Part shown: positions 1 through 64,000 of the stretch, piece by piece
Layout of the letters: every line of letters begins with the position of its first letter
How positions within the stretch are numbered: position 1 is the first letter of the stretch
Origin: Liolophura sinensis
Lineage: Eukaryota; Mollusca; Polyplacophora; Chitonida; Chitonidae
Assembly: GCF_032854445.1 (NCBI RefSeq)
Contig: NC_088295.1
Span: 90,043,836-90,107,835, forward strand
Reading direction: 5' to 3'
DNA: 64,000 bases
Made by a program: the position numbers and the translations under genes
Notes under the pieces: model-generated
The model's database searches: none
What the model was told of the DNA's origin: nothing
The model's input: only the letters and a program-made list of their open reading frames with translations

Positions 1-1000
1 ATCTCCTTAGCGATCAGTACCTGTTTTTAAGCGTAGTACTGGTTGGTATGGTTGCAATATATATAGTAACATGACTGGGTGGAGCGTCATGCCTACAGTG
101 GTCATCCGGTACTGGTAAAGGTTCAGCGACCACAGGATTGCACAACCATAAGCATTATGGCGCACTATTGCTCTACAATATATATCTCTTCATTTGGATT
201 TGGAAATTTTTCCCTGACATGAAAACACACCCTTAACAGAGGACTGACCTAAATTACTGTGCATGTGTAGAGATTCAGATAAACATTGTACGACGGATTT
301 ATAAAGGCTTCAGGCAGGATTCAACAAAACCTGACCTACTTTGCAGGGTATATTTACCTTTGCTCACTGGGGAACGTGTACTCTATCCATCCTGATAACC
401 TCAGGTAAAATTATTTTAGGATATTGAATTATTCTATGGGGGGTGGTGGGGGATGGAGAATTCGTTCTTGTAGATTAAAAACAAAAGCGATGAACGAACA
501 GGCTTTGACGAAAGGTTGGAGCCAGGCCTTGTGCAAGCTCTCCAATGTCCGGGTTTGTGTGAGCGAAGCCATCGTACCACACAGGCACGGGGAACGAAGC
601 GTTAAGAAAGCTTCGCGCAACTGGTCTGTATCGTTTAGAAGATGTGACTCTCTTGACATTTTGCAAGAGATTCCACTAAGTAAAATATAAGCTGCTCACA
701 GTGCTGTCTACAACATGGAGTTTAAGGAGTCGACAAGACGTCCATGGAACTCAGAGGTGTCGAAGTCAAAGTGGGCCTTGCGATTATCGTCTGGCGGTTA
801 TTGACGTGTAACACCCCTTTATGGTTTACGGGTCATGAACGAATCTCGGACATGACACTTCAGGGCATCCTGTCAAGAACATCTTGCTTTAACGAAAAAA
901 AAAAAGAGATTCTCCCCAAAATAGGGTAATGTTATCTTGACCAATGTCCACAGATGTAGCAAATAATCTAAACATTGGATTACTTTACAGGGAGCACGCC
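1..1000. other. No gene recognised
   Basis: I see no convincing exon or repeat here. Short ORFs at 424-690 on both strands lack domain motifs and overlap each other. An ORF at 744-929 has a mildly hydrophobic start but no good splice donor in a usable phase. Confidence 0.5.
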
Positions 1001-1150
1001 AGGTCTACAGTATATCTACTATCAGTAGGTCTACAGTATATCTACTATCCGTAGGTCCACAGTATATCTACTATCCGTAGGTCTACAGTATATCTACTAT
1101 CAGTAGGTCTACAGTATATCTACTATCAGTAGGTCTACAGTATATCTATA
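1001..1150. repeat. 26-bp minisatellite, about 6 copies
   Basis: A 26-bp unit beginning AGGTCTACAGTATATCTACT is repeated head to tail about six times, with CAGT/CCGT variants at the unit end. It is AT-rich and non-coding. Confidence 0.95.
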
Positions 1151-2223
1151 GTACATTACTATAGTATAGCAATCGAAACGATAACTAATCCCTTCAGTCT
1201 TTGTTCTAAAAAGAGAGAAAGTCCACTATGAATGATAAATTTTCTTTTATGTTTTGTTGGGATGAAAATTTTCATTCTCCACCATGCTTGAATTCATCTA
1301 AACATTATCATGGTAATTAATTAGGTCCTCAGCATGAATCCACCACCTGACCCATTCCGTTAAAGCCTTTTTTTTCCAAAGCCGGCAGGCGTATGGCTGG
1401 GATTTTCTTCAAATACCGTCGCCGTCATATGACTAATCAGTGGAGTAAATTCGAGTACTGTTGGTTTCATTTTAACTAATTACACTGCTATGATTCATTA
1501 TAAACAAAACTGTACTATGAATGTCTATATGGAAAGTCAGAAACTTTTTCCTTAGCGTTATGATTCGAGTATTGTTTGCACTTTAATACATAAGTAGGTT
1601 GTCCAGTATCTCTGACATTCATCGACGGATTTCGCAACGTTGAGACCTCTACACATGTATTGTAGAGTAGTTGATTGCCTATCGAGTGCCACATTCTGGT
1701 TATCATATCACTGAATCGTGCTAGCTGACAATATGCATATATCCCAAGATTAACCTCTATACAACAGAATCGACTCAGCCTAACATCAGCCTACCATAGC
1801 ATACATTTATATAGCCTTCCATCTGTTTACACGTACAGGGCTGGGGAAAATCTGTTAATACTTTCATAAAAACTTTCCTGACCTTAGTCACCCGGAACAA
1901 AGACACATTTCATGTAGCCCCCTAGACATGACTACTAGATCATGCTTACATCCTTTATCGCAATTCAAACGCAGCCCTAGCATGTTTTAATGCAGAATAC
2001 AACACAATAGTCAGAGGTATATGTATGTTTTGTGTTTCATGTTTTGTCAGCCCGACCGTGGTAGTATAAGTGTAGAATTCTTGATTACTGTCTTATTATT
2101 GAAAATATTGAAATATTGAAAATGATATGTAGGGCCTACTTTTTTTCACCCTGGACAAACCATTGGGCATAAGCAAGATACGCGTAACAACATTATGTAT
2201 TTGGACTTCATAAATTCTAACGT
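1151..2223. other. No gene recognised
   Basis: No exon with splice signals or domain motif is visible. Around 1370-1440 there is a short stretch resembling the 3' part of the SINE found elsewhere in the window, but it is too short to call. A signal-peptide exon of gene K could lie here or outside the window. Confidence 0.4.
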
Positions 2224-5200
2224 AGACTGACTGGTTGGCGGACAATACATCCGAAATTGACACCTGACTACTGATGGAAAATACACCCGTGAGTGACACC
2301 TGACTACTGATGGAAAATTCACCTGAGAGTGATACATGACTACTAATGAACAATACATCTGAGAATACCGCCTGACTATTAATAGACAATACACCTGGGA
2401 GTGACACCAGACTATTATTGAACATGACACCTAAGAGTGATACCTGACTACTGATAACGTTTACCTGAGAATACCACCTGACTATTAATAGACAATACAG
2501 CTGGGAGTGACACAAGGCTATTAATGAATATCACACCTGAGAGTGATACCTGACTACTAATAACGATACACCTGAGAGTGACGCCTACCTACTGATGACG
2601 ATACACCTGAGACTGACGCATGACTACTGATGAACAATTCACCAGAAAGCGACACCTGACTACTAATGAACAATACCCCTAAGGGTGACGCATGACTACT
2701 GCTGATCAATACACCTGAGAGTGATACCTGACTACTGAGAAACAATACACTTTAGAGTGACCTTGAATACTGATAGCGATACACCTGAGAGAGATACCTG
2801 ACTACTGATGAACAATACATCTGAGAGTGATACATGACTACTAATGAACAATGCATCTGAGAATGACGCCTGACTATTAATAGACAATACACCTGGGAGT
2901 GACACCAGACTATTATTGAACATGACACCTAAGAGTGATACCTGACTACTGATAACGTTTACCTGAGAATACCACCTGACTATTAATAGACAATACAGCT
3001 GGGAGTGACACAAGGCTATTAATGAATATCACACCTGAGAGTGATACCTGACTACTAATAACGATACACCTGAGAGTGACGCCTACCTACTGATGTCGAT
3101 ACACCTGAGACTGACGCATGACTACTGATGAACAATTCACCAGAAAGCGACACCTGACTACTAATGAACAATACCCCTAAGGGTGACGCATGACTACTGC
3201 TGATCAATACACCTGAGAGTGATACCTGACTACTGAGAGACAATACACTTTAGAGTGACCTTGAATACTGATAGCGATACACCTGAGAGAGACACCTGAC
3301 TACTGATGAACAATACATCTGAGAGTGACACCTGACTACTGATAGGCAATACATCTGGGAGTGACACCTGACAATTGCTAATCAATACACCTGAGAGTGA
3401 CACCTGATAACTTATGAACAATACTCCTGAGAGTGATACCTGAGTACTGATAACGACACCCTTGAGAAAGTCACCTGACTAGTGATGTCCAATACATCTG
3501 AGAGTGACACCTGACTACCTATAGACAATACACCTGGGAGTGACACCTGACTATTAATGAGCATGACACCTGAGAGTGATACCTGACTACTGAGGAACAA
3601 TACAGCTGAGAGTGACACCTGAGTAACGACAGACCATTCACCTGAGAGTGGGACGTGGCTATTGATAGACAAAATACCTTAGAGTCAGATCTGACTACTG
3701 ATAAACGATACAGCTGAGAGCGACGTCTGAGTACCGATAAACCATACACCTAAGAGTGGCACTTGACCACTGTTAGACAAAACACCTCAGAGTGAGATCA
3801 GAATACTGATGAAGAATACACGTGAGAGTGACACCTGACTACTGGTGCAGATACACCTGAGAGTGACCCATGATTACTTGCAGACAAGACACCTGAGAGT
3901 GACGCCTGACTACTAATTAACAATACACCCGAGAGTGACACCTGACTACTGACAAACAAAACACCTAGGAGTGACACCTAACTACTAATAAACAATACAC
4001 CTAAGAGTGACACCTGATTACTGATGGACAAAACACCTAAGAGTGACGCTTAACTACTGATGGACAATGCCTCTGAGAGTGACACCTGACTACCGATATA
4101 CCATACACGTGATAGTGACGGAACAATACTCCCGCGGGGTAACACGTGACTAATGGTGAACAATACATCTGAGAGTGACACCTAACTACTTATAGACTAT
4201 ACACCTGAGAGTGACCCTAAGTGGTGATGAACAATACGCCTGAGAGTAGTAACTGACTACTGATGGAGAATACACCTGAGCGTGAAGTCTAAATAGTGGT
4301 AAACCATACACCTGGGAGTGACACATGACTACTGATGAAAAATTCACCTAACAATGACACCTGACTGCTGATGGACAATACATCTGAAAGGGATGCCTGA
4401 CTACTGATGAACAATAAATCTTAGTGTGACACCTCACTACTCACAAACAAAACATCTGAGAGTGACACCGGACAACTGATGAACAATACATTTGTGAGTG
4501 ACACCTGCCTACCAATGGACAACACATCTGAGGGTGACGCCGACTACTAAAGAACAATACATCTGGGAGTGACCCTGACTACTGATATAGAACACACCTG
4601 AGAGTGACACCTGAATTCTGATTGACAATACCTATGACACTGACGCCTGACTGCTGATGGACAATACACCTTATAGTGACGCCTGATTACAGATAGACCA
4701 TACACCTGAGAGTGACACCTGACTGGTAATGACAATACACTTGATTACTTGCGGACAACACACCTCAGAGTGACACCTGACTACTAATGAAAAATGCATC
4801 TGAAAGGTACCCTGACTAGTGATGGACAATACACCTGATAACTGATGGACAACACACTTGAGAGTGACACCTAACTACTGATAGACAATAGGCTGATAGT
4901 GACACCTGACTACTGGTGAACAATACACTTGAGAATGACACCTGACTACTGTTGGACAAATCACCTAGCAGTGACACCTGACTACTGATTAACAAGACAC
5001 CTGAGAGTGATAACTGGCCACTGATGGACAATACATCAAGAAATGACCCTGACTAGTGATGAACAATATATCTGAGAGTGACGCGTTTCTATTGATGGAC
5101 AATACATCTGAGTGTGACGCCTGAGTGCTGATAGACAAAAGGCTTGGGAGTGACACCTGACTACTGATGAACAATACACATGAGAGCAACACCTGACTGC

Positions 5201-5660
5201 TAATAACAACACACCTCAGCATGACATCTGATTACTTGTGGACAATACACCTGAGAGTAACACCTGACTACTAATGAACAATACACCTGGGAGTGACACC
5301 TGAATACTGATAAACAATACACCGGAAAGTGACGCATGACTACTGATGGACACTACATCTGAGAGTGACACCTGATAGACAAAACACCTGGGAGTGGCTC
5401 CTGACTACTGAAGAACAATACACCTGAAGTTGACACCTAACAACTGATGACGATATACCTGAGAGTGACACCTGACTACTGAGGAACAATACATGTGAGA
5501 GTGACGCCTGACCGCTGATAACGATACACCTCAGGCCTTCAATATAATGGACAATACACCAGAGAGTGACGACTACTGATGGACAATATATCTGAGAGTG
5601 ACGCCTGACTACTGATAGACAAAACGCCTGGGGGTGACAATTGACTACGGATGAACTACT
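2224..5660. repeat. 36-bp satellite array, block 1
   Basis: About 3.4 kb of a roughly 36-bp unit with the core GACAATACACCTGAGAGTGA followed by CACCTGACTACTGATG. Copies differ by scattered substitutions and small indels. A 498-bp higher-order unit is visible: the block ending at 2515 recurs ending at 3013, and the block 2557-2745 recurs at 3055-3243, almost unchanged. Because 36 is divisible by three, several minus-strand ORFs stay open by chance (repeating SSQVSLSGVLFI or RCHSQVYC). These are not genes. Confidence 0.95.
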
Positions 5661-5707
5661 AACTATTTAAATAACCCGCATATTGGTGAAGCGGTGAAGG
5701 AAATCTG

Positions 5708-6026
5708 TCAGCCTTTACTGGATTTAAAGAGACAACAGATAGTCCTGATGGTACGTCTTATTTGGATCTATATCTGTACAAAGACGAACAAGGTCTCCTT
5801 TCACGCAGCCTTTACGACAAAAGGGATAATTTCAATTTTTATGTTGTAAATTATCCTTATTTGGATAGCAATGTACCAATGGGTCCTGCATATGGCGTCT
5901 ATCTCGCCTGTAACATTTGTCAGATCTTGCGTAAATTGTGATGGCTTTAATCTGCGTCACAAGTTGCTAGTTCCAAAACTAGTTTGTGAAGGATACTCCA
6001 TCAAGTTTTTTCAAATTTTTCAATGA
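5708..6026 (+). pseudogene. Decayed reverse-transcriptase-associated fragment
   Basis: Translation from 5711 gives 76 codons containing YLDLYLYKDEQG, then SLYDKRDNFNFYVVNYPYLD and GPAYGVYLACNICQ, ending at TGA 5939. The similarity resumes one base out of frame from about 5940 (DGFNLRHKLLVPKLVCEGY) and stops at 6024. The order 'YDKRDdF-F-IVNfPfLDsNiP-gPAYGVYisQl-R' then 'RhklLveKL--qGY' is the C-terminal part of a retroelement reverse-transcriptase protein that I recall from many invertebrate genomes. The frame change, stop codons and loss of the rest show it is dead. It sits between two blocks of the 36-bp satellite, so it either inserted into the array or was carried with it. The family assignment is from memory of the motif. 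Confidence 0.72.
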
Positions 6027-6660
6027 GTATAACACTCTCGTTGGTAGGTATGGACAGAGCGTTCAGAATGTCTGGCGATCTGCATTGTGATCAACCACAT
6101 AGACGGAGCTGTTATCCTTATGTACATATCTATCGCGTACATGGTATTTAACAACATAGATGTCGCTGGTTGCCGAGTAGTTAGCTTTCATGCAGACCAG
6201 CATGTCATGTGTAACATCATTGATGGCACCTCTTATATTAACGGGAAAGAGGTAATCGTCCGTTACTTTTGAATCACAAACTGTTCGGTTAAGGTCTATA
6301 ACGCTCGTTATTTTTACTACTGAGGTAGCCAACACCGCTTAACCTGGGGCTAGGGGCCGTAAAGGCAGCCATGCTCATTACATCTGCATGATGCCTTTAA
6401 GAACAGTTGCAATCAAAGCGCGACTGACATACCTTATTTAATTGTTATTTGACCTGGAACTCATTCATGGACTACGAAATTGAACTTTGATATGGAATTC
6501 ATGCCTGTAATATCCACTTTCTGCCCGACATCATTGAAAACAGATGACCGCTTCTCTCTTGTGAGTTACCGGCTTTATTTACTATTTGTGTAATTGCTTA
6601 CATACTTTGTCTTTGGGAGCGTTGTTTTGGAAAGGGATCTTGCGAACTTGGAACGCCCTT
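6027..6660. other. Unassigned DNA between satellite blocks
   Basis: A minus-strand ORF (6063-6335, 90 codons) and an overlapping plus-strand ORF (6087-6272) are open here, but neither shows a motif I recognise. The stretch adjoins the reverse-transcriptase relic and may be further transposon DNA. Confidence 0.35.
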
Positions 6661-7946
6661 TACCGACTACGAATGGAATACGAATGTCGGACATGACTCT
6701 TTTACCTGACTACTGATGGACAGTACATCTGCAAGTGACACCTGACAACTCATGACGATACACCTGAGAGTGACCCCTGAATACTTGCGGACAATACACC
6801 TGAGAGTGACACCTGACTACTGATGAACAATACATCTGTGAGTGATACCTGACTAATGATGAACAATACACTGGGAGTGACACCTGACTACTGATGGACA
6901 ATACAGTTGAGAGTCACACCTGACTACTAATGACGATACACCTGCGAGTGACACCAGACTACTGTTGGACAATACATTTGACAGTCATACCTGACTACTA
7001 ATGACGATACACCTGCGAGTGACACCTGACAACTGAAAACAATGCACCTGAGAGTGACACCTGACTACTGATGAACAATACACCTGAGAGTGACACCTGA
7101 CTGTTGACGAACAATACACCTGAGAGTGACACGTGGCTAGTGATGAGCAATACATCTGAGAGTGACACGTGGCTAGTGATGAACAATACATCTGAGAGTT
7201 ACCCTGACTACTGATGAACAATGCACCTGAGAGGGACACTTGAGTGGGACAATACATCTGAGAGTGACACCTGACTACTAATGACGATACACATGCTAGT
7301 GACACCTGACTACTAATAACGATACATATACGAGTGACACCTGACTACTGAGGGGCAATACACCTGAGAGTGACGCGTGGCTACTGATGAACAATACATC
7401 TGAGAGTTACCCTGACTACTGATGAACAATGCACCTGAGAGGGACACTTGAGTGGGACAATACACCTGAGAGTGACACCTGACTACTGATGAACAATACA
7501 CCTGAGAGTGACACCTGGCTGCTGATGAACAATACACCTGAGAGTGACACCTGGCTAGTGATGAACAATACACCTGAGAGTTACACCTGACTACTGATTA
7601 ACATTACACCTTAGAGTGACACTTTGCTACTGATGAACAATACAACTTAGAGTGACATCTGACTACTGATGGACAATACACTTAAGAGGGACACCTGAGT
7701 ACTGATAAGGATAGACCTGGGAGAGACACCTGACCAGTGATGAACAATACACCTAAGAGGGACACCAGACTGCTGCTGAACAATACACCTGAGAGGGACC
7801 CCCGACTACTGATGGACAATACATTTGAGAATGACGCCTGACTTCTGATTGACAATACACCAGAGAGTGACATTTGACTACTGATTGAAATAGACCTGAG
7901 AGTCACACCTGAGGGTGACGCCTGACGTCTGATGGATAATAAACCA
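6661..7946. repeat. 36-bp satellite array, block 2
   Basis: The same 36-bp family as 2224-5660, slightly degenerate at both ends. A segment of about 213 bp containing the variant GAGAGGGACACTTGAGTGGG recurs near 7230 and 7440, which indicates local segmental duplication within the array. Long minus-strand ORFs are artefacts of the unit length. Confidence 0.95.
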
Positions 7947-8287
7947 GTCGAGGATGGTAGTGTATACAAACGTTTATATCCGATAGTTTACAACCAAAAT
8001 GGTGTGAACATTCCTCAGAAGGAAGTTCTTCAATTACCCATGTTGGCGTAGGTACCATCATCTGACCAACATCGAGTAAGTTAAAATTTCGTCAGTCAAC
8101 AACAGCCAGATGTATAAATAAATAAAGCTAAATAATAATTAATAAAATAATAAGATAAAAATGGCTTTTGTATTTTATTCGACAAAATAAATTGCTTGCC
8201 GTTTTACTAAAGTAAGATACCATAAATCTTGGGCTGGGATCATATACATTCAATTGGCTGATACAAAATTTGTTTACTGTGTTTCAG

Positions 8288-8394
8288 TGAGTTGTCAGAA
8301 CCCCCAGATTGTGGAAGACATTTTCCCTGAAGTGAAGAGGAAAGGTGACACAGGCTACCTGAACTGTACTGTCAGCAGGCAACAGAACAATAAG
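8288..8394 (+). CDS. Gene K exon a: start of Ig1
   Basis: Acceptor TGTGTTTCAG before 8288, entered in phase 1. It encodes CQNPQIVEDIFPEVKRK and GYLNCTVSRQQNNK, with the first core Cys of Ig1 in LNC and an NCT glycosylation site. The donor is AAG|GTAGGC at 8395, leaving phase 0. The donor is weaker than several copies of itself in the following repeat. Confidence 0.88.
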
Positions 8395-11300
8395 GTAGGC
8401 TACTGGAACTATACAGTCAGTGGACAGCAGTATAATAAGGTAAACCACTTGTACAGTCAGCATATAACAAGTGAATAAAGTATCCCACCTGAACTGTACA
8501 GTCTGCAGAAGGCAGAATAATGAGGTAACCTACCTGAACTGTGCAGTCAGCAGAATAATAAAGTATGCCACCTGAACTGTACAGTCATCAGCAAGCAATC
8601 TACAGAATAATAAGGTAAGCTACTCGAATTGTGCAGACAGCAGAATAATAAGGTAAGCTACCTCAACTGTACAGTAAGTAGACAACAGAATAGGGTACCT
8701 GAATTGTACAGTCAGCAGACAACAGGATAATACTTTAAGCTATCTGACCTGTGCCGTCAGTAAACTTAAAAGTACATGTAAGCTACATAAACTGATCCGA
8801 CAGGATATTCAAAATGAAATTGAAGACTATATAAATAGATAAAAATTGACAAAATTGAAAATTTTTGAATAAATATGGACGTGAAGCACAATTAATACGC
8901 CGCACTGTGCACATTACATTACTGGTGAGTGAGTGAGTGCTACAGTACTAGATATCATCACTTATCTGTATGTTACAGTCCTAGATTATCATCACTTATC
9001 TGCATGTTACAGTACTAGATTATCATCACTTATCTGCAAGTTACAGTCTAAGATTACCATCCCTTATTTAAATGTTACAGCGCTAGATTATGATTATCTG
9101 TTGATACTATTATCCATATTGTTTAGGCTGAAGTACTGTGTTAAAGTGAAGCAAATACCAATATAAAAAACTTGCTTCTTCAGTCCCGGAGAAATCAAGT
9201 GGAAATAATAAAATGATGTGAAGGATACCTTATATGGAACAGAGCTAATGCCACTGCTCAAATATGATTTACGATGATTATTAGTATTTAACACCTTCAA
9301 GTGAAAAGTCCTCAAAAACAAAATCTTCGGCAGTTTCCGTAAAACTTGTCGTGTAATGACGTGATACTATGCATTATGTAACGACGAATCCAATTGTGAC
9401 TAACAAAGGCACTAACTGGCAAAGTAATGGAGACTTCTCAGCCAGTAAGGTTCTGTTTTGTATTCTTTGACCTTTGCTTCAGCTCCTGATGGTTCTTAAG
9501 GTATCTTGCAGGGTGTTGTTCATCCATAAACACGGCCGCTCTCGTACAAGTGAAATGGGTTCCAGGACAATCTACCCCCATTCCTCATTTTCTACCATTT
9601 TATTGACTGACGCAGTCTTCCATCAGAGGCAGCGAATGCAAAGTTCTGAGTCTGAGGGAAATCGGCTCTAAGAAACATTATAGTAGTGTTATGCATTTAT
9701 TTGGAAAGACCGCCTCTCTTTCGATGGCGGGGAATCCCTGTTTCCTGGTTAGAAACTCATGCTTTGTAAAAGTCCAACCGTCTTAACTTTGGCTTTCATG
9801 CCATAGACCAGGACAAAGCAAATGAGTCTGATACTGTTGCTACTGAAGGTACTGATGGATGCACGGTGGATGAGTCAGTGAAGGGACTGTTATAGGCGGA
9901 GCTTTGCTGTCTTCTTAACATAGTATTACTATTGTCATTACAGGTTAATTGGATCCAACCATTGGGCGGTGTTAATGATAACTGGATTTCCAGCGACACG
10001 GAAATTTTGGCTAAAAACGAAGTGGTCAATGGAAAACAGAAGTATGAAGTTATCCGCCATGTACGTGGAAATGATAAAATCACCTACACTCTGGTGGTAA
10101 ACCGACTGCGTGAAGAAGATAGCGGTAGATACAAATGTACGGTATTTCTTGTTGGAAAAGACCAGAGGGAATGGCCGTACAAGTACGGGAATATGACCGT
10201 ACAAGGTAATGATTGAACACCATTATTCCAAATTAAATGTCTTGTCTTTTCATGTATGAGTAGATATTCATTCTGGGACTTGCCTCAGCCAAGACGTAGC
10301 CAGTGGTGCCTACCTTTTAGAGGTCAGCTCATATATTTTGACAGAAAGTTTTCCTGTTATTGCCATGGAGGGTCTTTGTGGCAAGTAGCGGTCGACGACA
10401 CTTAATCGTGTCGTGTAATCCTATAGCATAGGGGCCTCTTGCACAAAGCGATCGTAGGATATGTTGACTGTAACTGCCATGGTAACATATGCTTTTAACA
10501 TGTGTCGCCATGGTAGTTACAATCAACTTAGTCTACGGTCGCTTTGTGCAAGAGGCCCCAGACACACTGTAGTTACGACCACAGTACCTACAACATTTGC
10601 AATTCACCACAATCTTTTAATGGTTGTCAGTTGCTGCCATTCACCCTGATTAAAACCCAAGGAATTGCCTGCAGTCACACCCAAAGTGATTCTTTGACTT
10701 CCACTCTTATTTATCAGCGTGATCGCAAGACATCACAGGCTTTCTGTGACAAAATATGCTTTGTATTATTGAAGATCGTTTGAGATGTTGATACACAACT
10801 CGTTTAAATATACCTTATCGTTTGCGATGCGCGTATGAAAATCTACCAACAAGGCCAGACCTAAGCTGATAGCCTATAATCTAAATTGATGTACGATAAT
10901 CATTGATAACCTTTCAAGGCAGCTGGTTTTGTGCCTGCGGAAAACACCTGTCATCACCTGAACTGTCTCGCATTCGCTGGCGATATCTTCAGATTCTCCA
11001 AAGTTGCCAAGACCCCACCCATTTGTCATACGACCAATCCAAGATTTCTTTCAGAGGCATTTAGGAATTGGGATGGTATAGATTGACAGAGGCATTACTT
11101 ATGGATAAATCCATTAATTGTTATCCATAAGTAATGCCTCTGTCAATCAATCCAAGATTTACGAAGAATGCTGGCGATTTTTTGGCAGTAGATAGTCGTG
11201 GGTGTAGGAGTGACTGGGTCCTAACATGAAGTCCACAGAGACCGGTCCAGCCTCGCACGTGGGAAACTTACCCGGTGAGGTGCCAAAGGTCGGCACTGTG

Positions 11301-14300
11301 CATAGCTTCATCGATATATGAAATTAAAAATATTGTTGGCCCACATTAGAAGATGCTCATTCAACAGTGTTGATGATTTTCCATCAAGACGGACTTTCAA
11401 ATAAAAGACTGAGCAGAAACTGTAATGAATTGTCGCCGCTGTAACTGTATATGATTATGTTTTCACACTGTTAGCATTTGGTGTCATTAAAGAGAAGGTG
11501 GAAAGTTCGAAACTGCAGTTGAACAAAAACGCTGTAGTCAATTGACAAGGTTTACTTATTTTCTTTTGCATGTATGTAAGTAGCATATAGACGATGTCTA
11601 CAATCAATGTATAACACTATTTGTAAAGTGATGAAGTACCTGTCATCCACTGATTTTCCCCTTTTCATCCTTGTTAATTGTCTCCTGTCTTTCGTTTCAT
11701 TTTTCAACTTTAGTTCCACCAACAATTAAAGTGTCGCAGACCTCAGACACAGTCCAGCGAAATCAGGCATCTGATGTTACTCTCAGGTGCAACGCTACAG
11801 GTAATCCAAACCCCAACATCACCTGGATCAGAGCAGACGGCAAGCCTCTACCAGATGGCAGGCTCAGTCACAGGGTAAGTAATGACTTGAGGTAACTAGA
11901 AGGTTTCAGCAATAATGAAGGCAGCCCCACTGACACGTGCCCTAACGTTATTCCTCTTCCACTGGCATATCTAGGCTAGTCTTTGAGCTAAGGATGTAAC
12001 CCTAACCATGACTGATTGTCCAGTTTGGTTATTTCAACATCTTTTATATGACTCAGTGAAATACATCTCTCTTCGAACTGTGTGTAAATGGTGCAAATTA
12101 AACAAATGTAGTGAGACTGTATTGTGGGACTAATTAAATATTTGTAGTGTTGAAAATCCATTAAGTTTGTTTAAAGCAACTTTGCAAGGAGAAGCTTTAA
12201 TAACCCAAAATTGAAGACTTTGTACAAATTTGTTTTCGATAGTCTATAGAAAAAGACATTGCACGAACACATCCAGTTAATGACAATATTTTGAGTGCAC
12301 ATGATATTATATAAGTATACATTCCTCCTTTAATTTTAGGGTCATTTTCTACACATCACAAATATCAGGAATGATGATCGAGGGATTTACAGATGCCTGG
12401 CAGACAACAACGTGATACCACCCGCCCACCATGACGCTAAGCTGGTAGTAAACTTCAAGCCAGAGGCCGAAGCTGTGCAGGACACAGTGGGACAGGCCCA
12501 GAATAGACGGTTCCATGCTCTTTTAGAATGTAAAATAAAAGGTACATTAAGTCACCATAATTCCATGTTTCTGAGGTCATCTAAAGGTCATGCAAATGAA
12601 AATTACCAATTTCGAATATGGAAGAAAAGCTTCGCCAACTGTGTATATGCATTGGTAATTTAACCCACATATAGTTTACAAAAGCACACCCTTTGTGTTC
12701 TCGTGATGTTTCATAACCGAGAAAGCAAGCACTCTGGGAAAGTCGAAAGCACTACCATGCTAGAAATTTTAACCAATCAGGCGTTGGTTATTTCCATAAC
12801 CCGAGAATTCAGCTGTTTCCGCTCACTTCACACCAAATCTCGCTTGCTCAAAATTGTTCATTTGTGCATGCATGGGGTACAATTGACGACCTCATGTTTC
12901 CGGTTCTCAAACATGAATTATCTCGTGGTCTCTTAAGAATTCCAGATTCAACGATGATTTGTAGGGTTACCAAGCTCGTCAGATATGCAGACTTCCTCTC
13001 CGGCCGTACGTGGGAAGGTCTTCCAGCAGCCTGCGGATGGTTGTGGGTTTCCTCCGGGCTCTGCGCGGTTTCCTTTCACCATAATGCTGGCCGCTGCCGT
13101 ATAAGTAAATTATTCTTCAGTACAGCGTAAAACATCAATCAGTCAAATAAATAAATAAAAATATATGGCTGTGCCGTTTAGGGCTGTTTCTGCTCTTCTA
13201 CCAAAAGATGATCACAGGGCTTCTCTTTCAAAATGGCAGATACCTGACCGGTCCTTGGTTTGAAAGATGATAGTGAATGCTGAGATGTTAAATTGCATTG
13301 TTGTCTTTTAGGGATGCCAGAGCCGAACCTGAGGTGGTTCATGGTCACAGACACAGGTCCTGTTTCCCTGATAGACGATGCCAAGCATGATATCAATCAG
13401 CTGCTCACCCACGGCACATCATTGCAACTCAATGATGTTTGGTACTCACTGAAAATCCTCAACGTCCAAGCGAATGATTACGGCGTGTACTATTGTGAGG
13501 GATCAAATGCTCTGGGGACAAGTCGTGCAGAGATTAGACTTTATGGTAAGATGGTTACAATGCGTTGAAGGTGTTGAAGGTATAACTACATCACCACAAT
13601 AAAGATGGCAGGACTGACAAACATTTTAGGCTGAAATAGCCAGGGTGTCCAAATTACCCGAGGGTCCATATAAATCCAGTTTACCCCAAGTGTTAAATAT
13701 CCCCTTGCCGTTAGCATTTCTTGCATTTCTATGTCATTCATGGCTTATATGTTCTCACATCAACCTTGACATTTCCATACCCTCTCATATATTTCCTCGT
13801 TTTTTTCGTTGTCATTCCTCGTATCTATAAACTCCAAAACCCTCTGTGTACCAATGTTTTTCCCGCACAGCCGTTTGAGACTGAAACTCTGAAATGCCTT
13901 TTCTTCAGTCATCGGATGAGCTTAGGACATAAACTCTCATAGCCCTGTAAGAACTTTTGTTTTCAACAACAAATCCCTCTGACCTAAATTCCTGTTTGTG
14001 TACCATTTCTTTAATTATTACATTCGTATATTATACGAAATCGCGCAAACGGCTGTGTTCCATTGCGTTTGCCACCACTTTCGTTTCTGACATAGATCCT
14101 TTGTATGCCATTGCCTTGAAGACATTTGTGTACCATTGCTTTAGCAATCACATGCGTTTGTGACATGGAATCTTAAAGACGTTTTTGTACCAATCCTATA
14201 AAATTCACGTCTATCCGCGACATTTGGCCTTGAAGACATTTGTGTACCACTGCTTTAGCAATGACATGGACATACAGACGTGTGTGTACTAGTCCTTTAG

Positions 14301-17300
14301 CAACCAGTCAATGCATAATTACTGTATCCATCACAGCTCTTTTAACCGTCGTTTGATTTTCGTTCGTTTTTTAAATTACCGTTCTTCACACCATGAAGTC
14401 AGTTGCAATAGAGATTTGGCCTAGCTTTAGGTTTAAATTTCTAGCGTCAAGGGGTTCGATAAATGAATGGATTTCAGTGGTAATGTAAACTCGTGATGTA
14501 ATATCCATTAGTTCCTCTCCATAGGCTCGGAGTGATAATTGATAATTACGCAATTGATAATTGCAAAATTATTAAACAAATTTGATGTAATATAGTAATA
14601 TATACCGTTCCAAGTGGAGATTGTATACCTTGAGATGAATTATAACCCCGACTTTATACAGGGGGCGTGCTTATCTACAGTTCCACTCTTTATGTTTCAG
14701 AAACCTCACAATGCCAAGGTTCCGACTGCCCATTAGGCTTTAGTAAGTATATACGTAATAGGTAACTATGATACGTCTAACTTCTGATTTCATAACTTAA
14801 TGTGTAGCTCTTGTAACCCTCGAATACCTGCTAATCCTCTGGAAAGAAATACATTATTATAGGTATAACTTCTGTGCTTATGATTCTTTCTCTGTAAATA
14901 ATATATTCGGCACTTTTGTCACAGATTTAGTTCATACTGTCGCTAGTAACTCCCTACCGGTAGCCTTCTCAGCTACATATGTTTTTGTCTATAATAACCT
15001 GAAAATTTCTCTGTCAGATGTTGATATTATGAATTGTCACAACCAAGCCATTTTACTGCATATCAGATAATCATCTCATCTTGTGTAAAACCAAGCCATT
15101 CTGCTCCATGCCAGATACTCAAGGACCAAACCATTACCCTGCATGTTACATACTCATTCTATCTTGTGAAATAACCAGCTCTATCTCCTGTCAGATTCCC
15201 TTGCTATCGTCTGTAATAACCACCTCTCCATTCTGTCAGATTCCCTTGCTATCGTCTGTAATAGCCAACTCATCCGTCTGCCAGATGCCCCTGCTGTTGT
15301 CTGTAATAACCCGTTCACTCTTAAGTCAGATGCCCTTGCTATTGTCTGTAATAACCAGCTCTCCATTCTGTCAGATGCCCTTGCTATCGTCTGTGATAGC
15401 CCGTCCACTCTTAAGTCAGATGCCCTTGCTATCGTCTGTAATAACCACCTCTCCATTCTGTCAGATGCCCTTGCTATCGTCTGTAATAGCCAACTCACTC
15501 TCCCATCAACATGCCCTTGCTATCGTCTGTGATAGCCCGTCCACTCTTAAGTCAGATGCCCTTGCTGTTGTCTGTAATAACCACCTCTCCATTCTGTCAG
15601 ATGCCCTTGCTATCGTCTGTAATAACCACCTCTCCATTCTGTCAGATTCCCTTGCTATCGTCTGTAATAGCCAACTCATCCGTCTGCCAGATGCCCTTGC
15701 TGTTGTCTGTAATAACCCGTTCACTCTTAAGTCAGATGCCCTTGCTATTGTCTGTAATAACCACCTCTCCATTCTGTCAGATGCCCTTGCTATCGTCTGT
15801 AATAACCAACCACTTCTCGGCCATATGCCCTTGCTATCGTCTGTAAAACCAGCTTTCCCTTCTACTAGACTCCTTCGCTATCGTCTGTAATAAGCAGCTC
15901 TCCTTTCTGTCAGATGCCCTTGCTATCGTCTATAATAACCAACTCACTCTCCCGTCAACATGCCCTTGCTATCGTCTGTGATAACCAGCTCACTCTCTTG
16001 TTAGATGCCCATGGTATAGTGTGTAATAGCCATCTCCCTTTTCTTCCATATGCTCGTCTGCAATAACCAGTTCGCCCTTCTGTGAGATGCCCTAGCCATC
16101 GTCTAGTAATAACCATTGCAGTCTTGATGCCCTTGCTATCGTCTGTGATAGCCAGCTCACCCTTCTGTCAAATGCCCTTGCTATCCTCTGTAATAGCCAG
16201 CTCTCCATTCTGTCAGATGCCCTTGCTATCGTCTGTAATAGCCAGCTCACCCTTCTGTCAAATGCCCTTGCTATCCTCTGTAATAGCCAGCTCTCCATTC
16301 TGTCAGATGCCCTTGCTATCGTCTGTAATAGCCAGCTCACCCTTCTGTCAGATGCCCTTGCTATCGTCTGTAATAGCCAGCTCACCCTTCTGTCCAATGC
16401 CCTTGCTATCCACTGTAATAGCCAGCTCACCCTTCTGTCAAATACCCTTGCTATCCTCTGTAATAGCCAGCTCACCCTTCTGTCAGATGCCCTTGCTATC
16501 GTCTGTAATAGCCAGCTCACCCTTCTGTCAGATGCCCTTGCTATCGTCTGTGATAGCCAGCTCTCCATTCTGTCAGATGCCCTTGCTATCGTCTGTAATA
16601 GCCAGCTCTTCATTCTGTCAGATGCCCTTGCTATCGTCTGTAATAGCCAGCTCACCCTTCTGTCAAATGCCCTTGCTATCGTCTGTAATAGCCAGCTCAC
16701 CCTTCTGTCAAATGCCCTTGCTATCGTCTGTAATAGCCAGCTCTCCATTCTGTCAGATGCCCTTGCTATCGTCTGTAATAGCCAGCTCACCCTTCTGTCA
16801 GATGCCCTTGCTATCGTCTGTAATAACCAGCTCCATCTGTCGTTAGATGCCCTAGCCATCGTCTGTAATAGCCAGCTCTCCATTCTGTCAGATGCCCTTG
16901 CTATCGTCTGTAATAGCCAGCTCACCCTTCTGTCAGATGCCCTTGCTATCGTCTGTAATAACCAGCTCCATCTGTCGTTAGATGCCCTAGCCATCGTCTA
17001 GCAATAACCATTGCAGTCTTGATGTCCTTGCTATCGTCTGTAATAGCCAGCTAACTCTTCTGTCAAATGTCCTTGCTACCGTCTGTAATAGCCAACTCAA
17101 TCTTGTGGTTTGGAAATATGTAGCTCTGTCCAATGCGATCGCTTCGGTACTTTTTATCGCGTTCTCTTTTGGATCGAGCTGCTAAAACAGATTGCTTAGA
17201 TTTCTTGTTGGTAAGTAGTGATAACCCGGTGCATGACTTTATGTGGGTAAGTAGGCCCACTGATCATCGCATACTTGTGGACTCTTGAAAATTACTGTTT

Positions 17301-20300
17301 ACATGGACGTGTTGTTGACAGTGTGAGGGCCTTACGGTTGGTAACTGCTGATCATTATAATAACCGGATGCGGTCGCTCACCTTTTCTGAGTTTCGACCT
17401 TGCAAATGCTTGGAAGAAATCTCGAAATTAGAAAAATAAAAATCTTAAAGTGCGAAGTTTTGAGTATTTACTTTGCACTTTTGAGCACCTTTTAGCGTTT
17501 TCGACGAAATGAAAATGAGAAGTTAAGTTTTCGCGTTTCCGATTTCTATTGCCTGCTGTTAAGACTTCCGTCCAGAGCGTGTTTGTCGGTGTGCTTCCAG
17601 CCGTACTCGAGGTAAAGCGAGCGATAGGCGCGTGCGCAGTGAGAAGTATCCGGCGACACGCTGACGACACACTCGGACCCGAAGTCAGTACGGCACAGCC
17701 ATTGGAACATTTTAAAAGAGCGAATTAGAGCGAACTTATTATTTTCGAATCAGAAAAATGTCGAAAGCTTGAAAGTGCGAAACAAAAGCCCGAAATTAGG
17801 AAGCAAAAAACCCAAAGCTACCAATTTGGCACGTACGAGTTTTCGCTTCGTACTTTCGGACTTTTTCGAGCTCCATGAATACATGGACACTACATTCGTT
17901 ACAACTGATCACATATACACCACATTCGTTAGGGACTGATCACATGGACACCATATTCGGTTAGTCTGATCACATAGACACCACATTCATTTAGACTGAT
18001 CAAATGGACACCATATTCGTATAGACTGGTGACATGGAAACCACATTCGTTAGGACTGAACACATGGACACTACATTCGTTAGGGACTGATCACATGAAC
18101 ACCATATTCGGTTAGCCTGATAACATGGACACCACATTCATTTAGACTGATCAAATGGACACCATATTCGTTTACACTGATCACATGGATACCATATTCG
18201 TATAGACTGGTGACATGGAAACCACATTCGTTAGGACTGAACACATGGACACTACATTCGTTAGGACTGAACACATGAACACAGCATTCCTTAGCACTGA
18301 ACACATGGACACTATATTGGTGAAGAGTGATCACATGGACACCACATTCATTAGGACTGAACACATGGACACTACATTAGTTAAAGCTGATCACATGGAC
18401 ACCACATTCGTTAGTACTGATGACACTGACACAACATTAGACAGGGCTGATCACATAAACACCACATTCGTTAGAACTAATCACATGGACACCGTATTCG
18501 TTAGGACTGATCACATTAACACGACATTGGTTATGACTGATGACATTGACACCAAAGAGCTAGCGCTGATCACATTGACATCAAGTGAACTAGCGATGAT
18601 TACATGGACACAAAGTGATTTAGCGCTGATTACGTTGACACCACATTCGTTATGACTGTTCACACATGTCCAATGAGCTAGCGCTGATGACGTTGACACC
18701 AAATTAGCACGTGCTGATCACGTGGACACTACATTAGCCAATTGTAATTACACAGACGTTACTCTTGCAACAATTAGTAACATTGACTTTATATTCTCGG
18801 AAGGCGGGCTTACTGATTACGTTGATTTAACGGGGGTAAACTTGTGCTGTTTATATTGATATTGCGCAGATGATGCAGATATCCCTATGGATTCACATCT
18901 ACTGATTAAATTGATATTAGTTCTCCAAAGACATATCGTTGCCAAGTAGCCTCCTCCTTATCAAACCTATCAGACAATGTGCCGGTAAGTACAGATGCGC
19001 CTATCACTCTAGCTTCGCTGTCAGCATCCATGCCAAAAAGTAGAAGCAACACCAGTATTCTTCCGCATGGTTATTTATTTAATTATTTATTTATTTGACT
19101 GGTGTTTTACGCCGTACTCAAAAATATTTCACGACGGCGACCAGCATTATGGTGGGAGGAATACAGGCAGAGCCAAGTGAAAACCCACAACCATCTGCGG
19201 GTTGCTCAGAGACCTTCCTACGTAGGGCCGCAGAGGAAGCCACCATTGGCTTAAATTCACAGCGATACATGTGAAATCGGATGGCGTAATGGCTCACGTT
19301 TGGTGGTAAACTGACCCCAGTCTGTTGCCTGCGCGTTCAGTCTATATGCATGTAACTCTTTCTAGAAATACTGTTAACTAGTATCAGCTCTGCAAATACT
19401 TTCAAAGTTTATGTCTTATAATGCTCCAGATATTTATCATATGCTTTAATATCTCTGTGGAATTCCAGAATTTGTCTGGGCTTCCGATTTTAGTATGCAT
19501 GAGTTTACGTATAAATGTGCGAAACTTTTGTTGTTGTGTTAAGCCACGACGCCCGCCCCTTTTCACCGGACTCCGGCCATTGTGAAGAATATCACACGGA
19601 TCTCAGCAGTTCTGTTGATTGACATGCGCGATCCACCCACCCAGCTGACATCGACGGGGTACAGAATAAGCTGTGAAGAGTCACAAGACAAAAGGCTTGT
19701 ATTTAACGAAGGTGAGGCAACACGCAAACTTGACGTCAAAATAACATCCTCTGAGTCAAGCATTACAATGTGCTGAAACGCCACTCTCGTGGTAGGTGTT
19801 CGGCTCTTGATTAATGGTCGTTAGTTCGATCCAGCTTCTGTTTCGGACAGGAGGCAGGTGCGCTACCTGGCCATGACAATTTTTCACCTCCACTTATAAA
19901 TCGTAACGCTGTCATATAAGTGCAATTAAGTACGGCGTCAATCACCAGGGTCCGGTTCAACAAAGCCATTTCTCACTTATACCAAAGTTTGAAATATAAT
20001 TTTAAAGCATATATTTTTAGAACCTTGTAATTAAAGGTTTGAGCACCTCATAAATGTTGTCTTAAGATGAACTGTGAAAATTCCAACTTCCGGTACTAAA
20101 CAATCAGAGGTGTTAAAGAGGTTTGAAAAGTCTGAAATGCCAGAAAAATAGGGTTAAGTCATAAACTTTCCCTCACAGGCCGACTCTATAAGCACCATGT
20201 ACATGCATTCGGATTTAACCAAATGGCGATAAACATATCTTCACATTTAACCACCCGGCGAAAAGCATGTCATCACATTTAACCACCTGGCGATATACAT

Positions 20301-22877
20301 GCCATCACATTTAGCCACCTGATGATGTACATGCCATCACATTTAGCCACCTGACGATATATATGCCCACATTTGACTATCTGCCGATGTATATGCCATC
20401 ACATTTAACCACCGGACAATGTACATGCTATCACATTTAACAGTCGGGCGATATACATGCTATGACATTTAACCACCTGGCGATGTACATGTTATCACAT
20501 TTAACCAGATTGCCTGGTTTCCTCCCACTAGGCCTATAATGCTGGTCACCCTCATATAAGTGTAATATTCTTGAGAATGACGCAAAACACCAATCAAATA
20601 AAAAAAAACATTGAACAATATACATGTTATGTTGTCTAACCTCCTTGTGATATACTGTCTTACATTTTACCAACCTGCCGCAGTTAATTATATCATCTCT
20701 ACAAACTACAATACAGGCTAAAGTCAAAATGATGACAGCGTGATAATAATAGTGTCAAGAAAGGACTTCACATGTTCTAAATATCTTTCATTTCGAGTTT
20801 TACGTCGCTTTATTACCACTTTCTCTGGTTGTCGTAGAGATCGAGAAAAAGGACGCCAGTTGGGGGAATGGCACAGCCCGCTTTACTCTGGTCGGGTTGA
20901 ACCCGGGTAGTATGTACAGCTGCCAGGCCACTTCCCGAACGTTTCTGGGGCAGGGTTGGATGGAGAGATTCTCTTTCATGACTAGTAATCCAGGTAAATT
21001 TTAACATTGATCATACTTATCCTATACAGTCCGTTCTTATACTCTACATACCTGTACTGTACAGTCAGTTCTTATACTCTACATACCTTTACTATACAGT
21101 CCCTTCTTATACTCTACATACCTGTACTATACAGTCCGTTCTTGTACTCTACATACATATACTATACAGTCCGTTCTTATACTCTACATACCTTTACTAT
21201 ACAGCCCCTTCTTATACTCTACATACCTGTACTATACAGTCCCTTCTTATACTCTACATACCTGTACTATACAGTCCGTTCTTGTACTCTACATACATAT
21301 ACTATACAGCCCCTTCTTATACTCTACATACCTGTACTATACAGCCCCTTCTTATACTCTACATACCTGTACTATACAGTCCCTTCTTATACTCTACATA
21401 CCTGTACTGTGCAGTCCCTTCTTATACTCTACATACCTATATTATACAGTCAATTCTTATACTCTACATACATATACTATACAGTCCATTCTTATACTCT
21501 ACATACCTGTACTATACAGTCCATTCTCATACTCTACACACGTATACAATACAGTACGTTCTTATACTCCACATACCTATACTATACAGTCCGTTCTCAT
21601 ACCCTACACACCTATACTATACAGACAGTTTTTTATACTTTACACACCTAACTATACAATCCATTCTTATACTCTAGATACCTATACTCTAAGTCCGTTC
21701 TTATACTCTACATTCTTAAATTATACAATCCGTTCTTATACTCTACATACCTGCACTATACAGCCCGTTTTTATGCTCTACATACCTGTACTATACAGTC
21801 CATTCTTATGCTCTACATACCTGTACTATACAGGCCGTTCTTACACTCTATATACCTATACTATACAGTCCATTCTTATAGTCTACATACCTGTACTATA
21901 CAGGCCGTTCTTACACTCTACATACCTGTGCTATACAGTCTGTTCTTATACTCTACATACCTGTACTATACAGGCCGTTCTTACACTCTACATACCTGTG
22001 CTATACAGTCTGTTCTTATGCTCTACATACCTGTACTATACAGGCCGTTCTTACACTCTATATACCTGTGCTATACAGTCTGCTCTTATACTCTACATAC
22101 CTGTACTATACAGTCCATTCTTATGCTCTACATACCTGTACTATACAGTCCGTTCTTGTACTCTACATACCTGTACTATACAGTCAGTTCTTATACTCTA
22201 CATACCTATACTATACAGTCCATTCTTGTACTCTACATACCTGTACTATACAGGCCGTATTATACTCTACATACCAGTATTATACATTTCAATCTTATAT
22301 TCTACATCACTGTATTATAAAAACCATTCGTGTATACTACATGCCTATACTATACAGGCCGTTCTTATACTCTACATATCTGTCTTATCCAGGTCACTGC
22401 AATACTTTTTGCATACAGTTAATGTACGCGTATTTATACACGTAGTTAAATGGCTTGACTTATTATACAACGTGTTAAGTGCAAGTTGCAGATTCAGGTA
22501 AGCCACTCGTCCTGGTTGAAATCTGTGAAATCCATGTTATCTTTCGAATGCTCTCTCTGTCCAATTAACGACGTGCCTTGTGCAAATCAAATTTTTCCCT
22601 AAAGGTTTTTGCTTTTTGTGGACCTCCAGTAGCTTTACACGTGTGAAAACGTTCCGTACAATTTTTACCCGATCATCATTCTGAAATACATGGCTGGTGA
22701 GGCTATAGATTTAAAAATGTTTTAGTCAGTAGAGTTACCAATAATTTGGCTTGTTTTGCAGATGTGTCATCTGCTGCACGCGCACCTGTTCGCTGGCAGC
22801 ACGCTGTAGGACTCTTGGTGTTTTGGACCGCTATTATCTTGCAAAAGGCATATATGGATCAAGAACCTGAGCATTAA
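8288..22877 (+). CDS. Gene K: three-Ig plus FN3 adhesion protein, lachesin/klingon/wrapper-like (5' exon missing)
   Basis: Nine exons join in matching phase: 8288-8394, 9944-10205, 11714-11874, 12340-12541, 13312-13545, 14701-14742, 19544-19711, 20838-20993 and 22762-22877, giving 482 visible residues and a TAA stop. Ig1 (about 1-123) has LNC, VNW and DSGRYKC. Ig2 (about 124-225) has LRC, ITW and DRGIYRC. Ig3 (about 226-322) has LEC, LRW and DYGVYYC. A short ETSQC...DCP linker, like the end of lachesin, leads to one FN3 domain (about 336-444). The last exon holds a 14-residue hydrophobic run. In Drosophila, klingon and wrapper have this three-Ig plus FN3 layout and are GPI-anchored neural adhesion proteins; lachesin has three Ig domains and a GPI anchor. 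The exon entering at 8288 needs one base from an upstream exon, presumably the signal peptide, which I could not find. Role in cell adhesion or neural recognition is inferred from family. Confidence 0.87.
8350..8775 (+). repeat. Exon-derived 45-bp tandem repeat carrying a splice donor
   Basis: The last 45 bases of gene K exon a (coding GYLNCTVSRQQNNK) and its donor recur about nine times into the intron, with decay and length change (about 38-52 bp). Most copies keep the CTGAACTGTACAGTCAGCAG core and the AATAAGGTA donor context. The first intronic copy (8395-8439) is exactly 45 bp and in frame, but its core Cys codon is Tyr. The copies near 8600-8650 end AATAAG|GTAAGC, a stronger donor than the exon's own. 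The next copy reaches an in-frame TAA at 8476. Confidence 0.9.
8937..9100. repeat. About 34-bp minisatellite, 5 copies
   Basis: The unit TACTAGATTATCATCACTTA plus TCTGCATGTTACAG is repeated about five times, the last copy degenerate. It lies in the intron between gene K exons a and b. Confidence 0.9.
9101..9943. other. Gene K intron, no feature recognised
   Basis: Intron sequence between the 34-bp repeat and exon b. Short ORFs at 9094-9321 (-) and 9474-9671 (+) have no domain motif. Confidence 0.5.
9944..10205 (+). CDS. Gene K exon b: rest of Ig1
   Basis: Acceptor TTGTCATTACAG, phase 0. It begins VNWIQP with the core Trp of Ig1, runs through TYTLVVNRLREEDSGRYKC with the second core Cys, and ends NMTVQ with an NMT glycosylation site. 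The donor G|GTAATG leaves phase 1. Confidence 0.92.
10431..10559. mobile_element. Palindromic MITE-like element
   Basis: A 129-bp imperfect palindrome whose ends read GGGGCCTCTTGCACAAAGCG and its reverse complement (one mismatch region near base 20). The arms pair over nearly their whole length around a centre near 10495, with the shared inner stretch GCCATGGTA. Terminal inverted repeats without coding capacity suggest a non-autonomous DNA transposon. No target duplication could be assigned. It lies in the gene K intron after exon b. Confidence 0.75.
10560..11080. other. Gene K intron, no feature recognised
   Basis: Intron between exons b and c. No repeat or exon is seen in this part. Confidence 0.5.
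11036..11160. repeat. Perfect 28-bp inverted repeat flanked by 12-bp direct repeats
   Basis: The arms 11081-11108 and 11121-11148 are exact reverse complements (left arm begins GATTGACAGAGGCATTACTT), separated by a 12-base loop. The 12-mer AATCCAAGATTT occurs on the left at 11036-11047 and directly after the right arm at 11149-11160. Confidence 0.95.
11161..11713. other. Gene K intron, no feature recognised
   Basis: Intron sequence leading to the acceptor at 11713. No repeat or exon-like signal was seen. Confidence 0.5.
11714..11874 (+). CDS. Gene K exon c: first part of Ig2
   Basis: Acceptor TTTCAACTTTAG, phase 1 in. It encodes VPPTIKVSQTSD, then DVTLRCNATGNPNPNITWIR with the core Cys and Trp of Ig2 and NAT/NIT glycosylation sites, and ends RLSHR. 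Donor GTAAGT, phase 0 out. The spliced junction reads NMTVQ-VPPTIKV, a typical Ig1-Ig2 boundary. Confidence 0.93.
11875..12339. other. Gene K intron, no feature recognised
   Basis: A 465-bp AT-rich intron with canonical ends and no repeat seen. Confidence 0.6.
12340..12541 (+). CDS. Gene K exon d: end of Ig2, start of Ig3
   Basis: Acceptor TTTAATTTTAG, phase 0 in. GHFLHITNIRNDDRGIYRC carries the second Cys of Ig2. LVVNFKPEAEAV crosses to Ig3 and ALLECKIK holds its first Cys. The exon ends G|GTACAT, phase 1. One exon spanning two domains separates this gene's structure from genes A and B. Confidence 0.93.
12990..13162 (+). mobile_element. SINE fragment (3' body and tail)
   Basis: It shares with the copy at 48815-49080 the core CGTGGGAAGGTCTTCCAGCA, the phrase CACCATAATGCTGGCCGC, ACAGCGTAAAACATCAATCA and an AAATAAATAAATAAA tail. 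The tRNA-like head is absent. It lies in the gene K intron after exon d. Confidence 0.85.
13312..13545 (+). CDS. Gene K exon e: rest of Ig3
   Basis: Acceptor TTGTCTTTTAG, phase 1 in and out. It begins GMPEPNLRWF with the core Trp, contains LKILNVQANDYGVYYCEGSN with the core Cys, and ends RAEIRLY. Donor G|GTAAGA. The domain end resembles the end of lachesin-type Ig3. Confidence 0.93.
13546..14700. other. Gene K intron with degenerate repeated phrases
   Basis: No exon is seen. Between about 13960 and 14310 the phrases 'ACATTTGTGTACCA' and 'TGCTTTAGCAA' recur three or four times at irregular spacing, suggesting a strongly decayed tandem repeat of about 60-130 bp. Confidence 0.45.
14701..14742 (+). 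CDS. Gene K exon f: short Cys-containing linker
   Basis: A 42-base exon, acceptor CTTTATGTTTCAG and donor TTTA|GTAAGT, phase 1 in and out. It encodes ETSQCQGSDCPLGF. Lachesin proteins also end their third Ig domain with a short 'ET...C' tail. Phase and canonical sites support it despite its size. Confidence 0.82.
15060..17105. repeat. 45-bp minisatellite array, over 40 copies
   Basis: The unit reads CAGATGCCCTTGCTATCGTC, TGTAATAGCCAGCTCTCCAT, TCTGT. The first half (to about 16080) is diverged, with segmental copies of several units. The second half (16110-17060) is far more uniform, with blocks repeated every few units. As 45 is divisible by three, open frames such as MPLLSSVIASSPFCQ (+) and ASDRRVSWLLQTIAR (-) are artefacts. 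The array lies in the large gene K intron between exons f and g. Confidence 0.97.
17106..17877. other. Gene K intron; TTTCG/CGAAA-rich low-complexity stretch
   Basis: From about 17390 to 17875 the words CGAAA, TTTCG, GTGCGAA and TCGAAAGC recur irregularly on both strands, flanking a GC-richer centre (17560-17690). Open frames here have no domain motif. It may be a decayed repeat or transposon, but I do not recognise a family. Confidence 0.4.
17878..18745. repeat. 30-bp minisatellite array
   Basis: The unit is approximately CACATGGACACCACATTCGT plus TAGGACTGAT, repeated nearly 30 times, with a higher-order repeat of about 150 bp: the phrase with ATATTCGGTTAG at about 17950 recurs near 18102. 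Its tail (18540-18745) is diverged. It lies in the same gene K intron as the 45-bp array. Confidence 0.95.
18746..19070. other. Gene K intron, no feature recognised
   Basis: Unique intron sequence between the 30-bp array and a SINE copy. Confidence 0.5.
19071..19285 (-). mobile_element. SINE copy, reverse orientation
   Basis: It reads as the reverse complement of the window's SINE: a TTATTTATTTATTTGACTGG tail, TTTTACGCCGTACTC, CCAGCATTATGGTGGGAGGA, then ACCATCTGCGGGTTGC and GACCTTCCTACG. The tRNA-like end near 19270 is degraded. Confidence 0.85.
19544..19711 (+). CDS. Gene K exon g: first half of FN3 domain
   Basis: Acceptor TTGTTGTGTTAAG, phase 1 in; donor G|GTGAGG, phase 1 out. It encodes TTPAPFHRTP, then ISAVLLIDMRDPP and STGYRISCEE, the A-C strands of an FN3 domain. 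The usual Trp of the B strand is replaced (LLIDM). The upstream frame closes at 19540-19542, consistent with the acceptor. Confidence 0.8.
19835..19950 (+). mobile_element. Possible degenerate SINE 3' fragment
   Basis: CTGTCATATAAGTGCAATTA and TACGGCGTCAATCACCAGG resemble the SINE 3' end. The match is short and decayed. Confidence 0.35.
20205..20505. repeat. 32-bp minisatellite, about 9 copies
   Basis: The unit is approximately ATCACATTTAACCACCTGGC plus GATATACATGCC. A SINE fragment follows directly at 20510, and traces of the unit continue beyond it to about 20690, so the SINE probably inserted into the array. Intron between gene K exons g and h. Confidence 0.92.
20510..20612 (+). mobile_element. 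SINE 3' fragment inside the 32-bp array
   Basis: GCCTGGTTTCCTCCCACTAG, ATAATGCTGGTCACC, CATATAAGTGTAATATTCTT and CACCAATCAAATAAAA match the SINE 3' half. Satellite-like sequence flanks it on both sides. Confidence 0.8.
20838..20993 (+). CDS. Gene K exon h: second half of FN3 domain
   Basis: Acceptor TTGTCGTAG, phase 1 in and out; donor G|GTAAAT. It encodes ARFTLVGLNPGSMYSCQATS, the diagnostic FN3 'L-GL-PgT-Y' motif, and ends RFSFMTSNP. An NGT glycosylation site precedes it. Confidence 0.88.
21008..22400. repeat. 35-bp minisatellite filling the last gene K intron
   Basis: The unit is CTTATACTCTACATACCTGT plus ACTATACAGTCCGTT, in about 40 copies. It begins within about 15 bases of the exon h donor. 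Two- and three-unit higher-order patterns (for example a variant with GGCCGTTCTTACACTC) are visible around 21830-22080. Each unit carries CTATACAG, which resembles a 3' splice site. Long plus-strand ORFs are repeat artefacts. Confidence 0.97.
22762..22877 (+). CDS. Gene K last exon: hydrophobic C-terminus
   Basis: Acceptor TTGTTTTGCAG, phase 1 in. It encodes VSSAARAPVRWQHAVGLLVF, WTAIIL, then a polar tail QKAYMDQEPEH and TAA. Small residues (SSAA) before a hydrophobic run suggest a GPI-anchor signal, as in family members, but the polar 11-residue end is atypical. A short membrane segment is the alternative. Confidence 0.8.
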
Positions 22878-23430
22878 TAGACAAGGATGTATCTATATAA
22901 TATGTATGGGTTGATAATCTGACTATGCTAGTGTTTATTATCCGTCATAATGAAGTCAGATCATACATGTTTAAAAAATTCTTTGGACCTTGTTTTACAT
23001 TGTCATAGCCCTGTCCGTCGTTCTATCTTCATCCGTGTCACTGGTGCATATGAACCTATTCTCAGCACATGCATAATGTGCTTCGAAAATAATCTTTGTG
23101 AGATAATCTCTGGACCTCTTCATAGGAAATTCATGAAGTTTTGTTGCTTTGGTTGGAAAGCTGCATGGAAAATGCTGGACTGAGGAGTGCTACTGCTATT
23201 TGTTTTACCATTCGAGCATGGTATGTCTGATTTGAGCTAACAGAAACTGCTCATTGGCGCCTTTCATGTGGCGCCCTCCATGTGGCGCATTTTCTACATT
23301 GTATACACACAACTCTGGTATATTTGATTTTCTGCATCAACCTACTCTTTGTGCTGACCTGAATACGAAAGAGTTTTACCATATTGTTTATGCACATATT
23401 ATGTATTTACCTGCACCCTCTAATAAATGT
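22878..23430 (+). other. Probable gene K 3' UTR
   Basis: Non-coding sequence between the gene K stop and the AATAAA at 23422. Short ORFs inside it have no domain motif. Confidence 0.55.
23422..23427 (+). terminator. Polyadenylation signal of gene K (candidate)
   Basis: AATAAA about 545 bases after the gene K stop, followed by a GT-rich stretch (GTGTGTTTTCTGTGTGTTTC) as expected downstream of a cleavage site. A second AATAAA lies near 23550. Confidence 0.6.
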
Positions 23431-23459
23431 TTTTGAGACTTGAATGGCATCAACGTGTG

Positions 23460-24098
23460 TTTTCTGTGTGTTTCAGTAAAGGCTTCCTGTGAAGGGACTA
23501 ATGCATAAGAGGAAAGTCACGTGTTTCTTAATATTTAAGCATTATGCTAAATAAATGGTGTGTTCAAATCCAGTTGTTGTTTGCTTGGCTGCTGCATAAC
23601 GTCAGAAGGTTGCTGGGCTATGCATGTAGCTGATTGATCCCACGGAAAAGAAATACTTTAGTACACGCTATACGGACACATACATTTACCTATTTTTAGG
23701 GAATACATGGACAAATAGGACACTGGTCAGATTTTGCCGTGGCGCGAAGGTCGTGACCACTAGTATTGATCTATGTATATACTAGACAGCGTTAAACAAT
23801 CAGTTTAAATGTTGGCTGGGGTTTGTTTATTGACACTTAGAAAGCCCACGTAAGGAGCTCACCATGCTCAAATAACTAATCCAGTCAGACGGCACAGACT
23901 ACATGACCTCTTCCCATAGGAAGTCACGTGGGTTAGCACAGGGGTGCCAACACAGTCTTTGGTGGATTTGCCAGTCACCACCCGGTTCCAGTGTAACTCA
24001 ATGTTTTAGGTGAGTGAATCGTCTGTGACTCAAATGACACAAATAGTGTTGAATGTAAAGACTATGTACTGTCTTACACATACATGTAGGCTTACACC
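23460..24098. other. Intergenic DNA between convergent genes K and A
   Basis: No exon or clear repeat was seen. Confidence 0.5.
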
Positions 24099-24470
24099 AT
24101 GAGTAACCATGTAACGAATTTATGCTGCAAAGATCCATCAGTTCAGCGCAGAAGGCCGAGGTGAATCGCTTCAGCGATATAACCATTGTATTAAAAAGCC
24201 AACAGATGGCGGTAACCTACTCAGCAGACACATTTGACGTCGTCTGCAGGATTCGAAAATTTATCCCGCATCCCGTATCATTATATTCTCGAATCCTGCA
24301 GGCGACACTGAAGCGAATCACTTCGGCCTTCTGCGCTGATGGGTCTTTGCAGGATAAATTAGTAACATGGTTACTCAGTGATGGGATTCGCAAATATATG
24401 GTGTCAGTAATCCTCATATATTGGATTATTGACCCCATATATTTGTGTATCCCAGCACTGAGTAACCCTG
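24099..24470. repeat. Compound foldback (nested inverted repeats)
   Basis: Arms of about 75 bp at 24099-24175 and 24305-24380 are reverse complements with few mismatches (shared GCGCAGAAGGCCGA). Inside the loop, CTGCAGGATTCGA at about 24243 pairs with TCGAATCCTGCAG at about 24290. The right arm also starts a further inverted repeat with about 24435-24465 (CTCAGTGATGGGATTCGCAA against its complement). No coding capacity; possibly a foldback transposon or stacked MITEs. Confidence 0.8.
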
Positions 24471-24772
24471 TAACTAATAATATCTGTACCCCACGTGACC
24501 GTAGTTGTCCAGTGAAAAGCTGAGTATTTTGTCTGATGCGGGAAAACAGAAACTACAGCGGATTTAGTTTTATCCCATGGCCCAAAGACGAGTTAACTTC
24601 TGAACAAAGGAAACGTTCCAGTTGTCCCAGAGGTATATCGCGCAGTAGTCGTGAAGTTACTGAAGTGAAACAACTATATATTTTTTACAGCAATAATGGA
24701 TAGTCCAAAATATCACCAGCTAATCAAAACACAGATGCAAATGTTCTGTTAACAATACATTTCCAAACTACC

Positions 24773-24778
24773 TTTATT
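24773..24778 (-). terminator. Polyadenylation signal of gene A (candidate)
   Basis: TTTATT on the plus strand reads AATAAA on the minus strand, about 100 bases past the gene A stop codon. Confidence 0.7.
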
Positions 24779-24873
24779 GATAGGAGAAGTGCATGGAAAT
24801 TACGAATTAGTAACTAATGGACCCGAAGCTATTGAAGGCGCACACACATGGGCTATACAAACAGTTTTTTGTC

Positions 24874-25050
24874 TTAGCCTCTGAAGTTACGGAACACGTA
24901 TAGCCTCCTTTCACTGCGAGCTACGCTGCCTCTCTGATCGCGGACCTCGCACCTGTACCTCCCGGAGTCCGATGTCTCCAGGGACTCGATGGAGAAGATG
25001 TAATGCTGCCCGTCACTTTGTGACGCTATGAAAAACGTGTGACCGCTAGA
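24874..25050 (-). CDS. Gene A exon 9: second half of Ig4 and stop
   Basis: Acceptor CTTTCCTGTTTCAG, phase 0 in. IFSIESLETSDSGRYRCEV carries the second Cys of Ig4. It ends YVFRNFRG and TAA (24876-24874). Confidence 0.92.
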   Translation of the reverse strand, partial: SSGHTFFIASQSDGQHYIFSIESLETSDSGRYRCEVRDQRGSVARSERRLYVFRNFRG

Positions 25051-28000
25051 CTGAAACAGGAAAGAGATTAACGCACATGATTTTTATGATCCTGTATGAG
25101 CCCGACCGCTTCTGACCAAACAGGTTTCTTGCTAATCATTCATCTCTTATTGGCATCAGTCAATCTCCGTTTGTCGCAGTTCATACTGAAATGAGATCGA
25201 AACTATACTCGTTGAAATGGAGAAATTATTGCATTCATTGAAATGGTGAAACTAGAGCATTCGTTGAAATTGCAAAACTATGTTTGCGTCCTGTGAAATG
25301 GCGTCCCTAACAACTGTTGGTGTTAACAATCCATCAAGATTCAAAATGCATGGTTATTTAGAGGATTCAAACTTTTAGACAGAATGTGCACGGAAATAGG
25401 CTAGTTACACATTAGAACATGACGGTTAAAGTGCTTATTTTGTATTATTAGCCACAGAAAAATTACCTCATTCAGAAGAAAGTTGTCCTTCCACCAGGTC
25501 ACAGTGGATCCAGGGGGCGCTGTGACTCGACAGTCCAACCGGAAGGAGCTACCTGCGCGCGGGAAGCCCGTTGTGCTCAGTCGGACGGACAGACGCTCAC
25601 CTGACAAATACACAACTCTTGGAGTTTACTTGCGTATGTAATCATTGAAGAACATTTCATTCATAAATACTTGAACAGTTTATCACCATGCTTATTTGTT
25701 ATTTTGACGATATTAGATGCTTTAAAAAATTATTTAAAGTTTAAGTATGTTTTCTCTTGTAGCTTTTCCGCCTCAGTGTTAAAATACAACAATTTCGTCC
25801 TGTGCGTTATGTCGAACAATGCAGGTCTTATTTAAAAATATCGTCCATCGATGAAGACTAGTTGTCCACTTTTTACATTCGGTCAAGAAATTCTGTTACG
25901 TATTCTGTTTGTTCGTCCATCATAGAATCATCAAAATTTCCCTTTACAACTGATCACAACGTGTGTGCAGTTCGTAAGGAACGAATCCAAGAATAACATG
26001 CTTCGGCGGTAAACTTGAGGGACTAGTTTGAAGGATGGGTGGAAATTGATGAGCAGACATGGGCGTCGACTTTTGGAATAACGTGCGTTTTGGTTTACAT
26101 GGTAAATTATGAGATAAATGATAATTTATGAGTGAGTACATGATCACGATATAAACGTTGAATTTCGGTCACAAAACTCTGGCTGTCGCTCTGTTTTCAT
26201 TAACCAATCAAAATCGTTGAGCAATACCCAAGAAAAGCTACTCTCAGCATTAAACTAATATCAAAAGCTTATTTCTCACCAAAACTGGGCCTCATTGCGA
26301 CTGCGCCACCAGCACCTGAACACAACAAATCAGAGGCACGTCTGTACTCCTTATCAATCAGTCAATCTTTTATTATATTTTTATGATAGCTTGTGATATA
26401 ACCTGGCACATAATCTTCACATTCACTTCAAACAATTTGCCAAGACTTGTTCTTTATATTTTAGAAAGAAATTTGAAATAATTTTATGTATATTTTACAA
26501 CCTACTTGAAATATTATTCGTAGAATGGTACAAGATTGCTTTATAATCACACATCATATGTAACAGAGACATGTATATTACAGAACTTTTAATGTCAACA
26601 GCCAATTTAGGAAAACTTTTTTTGAACCTGGTATTAAAAGTCCCCGGTTTTAACCTGGACTGACACAGAACTATATATGCACAATGCCTACCATTGACAT
26701 TGACTTGTACGGAACTCCTCGCCGCGCTGCCGTCTTTGCTCACCTCACATCTGTAGCGCCCAGCGTCAGAGAGCTGCACACTAGCAATGGTCAACAGCTG
26801 GTGTTGTCCATCAATTCGGGTTTCGGAACTTAATTGCACTCCAGGCTACAAACGATACAAATGTCGATTTTATACCTATAAAATAAATATACACTTACTA
26901 CTAACCAACTTAAACATGCACGCACATTTACCACTTACCAACTTAGACACTTACCTCTAGGCTATCAAAATGATAAAACCAACCAAATAAGACATCCAGT
27001 TTCAGCTTTAATACAACCCCTTGAAACTAATCACAAGTACAGTTCTGTTTTCTCCAAAATACTAGTAACAGGTTTTTATTTGAAATTCACAGTGGATTGT
27101 GACAGTACACTGCACCTTACCGATGATATCCGTCGGTAGTCCTTGTACCATGTAACTGTTGCCCCTGATGGGGCAGACACTCGACAATCCAACTGCAGTC
27201 TTTGTCCAACACTAGCAGGTCCGGTAAATGCCAAACTGGCTGACAGACGATCCCTCGGTCCTGGAACCAATCCGAGATGTAATCAACGTTAGACAGATAG
27301 GAAACGTTTGTTGCAGCAAGATCACGGTGCAATGCGTTGCCACTGATCATCATGGTAATTATAGCACACACGGGCGTTTCGCCGACTACACCTATTCATT
27401 CCAGTGCCAGTCAAGAACACCGCGCCGTGTTCTCATGAACTTGTGATTAAGGGCCCGATAGTATATGTAAATAACAAGTAAATGTAAATTTCACCTGCCT
27501 GATTGCTGTGGTTCAGTTGGCCTTACAGTTGGCATCTGGGTTGTTCTTTTGTTCAAAACAATACCACTGGGAGCTGTAAAACATATTGCTGTCGTCAGTA
27601 TCTAACACGTTTCAACTTCACAACAACAATGTTTTTAACAAGCTGATCTACATCATGTGGGATGATTAACGCAAAGCAGCATATTTGAAGGAATTTTTCG
27701 CGTTCACTGAATGCACAAGTCATAGATAGATGACGGCTTGCGATAGCCATCTTGGAAAACGCAGCGCGGCATAAAGCAATTACAACCATTGTCTTGAAAA
27801 TGACAAAAGGCAAGGCACAGTCCTAATTTGAAAGTACTTTTTTCTTTCAGTTCTATATTTAGCGTTCACGACATGAATTAGACACTGACAGGTTCATGAA
27901 AGTTAAGCTAACAGAAGGCAGTCATCTTGAAACCCAAGGCAATACTATACTCAAGTCTGAAAGCGATGCATTGAATATCGCACTCATAATGCAGGTGCAC

Positions 28001-30804
28001 GGGGTGGGCTGAGGGACAGCAGCATTCCCAGATCAACATTTCTTTGTCTGGGGTTAGGGAGCTTAAATCCACAGACGATTCTTCGTTTGAGATTTAACGG
28101 TACAGAAATTAAAAACATTCTATAGTTTGAAGCATTGAACCATATCCAAACAGGGTGAAATGAGGATTGTGAGTATATTGCACGTAACTGAAGTTTTCTT
28201 TATACCTCATGGATATGACGCATGATGCATTTACCTAAATGGGGACCGGCAAAAGTATTTCGTTGTCAGAAGAATCTTGATGCTGTGAGATTGTTAACTT
28301 ACCCCTGACGAAAAGATATGCAGAGCCGCTGGCCCGTGTTCTGCCCGTCGACGCTGAACAGACGTAGCTGCCGGCGTCTGAGGCCTGGACGTTACTAAGC
28401 GTCAGCACAGAAAACGTGGCGTACGGACGTACGTCGTTTTGTATCTTTATCATCCCTTCCTGACAACATTCCAAGCGACCACATTACATTTACGTTACGG
28501 CTTGTCACGAGCACAGCACAGTTTGCACACATGAACTTTTGCATATAATTATTACTAACTGTCCCAATCCATCACAGGTTACACATGATTTCTTGTTACA
28601 AAAGCTGTACATGTGACAGGGTGGTTACTATAAATGACAATGTTCAGAGAATCCAGTGAACAGGTTCCCGAAAGGTTACTAAACTCACAGATATACCCTG
28701 TGATAATTTAGGCTGTTAGTATTCTGGTCACCAAGTGTCACAATCTGTAGAATTTGTGTACACATATGGCTTTTTTGTGGGTTACAAAATCCATTCATGG
28801 AAAGTGGTTACTTGTGTTTTTTTCCCGTTACCTGATCACTAAGTGATGTAAATCCTTTTCTCCACGAAGGCGTTGGCATGGGGTTTCCCCGGATTTCACA
28901 GCGGAACACGGCCTGTCCCCCGATACTCACAGGTCCCTTATGAGTCACCCGGGCCATGATCCGATCTGAAGATCAAACAGGGTCACGAATCAATTATGCT
29001 GAAGGCTTGGATAAAGTAATAAAGGATTTTTAAACTGTTAATATACTTTATGCATTGTAATTTAAAAGTCCATATATTCACACATTCCAACACATTCGGC
29101 GTACGCCGAGCGATTTGTCTACATCACCTCTGATCACCGAGGACGCGCGCTCGAATCCTGGTCTAGACCTATATGTACATGGCCCTGTCTGAAGTTCAGT
29201 GTAATATTAAGTGTTTGGTGCATTTAACAAGGCACGCTGGTTCTAAACCCGGCTTCCGGACAACTACAGTTCTAATCCATGTAGCCCTGTCTGCGATTCA
29301 AGGGTATAAGAAATCTGTTTTTCATGCATTTTTACAAACTGCAATGATTTCCTCGTCGGGTTTTCCACTCCTATATAATCCTGGTAGAAAGCGAAAAGTG
29401 ACTTGTTTTTAGCAAGGCATATAAAAGTCCAATAAATACATAAACAATACCGAAGAACTGAAAAAAATATCTCTTCAAAGCGCCTTTACGGTGTGTTTCC
29501 ACCATTGGTACACAGCCCTTTTGCCGTACCTTAATGGACTCGCAGAACGAATTCCTTAGATCTCGGGGCATAACTTGAATAAATACCCCCTCAGACTCAC
29601 ACCAACACACTCATGTTCAAATTTACACGCTATTTGAGCTAACTAAAAAAGAAATTGTGAATTTGTCGACACCGTTGAGAGTAGAAACAGACGATCTTAC
29701 GCTGTAGGACAATTCTGCTGACAGCCGACACGATGGCATTCTGGGAGTTAGCCGCTCGGCAGGTCCATTCTCCGATGTCTCTATCGTCCACGGATACGAT
29801 CACAGTTTGAATTTGGCTGTGAATTAACAAAAACGAAAAATATGCAATAATTAATATGCATTACTGATGTTCTGCTAACCGCGAAATATAATCTTTTATA
29901 CCGCGGGAAACTGTGTTTTGCGACCATATTCTAAACATGTAAACTTTGCATAATTAAAAGCAATCGCTCGAACTACCGAGTTTGTTCAAAAGAAAATTCA
30001 GTTGTATGATCCTCATTTTAAATCAGAAAATCAAAAGTATTTAAAAAAATATAAATACTATTATACAGTTTAAAAACTACAGAATAAAAAAAATAAAAAA
30101 ATAAAACTACATCTCTCACTTGCTGGATGGTTGAGTGGGACGGTAGATCTGACCGCTCGGCGATATGAGCTGCAAACCCGATTCTGTGACGTCACCTGTA
30201 CACGTCACGGTGGTTTGGGAGCCCAACTCGACGGTGACACTGGACGATATCCGCAGGCCATGGGCATGACATGCTGGACGTAAGGGAAATGAGTCAGGAC
30301 ATACCTTGTGTAACTTTCGTATTGGGGCATAATGCAATTTTCAATATTATCTCGGTCTTCATTAAACAGCCGGGTCCGCATTTTATAATATCATGAAATG
30401 AATTCAAAATTTCTTAAATTATTTTAACATATCAAAAAAACTGGATTAAAAAGTAAAACCATATCTCCGAATGTCGTCATAATTTATACCGCCGATTTAG
30501 CCATGCCTAAGACACAACACATGACACGTCAACCACTCACAGTACAATGAGACAAACGGGTGTCCTTCTCATGTAACGTGACCGTTGCTTAGGACACCAA
30601 CATTGGTACTGAGGAAACTCTATCAAGACTTCAGTGGTGGAACTTTAATACTGAGATTCATGTACACTGCACATAACAAGCCTTTGAATCTTATAGGGGA
30701 TTCTGGCGGTCGTGGATAATGGGCGCTAAAGATAAACAGGTTCTGATGTCCTGCAGAAAGAACTTACCGATCAAACTGAGGAAGAGTGGTAGAAGCTTTG
30801 ACAT
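24874..30804 (-). CDS. Gene A: secreted four-Ig-domain protein
   Basis: Nine exons join in matching phase to 400 residues and a stop: 30804-30768, 30273-30120, 29816-29701, 28965-28832, 28459-28303, 27260-27121, 26845-26692, 25600-25467 and 25050-24874. A signal peptide (MSKLLPLFLSLIACHA) leads to Ig1 (about 20-100), Ig2 (103-199), Ig3 (200-297) and Ig4 (298-400). The protein ends a few residues after Ig4, with no hydrophobic segment, so it should be secreted. Every domain is split once inside (phase 2 in Ig1, phase 0 in Ig2-4), and domains are joined by phase 1 introns, the classic arrangement for domain duplication. Ig3 and Ig4 are close paralogues (both have RLDC/QLDC, then APxGxTVTW and DSGRYRCEV or DAGRYRCEV). 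I do not recognise an orthologue. Secreted multi-Ig proteins such as insect hemolin or the molluscan defence molecule are possible analogues, which is inference only. Confidence 0.88.
25051..25466. other. Gene A intron 8
   Basis: Contains three loose copies of a phrase ATTCGTTGAAATGG-AAACTA near 25200-25300. Otherwise unremarkable. Confidence 0.6.
25467..25600 (-). CDS. Gene A exon 8: first half of Ig4
   Basis: Acceptor GTGTATTTGTCAG, phase 1 in; donor GAG|GTAATT, phase 0 out. It encodes GERLSVRLSTTG, SFRLDCRVTAPPGSTVTWWK and ends NFLLNE. Core Cys and Trp are present. Confidence 0.92.
25601..26691. other. Gene A intron 7
   Basis: About 1.1 kb of AT-rich intron. The ORF at 25944-26147 (-) has no motif. 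No repeat seen. Confidence 0.6.
26692..26845 (-). CDS. Gene A exon 7: second half of Ig3
   Basis: Acceptor TCGTTTGTAG, phase 0 in; donor G|GTAGGC, phase 1 out. It begins PGVQLSSETRIDGQHQ, contains SDAGRYRCEVSKDGSAA with the core Cys, and ends VQVNVN. Confidence 0.92.
27121..27260 (-). CDS. Gene A exon 6: first half of Ig3
   Basis: Acceptor TTGGTTCCAG, phase 1 in; donor TCG|GTAAGG, phase 0 out. It encodes PRDRLSASLAFTGPASVG, LQLDCRVSAPSGATVTWYK and DYRRISS. The paralogue of exon 8. Confidence 0.92.
27261..28302. other. Gene A intron 5
   Basis: About 1 kb with no repeat or additional exon recognised. ORFs at 27228-27446 (+) and 27595-27813 (-) show no domain. Confidence 0.55.
28303..28459 (-). 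CDS. Gene A exon 5: second half of Ig2
   Basis: Acceptor GGAATGTTGTCAG, phase 0 in; donor G|GTAAGT, phase 1 out. It begins EGMIKIQNDVRPYATFSVL and contains SDAGSYVCSASTGRTRASG with the core Cys. Confidence 0.92.
28832..28965 (-). CDS. Gene A exon 4: first half of Ig2
   Basis: Acceptor GTTTGATCTTCAG, phase 1 in; donor CAG|GTAACG, phase 0 out. It encodes RIMARVTHKGPVSIGGQAVF, RCEIRGNPMPTPSWRKG and SLSDQ, with the core Cys and Trp. Confidence 0.9.
28966..29700. other. Gene A intron 3, with tRNA-like fragments
   Basis: At 29085-29330 there are two phrases resembling a polymerase III B box (GCTCGAATCCTGG and GGTTCTAAACCCGG), and GGCCCTGTCTGAAGTTCA recurs loosely as AGCCCTGTCTGCGATTCA. This may be an old tRNA-derived SINE dimer. 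No exon was seen. Confidence 0.35.
29701..29816 (-). CDS. Gene A exon 3: second half of Ig1
   Basis: Acceptor TTGTTAATTCACAG, phase 2 in; donor C|GTAAGA, phase 1 out. It encodes QIQTVIVSVDDRDIGEWTCR with the second Cys and ends SRIVLQ. Confidence 0.9.
30120..30273 (-). CDS. Gene A exon 2: signal-peptide end and first half of Ig1
   Basis: Acceptor CCCTTACGTCCAG, phase 1 in; donor AA|GTGAGA, phase 2 out. It encodes CHAHGLRISSSVTVELGSQ, then TTVTCTGDVTESGLQLISPS and RPTQPSS. The usual core Trp of the C strand is replaced by Leu/Ile (LQLI). A Cys just after the signal peptide may be unpaired. Confidence 0.88.
30274..30767. other. Gene A intron 1
   Basis: A 494-bp intron with canonical ends and nothing else recognised. 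Confidence 0.65.
30768..30804 (-). CDS. Gene A exon 1: start codon and signal peptide
   Basis: MSKLLPLFLSLI ends at donor G|GTAAGT, phase 1, and continues ACHAHG in exon 2. The ATG at 30804 has A at -3 (ACCAAG before ATG) and places the hydrophobic core at residues 4-12. An in-frame ATG at 30825 would add seven polar residues and has T at -3. A further in-frame ATG at 30873 lies upstream of the TATA-like box. Confidence 0.85.
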
Positions 30805-30855
30805 CTTGGTATGTTCATCAGACATCGATAGAGGGACGAAGCCCTGAGGAACGCG

Positions 30856-30865
30856 CCTTATAAAA
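30856..30865 (-). promoter_or_regulatory. TATA-like box of gene A
   Basis: The minus strand reads TTTTATAAGG here, about 50 bases before the preferred ATG at 30804. A start site about 25-30 bases downstream would give a very short leader. The call rests on position and consensus only. Confidence 0.42.
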
Positions 30866-30904
30866 CCCCTCACAGAGAACGGTCAGGGAATTAGGGCAGG
30901 GGAC

Positions 30905-32846
30905 AATGTTTTAACGTATTCATCTGACACAAATAGTTCAAGGTCGTGGACAACGTGAGCCCTCAGGAGTATTATGTTGTCCGTGTTGAAGTAAAGGTAG
31001 ACTTTCTACCCAATCATGTAACGCCCAGCTACTTGCGAGACGGGTGCAAGTCATCTGATAGAGAGGGTCGCAATTCACGTATATTTGTGACACATCTCGA
31101 TTTGACTGTTTGCAAAGGGCGCCATAACACGCTCTCAAAAAAGCTGTCATTCAGAAGGGTTTGAGGTGGTTTTGTATTTCAGAACTAAAACATCTTCTAT
31201 GTCAAGATCGAGGGTTAGCTGAAGAAACGGGGTATTCTCAGACTTATTTACCTAGCCTCAAACAACAGCACTTCATACTTATACCCCGGTCACGACTGCT
31301 TTGTTACTGGTTCTCTCGTCAGGATCACCCCTTCTACTTCGCAGAGGACATTTACTGAACGTGCTGCCTTCCCATGTCGTTTATTATTTACGGTCCATGG
31401 CGTCGTATTCACCAATATTTGGACAGTTTCAAATGTTTTATTCAAACATATTTACTTTTTTCAAAGGTCGAGGGCCAATTACATTGGTGAACATATACAG
31501 TAGATCTATATATCGCACGAGGCTCTATGAAACATCCTTACATGGGTTTGAGAGAATTGAGAGAATTGATGGGTTTCAGAGCTACTCTATTTTGTCCTGT
31601 GATTCCCGCAATAAAATGTGTGCAACTGTCGACACCAGAGATTCTCAGTGGTCCACCTTGTCCCTACGATAAGAAGCATGCATATATTTTCTTTTGTTTG
31701 TCAGTCAGTCGTTCTGTTTGTGTTAAAGATTCGCCGGTAAAATATCGCAAACCTCATCTTCGTGGTCTTATCACTTATGGTTATTCTGCTTAACTACATT
31801 TGAAGTAGCAGGACACCCGCTGCCTTTGGTCTGGATCAATGGACGGTTGCTAACTCCAGGCATTCCGATTTTCCCCACCCATAATCCTGACCGCCGTATA
31901 TGTAAAAATGTGCCCGGGTGTGTTTCGTCATTATGCAAACATGTTTTGTACCAGAGTATGACGTAATAAAATCTAAAGTATAATCAGAGCAATATCCACA
32001 CTGATACCAAAACAATCTTTAAAGCCTTATTCCAATCCCAAGATAAACTATTAAGGAAATATTTAAAAAATAGTAGGGCGAACCTACGAAATAGCGCTAA
32101 CGCCATGGTTTAATAGAATTTCCAACGAATTATTTAACTCCCATAACTGAAAAACATGCGGCAAAGTGCATGGAGACGACAGAAAACTTGTTTCCGTATT
32201 ACTTCTATTTGCATGAATTCGTTCTACCATTTCGTACAGTATATACTTTGCTCGTTCTTCTGCGGTTTGTGTTGAACGTTGTTTTCTCCTTTCGATCAGA
32301 AACGTCCATTTTGGTTGATGGCTAGTATACGAATGTTTTGTTTTGATGCCTAGAATCAAATTAAGGATCGTTTAAGTTCTTTATCTGGTAAACCAACTAC
32401 ACTGATTTCTGGACAAAGCTATGGGTGTACTCCTGCCAATGAACAATATCAACTTCCTGTCGTGTGTCGTTCAATACAAACAAAACCTAAACAGGCATGA
32501 ATATAAAGGATAGGCTAAATACGGCATGTAAATTAGATATAATCGCTATAGCATAAATATACATATACCTTTTATGTTGTGGTAATTCATTACACATACA
32601 TTCATCCCATACATAGAACACATTTTAATTCATCAGATACCGTATGTTTTACAGTTTAATGGGCTTTTGTACCGTACTCAACACTGCATTCACGCGTTCC
32701 ATGCAGGTGTTCAAAACTGTATACGATGTTAAGATCAGTTAAGTTTCACTTTTAAGCTTACGTGCATGCATAAACGATCCAGGTTAGTAATCGTGAGACA
32801 GTTTCTAAAACGACGTTCAATACACAAAACATCAGAACTTACAGGA
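30905..32846. other. Intergenic DNA between gene A and the 3' side of gene B
   Basis: About 1.9 kb with several short ORFs on both strands (for example 31301-31672 and 32084-32359) but no recognisable domain or splice pattern. 31840-31905 faintly resembles the SINE 3' body. Confidence 0.45.
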
Positions 32847-33208
32847 AGCATATTAAGTCAGAATCAACACCCATTCATGAAGGGACCAATCATCAGTTTT
32901 TATATTAAGTCAGAATCAACACCCATTCATGAAGGGACCAATCAACAGTTTTTATATTAAGTCAGAATCAACACCCATTCATGAAGGGACCAATCATCAG
33001 TTTTTATATTAAGTCAGAATCAACACCCATTCATGAAGGGACCAATCAACAGTTTTTATATTAAGTCAGAATCAACACCCATTCATGAAGGGACCAATCA
33101 TCAGTTTTTATATTAAGTCAGAATCAACACCCATTCATGAAGGGACCAATCAACAGTTTTTATATTAAGTCAGAATCAACACCCATTCATGAAGGGACCA
33201 ATCAAGTT
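32847..33208. repeat. 53-bp tandem repeat, about 7 copies in alternating dimers
   Basis: The unit ATATTAAGTCAGAATCAACA plus CCCATTCATGAAGGGACCAA and TCATCAGTTTTT is almost identical in all copies except one base that alternates ATCATCAG/ATCAACAG from copy to copy, so the real period is a 106-bp dimer. The near-identity implies recent expansion. Confidence 0.97.
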
Positions 33209-33464
33209 TTTAATGATGCCTAAAAGACGCAAGGAATCTGGTAGGAGCATAAATTTAACAATTCTCCAAGTTGGACCCCATTTTAGTTTAACATCACAGT
33301 TGTCGTTTCGTATTTCAGTTGTTGATCGATCTCAACCGTTCATAGTGGTAAGCCAAGAGTGGTATTAAAATTTAATCCTAGTTTGAATTGTAATACACTT
33401 TTGAACACCCCCTGCCCCTGTCATGTACTAGCGGAAATTTCGTCCTTTGTCCAAAGTTGGTATT

Positions 33465-33530
33465 TTTCTACGGGTTCCTCCACCCATAAAACTCAGCACC
33501 GTCGTATAAGAGAAGTATGGCCTTAATTCA
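33465..33530 (+). mobile_element. Possible SINE 3' fragment
   Basis: GGTTCCTCCACCCATAAAAC and CACCGTCGTATAAGAGAAGT resemble the SINE 3' body. Short and decayed. Confidence 0.35.
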
Positions 33531-33565
33531 CTTGCTTGGACGCACGACGGACGGACATGCCGGTC

Positions 33566-33566
<1 letters not shown>

Positions 33567-33619
<53 letters not shown>
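33567..33619. repeat. (TA)n microsatellite
   Basis: About 25 uninterrupted TA dinucleotides. The minus-strand poly-Ile-Tyr reading is an artefact. Confidence 0.98.
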
Positions 33620-33623
<4 letters not shown>

Positions 33624-36256
33624 TTTATAATGACAGTCAGAATATTGATCAATGACAAGCACAAAAAAAGTAAATCTGAACACAAGTAAGTTTATTTCAC
33701 AACATTTGCAACAAACACATTGTAACTTTACAAAACCCTGTAACGTAACGAACTTAAGCATTTAACAAACAACGACCACTTTCACAAAATTACAAAAGTC
33801 ACATCTCTCAGATCGTTCTTCATAAAAGACACTAAGTTGCATCGCTATTGAGGCGGCATGACTTAAGAGAAAAGATACAGAAAAGAATGATTTACGTAAT
33901 TTTTGTGACAATGGGCCCAGGGTTCTGATCCTAGCAATTCCGAAGAAACAATTTAACCTCTTGGTTTTGTATTCCAACAAGACAAAAGTATTTACAATGA
34001 TAAAATCTTTAATTTTGGACACAGCTAATTATCCCTAAGATCAATGATTAAGGAAGCTGGCACAACATAAACGAGAAAAACATAAACACAATATTGTAGC
34101 CAAGACATATCTATTAACTAATTATCAACCATTCATTAAATTGTCAGAAGTTCACTAAAATCAGCCAGTTTATACGTACACATTTGGATTACTGGTGAAC
34201 ATACTGGATTACTATGTGCGTTACAAAAGTAAGAACTATAGGGTAAACTTTAGCGTTACTCAGCGATATATAATATACAGCATTGATAATTAGTCACCCC
34301 TCAAAGACGACCACAGCGAGTCGGGAACAGAGGAATGTAAACTATGTTACCCTATATAAACCAACACATGAATCCCATACATTTAACACAACTGCAAAGT
34401 GTCTTCTCAGCTAATTGAACAATTTATCCCAGTCTGGAGGACTTCTCTTAATTATACAGCAGATATTGTCCATAATGGTATTCCCGACTTTTAGAAATGT
34501 TAGAATGTTATAACATGAACGGGAGAGATGGCGTTGAGAATGTGGGACATGACGATGACAGCCACGGCGAAATATTTGTCCAAGTCCAATTCAACCAAAA
34601 ACACTTTTCCTCTTTTTTTTTTGCACAAGTTCCATGTTTAGGAATTTTAATTAGCCTTACAAAATTGCCCTACAAACATTAACGTGTTGACTTGGAAGTT
34701 ATGTGAATTAAAAAGTAAACGAATTTGGAAAATTCAGATCAGATTTACGAAGTTTCAAAAGCAGACAATGGAAATTTGGATTCCTGTTCCATTTGAGACT
34801 ATTTACATACGAGTCTATAGTTTATAATCCATGGTGGGCAGCTGATTTTCGCTATAAGAACATTTCTTCTTGTTTGAGTTGCTCTATTGTACAATGTCAT
34901 AATCTAGGGTGTATGTGCACATCTGGTCATAAATATGGCCTTTCATGAATATGCAAATGAACCTTGAGTTTCGAGTCTTATGACCAAATGGACGTTAAAG
35001 CGGACAGCCTGCCAGAACTGGATCCCGATTTTTACACCCACAGGTTATATTTCAACCACCACCTGTACATCAACAAATATAGGAGCAAGAACACCTTTTT
35101 CACATTTTAATGAACAAGCAATGATATCGATTTCATTCTTTCTGAACCTGTCACCATTTCCATTCACAAAATTACAGTATAATATAATCTCTCTAACTAA
35201 AATAGGAATTAATAATAATATATTACGTTCTCATAATGACTTATTATTGAAAGTCAAACACAACCTCAACTGAAAATCGTAAAGTACATATTATCTGTTA
35301 AAGCAAGTGGTCATTTCCACAATGAGCAGGAAATTTAAGTCATATTACAGAACACAATATGGACAGCAACACAAAGGCTACATATCTGGTATTCATATAC
35401 ACATACAAGGCACAGTTCACTGCTCTTCAAACAGATTATGGGGAGCAGACATTTTTAAACCAAGAAGACAGCCACAGAATCTACAGCCTAAAGTATAAAA
35501 GAAATAATGAACGTCATTTTAAACATCACACGTTTCATAAAACTTCATAAATCAAATCTCTCATTACTTTTTCTCAAATGACGCTGTCTAGGCTTTAGCA
35601 CCATGTGTCCACATGATTTACAAAGTAGGTTAAGAAAATCTGACTTACACAGATTTATGACAGTGCTATCAGGCAGGTAAAATGACAACTATCCCAGCTT
35701 TGCAGTCCTGTCATACAGGTAACTCCGAATCTCTGACACAGGCACTTATACGTTCATACAAGTACAGTACATAGACAGCCACTGACACAGTGAGCACTTA
35801 GTGGCAGGCAGATCATCATCGATCAACTAATCTGGAAACTTTCACCTCTTAAAAGTCTAATTCACATAGCACATTGACTTCATTCAGATTCCTGTTTCCA
35901 TCTACTGTCACTTGATCATGTGTAGTAATTCTGCACCAAACAACCAAGAAGATCCTTAATGTCACCTTATACGGTTTCAGCTTGGCAGAAGCTAAAGCAC
36001 ACATTCTGGCACCATAAAATGGTTACTATTACCAAAATAGTCATGAAATTCTTAGAAAATTGAAACTAAAAACACAAATAAAACAATGCATGGTCAGAAA
36101 CAGAAGAGTAAAACACAACTGGTTATTTCAGGGAGTCCACTGCAGAGGACACAGCAAGCACATCAATCCTTCCACTCGGCAACTTGCACACTCACCAGGC
36201 TTTGTGTAGACCTTATACAACTGACAGGTGCTCCTATCTGCCCTGTACACTGGGAG
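33620..36256 (-). other. Probable gene B 3' UTR and downstream DNA
   Basis: Sequence after the gene B stop (36257). No further exon was found. On the minus strand AATAAA occurs at 33696-33691, and ATTAAA variants occur near 35110 and 34650, so the poly(A) site is unresolved. The short ORFs have no domains. Confidence 0.4.
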
Positions 36257-36378
36257 TTAATGAAGGAGATGTGAACAAGAGAACAAACCAATCAGCAGGC
36301 TCATGAGACTGGCCCAACATCCCTGGATCACAACACTGGCTCCATTCATCTCTCCTGCATCAAGGTCATCTGGAGACA
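36257..36378 (-). CDS. Gene B exon 11: GPI-anchor signal and stop
   Basis: Acceptor CCTTTCTGTTGTCAG, phase 1 in. It encodes SPDDLDAGEMNGASVVIQGC, then ASLMSLLIGLFSCSHLLH and TAA (36259-36257). Polar spacer, small omega-site residues and a hydrophobic tail running to the end fit a GPI signal. Confidence 0.85.
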
Positions 36379-39300
36379 CTGACAACAGAAAGGCTCAAAA
36401 TCATACAACACTCATGGCCACACTGAAAAGGTACAAATCTGAGAAAGGCAGAACGCCACTTGACCTGATACACATCTATGTTAGCCAAAAACAACTGACG
36501 CCTGCTTAAAATTTTATTTTAAGATCGGCAGAAATCCGCAGAAAACTGCCATGTCTGACAACATCATCCAATTAAACAAGCACGTACAGTACAGCAAACA
36601 TTACAGTACAAAGTTTTTAAGCCCAAATGATCAACAGGAACAGTATAAAATGGTAACTTTTTAAAGACGTTTTCGTGCAGATGTTTAGTTAACATCAAAG
36701 TAGTGAAGCACTTCACCTTATATTCTCTACTCAATCCAATTTCATACACTCTGCTTTCATCGCTTCTCATCCTACCCTGGCTTTGGTTCAGTACATTTCT
36801 TTATTTCCAAAACATTTTTTCTGCTTTTACAGCTGCTAACTATTTTGAAAGACTCCTCGGATGACTCTTATTAGTCTGCCATGTTATCCTGATCATACAT
36901 ATCTCTGAACAATCAAAGATCACAAAAATGATGATGCTGATAAGACATGTAAGAAGTCAGAATAACTACTGATGTCGGCCGCACCCAAGACTATAAATAT
37001 GTTATTAAAAAGCTGACCCTCCTCCACAGAAGTATTGGATATTGAGCTGAGTACACATTCAAGCCTAGACAGATAGAGCATGTTCCAGACGCGACCTTTT
37101 GATTTAACACAGAATCTTGTGTACATGCAATTCTTAAACTAATTAAAAGCGCGTTTCATTTTAAACTTGCTAGGTTTATTTGTCAAAAGCAAAAATCCGT
37201 TTCCAGATTTCAGTCGTGTTTACAGAAATTCTAGCTGCATTCACGTTTTGTTTTTTTACACATTAATTTCATTTCGCGTTGTGTTAGTCACCGTCAATTT
37301 TATGTAATTTCTGGAGTTTGCTGTAAGCTCTATTAGCAGATGCAACCAAACAATTCTACATTTATTAGACAAAAACACAACATTGCATGGCAAAATTATA
37401 GACCATGAAAGAAAGAAAAAGGTAGTGAAGAACCACATCAAAAGTCTATGTCAAGAGCCATATCTAAGCATCAGAAAAAACATGTTTACACACTAACATG
37501 ATTGAACAAGAGCATAACATGAAGATGAGGCTGCAATGCTGTAAGTGGAGTTGTTTACTGTAACAATTAACCACAAAAGATGAAAAATGGTGAATTAGGT
37601 GACCAGAGGAAAAATATTTACGACAGACTACAGAATCAAACTCTTTCTTATTAATAACTTTCTTTTACTGAGCTAATACATAGGCGAATATCAGATGTCT
37701 ATATAACTACCTGGTTATCTGACTTCTGTTATAATTCTAGTCTAATAATGACTTACAACATAACTACCCATATAAATGGCGTTAGTCTATTGCTCTGACC
37801 TTTACAAGATTATCTGACAACATGGCACGTCAAAAGAAAAGCATGCTTACAGCCACTGGGTCCTTTTGTTCCATAGTGCAGAATCTTGGTGACGGGCCCG
37901 GCCTTGGTGGGAGGGGGAGGGGTGTGGCCATCTGCAGTACACAGCAAACCAAGCAGTTAGCACAGCTCATGCAGCACAGCATGCAGTAACAATGCAGTAC
38001 CTAGTGTATCAGGCAGTATCTGATTGGTACTGAAGCTAGTGTAGTTACAGCGACATCCTTACTCAAAGCTTCCATAGCAATGCAGTGTATACCAATTCTG
38101 TAATGGCCATTACCACAGTTACATATTAAGCAATTATGGAGCATATAACCACCTACAATCTACAGTATTTTTACACCTTGGACAAAAGATACTACAGAAT
38201 GCATTGTGATCTGGCACTTCCTTCAATGTTAACAAACCTTAATTTTAAACCAAATGAAAAATACCGTATCACACTATGTCGTTTAATGTTTTCTTTGACA
38301 ATGTCGCAACATGTCTCCATATTATAAAGCTTAACACTGGACCAACAATATTTGACTCCATCATTTGATAATATGCTTAAAGAAAGGTGCAATATGTATA
38401 TTTACATAAACTCATGTATAGTCCAGAAAGGATGTGGCATTTTGTAAAATTTGTACTGTGAATCTAATGCATGTCTTAAACCTTCCAATGTTTCAGAATT
38501 TTTGAAAGTTTCTAGACTGTAATAGTACATGTACATCACCACTCCCATGTTGAAGAAAGCAACAGCAAATGTTCATTTACTGTTATGGCTCAGTTTCTTC
38601 TTTTAGCTTAATCTTTTGTCATTACCTATAAACTACAAATTTGTACTTCACATAGCATAGATGATGAGCTTACATGTGCACGTATGATCATATCAGCATT
38701 TCATGGAAGAAGATCCAAAACAGCTGGGGATTAACTTTCTATTTTAGGCCTAACAAGGCATGACTGACACAAAAAGTCAGTCCTATTTCTGAATCCCACT
38801 ACATCAGTTACACGTATTATTAAATTTTAGCATGTATGTACCTGCGTTTTATCCTGCAAATTTCAGAAATATTCTGTGACCATGGGCCTGTTGACTAGGA
38901 ACATTTCAAACAGCTGTTTGGGTTCTCCTTTAACAAATAAACATGCAATTTTATGAAATTTTATGAAATGCTTTCTAGAGCTTACTGCTATCATCTCCTT
39001 CAGGGGTATATGTGATTACATGCATCTCGGAGGTTGATGGGACCGTTGTTGTGGTAGTGGGAGGGGGAGGGGTATAACCACCTGAAGTACAGCAAATATA
39101 GGCTGAGGGTGAATACAACTGTAAGAAGCAGACATGCAGGTATGCCTGTCCAGCATCCTATCTGAACAGTCTTCGTGCAAATGCAATAATATCATGAAAT
39201 TCCCCACTTAAGTCAAAGAAAATTCTTTCAGGCTACTGAGTATCTAAATGCCTGTCCTTTCAATTATTACTTCACCGCCTCTCAGTTTTACATAACTTCC

Positions 39301-42300
39301 TGAAACATATATTGGTGGTTTAATCTGTTTTACATTGGCCAACAAGGCACATACATATCAATGAGATATTCAAGGAATTATGTATCAAGGGATAGCTATT
39401 TCAGACATGTCAATTGACGTTTCAAGCGAGTAGGTCTCAGAAATTAATAATGAGAACAAATTGTATTTCAAGGACGAGTGGGAACTCAACAATACGCTGG
39501 AAAAGAAAGGCAGTCTTCATAAATGATTCTGCATGCACAGCTAAACAAAGCACACTAGTAATTATCTCACAACGCTGCCAGTTATTCATTCCACAACATC
39601 ATGCTTCATCAATTAACAGCCGGATCTTGTTCCACGTCAAGCTCAGATGTGTCACAGCTCATACAAAAGACGACTTACATATAAATGTACATGCAGCTAC
39701 TAGTCAGTGACATTTTCACTGCTTTATCACTCTTCCTCATACTTGTTTGTGGTGAGTAAATTTCATTAAGTCATAACACAACCTAATTAAGTGGGTGATA
39801 TCATAGACTATGTTCTTCTTACAAGCAAGAGTACACAGGCTGCTACAATAAAGGACGACAGTGAGCATGCAAACAGGAGTACTGATGACAACACAAGTAA
39901 GAGTACAAAGACTGCTACAATGATGGATGACAGAGTGAGCATGCAATCAGCAGTATTGATGACAACACACGTAAGAGTACAAGGACTGCTACAATGATGG
40001 ATGACAGAGTGAGCATGCAATCAGGAGTATTGATGACAACACAAGTAAGAGTACAAAGACTGCTACAATGATGGATGACAGAGTGAGCATGCAATCAGGA
40101 GTATTGATGACAACACAAGTAAGAGTACAAAGACTGCTACAATGATGGATACAGAGTGAGCATGCAATCAGGAGTATTGATGACAACACACATAAGAGTA
40201 CACAGGTCACTACAGTGATGGATGCCAGAGTGAGCATGCAAACAGGAGTATTGATGAAAACACAAGTAAGAGTACACAGGTCACTAGAATGATGGATGCC
40301 AGAGTGAGCATGCAAACAGGAGTATTGATGACAACACACGTAAGAGTACACAGGTCACTAGAATGATGGATGCCAGAGTGAGCATGCAAACAGGAGTACT
40401 GATAATGACATGAGTACACAGGTCACTAGAATGATGGATGACAGAGTGAGCATGCGAACAGGAGTATTGATGACAACACACGTAAGAGTACACAGGTCAC
40501 TAGAATGATGGATGACAGAGTGAGCATGTAAACAGGAGTATTGATGACAACACACGTAAGAGTACACAGGTCACTAGAATGATGGATGCCAGAGTGAGCA
40601 TGCAAACAGGAGTACTGATGACAACAAACGTAAGAGTACACAGGTCACTGCAGTGATGGATGCCAGAGTGAGCATGCAAACAGGAGTACTGATGACAACA
40701 CAAGTAAGAGTACACAGGTCACTAGAATGATGGATGACAGAGTGAGCATGCAAACAGGAGTATTGATGACAACACACGTAAGAGTACACAGGTCACTAGA
40801 ATGATGGATGACAGAGTGAGCATGCAAACAGGAGTATTGATGACAACACACGTAAGAGTACACAGGTCACTAGAATGATGGATGACAGAGTGAGCATGCA
40901 AACAGGAGTATTGATGACAACACACGTAAGAGTACACAGGTCACTAGAATGATGGATGACAGAGTGAGCATGCAAACAGGGGTATTGATGACAACACACG
41001 TAAGAGTACACAGGTCACTAGAATGATGGATGACAGAGTGAGCATGCAAACAGGAGTATTGATGACAACAAACGTAAGAGTACACAGGTCACTAGAATGA
41101 AGGACGACAGTGAGCATGCAATCAGGAGTATTGATGACAACACACGTAAGAGTACACAGGTCACTAGAATGATGGATGACAGAGTGAGCATGCAAACAGG
41201 AGTATTGATGACAACACACGGAAGAGTACACAGGTCACTACAATGATGTGTGACAGTGTGAGCTTTCAAACAGGAGTAAATTAGACACCAGAATTAAAAG
41301 GCTTGGGCTAATCTGAAATTATCTCCTCATTTTAACTATATATGGCTAGATGAACAGGAGCAAGACAACATAGGTGTTCTGTGCTGAAAACAATCCACAT
41401 TGAAATGAATAGGTGCCTTTAAAGTGAACATGAAGTCTACCATATAAACACAGAAAAAATGATGTAGGACACAGTTATAACAGAAGTATATGTAAAGTTC
41501 TATAAAGTTTAGAAAGTCGAGAAGATAAAGTTTAGCATTGGGGATCTGGCACTGACAGACAATTCACTCTGAGTAGCCATGTTGTAGAAACCCTTATGAA
41601 CTTGACCATCACTAGCGCTGAAACTAAGCATCATGTGATAATTGGCTGTCACAATGAAAACCTATTAGCTACTGATCGTCAGTGCGGTCATTACTATTCA
41701 ACTACCAGTAGCATGTTTTTGTTTATAATGTTGTTTACGTTTAAAAATGATATTCCCAAGGAAATTGGCAAAGTGGTTCGACATCCATTCTGTTGTTCTG
41801 TATTTATTATTCACCGTCTAAACAGGGGAGGGCTCTGTTGTGAGCAAGCAACGCCCGACTGGGTGCATTACCCCAGGTGTCAAAAGCTGCTGTGGTCTCT
41901 AGAGCGCATACACAAAAGACCTGCCACAAGGCAGACAAGCTAATCTCCTGTTAAAACAAAACCTGGATCGTGCTGTGTTGGTATGGTACATTGAACACTT
42001 TGAACAGCCAGAGTTGTTCTTCCTTCCATATATACATGTACCGCCAAAAACATGCTAATGTGAAATGATCATGTGATTTTAGGAGACAAACAAACGCATC
42101 CTGCGATGATAACATGTTACATTGCAATGATCAAATGATTGTAATAACGACAGTTTGAGGAAGTCTTCTGCTCTGGAAGGTTTGCACAAATTGGTGCTAA
42201 CTTTGGTTTGACAACCAAACACAGCATTTAAAACCTAGAGAAAAGGACGAGAAATAAAAGTACCAACTTTGAATGTTCTACTTTGTAGCTCTGAGTAAAG

Positions 42301-45300
42301 AGCAGTCTTTCTTGACAATATTCATCATATTTCTAAGATGTGGTAATTTCTGGCAAACTTTTGGTATGGATGACTGACAAGAAACTGTTCTATACTGTAC
42401 CTGACATAAATGTATATCAGCTGTTTGTTTCTGGAGTGTTCACTGTTAACACATACCTTCTCTTGTTTCAAAGATGAAGGGGTCACTGAAGTCACTCCAT
42501 CCAAAGAAGTTTTTTGCCTTGACTTTGGCCTCGTAGGGCGTGTCTGGAGAGAGTTCCTCCAGGATGTGGAGATGACTGTACATGCTAGGGATCTCCGTGT
42601 GGTCCAATTTCTTGTCCACAGAGACATTCACTGTCCTCCACACAGCATCTGATCTGTTTGCCTGTGGTCAAAGTGTGAAACAGGGCATGAGGTTACTGCC
42701 TGACAAGACCAGGGGACAAAGTGCTATTTCCACCTAGCACTTTTTGCCCTTACCTGTCCGTATAGAGTTTTCCCACCCTTTGAAGCCCAAAAATATTCAA
42801 CACATTTTCGAATTTCAAATTCCAACCCTATCAATCATTTTTAGATGCACTTCTATAAATACATCCATATGATCAAGACTGGAAGTAACACAGTATATCC
42901 ATGAGTGGAGACTGACTAGACCAATGTAAGTACTGAGTGTTCGTTTAGTTTACTTTTAACTCATTCGCTCTCGGGAGCGGCTTAAGCCGCAGCCTAGCCA
43001 TACCCCTTGGTCCTCGCAAGCAGCTCAAGCTGCACATTTGACGGCACCTCATTTCCCCGTGAGGGGCTTAAGCCGCATAAAACACTGTCTATGACTGGTC
43101 TATTTTTGCAAAATTGGGGTTTTTAGGGAGATAAACCAATCAAATACTGCCTTATTAGACCCTATGGAAGCCACATGAACAGTGTTCATTGATTTTCATT
43201 GGTTGCAAGCAATAAAAAGGCGCAAAAAAATGTGGAAAAGATTCGACAACTGTCTTTGAGACGTTTGCCGTAATGGTGGACTCAAGTACAGACGACGATT
43301 ATGAGTGCTTTATGAATAAAGACATCTGAGAGGATTTCGATTCGGATATTCGGTTTCAGATGTTAGCAGTGACAAAGGAGAGTCTTCCAACAAAGAGGAA
43401 CTAACTTTAGGATAATTACGCTCCAGAATTAATGACAGATGCAAACCTGAACTATCGGAAACTGTATTGGTAACATCAACAACGCGAACTATGGAAACGC
43501 AATTTTACTCAAATCGAAAGATGCATTGTTCTAATAAAGTAATTAATTTTATGTTTACACGGTTCACAAAGCAAAAATACCAACTGCTACCGAATATCTT
43601 AAGCTGGTATTATCCCAAAATCATAAAACAAAAACTTTGAATTTTTTAGTGCAAAATTGTATTTCTGCTGTGGTCTGCTGGGGACCAAGTGGTGATCAGG
43701 GTTGCAGTAGTGAGGGCTCTATGACGTTGTGGTAGCAAATGAGTTAAAGAGTAAAAGGGAGGTAAGTAGTTTACAAGTCTAATGCTGCCTAGATTTATCT
43801 CCCTGGTAAATGTGGTGACCACTTTACACATGAACAGGGACATATAATGCATCCTAACGCAGAAAAACTTTCAAACCAATTCAAGGCCTTGGAGACCTGA
43901 AGAAAAATCCCACTTTCTGATTTCCAAACCATGTGGGAGCGCATTATAGTGACAAAAAAAAGAGCAATATATACCTGTAACATGCTCTGTGTATCTATTT
44001 TCATTGATTTCACTGACATTTAACCCCATACTTGGAAGAGTTGACCAAACAAACTGCTGTCTATGAACTATAGCCATGGCTGTTTCCATTACACTTTGTG
44101 CCAATTAAGGAACTGACAACAGCAACAACAATGATATGAGTCTGCAAAAGAGTTTTAGCATTCTGCAATCATGTTACCCGCTTCTCCTTACAGCCTTCAA
44201 TAATTGGAGCGAATGATCATTCTGTTTGTGCAAAGGTTATGCAAAATGGCAGTACAGTCGATATCCTTTTCCCCCCTCCGAGGATCCAACTGAAACACAC
44301 AGAGCTTGATTTCTCTCTTTATGACGTAACCCAGTTACAAGGGAGGTAATAATGCAACTCAACCCCAGTCATATTTCCCGCCTGTTGCACTGAAGGTATA
44401 TACATAGTTATAACAGCATAGCCACGTGATGTACCACGCCCAACAGTGAACGCGAATATCATTCGAAAATGGTGGTTCAGAGACTTTTAAATCAACTTGA
44501 GAAGGAGACATTAATCACATGAGAGGAGTTGTGAAAAGTCAGGATTTGAGGGGAACACTGTTGACCTTGATTCAAAACTAAGCTAACGGCGTTTCGTATG
44601 TCCACAAAGCGAACAATGAGCAGCACAGAAGTCCGGCAGTCTTCACGTAGTTGAATCTGATTTATTACAACATTTACCCTACACATATATCAGCAACGCA
44701 ACGCTGTCAATCACTCAACAGAATATGACTGATGCTAACTGTTTTGGGAGTGTCCAGAATAAGATAAAATTTATCCATTACTGATTTAAATGTATTCTGA
44801 AATTCATGTTTGCTGAACAGAACTAGAAGTTCCTTAAGGTTATTTCCACATACCCTTCTTACCAATGGAGCAAATTTTTCAAATTTTGTGGGCTGCCTTA
44901 CAAGATGTGATTAAGGAATCTTGTCATCCAGCGTTTTCTCTTTCCAAGGTTTCTTCAATGGGTGCAAGTGATGTCCCAAGAGTGGCTGGGCTATACAGCC
45001 TGGGAGTTCGTATGACAACAATGTCCTTTTCCAGATAAATTCTGGTTTCACAGAAGAAAATACTGGCGTATTAGTTTGAACCCACAGTGGATAACTCTGA
45101 AATTACAATTTACAACTCTGACATCTGTGGCGAGAGTTTAGATTCTGAGTTTTCAGCCGTGGAATTTGGTCTTTGTCCAGGCATTTCCAACCACCCTGCC
45201 AATATTTCGTCTGCCTATTTAAAGATTTAATATTCATTTACTATTCTTTTCTTCTGTCCACTTGACAAAAATATCATTCGGTTTCCCATGGTATTCTAAA

Positions 45301-48300
45301 TTTATACTTCCAGGCATTTGTGTATTTGAATGGATTGCACGTTTCCAAAAAAAACAAAACACATAATACGCTTTCCAATAAGACGACTGATTGTAGAAGC
45401 TCAGGAAATTGAATTCGGAACCAACTGTGCAAAAAGGAAGGATCAAGGAACCATTATGTATATTTGGAACCCTTTTTGATCATTACATCACAGCATGTTT
45501 AGCAGATAAAATATACAATGTAGGAATTTTGATTTCCAGCTAATATTCACTGGAAATAAGTATGTGTATGTTTTACACAAGTAAAATGATTTTTCCGTCC
45601 ACTGTTACATGGTTACATGTTACCAGTTGCATGGTACTTAGCTTATTTGTCACATCACATAAAACATTGTATCTGAAGTAGAGGTATATTGGCAGGAACA
45701 TTATAATCTTACTATTGCAGCATGACATTAATAAAATTATCTTATTCTTCTAATTGCAACTACTTTATTTCTTTTTACATTCCCATCAATATATATATTT
45801 GCTGATCCAACAAATGCTTCCAATTAAGCAAAGTTCAACCTTTACCAATGCCTGAGCAAGCATGATGCAGACCAGGTACCACTTGCCCCTGGACTTTCGC
45901 CATATCAAAACTACGAGATGGGCTCTGTAATGCAGTCATGCATTACTGAGGATTCGCTATTTGTTACTGGAACCAATGTAACATTGTATTGCGATGATGC
46001 ACATATTAATTTTGCAGAAACTTGCCTCACTCAATCAGACCATCCTTCTACATTCCCAGGCCTCCAGACATGTTGATCTACTTGGTCAAAACTTCACTTG
46101 GTTAGTTAGTATATCTTGTGTATATATTTAGTCTCTTTTATGGGCTTATAACTGAGCTTACTTTAATACATACCCTGCTCTGCCCCTAATGTCAGGTGGC
46201 ATTCACGGCTTATCCCAAATGTACATTGGAAAAACAAAATGTATCAGGAGACTTAAAAAAAATATGAAAATCTGTGAAAATGGGTAAAAATACAATGACT
46301 GGTTTGATTTTAAGAATACCACATTCAGTGGATTAAGTAAATGAAGCCTTTGTTTTTAAATTAACCATCAATTTTTGCCATCAAGTCAACAGGCACAGGA
46401 GTGTATATTTCACTAATCCTGCTGATAGTTTCCTTCTTGTATAATTATTCATAACTTACTATATGCTATAGTAAGACCATCGAAGAAGAATTCGTCCACA
46501 TTTAAATGAAAGTTTTTAAAAGTAGAATGTTAACTTTAATAAAGTCAGTGTCGATGTTAAGTTAATCCCTGAAGTCCCATATATCTTACCAATCTTATTG
46601 CCATTTGATAGACGAGTGGTTCATCATATGATACAACATTCCAGCGCATGTAGTACACCCTGGAGTACTGCCCATGGGAGTCACTGATGATCATTGGGCG
46701 TTGTGGTAAGCCTGCAAATACAACAGTGCTGCCAGCATCACAATATTGCATTTACATCACTCTGAAGGTTAGGTCACTCTGAACTATCACACATCTTTAA
46801 CCTTTGACCATTTTGGTATTATATATATATACATATATAGACAGACATCCAAAGACTATAAATCTCCGGACTCTTTTTTGCATGTGCAAAACGCTCAACC
46901 TCCGTCAAAATTGAAACGGAAGAATCGATTTATAAAACAGGATGTTGTTTCTGCTGACAAAATCAATGTGCAGATGGCACATGCCAGATGTCCCTCAACA
47001 ACTTTTCTTGATGTTACTCTTCATAGACTGAACATATGTAACCAGTGTGTGGCTGATGATTTGTAACGTCTTGACAAAGACAATTGTGACGTCATAACAT
47101 CCCTGAGAGAATGAACAATCAACATATGTACGACTATGTGGAAGATGATATGTAAATACCACCTGGCAGCTGTGCTCACTTCCATGGTGAGAAATGTGTC
47201 ATTGTTGAAGTAAACAAGTGGATCTGTACCTACAAACGTTTCACCATTAAAACAAATTTTCTGACTGATTTCCAATAGCCACACTGGGGGGGTGAATTTG
47301 ATAGTTGTGTTGAGTGAAATCATGCAGTGACCTAGCACATTTCCAGCCTTAACAGTCTAGCCCAACTCGCTGTGCGTTAACCTGGCGGAAGAATGACAAT
47401 GAACATTATGAAACGCTTGCACCAGTTCATTAACCTTATGTTCTGTGTGTTCCTACATGTATTCTTAACAAAACCAACGTGTTGCTTGGTCATGGGCCTA
47501 CCTTGTCAGCAGAAAACCTGAAGATCAAAACTTAAGCTCGATGTTTCTTCCATGGCTATATTGGGCCTTGTTTTGATATCGCTATCTATACTCCAGGAAA
47601 ACATCAAATTCTATTCCCTTTGGCAAATGTTCAAATGCAGGGCACAACTTACTGAGGCAGGTGTCTCTGTCCATCATGGTTTTCCACAGAATCACGACAG
47701 GGCATATGACAGTGAGGTACAAAACAATAATTGACATTGACTAACCCTTCCTGACTAACCCTTCCCCCAGGTTAAAGCATTGTGTACTGCTAGGCTCCCA
47801 GGTTAAAGCGTACTGTCCTGCTAGGTCCCCGGGTTGAAGCATAATGTCCTGCTAGGCCCCCAGGTTAAAGCATAGTGTCGTACTAGGCCCCCATGTTAAA
47901 GCATAGTGTTGTGCTAGGCTCCCAGGTTAAAGCATAATGTCCTGCTAGGCCCCCAGGTTAAAGCATAGTGTCGTGCTAGGCCCCCAGGTTAAAGCCTAGT
48001 GTTGTGCTAGGCCCCCAGGTTAAAGCATAATGTCTTGCTAGGCCCCCAGTTTAAAGCATAGTGTCGCGCTAGGCCCCCAGGTTAAAGCATAGTGTTGTGC
48101 TAGGCCCCCAGGTTAAAGCAAAGTGTCGTGCTAGGCCCCCAGGTTAAAGCATAGTGTTGTGCTAGGCTCCCAGGTTGAAGCATACTGTCCTGCTAGCCCC
48201 CAGGTTAAAGCATAGTGTCGTGCTAGGTCCCCAGGTTAAAGCATAGAGTTGTGCTAGGCTCCCAGGTTAAAGCATAGTGTTCTGCTAGGCCCCCAGGTTG

Positions 48301-51300
48301 AAGCATAGTGTCATGCTAGGCCCCCAGGTTAAAGCATAGTGTTGTGGTAGGGTTTTTCCTTGTGGATGTGAAGTATATCTTAATTAGAACAACTATGCTG
48401 GGATCCCCCAATGCTACTTGATATGGGTATGAAGGTGATAATATGACAAGTTTTTTGTCTTATTTAACGCCTATTACATGTGTACAACTGCAATAAATGT
48501 TTTGTGTGATTATACATGTTACAGAATAGAATCTTCTATGTCGGTCTAATGGCAGTTTTACAGTTTATAAAGTCAACCAGGTCAATAAATTGCAGGTTGA
48601 GGGCCTCTCCAACCTAAAATAATCAGCTTGTCCACCTTAATGACTAAACCTGCGGTTAGACACCCACAGCAGGGACATTATTTCTTAAATCTATGCCTGT
48701 GAACAATGCTTTTCATCAGTATTCTGTTTCTGAGTGTCAGGAGGTACGTCTATTAAGCTTTCTTTCACTCTTTAATATAGATCTGCACGGTAATTTTAAC
48801 ATCGCTTTTACTTCCGAGGCCTCTGGGGCTCAGTTGGTTAGCGCGCTAGCGCGGCGTAATGACCCATAAGCCTCTCACCAATGCGGTTGCTGTCAGTTCA
48901 AGCCCAGCTCATGCTGGCTTCCTCTGGCCGTAAGTGGGAAGGTCTTCCAGCAACCTGCAGATGGTTGTGGGTTTTCCCCGGGCACTGCCCGGTTTCCTCC
49001 CACCATAATGCTGGCCGCCGTCTTATAAGTGAAATATTCCTGAGTACAGCGTAAAACATCAATCAAATAAATAAATAAAGAAAACTTCATTCCTAAAGGA
49101 AAAGGATGACCGAATTGATTTCTGTAATACTATTTCACTTCAATCTATTCAGAACAATAAGTAACAAGACAAAATCTTCATACTGACTGTCATTACCACC
49201 AAGGTAACTGTGGTGTATATCGGTGAAGTACAAATGTATCATCCATGTTACTGCAGCAATGTTAAAAAAAAGGTAAAACTCCAGTAATCTCTAAGTGTAT
49301 GCTTTTTCCCTGGAAATATCAAGACAGTTGTAGCTTACCTGTAACAAAGAATGATGCATTGACAGTTCCTAGAGAGTTGTTGACGACACATGTGTAGTTG
49401 CCAAGGTCCTCATCCGTAGGGTTATGAATGACAAGTTCGGACACCTCCCCATTTTGTGCCGGTGGCTTTCTAACCCCTCTGTTTCTTATCTCTGGACCCA
49501 CAGCCTCCTTTGCCCCCTTATACCAGCGAGCCTCAGCCCGAGGGTTACCATCATACATGCATGGTAGTTTGGCTGAGTGCTGCCGGCCTGTGTGCACCAC
49601 AGTGTGTTTATTGTTGAATACCATGGCCTTGTCTGCAAGAAAGTCAAATTCACAGGTCTGTAATACCTTGCTGATATACATGGTATATCTCATTGATCCT
49701 ACACCACATTGTACATCACTGAATTTTGCTGTTTGACAACTTGTCAAACTTAAATCAAAATAAATTTATAGAAAGAAAACAAACAAGAAGTTGTTCCATT
49801 GTGTATCTCAGTCAAGTGTCTGGTAGATACCAGCTGTGATGGTCGTATGACATATGTTTTTGCAACAACAACATGTTATCATGCTGAATTCCCAAGCCAG
49901 CTATTATGAATACAGTGTTTCTTGTGACACTAAAAAACCATTGTAATTTCCTGCTTACAATGTTTACTATGAATCTACAGATTACATCTTCCACAAGTAC
50001 ATACTACTCTCCTTTCTTGAACTGAGCATTTCCATGAACACACGTATTTCCATGTTAGCTGAATTTTAAGCCTAGCACATCACATCCGCAAGATTTATGG
50101 AAGCAGGGGGCATAGGTAAACAACCTCTTTTCCCAGTTTTTAATCTTATTACCACCTGGAGGCATCAGTGTCCGAGGTGGTTAACATGCCAGCTCTGCAC
50201 AATGACTCAGGGGTCTCTCACCAATGTGGTCGCTGTGAGGCCAGCTCATGCTGGCTTCCTTTCTGGCTGTACATGGGAAGGTCTACCAGCAACCTGCGGA
50301 TGGTCATGGGCATCCCCCACGCTTTTTTTCCTCCTTCCATAATGCTGAGATTTTTTGTGCTTTTCCTTTACAAATGTAACTTAAATGTAATTCCAAATGT
50401 ATCTTGATAATCATGAGAAAGGCGACTTAATTGGATTCTCAACTGTGCATCCTTAGGTACATGAGTCTATATTCAGCTCTGGTCAAACTCACATTCAATG
50501 TTGAGGTTGATTGTGGCACTGACAGGCTCTGACAGAGAGTTTGATGCTGTACATTTGTACACGCCATTATGCTTCCTCTGGAGGTTGATTAGCTTTAGCG
50601 TCTCCCCCCTGAACGATGCATCTCCAGTTGGAAGTTGACCACCCTACAACAAGACAAGTGTCCAAACACAATATGTACATACAAGAAAAGAAGCTAGATG
50701 TAGGTACAAGACCTGAGTCTTCATATGCATGTAGGGTTTTCACGCTTAGAAAAAGGCATTACCTATATGACAAATTTGACAACACCCTTCCCAATAAGTG
50801 TTACACCACCCTGACTGTACAGGGATCATTTCAAGCTCATAGCACCACCCAGGCTTTTCTAGCAGCCTACTGTGAAAGTCTCTCGCTGCTTTGGTGTCAG
50901 CTGTATTGTAAATTCAGGAGGTTTGTAACCTGGCTAAAGTAGATGACCTACTCAGATCCCCCCCCACCTATAAATCTATCACCTCAATCACTCTGCACAT
51001 GCTTTGAGCACCAATGAAATAAATAAACAAATATTCTGAGAGTCAGATCAGCCACACACGGCTTGCAAAACAATCAACTATTATAAAATTAGATGAATTA
51101 AATGATCTATATTTCAGCAGTTAGGCAGCTCACCACTTCTTCCAGCTTCTGAAGTTTACATCTTAAGTCTCTTTAATAAAGAGCTGGACAGGCATGGAGT
51201 ACACTGTTTGTCTGAGATAACACCTTTCACAGGGAAAATTGTTTACGATGACATTATCACACGTTATCACAAAGAATCATATCACTATGTCTTGAAACAT

Positions 51301-54300
51301 GAGATGTTCTCGCACACAATTTGTGGCCAAACTACAGCTTTTAGTTCAAATACTTCACCAGTGAATTGAAAAGCAGTGTTCACGCATGTGAAGGACTACA
51401 ATGTTATGATCATTTCCTGCACTACATGTCAAAATACAAGTGAAATCAAACCTCAATTAATTCTCAGAAGAGGTTTTACCCGTGCTGCAGACAGTGAGGA
51501 CAAAACCTGGTAAGTGTGAATCAAATCCAGCTTTGCCCAAATACCCAACGTATAGTTTTGAAATTGTAATCAAATTTGAAAAACTCATTATCCAGTTCAC
51601 TTTCTGACTCCTTATTAGAATGTGAGGACAATGAGCAATGTGTCATACATGGACATGAAATCCTACAGGCCTCTTGAATCATAATATATATAAAATATAT
51701 ATAATAATACAGAAGGGTCAGCTTTAATATTCTGTGGCATGTGTAAGCTACTGCTGTGCGTACAAGTCGAAAAAGAAGCCACCACTCAAGTTTACACTTC
51801 TCAACTGAATCAGACCGTGAACCACAATGATACATTTCTGGTCAGTGGGATTCCAAGGCGAATTCGGTGATGGCATCTCACAAAATTATTCCCCTGCCCA
51901 TACTCTTCAGTACAACATCTTTAAGGAGGTACTTCAGGCTTTTAGATTACCAAAAGAACATAACAGAACGCCTACAGCAAGGGGGACAACTTCAGGTAGC
52001 CTTTCAAAAGGTATTTCCCCAACTTGGCCCAACTAATATACATTTCAGACATGTGGTGCTCACAGCATTATATCATAATGTACATAATAAATCAAACATG
52101 CTCTATAACGGTCTACTCCTCTTATTTCTGATGGACCTGCTGGGAAGGTCCAGCAGCAACTATCTGATGGTCACCAATCAATTGAATAAATACAATAAAT
52201 CCTATCTTTGGATCAAGTACCTCCTTGGTCCAAGTGATGGTGGGTTTAGGTCGGCCACTGGCTGAACAATTCAGCGTGATGTTCTGGTTCAGATCTGCCT
52301 CTATTCGCTCGGGGGAGTTTCGCACTATAGTTGGTGGAACTGTTAAACAGAAAGGGAAGATAGATGTATATACCAAACATCAGAAGCTAAGTAGAAACTA
52401 CCATATCTTCTCAATAATTACAGACACTCCCTAATTTAGACACACTTAAGTAAGTGGGTAGAGCACAGAAATTTTCTGCGAAGCATCACAGAATGTGATA
52501 TCAGCATGCCAGCTGGCCCAGCTGGAGTATAGGCCTACCCTGGTCTATAAAGCCAGTCGTTCCTGACAGCTTGTACATGTAAAAGGCAACTCAAGATGTT
52601 ATTTTTCAGTATACACCCTTGTTTAAAAAAACATAACAGACAAAAATATTGATACCAGAACATCAACATAGTTAAAATATCTCTTTGCCAATTCCCTACC
52701 CAAAGCACACTGACCATGCCATTCTCCCTGTGGGGTTTTACAAACTTATGCTATCCAATATTTGAAGTCGATAGTTATGTCACATTATTTACAGGGGAAC
52801 ATTTAACACCCTACCCCATTAGGCATTATATCAGCAAGATTGTCTTGAACCTGAGGACTGTCTGTCTTCCTCCTCACTTGTGTATGGGCCCATATAAGAT
52901 GGATCATGGATGATAGGTGTTTGATCACTGAATTAACAATGCTGTCTTATAATTGAGGACAATGTAGCCCGTGTGTCAGACTTTTTGATAGACTTCCCAT
53001 TTACTGACCATGTGTCTACTTTTGTGGGAACATGACATAAATCTGACACCTGAATCTCAATGAGGAAGGTGGAGGGGGGTGGGTTACATCTCTTTCAGAT
53101 TAATTTAAAAATTATAGTTTGTAACATTACCAGTGGTGTTCTTCTACAAACTTGAGAGAATATCCATCTCTAAGTACATACGTGCTGCTGTGAAAGCCAT
53201 CACTAATTTGATTAGTTCACCCAGAAAACAAAGTTAAAACGGTTAGATCCCTCTGAAAAGATGAAAGGCCTGGCTTCCCAGTTCCTTAACCAGAATACAA
53301 ACCATGCAGATTTCATCTGGCACCTGCTGGTCTGGGACATGGGGGGCTCTGGATAGTCATTTCCGACGCCAGACCATACATTTATGTTCTGTGTCCTAAC
53401 AAATGTCTAAAGTAAAGAGAAGAATTGCCAATTCTTACATGTGTTTATCTACTAATCACTCTAAAGGTATGATCAAAAGTTACAAATGATGCACAGTATG
53501 ACATGGCATCAGTAAACGCACTACCACGTACCTCAACATCCGTGCCTTGAAAACCTCACTCAGTTCATTCCGACTTCAATTAAACTGAAGTATCTTAACA
53601 AACTCTTCAGTTGAACGTTAGTGAGACAAAATATGCACAGTGCGTATGGATTACAAAAATCCAAGCATGCAGAACAATCACTGCAGGTACTGGCTTTAGA
53701 AATTATTACTAGATAACAAACTCATGACAAAAATCATGATTAAAATATTATGGAGATTCACAGCTTGTATGTACCCCGCCGATCGAAAAAACACCCCATA
53801 TAAAATCCTGTAGTGGTGTTTTATGAGACTGCATAGATGTACTTTTTGGCAGTCTCCCCCAGCTTTTCGTCGTTTAGAGAATTGGCCTTGTGAATATTGA
53901 CCTGGAATGTCTTGTTTGTTGACGAGTAGCTTAAAGAATGTCTGTTTCCATGCAGAGATGTAAGAATCGTGCAGCTAAGCCACACCACATGTTGTTGTGG
54001 TAAAAATGGCTGCAAAAGCGAAAGGACTGTAACGGAAGACAGATTTAAAAGAGGGTTATTGGCTAGCCACTTCACAAACTCATCAAAGAGTCTGAAAGTT
54101 GATTGTGTCAAATGTAGGCTTAAGACAATGTGGGCCGAAATACAGACGAAGGCATGGTCTCATCTTTCAAAGTGCCCGTAATCGTACTGTATGCAGGGAC
54201 ATGTGCTTACTCCATCTACCTTTACCCAGTGGGTTTTTTTTCTTTTTTTTTCTTTCTTTACATTCATCGTAAGACATCAAGTCCATCTTACAGCCATTCA

Positions 54301-57300
54301 ATGGAAAAAAAGTGAATCTTTAAAAACTGGGCAGTGTTCGTGTCTCTCCCCATCTGGTCACACTGGCGAGGTTCACTGAGGCGTGACAGAGTAGTGGACT
54401 TCTGCCACCGATCAACTACTGGTCAATCCCCTACTCCACAAAGAGAGTTTACTATTTAAAACAGCAGCCATCGCTAGGCATTATGGTATACAGTTTTGAA
54501 AAGGCGTCCGTAATTATTGAGCAGGAGCAGCATGGCAAAACCAGACACAGTTCACAGCAATACCACACCTTTTGGTTCTTTATCTCATAAAAAGTGTTGA
54601 TGCTATCACCTGATAAAGAGATATTACATTTAAGACAGTATACAACAATTAATCTGATTTAGAGCTGTACAGTGACAAATAGTTTCATGGGCAATAGTGG
54701 ATTGTTTTTGGCACAACCAGCATGTTATGGAATGTACACTGTAATTACAGTTATTAAGTGATATATTTAGAAGCAAGAGTGAACAGGATACGTACTGTAG
54801 ACATTGAGCTTTGTGACCTGCTCCATGAGAACTGGAGACGTATTGATGAGACAGACATATTCGTCTTCATCTTCCAGAGTTACATCACTGATGCTCAGGT
54901 TAAAGCCTGGTCCTGGGAGCAATGAGTAGCGCTTGTCTTCAACGATGCTTTGGCGGTTCACAAATAACTTTGGGCCATTCTTTCTTTCCCACATGACCGC
55001 TAATGAGCCTGTAAGAAACAAATGACACATGTCATTGGTCATATCTGTGCAACAAATGGAAATCTAACACTGGTAAATGATAATGAACATCAACATGTAC
55101 CAAACAGAATAATTAACACATAGTATCACTTATTTGGCTATGCACAGGTTTCACTTAAGCCAATAAACACAGGATGAATTAACATACTTGTAAAAGTGTA
55201 TATGTATGTACGAACAATAAAACCATGATCAGAAGTGAACCCCAAATGAAAGCGAACTTTCTCTCTCTCATATATACACTGGTATATCATACATACTTTC
55301 ATGTCCACAAAACTACCTGTTGGTGAAGCGGCACTGAACTGAATACAAGGCTATAGTCAGTATTTAAAATATAAATAAACTCAATCTAGACCAGAATGAT
55401 GGAGACTTCTAGGAATTCCTGAATCTATACATGTGTTAATGGTAAGAGCTTTCCAGAGCAACTGCTGCCATCATCAGATATATACACACAACAGCTCTCA
55501 TGGGCAGACCTTCATATGTATAGACTGGTACAACTCGTCCTGTGTTTATTGGTTTTAATGTCACCCTAACTGATACCAACAGAAAAGATCTCACAATGCA
55601 GGCACTAATACATGTACAATCTCTAATTTACACCTCCCTTTTATACCTTATTTTCTGCTACACATGCCAATATAAATGTGTTAATTTAAGTAAAAGGTTT
55701 ATAGAACAACCATGAGCATTACTTCACTCTGCATGGTTCTGGATGTTTTTACACCCAGAATGAACGCCTCATATACCTTATTTTCTGCTACACATGCCAA
55801 TATAAATGTGTTAATTTAAGTAAAAGGTTTATGGAACAACCATGAGCATTACTTCACTCTGCATGGTTCTGGATGTTTTTACACCCAGAATGAACGCCTC
55901 ATATACCTTATTTTCTGCTACACATGCTAATATAAATGTGTTAATTTAAGTAAAAGGTTTATGGAACAACCATGAGCATTACTTCACTCTGCATGGTTCT
56001 GGATGTTTTTACACCCAGAATGAACGCCTCATATACCTTATTTTCTGCTACACATGCTAATATAAATGTGTTAATTTAAGTAAAAGGTTTATGGAACAAC
56101 CATGAGCATTACTTCACTCTACATGGTTCTGGATGTTTTTACACCCAGAATGAACGTCTCATATACCTTATTTTCTGCTACACATGCCAACATAAATGTG
56201 TTAATTTAAGTAAAAGGTTTATGGAACAACCATGAGCATTACTTCACTCTGCATGGTTCTGGATGTTTTTACACCCAGACTGAATGTCTTATGATTTTGA
56301 CTGTGATTGTATTATGACAGGCTATAATACACACTTTATACTGCCTCCTCCAAGGAGTCGTTTAATCATAATAAAGCTGTTGGTACATGTATCAACAAAA
56401 TCAAGTAAAAAGTCCAACAGTAAACTGCATATTATATACAGATTCCCTTGCCAAATGAATTCATGTGAGCTGCACAGTGACAAACTCTTGTCTAGCTAGT
56501 TCAAAAGCTTTAACTGAAACTTCAGAAAGCAAAGAAAACAACTTGTCTCAAAATTGCTATGTGATTTTGTTTCACTTCTCCATTTACAACCTCAGATGAT
56601 GTCCTGTAACTCTTTCTCACCTTTGTTAGCCACCATACAGGGGAAGACCACTTTCTCTTTCTGGGCCACGTTCACTGTAGATCCATTAGTCAAAAATGAA
56701 GGCTCTGAAAACACAAAACACAAAATTGATGCCATCAACACAGAATTCTCTCTTGACTGGATCATCCCAGTTTGTACATCAGGACATGTTTTACTTTCAG
56801 GTTTTGGCAGGAAGTTACCACTCAGTGTTAAGTAAATCACAACACTTCTCCATCTACCCTATGCCTCATTATCACCTACATGTAGCTCATTCAAAACCAA
56901 TGGTCAAAATATTACTGTCATTAGGACCAGAGTCCACGGAGATCTACTGGTGCCCCTCGATATTAGTTGGACCTATTAAATGACTGGAGGAACATGTATG
57001 TGTCAAAGGTCTTCCAGTAACTTTCGGATGCCTGTGGGTTTCCCCGGGCTGTGAAGGTTCCCCTCACCAAAACGCTGGCCACTGTCATATACACAAAATA
57101 TTCTTGAGCACAGTGTAAAACTATGGTCAAATTTATCAAAAAATAAAAGACTGGAAAATGGTATCTACCTATTCTTTGATTTATCATAAGCTAAATGTAT
57201 AGCCTCCTGTAGAAGAGATATTTTGGATGATTATTTACTGATAACTTATACATGACGATGAAGGTACGATCACTAGTAATTGAGTTAATGTTGAAAGAAT

Positions 57301-60300
57301 CAAAGTCCAGTAGGACCAGCACTTGTTTAACATACACAGCTTCATAATGACCTGACCAAAATTCCACTGGCGTTGAACCAGTGTTAATATGGAGTTCTGA
57401 CCACACCCATGTACATACACTCCATGTTGTCATTATGAGTGGCAAACACTGTATTTAGTTGTGTATTGTCCAGAATATGGCCACCTTAGTGACATCCCTT
57501 ATTTGTGGTGAAAGTGTACATCAGGATCATTCACCTGGAACAATGTAACCTGGGCTCTAGGTAAACTGATGCACTTTCACTGTATATGTAAACCAGTTAT
57601 ATGTTAAAAAAAGGCTTATCAGCTGTGTGGAAAATACAATAAAGCAGAAGTTCCATCCCATAAAGCGATAATAACAACTGACAACGAGACGTTACCAACA
57701 GGAATGGAACATTTTAACACCATGTAGATGTACACCTACACAATCCAGATAAGCCCTGCCCACGTAAACACATTGAGAATTCAGAATGATGCATGCATTT
57801 CTAACTGTGGGGTCCACAAAAAGGGCATATAAAAAATTTGTTTAACAAAATTTACCTCCAAACTGACATCCAATGCAAAAATAATTTGATCCGCTGTTTG
57901 GATTACACCAGATTCTGACCGTCTTTTTTTTTTTTTAGTGAACTGCACAAATCCCAATACAGACACAGTGACATGCAACAGTATAGAATGACTAGGGCGC
58001 CATTGTCTGGTAATTCACGGTGATGTTAGTTGTTACAATAGTAACTTTTACATGTGTATATATGTTGAAGAAACAATATGAGCGACACACAATGCTCTAT
58101 ACACAACCACCTCTGACACCTGCTCGACAAGCTGGGATTAATCCAAATAAAGTGTAGGTCATCTCTCTCCAGCTATGGCTGGATATTAGCACAATAGGGT
58201 GTGATTGAGTCAGTGCACATTGTTAACTGCATCCCAGGATGAATACAAAAACAAGCAAAGTGTTATCACAAATACCATGACAAATATGACTTTGATAGAC
58301 ACCTTAAGATTTCGTGCCAGGCTTAGAACTGTGTTCCATGTGGTTTTCTTCGCATAACAGGAGAGAATTAAGTCATACTTCATGTCATTTCAATGTCTTT
58401 GCTTTATTTCTATGTAGTAAAGCTATTGTGACCACTATTGTAAAGTTGCTGTTCCAAATAGTTCATATCAACTGAATAGAGATCAATGTACATGGTGAAA
58501 CAACTGTCCAATCAAGTACAAATTACAGGATAAAAGGGATTCTATGTACAATGGCTCTATGAGGAGGATTAACTCTCGTACTCAATTGTACATACAAGTA
58601 TCTTCATTAATTATTGTTTTGTATCGTAATCACCTATGACAACAGCATTATGATTACCACTAGGTACACTCTGTATAAACAGAGTTACCTCAAACTTTCA
58701 GAGGAGAATTACAGAAGGTGGGATTTAGAGTCAGGGTTGAATACCTGACGTGTTGTGGTCAGGCACCTTAACTGGACCAAGAATAAAACATAACACAGTT
58801 GTTAATGTTACCAAATCTGAAGTGTTCTACAGTTGTTTCACGATTTGACTGCCAGATGAATAACCAATCCAACAACCACCATGATGGCCACAACACATAT
58901 GACCTATCCCGTCACAATACTTAGTACTGTCACTTTGTTTACCGGCACATGAATCGAGTTAAGTACATGTACATTCATATATTATAGGCTGCACTTATAG
59001 TTACTTCTGTTAGTGAGGAGTGTATTTTAAAAACAGAAAATAAATGAAAAAAAAATAAACATTATGACACAGTAGGCATTGAAACTGGATTTCAGGTAGT
59101 CTGGAATCAGATCAAAGTTAAAAAGAATTAAACACAAATGAAATCCATGTTATGCTCTAGCGATAACCTCAGCCATCACCAGGCCTTCATCGTTTTCGAG
59201 CAGGAATGTGACTGTCATACCCTTCCAGGCAACTAAGAGTGTGATTTGCACACCTACAATTTCACAATTCCCAGACTACTGATTATGTGAGGTGTGTGTT
59301 ACTAGCATGCCTTATTTGTTTGCTTCAGGAGTGTGACAGCATAAACAGTCTGTACTAGCACACCTAAAATTCCAACACCTGCATCATCACACAGCAAGTG
59401 CCTTCTGTATGGCAAACAACCAATGCAAAATGCAAATCCAGAAAAGTTCAAACATCACACATTTAATTAGTGTTTATTGAGCTTTTGAGTCAACCCTGGA
59501 TTCCCCTGGGCTCTGCTCAGTTTCCTGAGCCCACCATACTGCTGGCTGCCATCGTACGGAGGAAATATTCTTGAGTACGAAGTAGATGGCCAATCAGAGC
59601 CGATACAGAGAATTAGAATATCTAGCACACATTGACTGCATGGAGAGAGTTTCAGTCTCAGTGCTCTAGCTACTTCCTCACTCATTTCCTCTGCCATTAT
59701 GGGTCTGATCCTGACCTACAGTTACACTTTGTATACCAACAATAACCCCCTCCATGAACCCCCTCCCTGTATACTGGCCACTGAGTCTGCTGCACCTGAG
59801 ACCTTATGCTTTACTATGCTATTTACACAATATATCCCTCAAGTAAGCACACCTGTATTTTAGCTGAACAGCCATCCACAGGATCCTGGTGCCCTGTCCA
59901 CAGGGCTTTCTTTCATAAAGAGGGTACATGTATTGCCAGCAAAAAAAAAATACATGTAGGGGTACGGTGCAAATAATCAATACATCTTAACATTTGTGCA
60001 CATCTTGAAAGCGTCTACTGCAGAAACTTTGCTTCCTTGATGCAGGTATTCCCTTATTTGGACAGTAGAATTTAGCTAGATCAAATTCATGTCTATAGGA
60101 GTCGGGACATCCAGGGGCATGTTCATGAATGTTACATTAGGGCTAGAAATTAAAATAAGTCCCCTACCCCGTTGCGATTAAAAACAGCAGATACGTTAGC
60201 AAACTTAAAAAACTAGTGGCAGTCTTTGGCTAGTAAAAGTTTTGGTAGGTGTACATCTAGTTATAAACCAGTATCTGTTTTCCTAAACCAATAAATATTT

Positions 60301-63299
60301 CCGCTTCTTACTATTTTAAGTATACTGTATTTTTTTCTGAGGATGACTTTGTTCTTCATTCGATAGTGTTTGATGCTACAGTCCCCACAGTGTTCACCTG
60401 CAGGCGTCCCGCGTCCTGTCAAAGTCATACACAATACTAGGCTGACCTCGTATCTTGTCAAGGGAATAAATAGACATTATTAGAATTAACCTGGTAAGAA
60501 GGTATGAGGCTGTCAGGCTTCTGGCTTGCTGTTGGACAACTGCTTCTGAAACTGTACTGCACTGGTGAGACCTACGTTGGTCGTCAAAACGGTGCATTTT
60601 GCAAAGATCAAATTAAACTGAATTTCGCTATATGGAGGTTGAATTAAATATAAAAACAGGGGTTAGCATGCCAGCATGACGCAATGACACAGTCGCTCAA
60701 GTTCAAGTCCAGCTCATGTACCTTCCTCTCCTGTCATGCGTGGGAAGGTTTTCCAACAACCTGCTGGTTTGCCATCGTATAAGTGAAACAGTCTTCAGCA
60801 CTTCGTAAAACACCAATCAAATTATTTATAAAAAAGGTGGGGGATGATTTACAACAGGAGCATAGGCGTCAATATGACAATATGACAGGGAAGGCTGCTA
60901 ACTATCATTTCTAACACATAGGGGAGAAGGAACACTGTGGTGCTCAGTGTGGGTTGAAATTCTTCACTCCTAAAAAGTTAAACATAAACAACCACACCAA
61001 CTCTACCGTTGCCAGAATCGTCATTTGTTGCTGGTTCCAGTAATTCTGAATTAGCATTTTGTATCTCAGTCATAAGCTCCGTCACATAGGTCGCTGGCTC
61101 AATCATTTTGGCGGCCACCAGCCCACTCGGCAGTTTCCAGCAAGGTAGGAAAGTTTATTAAAACTCAATTCTGCTACTAACTTCTTGTTGTTGCCATAAT
61201 GAATAAGTATGATTGGCAAAAATTTGATATGGCTTCATTCAGTTTATTTTACATAACCAGCCCAGGTGGTCGTCAAACACAGCAGAGGATTTATCTTGGG
61301 TACACTTAAAATTGCATTGGACATAGGCGATCTGCAAAAAGTTATTTCAAATTACTTATATGATGTATTTGACTAAGTTCTACAACAGTCTTGTTATGCA
61401 CATGTAAATGTGCATTCCATCAACACTATATCTACACAGTCATAGGTATTCACTGAATTTGCAGAAACTGCTCCTAAAGCTTTCTGATCTTGTGCACAGT
61501 GTATCACCACTGTTATAATCCTCCACAACTCTTATTATGGCACTTTAATTGACCTGTTTTCACACTTAATGACTAACACAGGTCTTACCCTATCAGACTG
61601 ACTCAATGGCTCTAGGTCTGGGAGATCAGGCTAATGGAGAACACATGTACTTTGTTATCAGTCACGTTTTTACAACAGAGAGTTGTTCAAATGTTTTGTG
61701 GAGCAACCACAACTACTCCTGACCATGCCACTTTGTAGTTGAACCACAATGAAAAGTCGATATAACCTAGAGGGATCTACCACCTGCCTGTAGTCAAGAA
61801 TGACTATGAACCTCTATACTAATACACTGATATACAGTCATTCACTCCTTGTACAGACAGAAATCCCGTCTGCCACACTTGTTGATGTATACAAGCTCTG
61901 TGTACATGCTGCTAACATCAGAGATGGGGAGGTGCAAGATGCACAAGTAGACCAGAGATTCAGAGGTAGAATTAATGTACTCCATCCATCAGTAACCATG
62001 GCAACGTGTTTGATGAGGCATATGAACAGTGTCGGGATATAAACTATACCTCATCCTCCCAAAATAGTAACTCAGCAGTAAAAATATATACACTAGTACT
62101 GATCTATATTTAAACCTTTATTAGTGTTCCAGATATGTGTTCTAAAAACATCCCAGAATTACATAAATGGAACAGTGCAAAGATAAAATAAGCATTTTAC
62201 TGAAGTATACATTTCAGACATCCACATGTGTAAGTGTTCATTTTAAATGAATCATACAGTATCATGTGTATGATGGCACATAAATTAACATTCTTGCACC
62301 CATAGTGACAGTTGCTCAGAAACAGAATTAAGATACCGATAGAGAACATCATGTTTTGTACTAACTTCAATGCATGGTACAGCTCTACAGCTGTGGTACA
62401 TGTAGCATATATGCAACACCTAGCTACGAGCTAAACACAGAATTATACCACTTGCTGTTCCTTATTTTCTATGTGAAATAGTAAATAGTGACATGATTCA
62501 AACCTGTGACTGCCAATAATATATTTCATGGCGCCATGTACAAGTACCTGTGCTGTACATGTATGTGAGATGGGTAAACCCTGTTCAGATTCGAACCAAC
62601 GACCTTTGATGTACATGTACCACGAGACCGAAGTGAAATTCCCATTGCCCGGTTTGAAGATAGCCAGTACACTCTACTTGGTTCATTACATTCATTAAGT
62701 TAGTATCAAATTTTTTAAAACTTCAACTAGGATTACTACGATAGTTAAACAGAAATCTGTGCACATAAACTGATGCCAGTTATATACATGTTTAATTAAA
62801 TCTACAGCGCCACCGCAGATCCGCATGCCTTCTTCAAAGGCGCCAAGGCCTGTGGCATATTTTTCAGTCCACAGGCAAATTTACAGTTACAACCATGTTG
62901 TTTTTATTTTCAGTTCATTGATAGCATACTACATATAAATGCGTCCTAACGATTTACATGTATTCAAAACTGTTTCAAAAATTCATAGAAAACGGTGGAG
63001 TAAACTTTGTTCAGACATCTTCGTTTTCGAAAAGCTGGGTTCCAAGCATGAGGCTATTTTAAGATGGCACGCTTACTGATGGTAGTATTTACTATCAAGC
63101 GAAATCACATCCTACCAGAAGCTGGATGGCATTACAGAGTAGGTGCAAAGGCAAGAAAGGCTGCCTCAGTTTACTATGTCGGTGATAGAGATCTATAAAA
63201 CTTACGCAAACTTTCTTCCCCATAGCTCAGCAGGGGAAAGATGAAGAGGACGAGCACCGGGAAAATCACAACCTCCAGTTTGTTTCCAAAAACAAGCAT
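36257..63299 (-). CDS. Gene B: GPI-anchored three-Ig plus FN3 adhesion protein
   Basis: Eleven exons join in matching phase to 526 residues and a stop: 63299-63206, 56704-56621, 55008-54796, 52339-52221, 50643-50493, 49632-49339, 46711-46590, 42661-42457, 39081-38986, 37931-37851 and 36378-36257. A signal peptide (1 to about 26) precedes Ig1 (about 32-130; VVFPC, VMW, DEDEYVC), Ig2 (131-220; LNC, ITW, NGVYKC), Ig3 (221-318; LPC, ARW, LGNYTC) and one FN3 domain (319-427). Two proline/threonine-rich exons (428-486) follow, then a GPI-anchor signal with a small-residue site (NGAS) and a hydrophobic end. The three-Ig, FN3 and GPI layout matches the klingon/wrapper class of neural cell-adhesion proteins. 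Intron positions differ from gene K (here Ig3 is unsplit), so the two are old relatives, not a recent duplicate. Function in cell-cell recognition is inferred from family. Confidence 0.92.
36379..37850. other. Gene B intron 10
   Basis: AT-rich. ORFs on the minus strand at 36564-36770, 36920-37126 and 37256-37441 lack motifs and good splice sites. Confidence 0.55.
37851..37931 (-). CDS. Gene B exon 10: proline-rich linker, second copy
   Basis: Acceptor GCTGTGTACTGCAG, donor T|GTAAGC, phase 1 in and out. It encodes GHTPPPPTKAGPVTKILHYG and ends KGPSG. It resembles exon 9 in the first residues, the C-rich coding run and the acceptor, which points to exon duplication. Confidence 0.82.
37932..38985. 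other. Gene B intron 9
   Basis: About 1 kb without recognised repeat or exon. Confidence 0.6.
38986..39081 (-). CDS. Gene B exon 9: proline/threonine-rich linker, first copy
   Basis: Acceptor GCTGTACTTCAG, donor A|GTAAGC, phase 1 in and out. It encodes GGYTPPPPTTTTTVPSTSEM and ends YTPEGDDS. A Thr/Ser-rich mucin-like stalk is likely. It can be skipped without changing frame. Confidence 0.82.
39082..39819. other. Gene B intron 8, part next to exon 9
   Basis: No exon or repeat recognised. An ORF at 39414-39710 (+) is antisense to the gene and has no domain. Confidence 0.5.
39820..41278. repeat. 74-bp minisatellite array, about 20 copies
   Basis: The unit runs ATGATGGATGACAGAGTGAG, CATGCAAACAGGAGTATTGA, TGACAACACACGTAAGAGTA, CACAGGTCACTAGA. 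The middle copies are nearly identical; the edge copies (39820-40200) use the variant AAGACTGCTACA. As 74 is not a multiple of three, overlapping minus-strand ORFs of about 70 codons restart every unit. It lies in gene B intron 8. Confidence 0.97.
41279..42456. other. Gene B intron 8, remainder
   Basis: No repeat recognised. An ORF at 41596-41943 (+) has no domain I know. Confidence 0.5.
42457..42661 (-). CDS. Gene B exon 8: second part of FN3 domain
   Basis: Acceptor TTTGACCACAG, phase 0 in; donor G|GTATGT, phase 1 out. It contains LEELSPDTPYEAKVKAKN, the FN3 'L-pdT-Y-v-V-A-N' motif, and GWSDFSDPFIFETRE. Confidence 0.95.
42956..43747 (+). mobile_element. Internally deleted piggyBac-type transposon
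   Basis: Both ends carry TTAA, the piggyBac target duplication, next to near-matching inverted ends (TTAACTCATTCGCT at the left, TTAACTCATTTGCT as the complement of the right). Three near-palindromic 14-mers lie inside the left end: GCGGCTTAAGCCGC at 42977, GCAGCTCAAGCTGC at 43020 and GGGGCTTAAGCCGC at 43063. An ATG at 43273 opens an acidic stretch (MVDSSTDDDYECFMNKDI) with a stop at codon 19, then EDFDSDI, like a transposase N-terminus. The catalytic part is gone. It sits in gene B intron 7. Confidence 0.8.
43748..46589. other. Gene B intron 7, remainder
   Basis: No repeat array or exon recognised. A minus-strand ORF at 45234-45446 ends with a hydrophilic stretch loosely like the start of an FN3 domain, but its phase does not fit gene B. 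Confidence 0.5.
46590..46711 (-). CDS. Gene B exon 7: first part of FN3 domain
   Basis: Acceptor TGTATTTGCAG, phase 1 in; donor TTG|GTAAGA, phase 0 out. It encodes GLPQRPMIISDSHG, YYMRWNVVSYDEPLVYQMAI with the conserved FN3 Trp, and ends RL. Confidence 0.93.
46712..47760. other. Gene B intron 6, part next to exon 7
   Basis: Unassigned. The ORFs at 47021-47338 (-) and 46878-47066 (+) show no motif I recognise. A short TA-rich run lies at about 46820. Confidence 0.5.
47761..48352. repeat. 31-bp minisatellite, about 19 copies
   Basis: The unit TGCTAGGCCCCCAGGTTAAA plus GCATAGTGTCG (variants GTTGTG and CATAATGTCC) is repeated head to tail in gene B intron 6. It is more GC-rich than its surroundings. 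Confidence 0.96.
48353..48814. other. Gene B intron 6, no feature recognised
   Basis: Unique intron sequence between the 31-bp array and the full-length SINE. Confidence 0.5.
48815..49080 (+). mobile_element. Full-length tRNA-derived SINE
   Basis: The best copy in the window. The head carries an A-box-like GGCTCAGTTGGTTAGCGCG and a B-box-like GTTCAAGCCC (48896-48905). The body carries GTGGGAAGGTCTTCCAGCAA, TTTTCCCCGGGCACTGCCCG and CACCATAATGCTGGCCGCCG. It ends GCGTAAAACATCAATCAAAT and an AAATAAATAAAG tail. It is non-autonomous, sits in gene B intron 6 and is antisense to the gene. Confidence 0.92.
49339..49632 (-). CDS. Gene B exon 6: complete Ig3
   Basis: Acceptor GACTTTCTTGCAG, donor G|GTAAGC, phase 1 in and out. 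It encodes KAMVFNNKHTVVHTGRQHSA, LPCMYDGNPRAEARWYKGAK and TDEDLGNYTCVVNNSLGTVN. A whole Ig domain sits in one phase 1-1 exon. NYT and NAS glycosylation sites are present. Confidence 0.95.
49633..50157. other. Gene B intron 5, first part
   Basis: No repeat or exon recognised. Confidence 0.55.
50158..50350 (+). mobile_element. SINE copy
   Basis: A degenerate tRNA-like head (GAGGTGGTTAACATGCCAGC, ACAATGACTCAGGGGTCTCT) is followed by CCAGCTCATGCTGGCTTCCT, GGGAAGGTCTACCAGCAACC and CCATAATGCTGAG. The 3' end is lost. It lies in gene B intron 5. Confidence 0.85.
50493..50643 (-). CDS. Gene B exon 5: second half of Ig2
   Basis: Acceptor GTCTTGTTGTAG, phase 0 in; donor T|GTGAGT, phase 1 out. It encodes GGQLPTGDASFRGETLKLIN, RKHNGVYKCTASNSLSEPVS with the core Cys, and ends INLNIE. 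Confidence 0.95.
50644..52130. other. Gene B intron 4, main part
   Basis: About 1.5 kb without a recognised exon or array. Several open frames on both strands have no domain. Confidence 0.55.
52131..52205 (+). mobile_element. SINE remnant next to an exon 4 splice donor
   Basis: CTGGGAAGGTCCAGCAGCAA, CTGATGGTCACCAATCAATT and GAATAAATACAATAAA match parts of the SINE body and tail with the middle deleted. It ends about 15 bases from the exon 4 donor at 52220. Confidence 0.55.
52221..52339 (-). CDS. Gene B exon 4: first half of Ig2
   Basis: Acceptor TTCTGTTTAACAG, phase 1 in; donor GAG|GTACTT, phase 0 out. It encodes PPTIVRNSPERIEADLNQN, ITLNCSASGRPKPTITWTKE with the core Cys and Trp. Confidence 0.95.
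52340..54795. other. Gene B intron 3
   Basis: About 2.5 kb. The ORFs at 53821-54111 (-) and 53969-54181 (+) overlap on opposite strands and show no known domain. No tandem array is seen. Confidence 0.55.
54796..55008 (-). CDS. Gene B exon 3: most of Ig1
   Basis: Acceptor TTTGTTTCTTACAG, phase 1 in; donor A|GTACGT, phase 1 out. It encodes SLAVMWERKNGPKLFVNRQS, FNLSISDVTLEDEDEYVCLI with the second core Cys, and ends TKLNVY. Confidence 0.95.
55009..55640. other. Gene B intron 2, part next to exon 3
   Basis: No exon or repeat recognised. Confidence 0.55.
55641..56283. repeat. 130-bp tandem repeat, 5 copies
   Basis: A 130-bp unit starts at 55641, 55771, 55901, 56031 and 56161 (marker TACCTTATTTTCTGCTACAC). 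Copies differ at only a few bases (for example CCAATATAAA/CTAATATAAA). It lies in gene B intron 2. Confidence 0.97.
56284..56620. other. Gene B intron 2, part next to exon 2
   Basis: No feature recognised. The ORF at 56284-56499 (+) is antisense and has no domain. Confidence 0.5.
56621..56704 (-). CDS. Gene B exon 2: start of Ig1
   Basis: Acceptor TTTTGTGTTTTCAG, donor G|GTGAGA, phase 1 in and out. It encodes PSFLTNGSTVNVAQKEKVVF, PCMVANK with the first core Cys. The junction from exon 1 reads EESL-Q-PSFL. Confidence 0.92.
57003..57150 (+). mobile_element. SINE fragment
   Basis: AAGGTCTTCCAGTAACTTTC, GTGGGTTTCCCCGGGCTG, AACGCTGGCCACTGTCATAT and TTCTTGAGCACAGTGTAAAA match the SINE body. The head is absent. 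Gene B intron 1. Confidence 0.8.
57191..57445 (-). other. Unassigned protein-like ORF in gene B intron 1
   Basis: An 84-codon open frame reads WSELHINTGSTPVEFW, then YEAVYVKQVLVLLDFDSF, SDRTFIVMYKLS. The composition is balanced and protein-like, but I cannot assign a family. A possible donor TCA|GTAAAT lies at the end. It could be a transposon fragment, an unrecognised exon or chance. Confidence 0.3.
57446..59490. other. Gene B intron 1, no feature recognised
   Basis: Scanned on both strands without finding Ig, FN3 or repeat arrays. Confidence 0.5.
59491..59600 (+). mobile_element. SINE fragment
   Basis: GGATTCCCCTGGGCTCTGCT, CCCACCATACTGCTGGCTGC, CATCGTACGGAGGAAATATT and CTTGAGTACGAAG match the SINE 3' body. 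Confidence 0.75.
59601..60660. other. Gene B intron 1, no feature recognised
   Basis: No exon or repeat seen. Confidence 0.5.
60661..60835 (+). mobile_element. SINE copy with partial tRNA-like head
   Basis: GGTTAGCATGCCAGCATGAC and a B-box-like GTTCAAGTCC (60701-60710) are followed by CGTGGGAAGGTTTTCCAACA, CATCGTATAAGTGAAACAGT and CGTAAAACACCAATCAAATT. Confidence 0.85.
60836..62560. other. Gene B intron 1, no feature recognised
   Basis: No exon or array. An ORF at 61800-62042 (+) is antisense to the gene and lacks a domain. Confidence 0.5.
62565..62660 (-). mobile_element. Possible tRNA-like SINE head
   Basis: On the minus strand GGTCGTTGGTTCGAATCTGA looks like a tRNA T-arm and B box, preceded by CACTTCGGTCTCGTGG. 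It does not fold as a complete tRNA by eye, so an old SINE head is more likely. Confidence 0.35.
63206..63299 (-). CDS. Gene B exon 1: start codon and signal peptide
   Basis: MLVFGNKLEVVIFPVLVLFI followed by FPLLSYGEESL gives a clear hydrophobic core with likely cleavage after SYG. Donor C|GTAAGT, phase 1 out. The phase 1 exit after the signal peptide matches exon 2. Confidence 0.9.
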
Positions 63300-64000
63300 C
63301 TTGGTGAGAAAATGTTGAATGAGTAAATCTCACTTGCGAAGGTAGGAGGGAAGCGGAGTGTTTTGACAGAGGCAAGCAGGAGATCTGGGTTAGGCTAAAT
63401 GTAGAACCGGAGAGACCAAAAGCCGGCCAAATGGTGCTTTCCGTCCCGCCGCTGATTAGCATCCAGTGAAGATGAAGCACATGGCGCGCATGAAGGGTAG
63501 GGAATGATCACGTGGTTAATGTCGCCTTGGTGACACGCGCTGGCCCAGCAGGCGCGCCTTCGCTATAGTAGCTAGAAACTTGATATATACCAACATTGCT
63601 TTTTGTTTTTTTAATCTCCGTTTTTGCTCTTTATTTCCGTCCGTCTGTTTTAATCCCAAATACAAGTGAACGTGATCATCGCCAGTTATCACTAAAATTA
63701 TGGCAAATTAAGCACAGTACAAAACAGACCATGTTTCGGACAGTGTAAATGAATCTAGATTTTAGCCTATTTATTTATTTATTTTGGACAAGAATTTCAC
63801 GTAGGCCCTACTCATAGGGATATATATACATATAGAAGTAATTTAAACTTGCCTGTGTACAGACATTACACCACGGTAAATGTAACAGGAATTCCATCAA
63901 AAGTTACTAACTATAGTTCTTCGAACTCTGTTCCACAGCAATAGCAACCAACGCTATCAATATATGGTCTGTAAGGTTCACCACAGAATTCAGGCATTTA
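63300..64000 (-). promoter_or_regulatory. Gene B upstream region
   Basis: Sequence upstream of the gene B ATG. 63410-63560 is GC- and CpG-richer than its surroundings. On the minus strand GGTATATATC occurs about 285 bases upstream of the ATG and could act as a TATA box. No other promoter element can be supported. Confidence 0.35.

Follow-up and report, generated by a model that had tools for sequence, protein, structure and literature searches.

A 45-base minisatellite at an exon-intron boundary of an immunoglobulin-domain gene in the chiton Liolophura sinensis

Results

The DNA analysed here, referred to as the window, is a stretch of 64,000 nucleotides of the Liolophura sinensis genome assembly, and positions are counted from its first letter. 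The assembly was first published under the name Liolophura japonica (PMC11068029), which was later corrected to L. sinensis (PMC12441733). On the forward strand, two predicted exons of one gene (hereafter the window gene) make up a first immunoglobulin domain (Ig1). Exon a (8288 to 8394) runs from the start of Ig1 to its B strand with the Cys of LNCTV, and was delimited by translation, by the acceptor AG at 8286-8287 and by the donor AAG/GTAGGC. The same donor had been singled out in a first, sequence-only reading of this DNA, which was right on the site but numbered it 8395; the last exon base is 8394 and 8395 is the first base of the intron. Exon b (9944 to 10205), likewise on the forward strand, carries the remainder of Ig1 from the C-strand Trp, and translation joins the two exons in phase 0. 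The joined exons score 28.5 bits to the Pfam I-set model (cut-off 23.7), and further Ig-type matches lie 3' in open reading frames of the window at 11635-11895, 12340-12663 and 13284-13568.

The window gene appears to resemble Ig adhesion proteins, and a DIP/IgLON-like identity is taken as a lead only. DIP/IgLON-like adhesion proteins have three Ig domains and a GPI anchor. Single stretches in phmmer, mostly outside exon a, matched DIP-eta (2.6e-22, query 40-216), DIP-theta (3.2e-20) and NEGR1 (2.2e-18, query 79-216), whereas the overall scores were higher for MDGA1 (5.1e-34) and Dscam (2e-33) than for DIP/IgLON proteins.

Other repeats were seen in passing. The intron that follows exon b contains, by eye, a long and imperfectly matched inverted repeat at 10431-10559 (GGGGCCTCTTGCACAAAGCG... 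/ ...CGCTTTGTGCAAGAGGCCCC). A dispersed repeat of ~180 bases at 12985-13165, with at least 37 further matches of 86-90% identity spread over many contigs (from 40 scored out of 5392 candidates), is perhaps a SINE-like element. Another of ~80 bases at 30379-30459 often forms pairs in opposite orientation with less than 1 kb between them, which recalls a foldback element.

A minisatellite with a period of 45 bases is present at the boundary between exon a and the following intron. Tandem Repeats Finder (TRF) reports a row at 8352-8554 (67% matches) that starts within exon a, with overlapping rows up to 8729, and a repeat search of the window DNA located eight copies in register at 8357-8771. Alignment of the end of exon a with the first 450 bases of the intron gave a local score of 52 against a maximum of 29 in 1000 dinucleotide shuffles, which rules out chance likeness. 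The 63 bases of exon a that precede the repeat unit scored 14 against the intron (maximum 23 in 300 shuffles), so the repeated part is the exon end only. The proposal that the exon end and its donor had been copied about nine times into the intron is thereby borne out, the exon end aligning with the intronic units; the shared exon stretch measures about 43 coding bases (8352 to 8394).

Every unit repeats the exon end together with its donor, and the units run head-to-tail into the intron on the forward strand. Nine recognisable intronic copies occupy 8395-8777 and are followed by a degenerate tenth (8778 to 8817), which begins GTAAGCTACATAAACTG and whose end, like the boundaries of the last array copies, was placed by eye. 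The first intronic copy (8395 to 8439), identified by translation, donor energies and unit alignment, is 45 bases long, open and in frame. Copies 2-9 (8440 to 8777) are 38-52 bases long, and some end in a donor-like sequence, for example at 8524, 8614 and 8652. With the units cut partly by eye, the lengths are 45, 40, 45, 38, 52, 38, 42, 41, 42 and 40 bases. The distance of the units to a by-eye consensus is 0.08-0.17 in seven of the ten copies and 0.32-0.40 in copies 2, 9 and 10. A DNA search for the array as a dispersed repeat returned four matches at three loci only (three candidates scored), all belonging to the window gene and two relatives described below, and the array was rejected as a dispersed repeat; this search passes over very common words and is no proof that the array is rare.

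Use of the donor of the first copy would add 15 in-frame residues (VGYWNYTVSGQQYNK) and present a Tyr in place of the Cys, increasing the Cys-to-Trp spacing from 11 to 26. Read-through of the array meets a stop in copy 2 (TAA, 8476-8478), and every later unit-end donor lies behind it and leads to a premature stop. Both consequences had been read from the letters beforehand and hold on translation. Donor strength was approximated by U1 duplex energy, a rough proxy; the 5' end of U1 at one U1 locus of this genome (ATACTTACCTG) matches the sequence assumed for pairing. The exon donor AAG/GTAGGC reaches -9.2 kcal/mol and the first-copy donor AAG/GTAAAC is clearly weaker (-6.8 kcal/mol). Donors stronger than that of the exon do occur further into the array, as had been suggested (AAG/GTAAGC, -9.5 kcal/mol), but the margin is small and just two copies carry them, rather than several, with last bases 8614 and 8652. 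Both are behind the stop, so neither yields a stop-free product, and the sole donor of the array that does, that of the first copy, is weaker than the exon donor. The U1 snRNA genes themselves are mostly arranged as tandem ~2-kb units (G000:C10:30033968-30140539, L034), with others on C627, C6 and C7 (41 matches).

In DNA and protein searches of the genome, exons related to a and b turned up at four loci, namely the window gene, an upstream copy (U), an inverted paralog (I) and a distant paralog (D); two further matches to exon b were weak (E about 0.001). The dispersed-repeat matches mentioned above are confined to the window gene, U and I.

U lies 57.6 kb upstream of the window gene and is 99% identical to it. 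The two differ by 4 substitutions in 396 bases of the array, with no indel, by 4 in 1153 bases (0.35%) in the rest of the intron and by 20 in 2996 bases (0.67%) downstream, and the upstream stretches show 0.8-1.7% substitutions and many gaps. These counts are too few to claim faster change in the array. The window pieces 500-1000, 8300-8800 and 12400-13600 are each present in both copies, and a genome search with the piece 28000-30500 found no such U-type match. Since the downstream divergence is below the heterozygosity of 1.24% published for this assembly (PMC11068029), U may be an uncollapsed haplotype, and it was left out as an independent locus.

The array of I is longer and more regular, with about ten intronic units (TRF 45 x 11, 84% matches) and a distance to a by-eye consensus of 0-0.12 in all ten copies. 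Its intronic copies 1 and 2 are open and keep the Cys, and the NCT glycosylation motif is kept in copy 2 and lost in copy 1. The donors at +45 (GGG/GTAAGT, -10.3 kcal/mol) and +90 (GGG/GTAAGC, -9.2 kcal/mol) are in frame, and a TGA follows in the fourth intronic copy. The exon donor of I (-9.5 kcal/mol) is weaker than its first intronic donor.

I and the window gene are 76% identical over 8282-8719, with array matches up to 8803, and 91.5% identical over 9930-13550. Between these, blastn (E 1e-4) found no match over 8804-9929. The likeness resumes abruptly at 9930, ~14 bases before exon b, and holds at 91.5% for 3.6 kb; this edge beside exon b reads as one of recombination or conversion. The silent divergence is 14 changes at 20.8 sites (0.67) in exon a and 5 at 54.7 sites in exon b, and this far lower value in exon b means that the 3' part was probably exchanged or duplicated after exon a had diverged. 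The distances of the units to their consensus are likewise lower than the silent divergence of the exon, an informal comparison that suggests later turnover or exchange of the arrays. That the array can be recognised in both genes despite the unmatched intron at 8804-9929 could reflect upkeep rather than drift.

D has the same phase-0 intron as the window gene. A TRF scan of this intron did not find the 45-base array, and the exon end of D scored 14 against its own intron (shuffle mean 14.8). The intron of D does contain an unrelated minisatellite of 72 bases (19 copies, 94%; L003 2553-3927), ~190 bases past the donor.

In a survey of I-set loci, no TRF array (period at least 10) was found over the central 270 bases at any of 30 loci drawn from the 150 matches listed; the survey tests overlap with the I-set match, not true exon ends, and 19 of the 30 loci fall in one cluster (C4:19.0-19.4 Mb), some of them overlapping each other. 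Minisatellites in general (TRF period at least 10) take up 20% of the window and 5.4% of these 30 loci, a sample that leans to one cluster.

Three indirect tests favour neutral copies, more firmly in the window gene than in I. The first compares synonymous (S) and nonsynonymous (N) changes. Exon a has changed mostly synonymously between the window gene and I (14 S, 2 N; counted over 8287-8394, including the acceptor G, which is identical in the four genes compared). The open copies (window copy 1 and I copies 1-3) differ from an I-type exon end by 5.5 S and 15.5 N changes, S making up ~19% of sites. Fisher's test on rounded counts (14,2 vs 6,15) gives p = 0.00065, and p = 0.007 when the last 42 exon bases alone are used (5,0). 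As a control, four later copies of I that are unreadable from the exon show 4 S and 14 N changes, like the open copies. The contrast becomes milder when window copy 1 is compared with its own exon (5.5 S, 4.5 N; total then 8.5 S, 15.5 N), and the sample is small, with copies that are not independent (a change from AAG to GGG is common to I copies 1 and 2). On these counts, the open copies change as if unconstrained and exon a as if constrained.

The second test concerns the donors. The GTAAG columns are conserved in a mean of 7.8 of 10 copies in the window gene (7.6 for the rest of the unit) and in 9.6 in I (9.05 for the rest), where they are slightly better kept; the eight donor columns from -3 to +5 average 7.5 in the window gene and 8.5 in I. 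Conservation at the donor thus barely exceeds that of the remaining unit.

The third test is the fit of extended forms to Ig models. In both genes, Pfam I-set fits the plain form best: the +15 form of the window gene falls from 28.5 to 21.9 bits, below the cut-off of 23.7, and I scores 24.7 in plain form, 20.9 with +15 and 21.6 with +30. To Pfam V-set, the window gene drops from 24.0 to 17.4 bits with +15, and I gives 23.3, 24.5 and 23.7 bits in plain, +15 and +30 form, none passing the cut-off of 26, with the model realigned to the inserted copy. The Pfam ig model meets its cut-off of 21.8 in I with +30. The suggestion that the first copy creates an Ig1 variant in the window gene is weakened by these results, the copies lacking visible coding constraint, the donors being hardly kept and the +15 form falling short of the I-set cut-off.

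Discussion

We favour, at a probability of roughly 0.7, the reading that the array is a near-neutral exon-boundary minisatellite in which the first donor is normally used and the decoy donors are not a working switch. A tandem duplication across the boundary of exon a and its intron would have seeded a 45-base minisatellite, which slippage or unequal exchange may later have enlarged and turned over. As every unit brings the exon end and its donor along, the start of the intron is by now lined with decoy donors. Splicing would most likely favour the donor furthest upstream, which belongs to the exon itself; occasional use of the first copy would yield a rare +15 form and use of later copies a premature stop, and the array itself would be close to neutral. 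Since the phase-0 intron is also present in D, where no array was detected, an origin of the array in the exon is most likely, and the proposed growth direction from exon to intron is supported as the simplest. The simplest history would accordingly place the exon first and the array later, in the line of the window gene and I, with loss from D as a possibility.

Some findings pull against neutrality. Two downstream donors slightly exceed the exon donor GTAGGC in strength, and in I the first two copies are in frame with the Cys, the first intronic donor is stronger than that of the exon (-10.3 vs -9.5 kcal/mol) and GTAAG is slightly better kept (9.6 vs 9.05). A functional role of the array in the window gene is unlikely on these sequence comparisons; I is the better place to look for function.

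Among the alternatives, the one that survives best, though we consider it doubtful, is that the array acts as an expression rheostat, in line with the earlier suggestion that it tunes the amount of functional transcript. The decoy donors would capture U1 or the spliceosome, the copy number would set the level of productive transcript, and use of later donors would lead to a stop and decay. Donor-like sites with a U1 energy of -9 kcal/mol or better are indeed dense, with 3 in the window-gene array (7 per kb) and 8 in that of I (18 per kb), exon donors included, against a background of 0.36 per kb on the plus and 0.95 per kb on the minus strand of the whole window. All unit-end donors beyond the first copy lie behind the TAA at 8476, and the repeat number of human F7 correlates with mRNA level, according to a review (PMC3492156). 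Yet the donor positions show hardly more conservation than the remaining unit, and the window-gene copies are irregular and partly decayed. The lack of an array indel between U and the window gene means that no copy-number variation is seen between them, and an upstream-first choice of donor would silence the decoys.

It is improbable that the array serves to make Ig1 isoforms, in which the first copy of the window gene, or the first one or two of I, would lengthen the B-C junction by 15 or 30 residues. As 45 bases equal 15 codons and the intron is in phase 0, such insertions stay in frame, and in I the two open copies with their Cys and good donors, the realignment of V-set to the inserted copy and the ig score with +30 speak for this idea. 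The open copies show no visible coding constraint, however, all three extended forms score below the I-set cut-off, and in the window gene the copy loses the Cys, the V-set score falls and the in-frame donor is weaker than that of the exon. A narrower version, to which we give slightly less credence still, confines the role to I, whose minisatellite would be an adjustable end of Ig1 (0, 15 or 30 extra residues, Cys kept), with the window gene as its decayed form; if true, repeat turnover would rewrite an adhesion domain. Least credible is the opposite direction, in which the exon end was built from, or overwritten by, pre-existing intronic units: by eye, the exon end of I has the usual array base at silent sites -25 and -7, where the window exon has the base of D, and site -13 is mixed in the window-gene array, but silent sites in exon a are near saturation (pS 0.67-0.74), which makes this pattern weak, and the core GYLNCTV is present in D, where no array was detected, so the coding sequence is most simply older than the array.

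The near-neutral minisatellite reading has close precedents, and nothing on the window-gene array itself was found among titles in the open-licence literature, in a search not targeted at chiton splicing. In intron 7 of human F7, several repeats of 37 bp follow one another head-to-tail and the first of them contains the donor (PMC6627357, PMC3492156), and the most upstream donor alone is described as the one normally used (PMC6627357, citing Borensztajn 2006). Donor choice in F7 mutants has been tested in cell models (PMC6627357), and the repeats vary between people, with alleles H5-H7 (PMC3166910). The likeness of this repeat (HVR4 or IVS7 VNTR) to the window gene is that the intron opens with a row of homologous repeats. 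They differ in that the 37-base unit, by arithmetic, shifts the frame with each unit while the 45-base unit stays in frame, and in that alleles and donor use have been studied in F7 whereas the window gene is read from the DNA of one assembly.

De Grassi and Ciccarelli (2009) described internal tandem repeats by which human genes within segmental duplications are modified, 27 of the modifications being in introns (PMC2812944). There, too, units of minisatellite size have altered the structure of recent paralogs, in some cases where an exon meets an intron, but as described in that paper nearly all loci have RNA support, whereas the window gene belongs to an invertebrate and is known from DNA alone. 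With the F7 repeats and these catalogued repeats, this kind of array is already known. Intron gain by tandem duplication of an AGGT-bearing segment (PMC4974935) similarly copies splice signals over an exon edge; no new intron was made in the window gene, and this origin was rejected because the same phase-0 intron already exists in D, where the array was not detected.

Duplicated alternative exons, as in Dscam, also place copies of part of an Ig domain in a row within one gene. The units here are exon end and donor only, not whole exons, and read-through meets stops; this explanation was rejected, as the copies are not complete exons and the frame stops in copy 2 of the window gene and in the fourth copy of I.

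What is new at this locus is the in-frame 45-base unit inside an Ig domain together with the series of paralogs in which the array is not detected, regular or partly decayed. One stretch of 340 kb holds the paralog without a detected array, the regular array and the irregular, partly decayed one, and this natural series of near-identical competing donors makes upstream-first choice testable. The window gene shows a coding exon end that spills into its intron while the exon stays constrained, and provides a clear invertebrate parallel to the boundary minisatellite of human F7.
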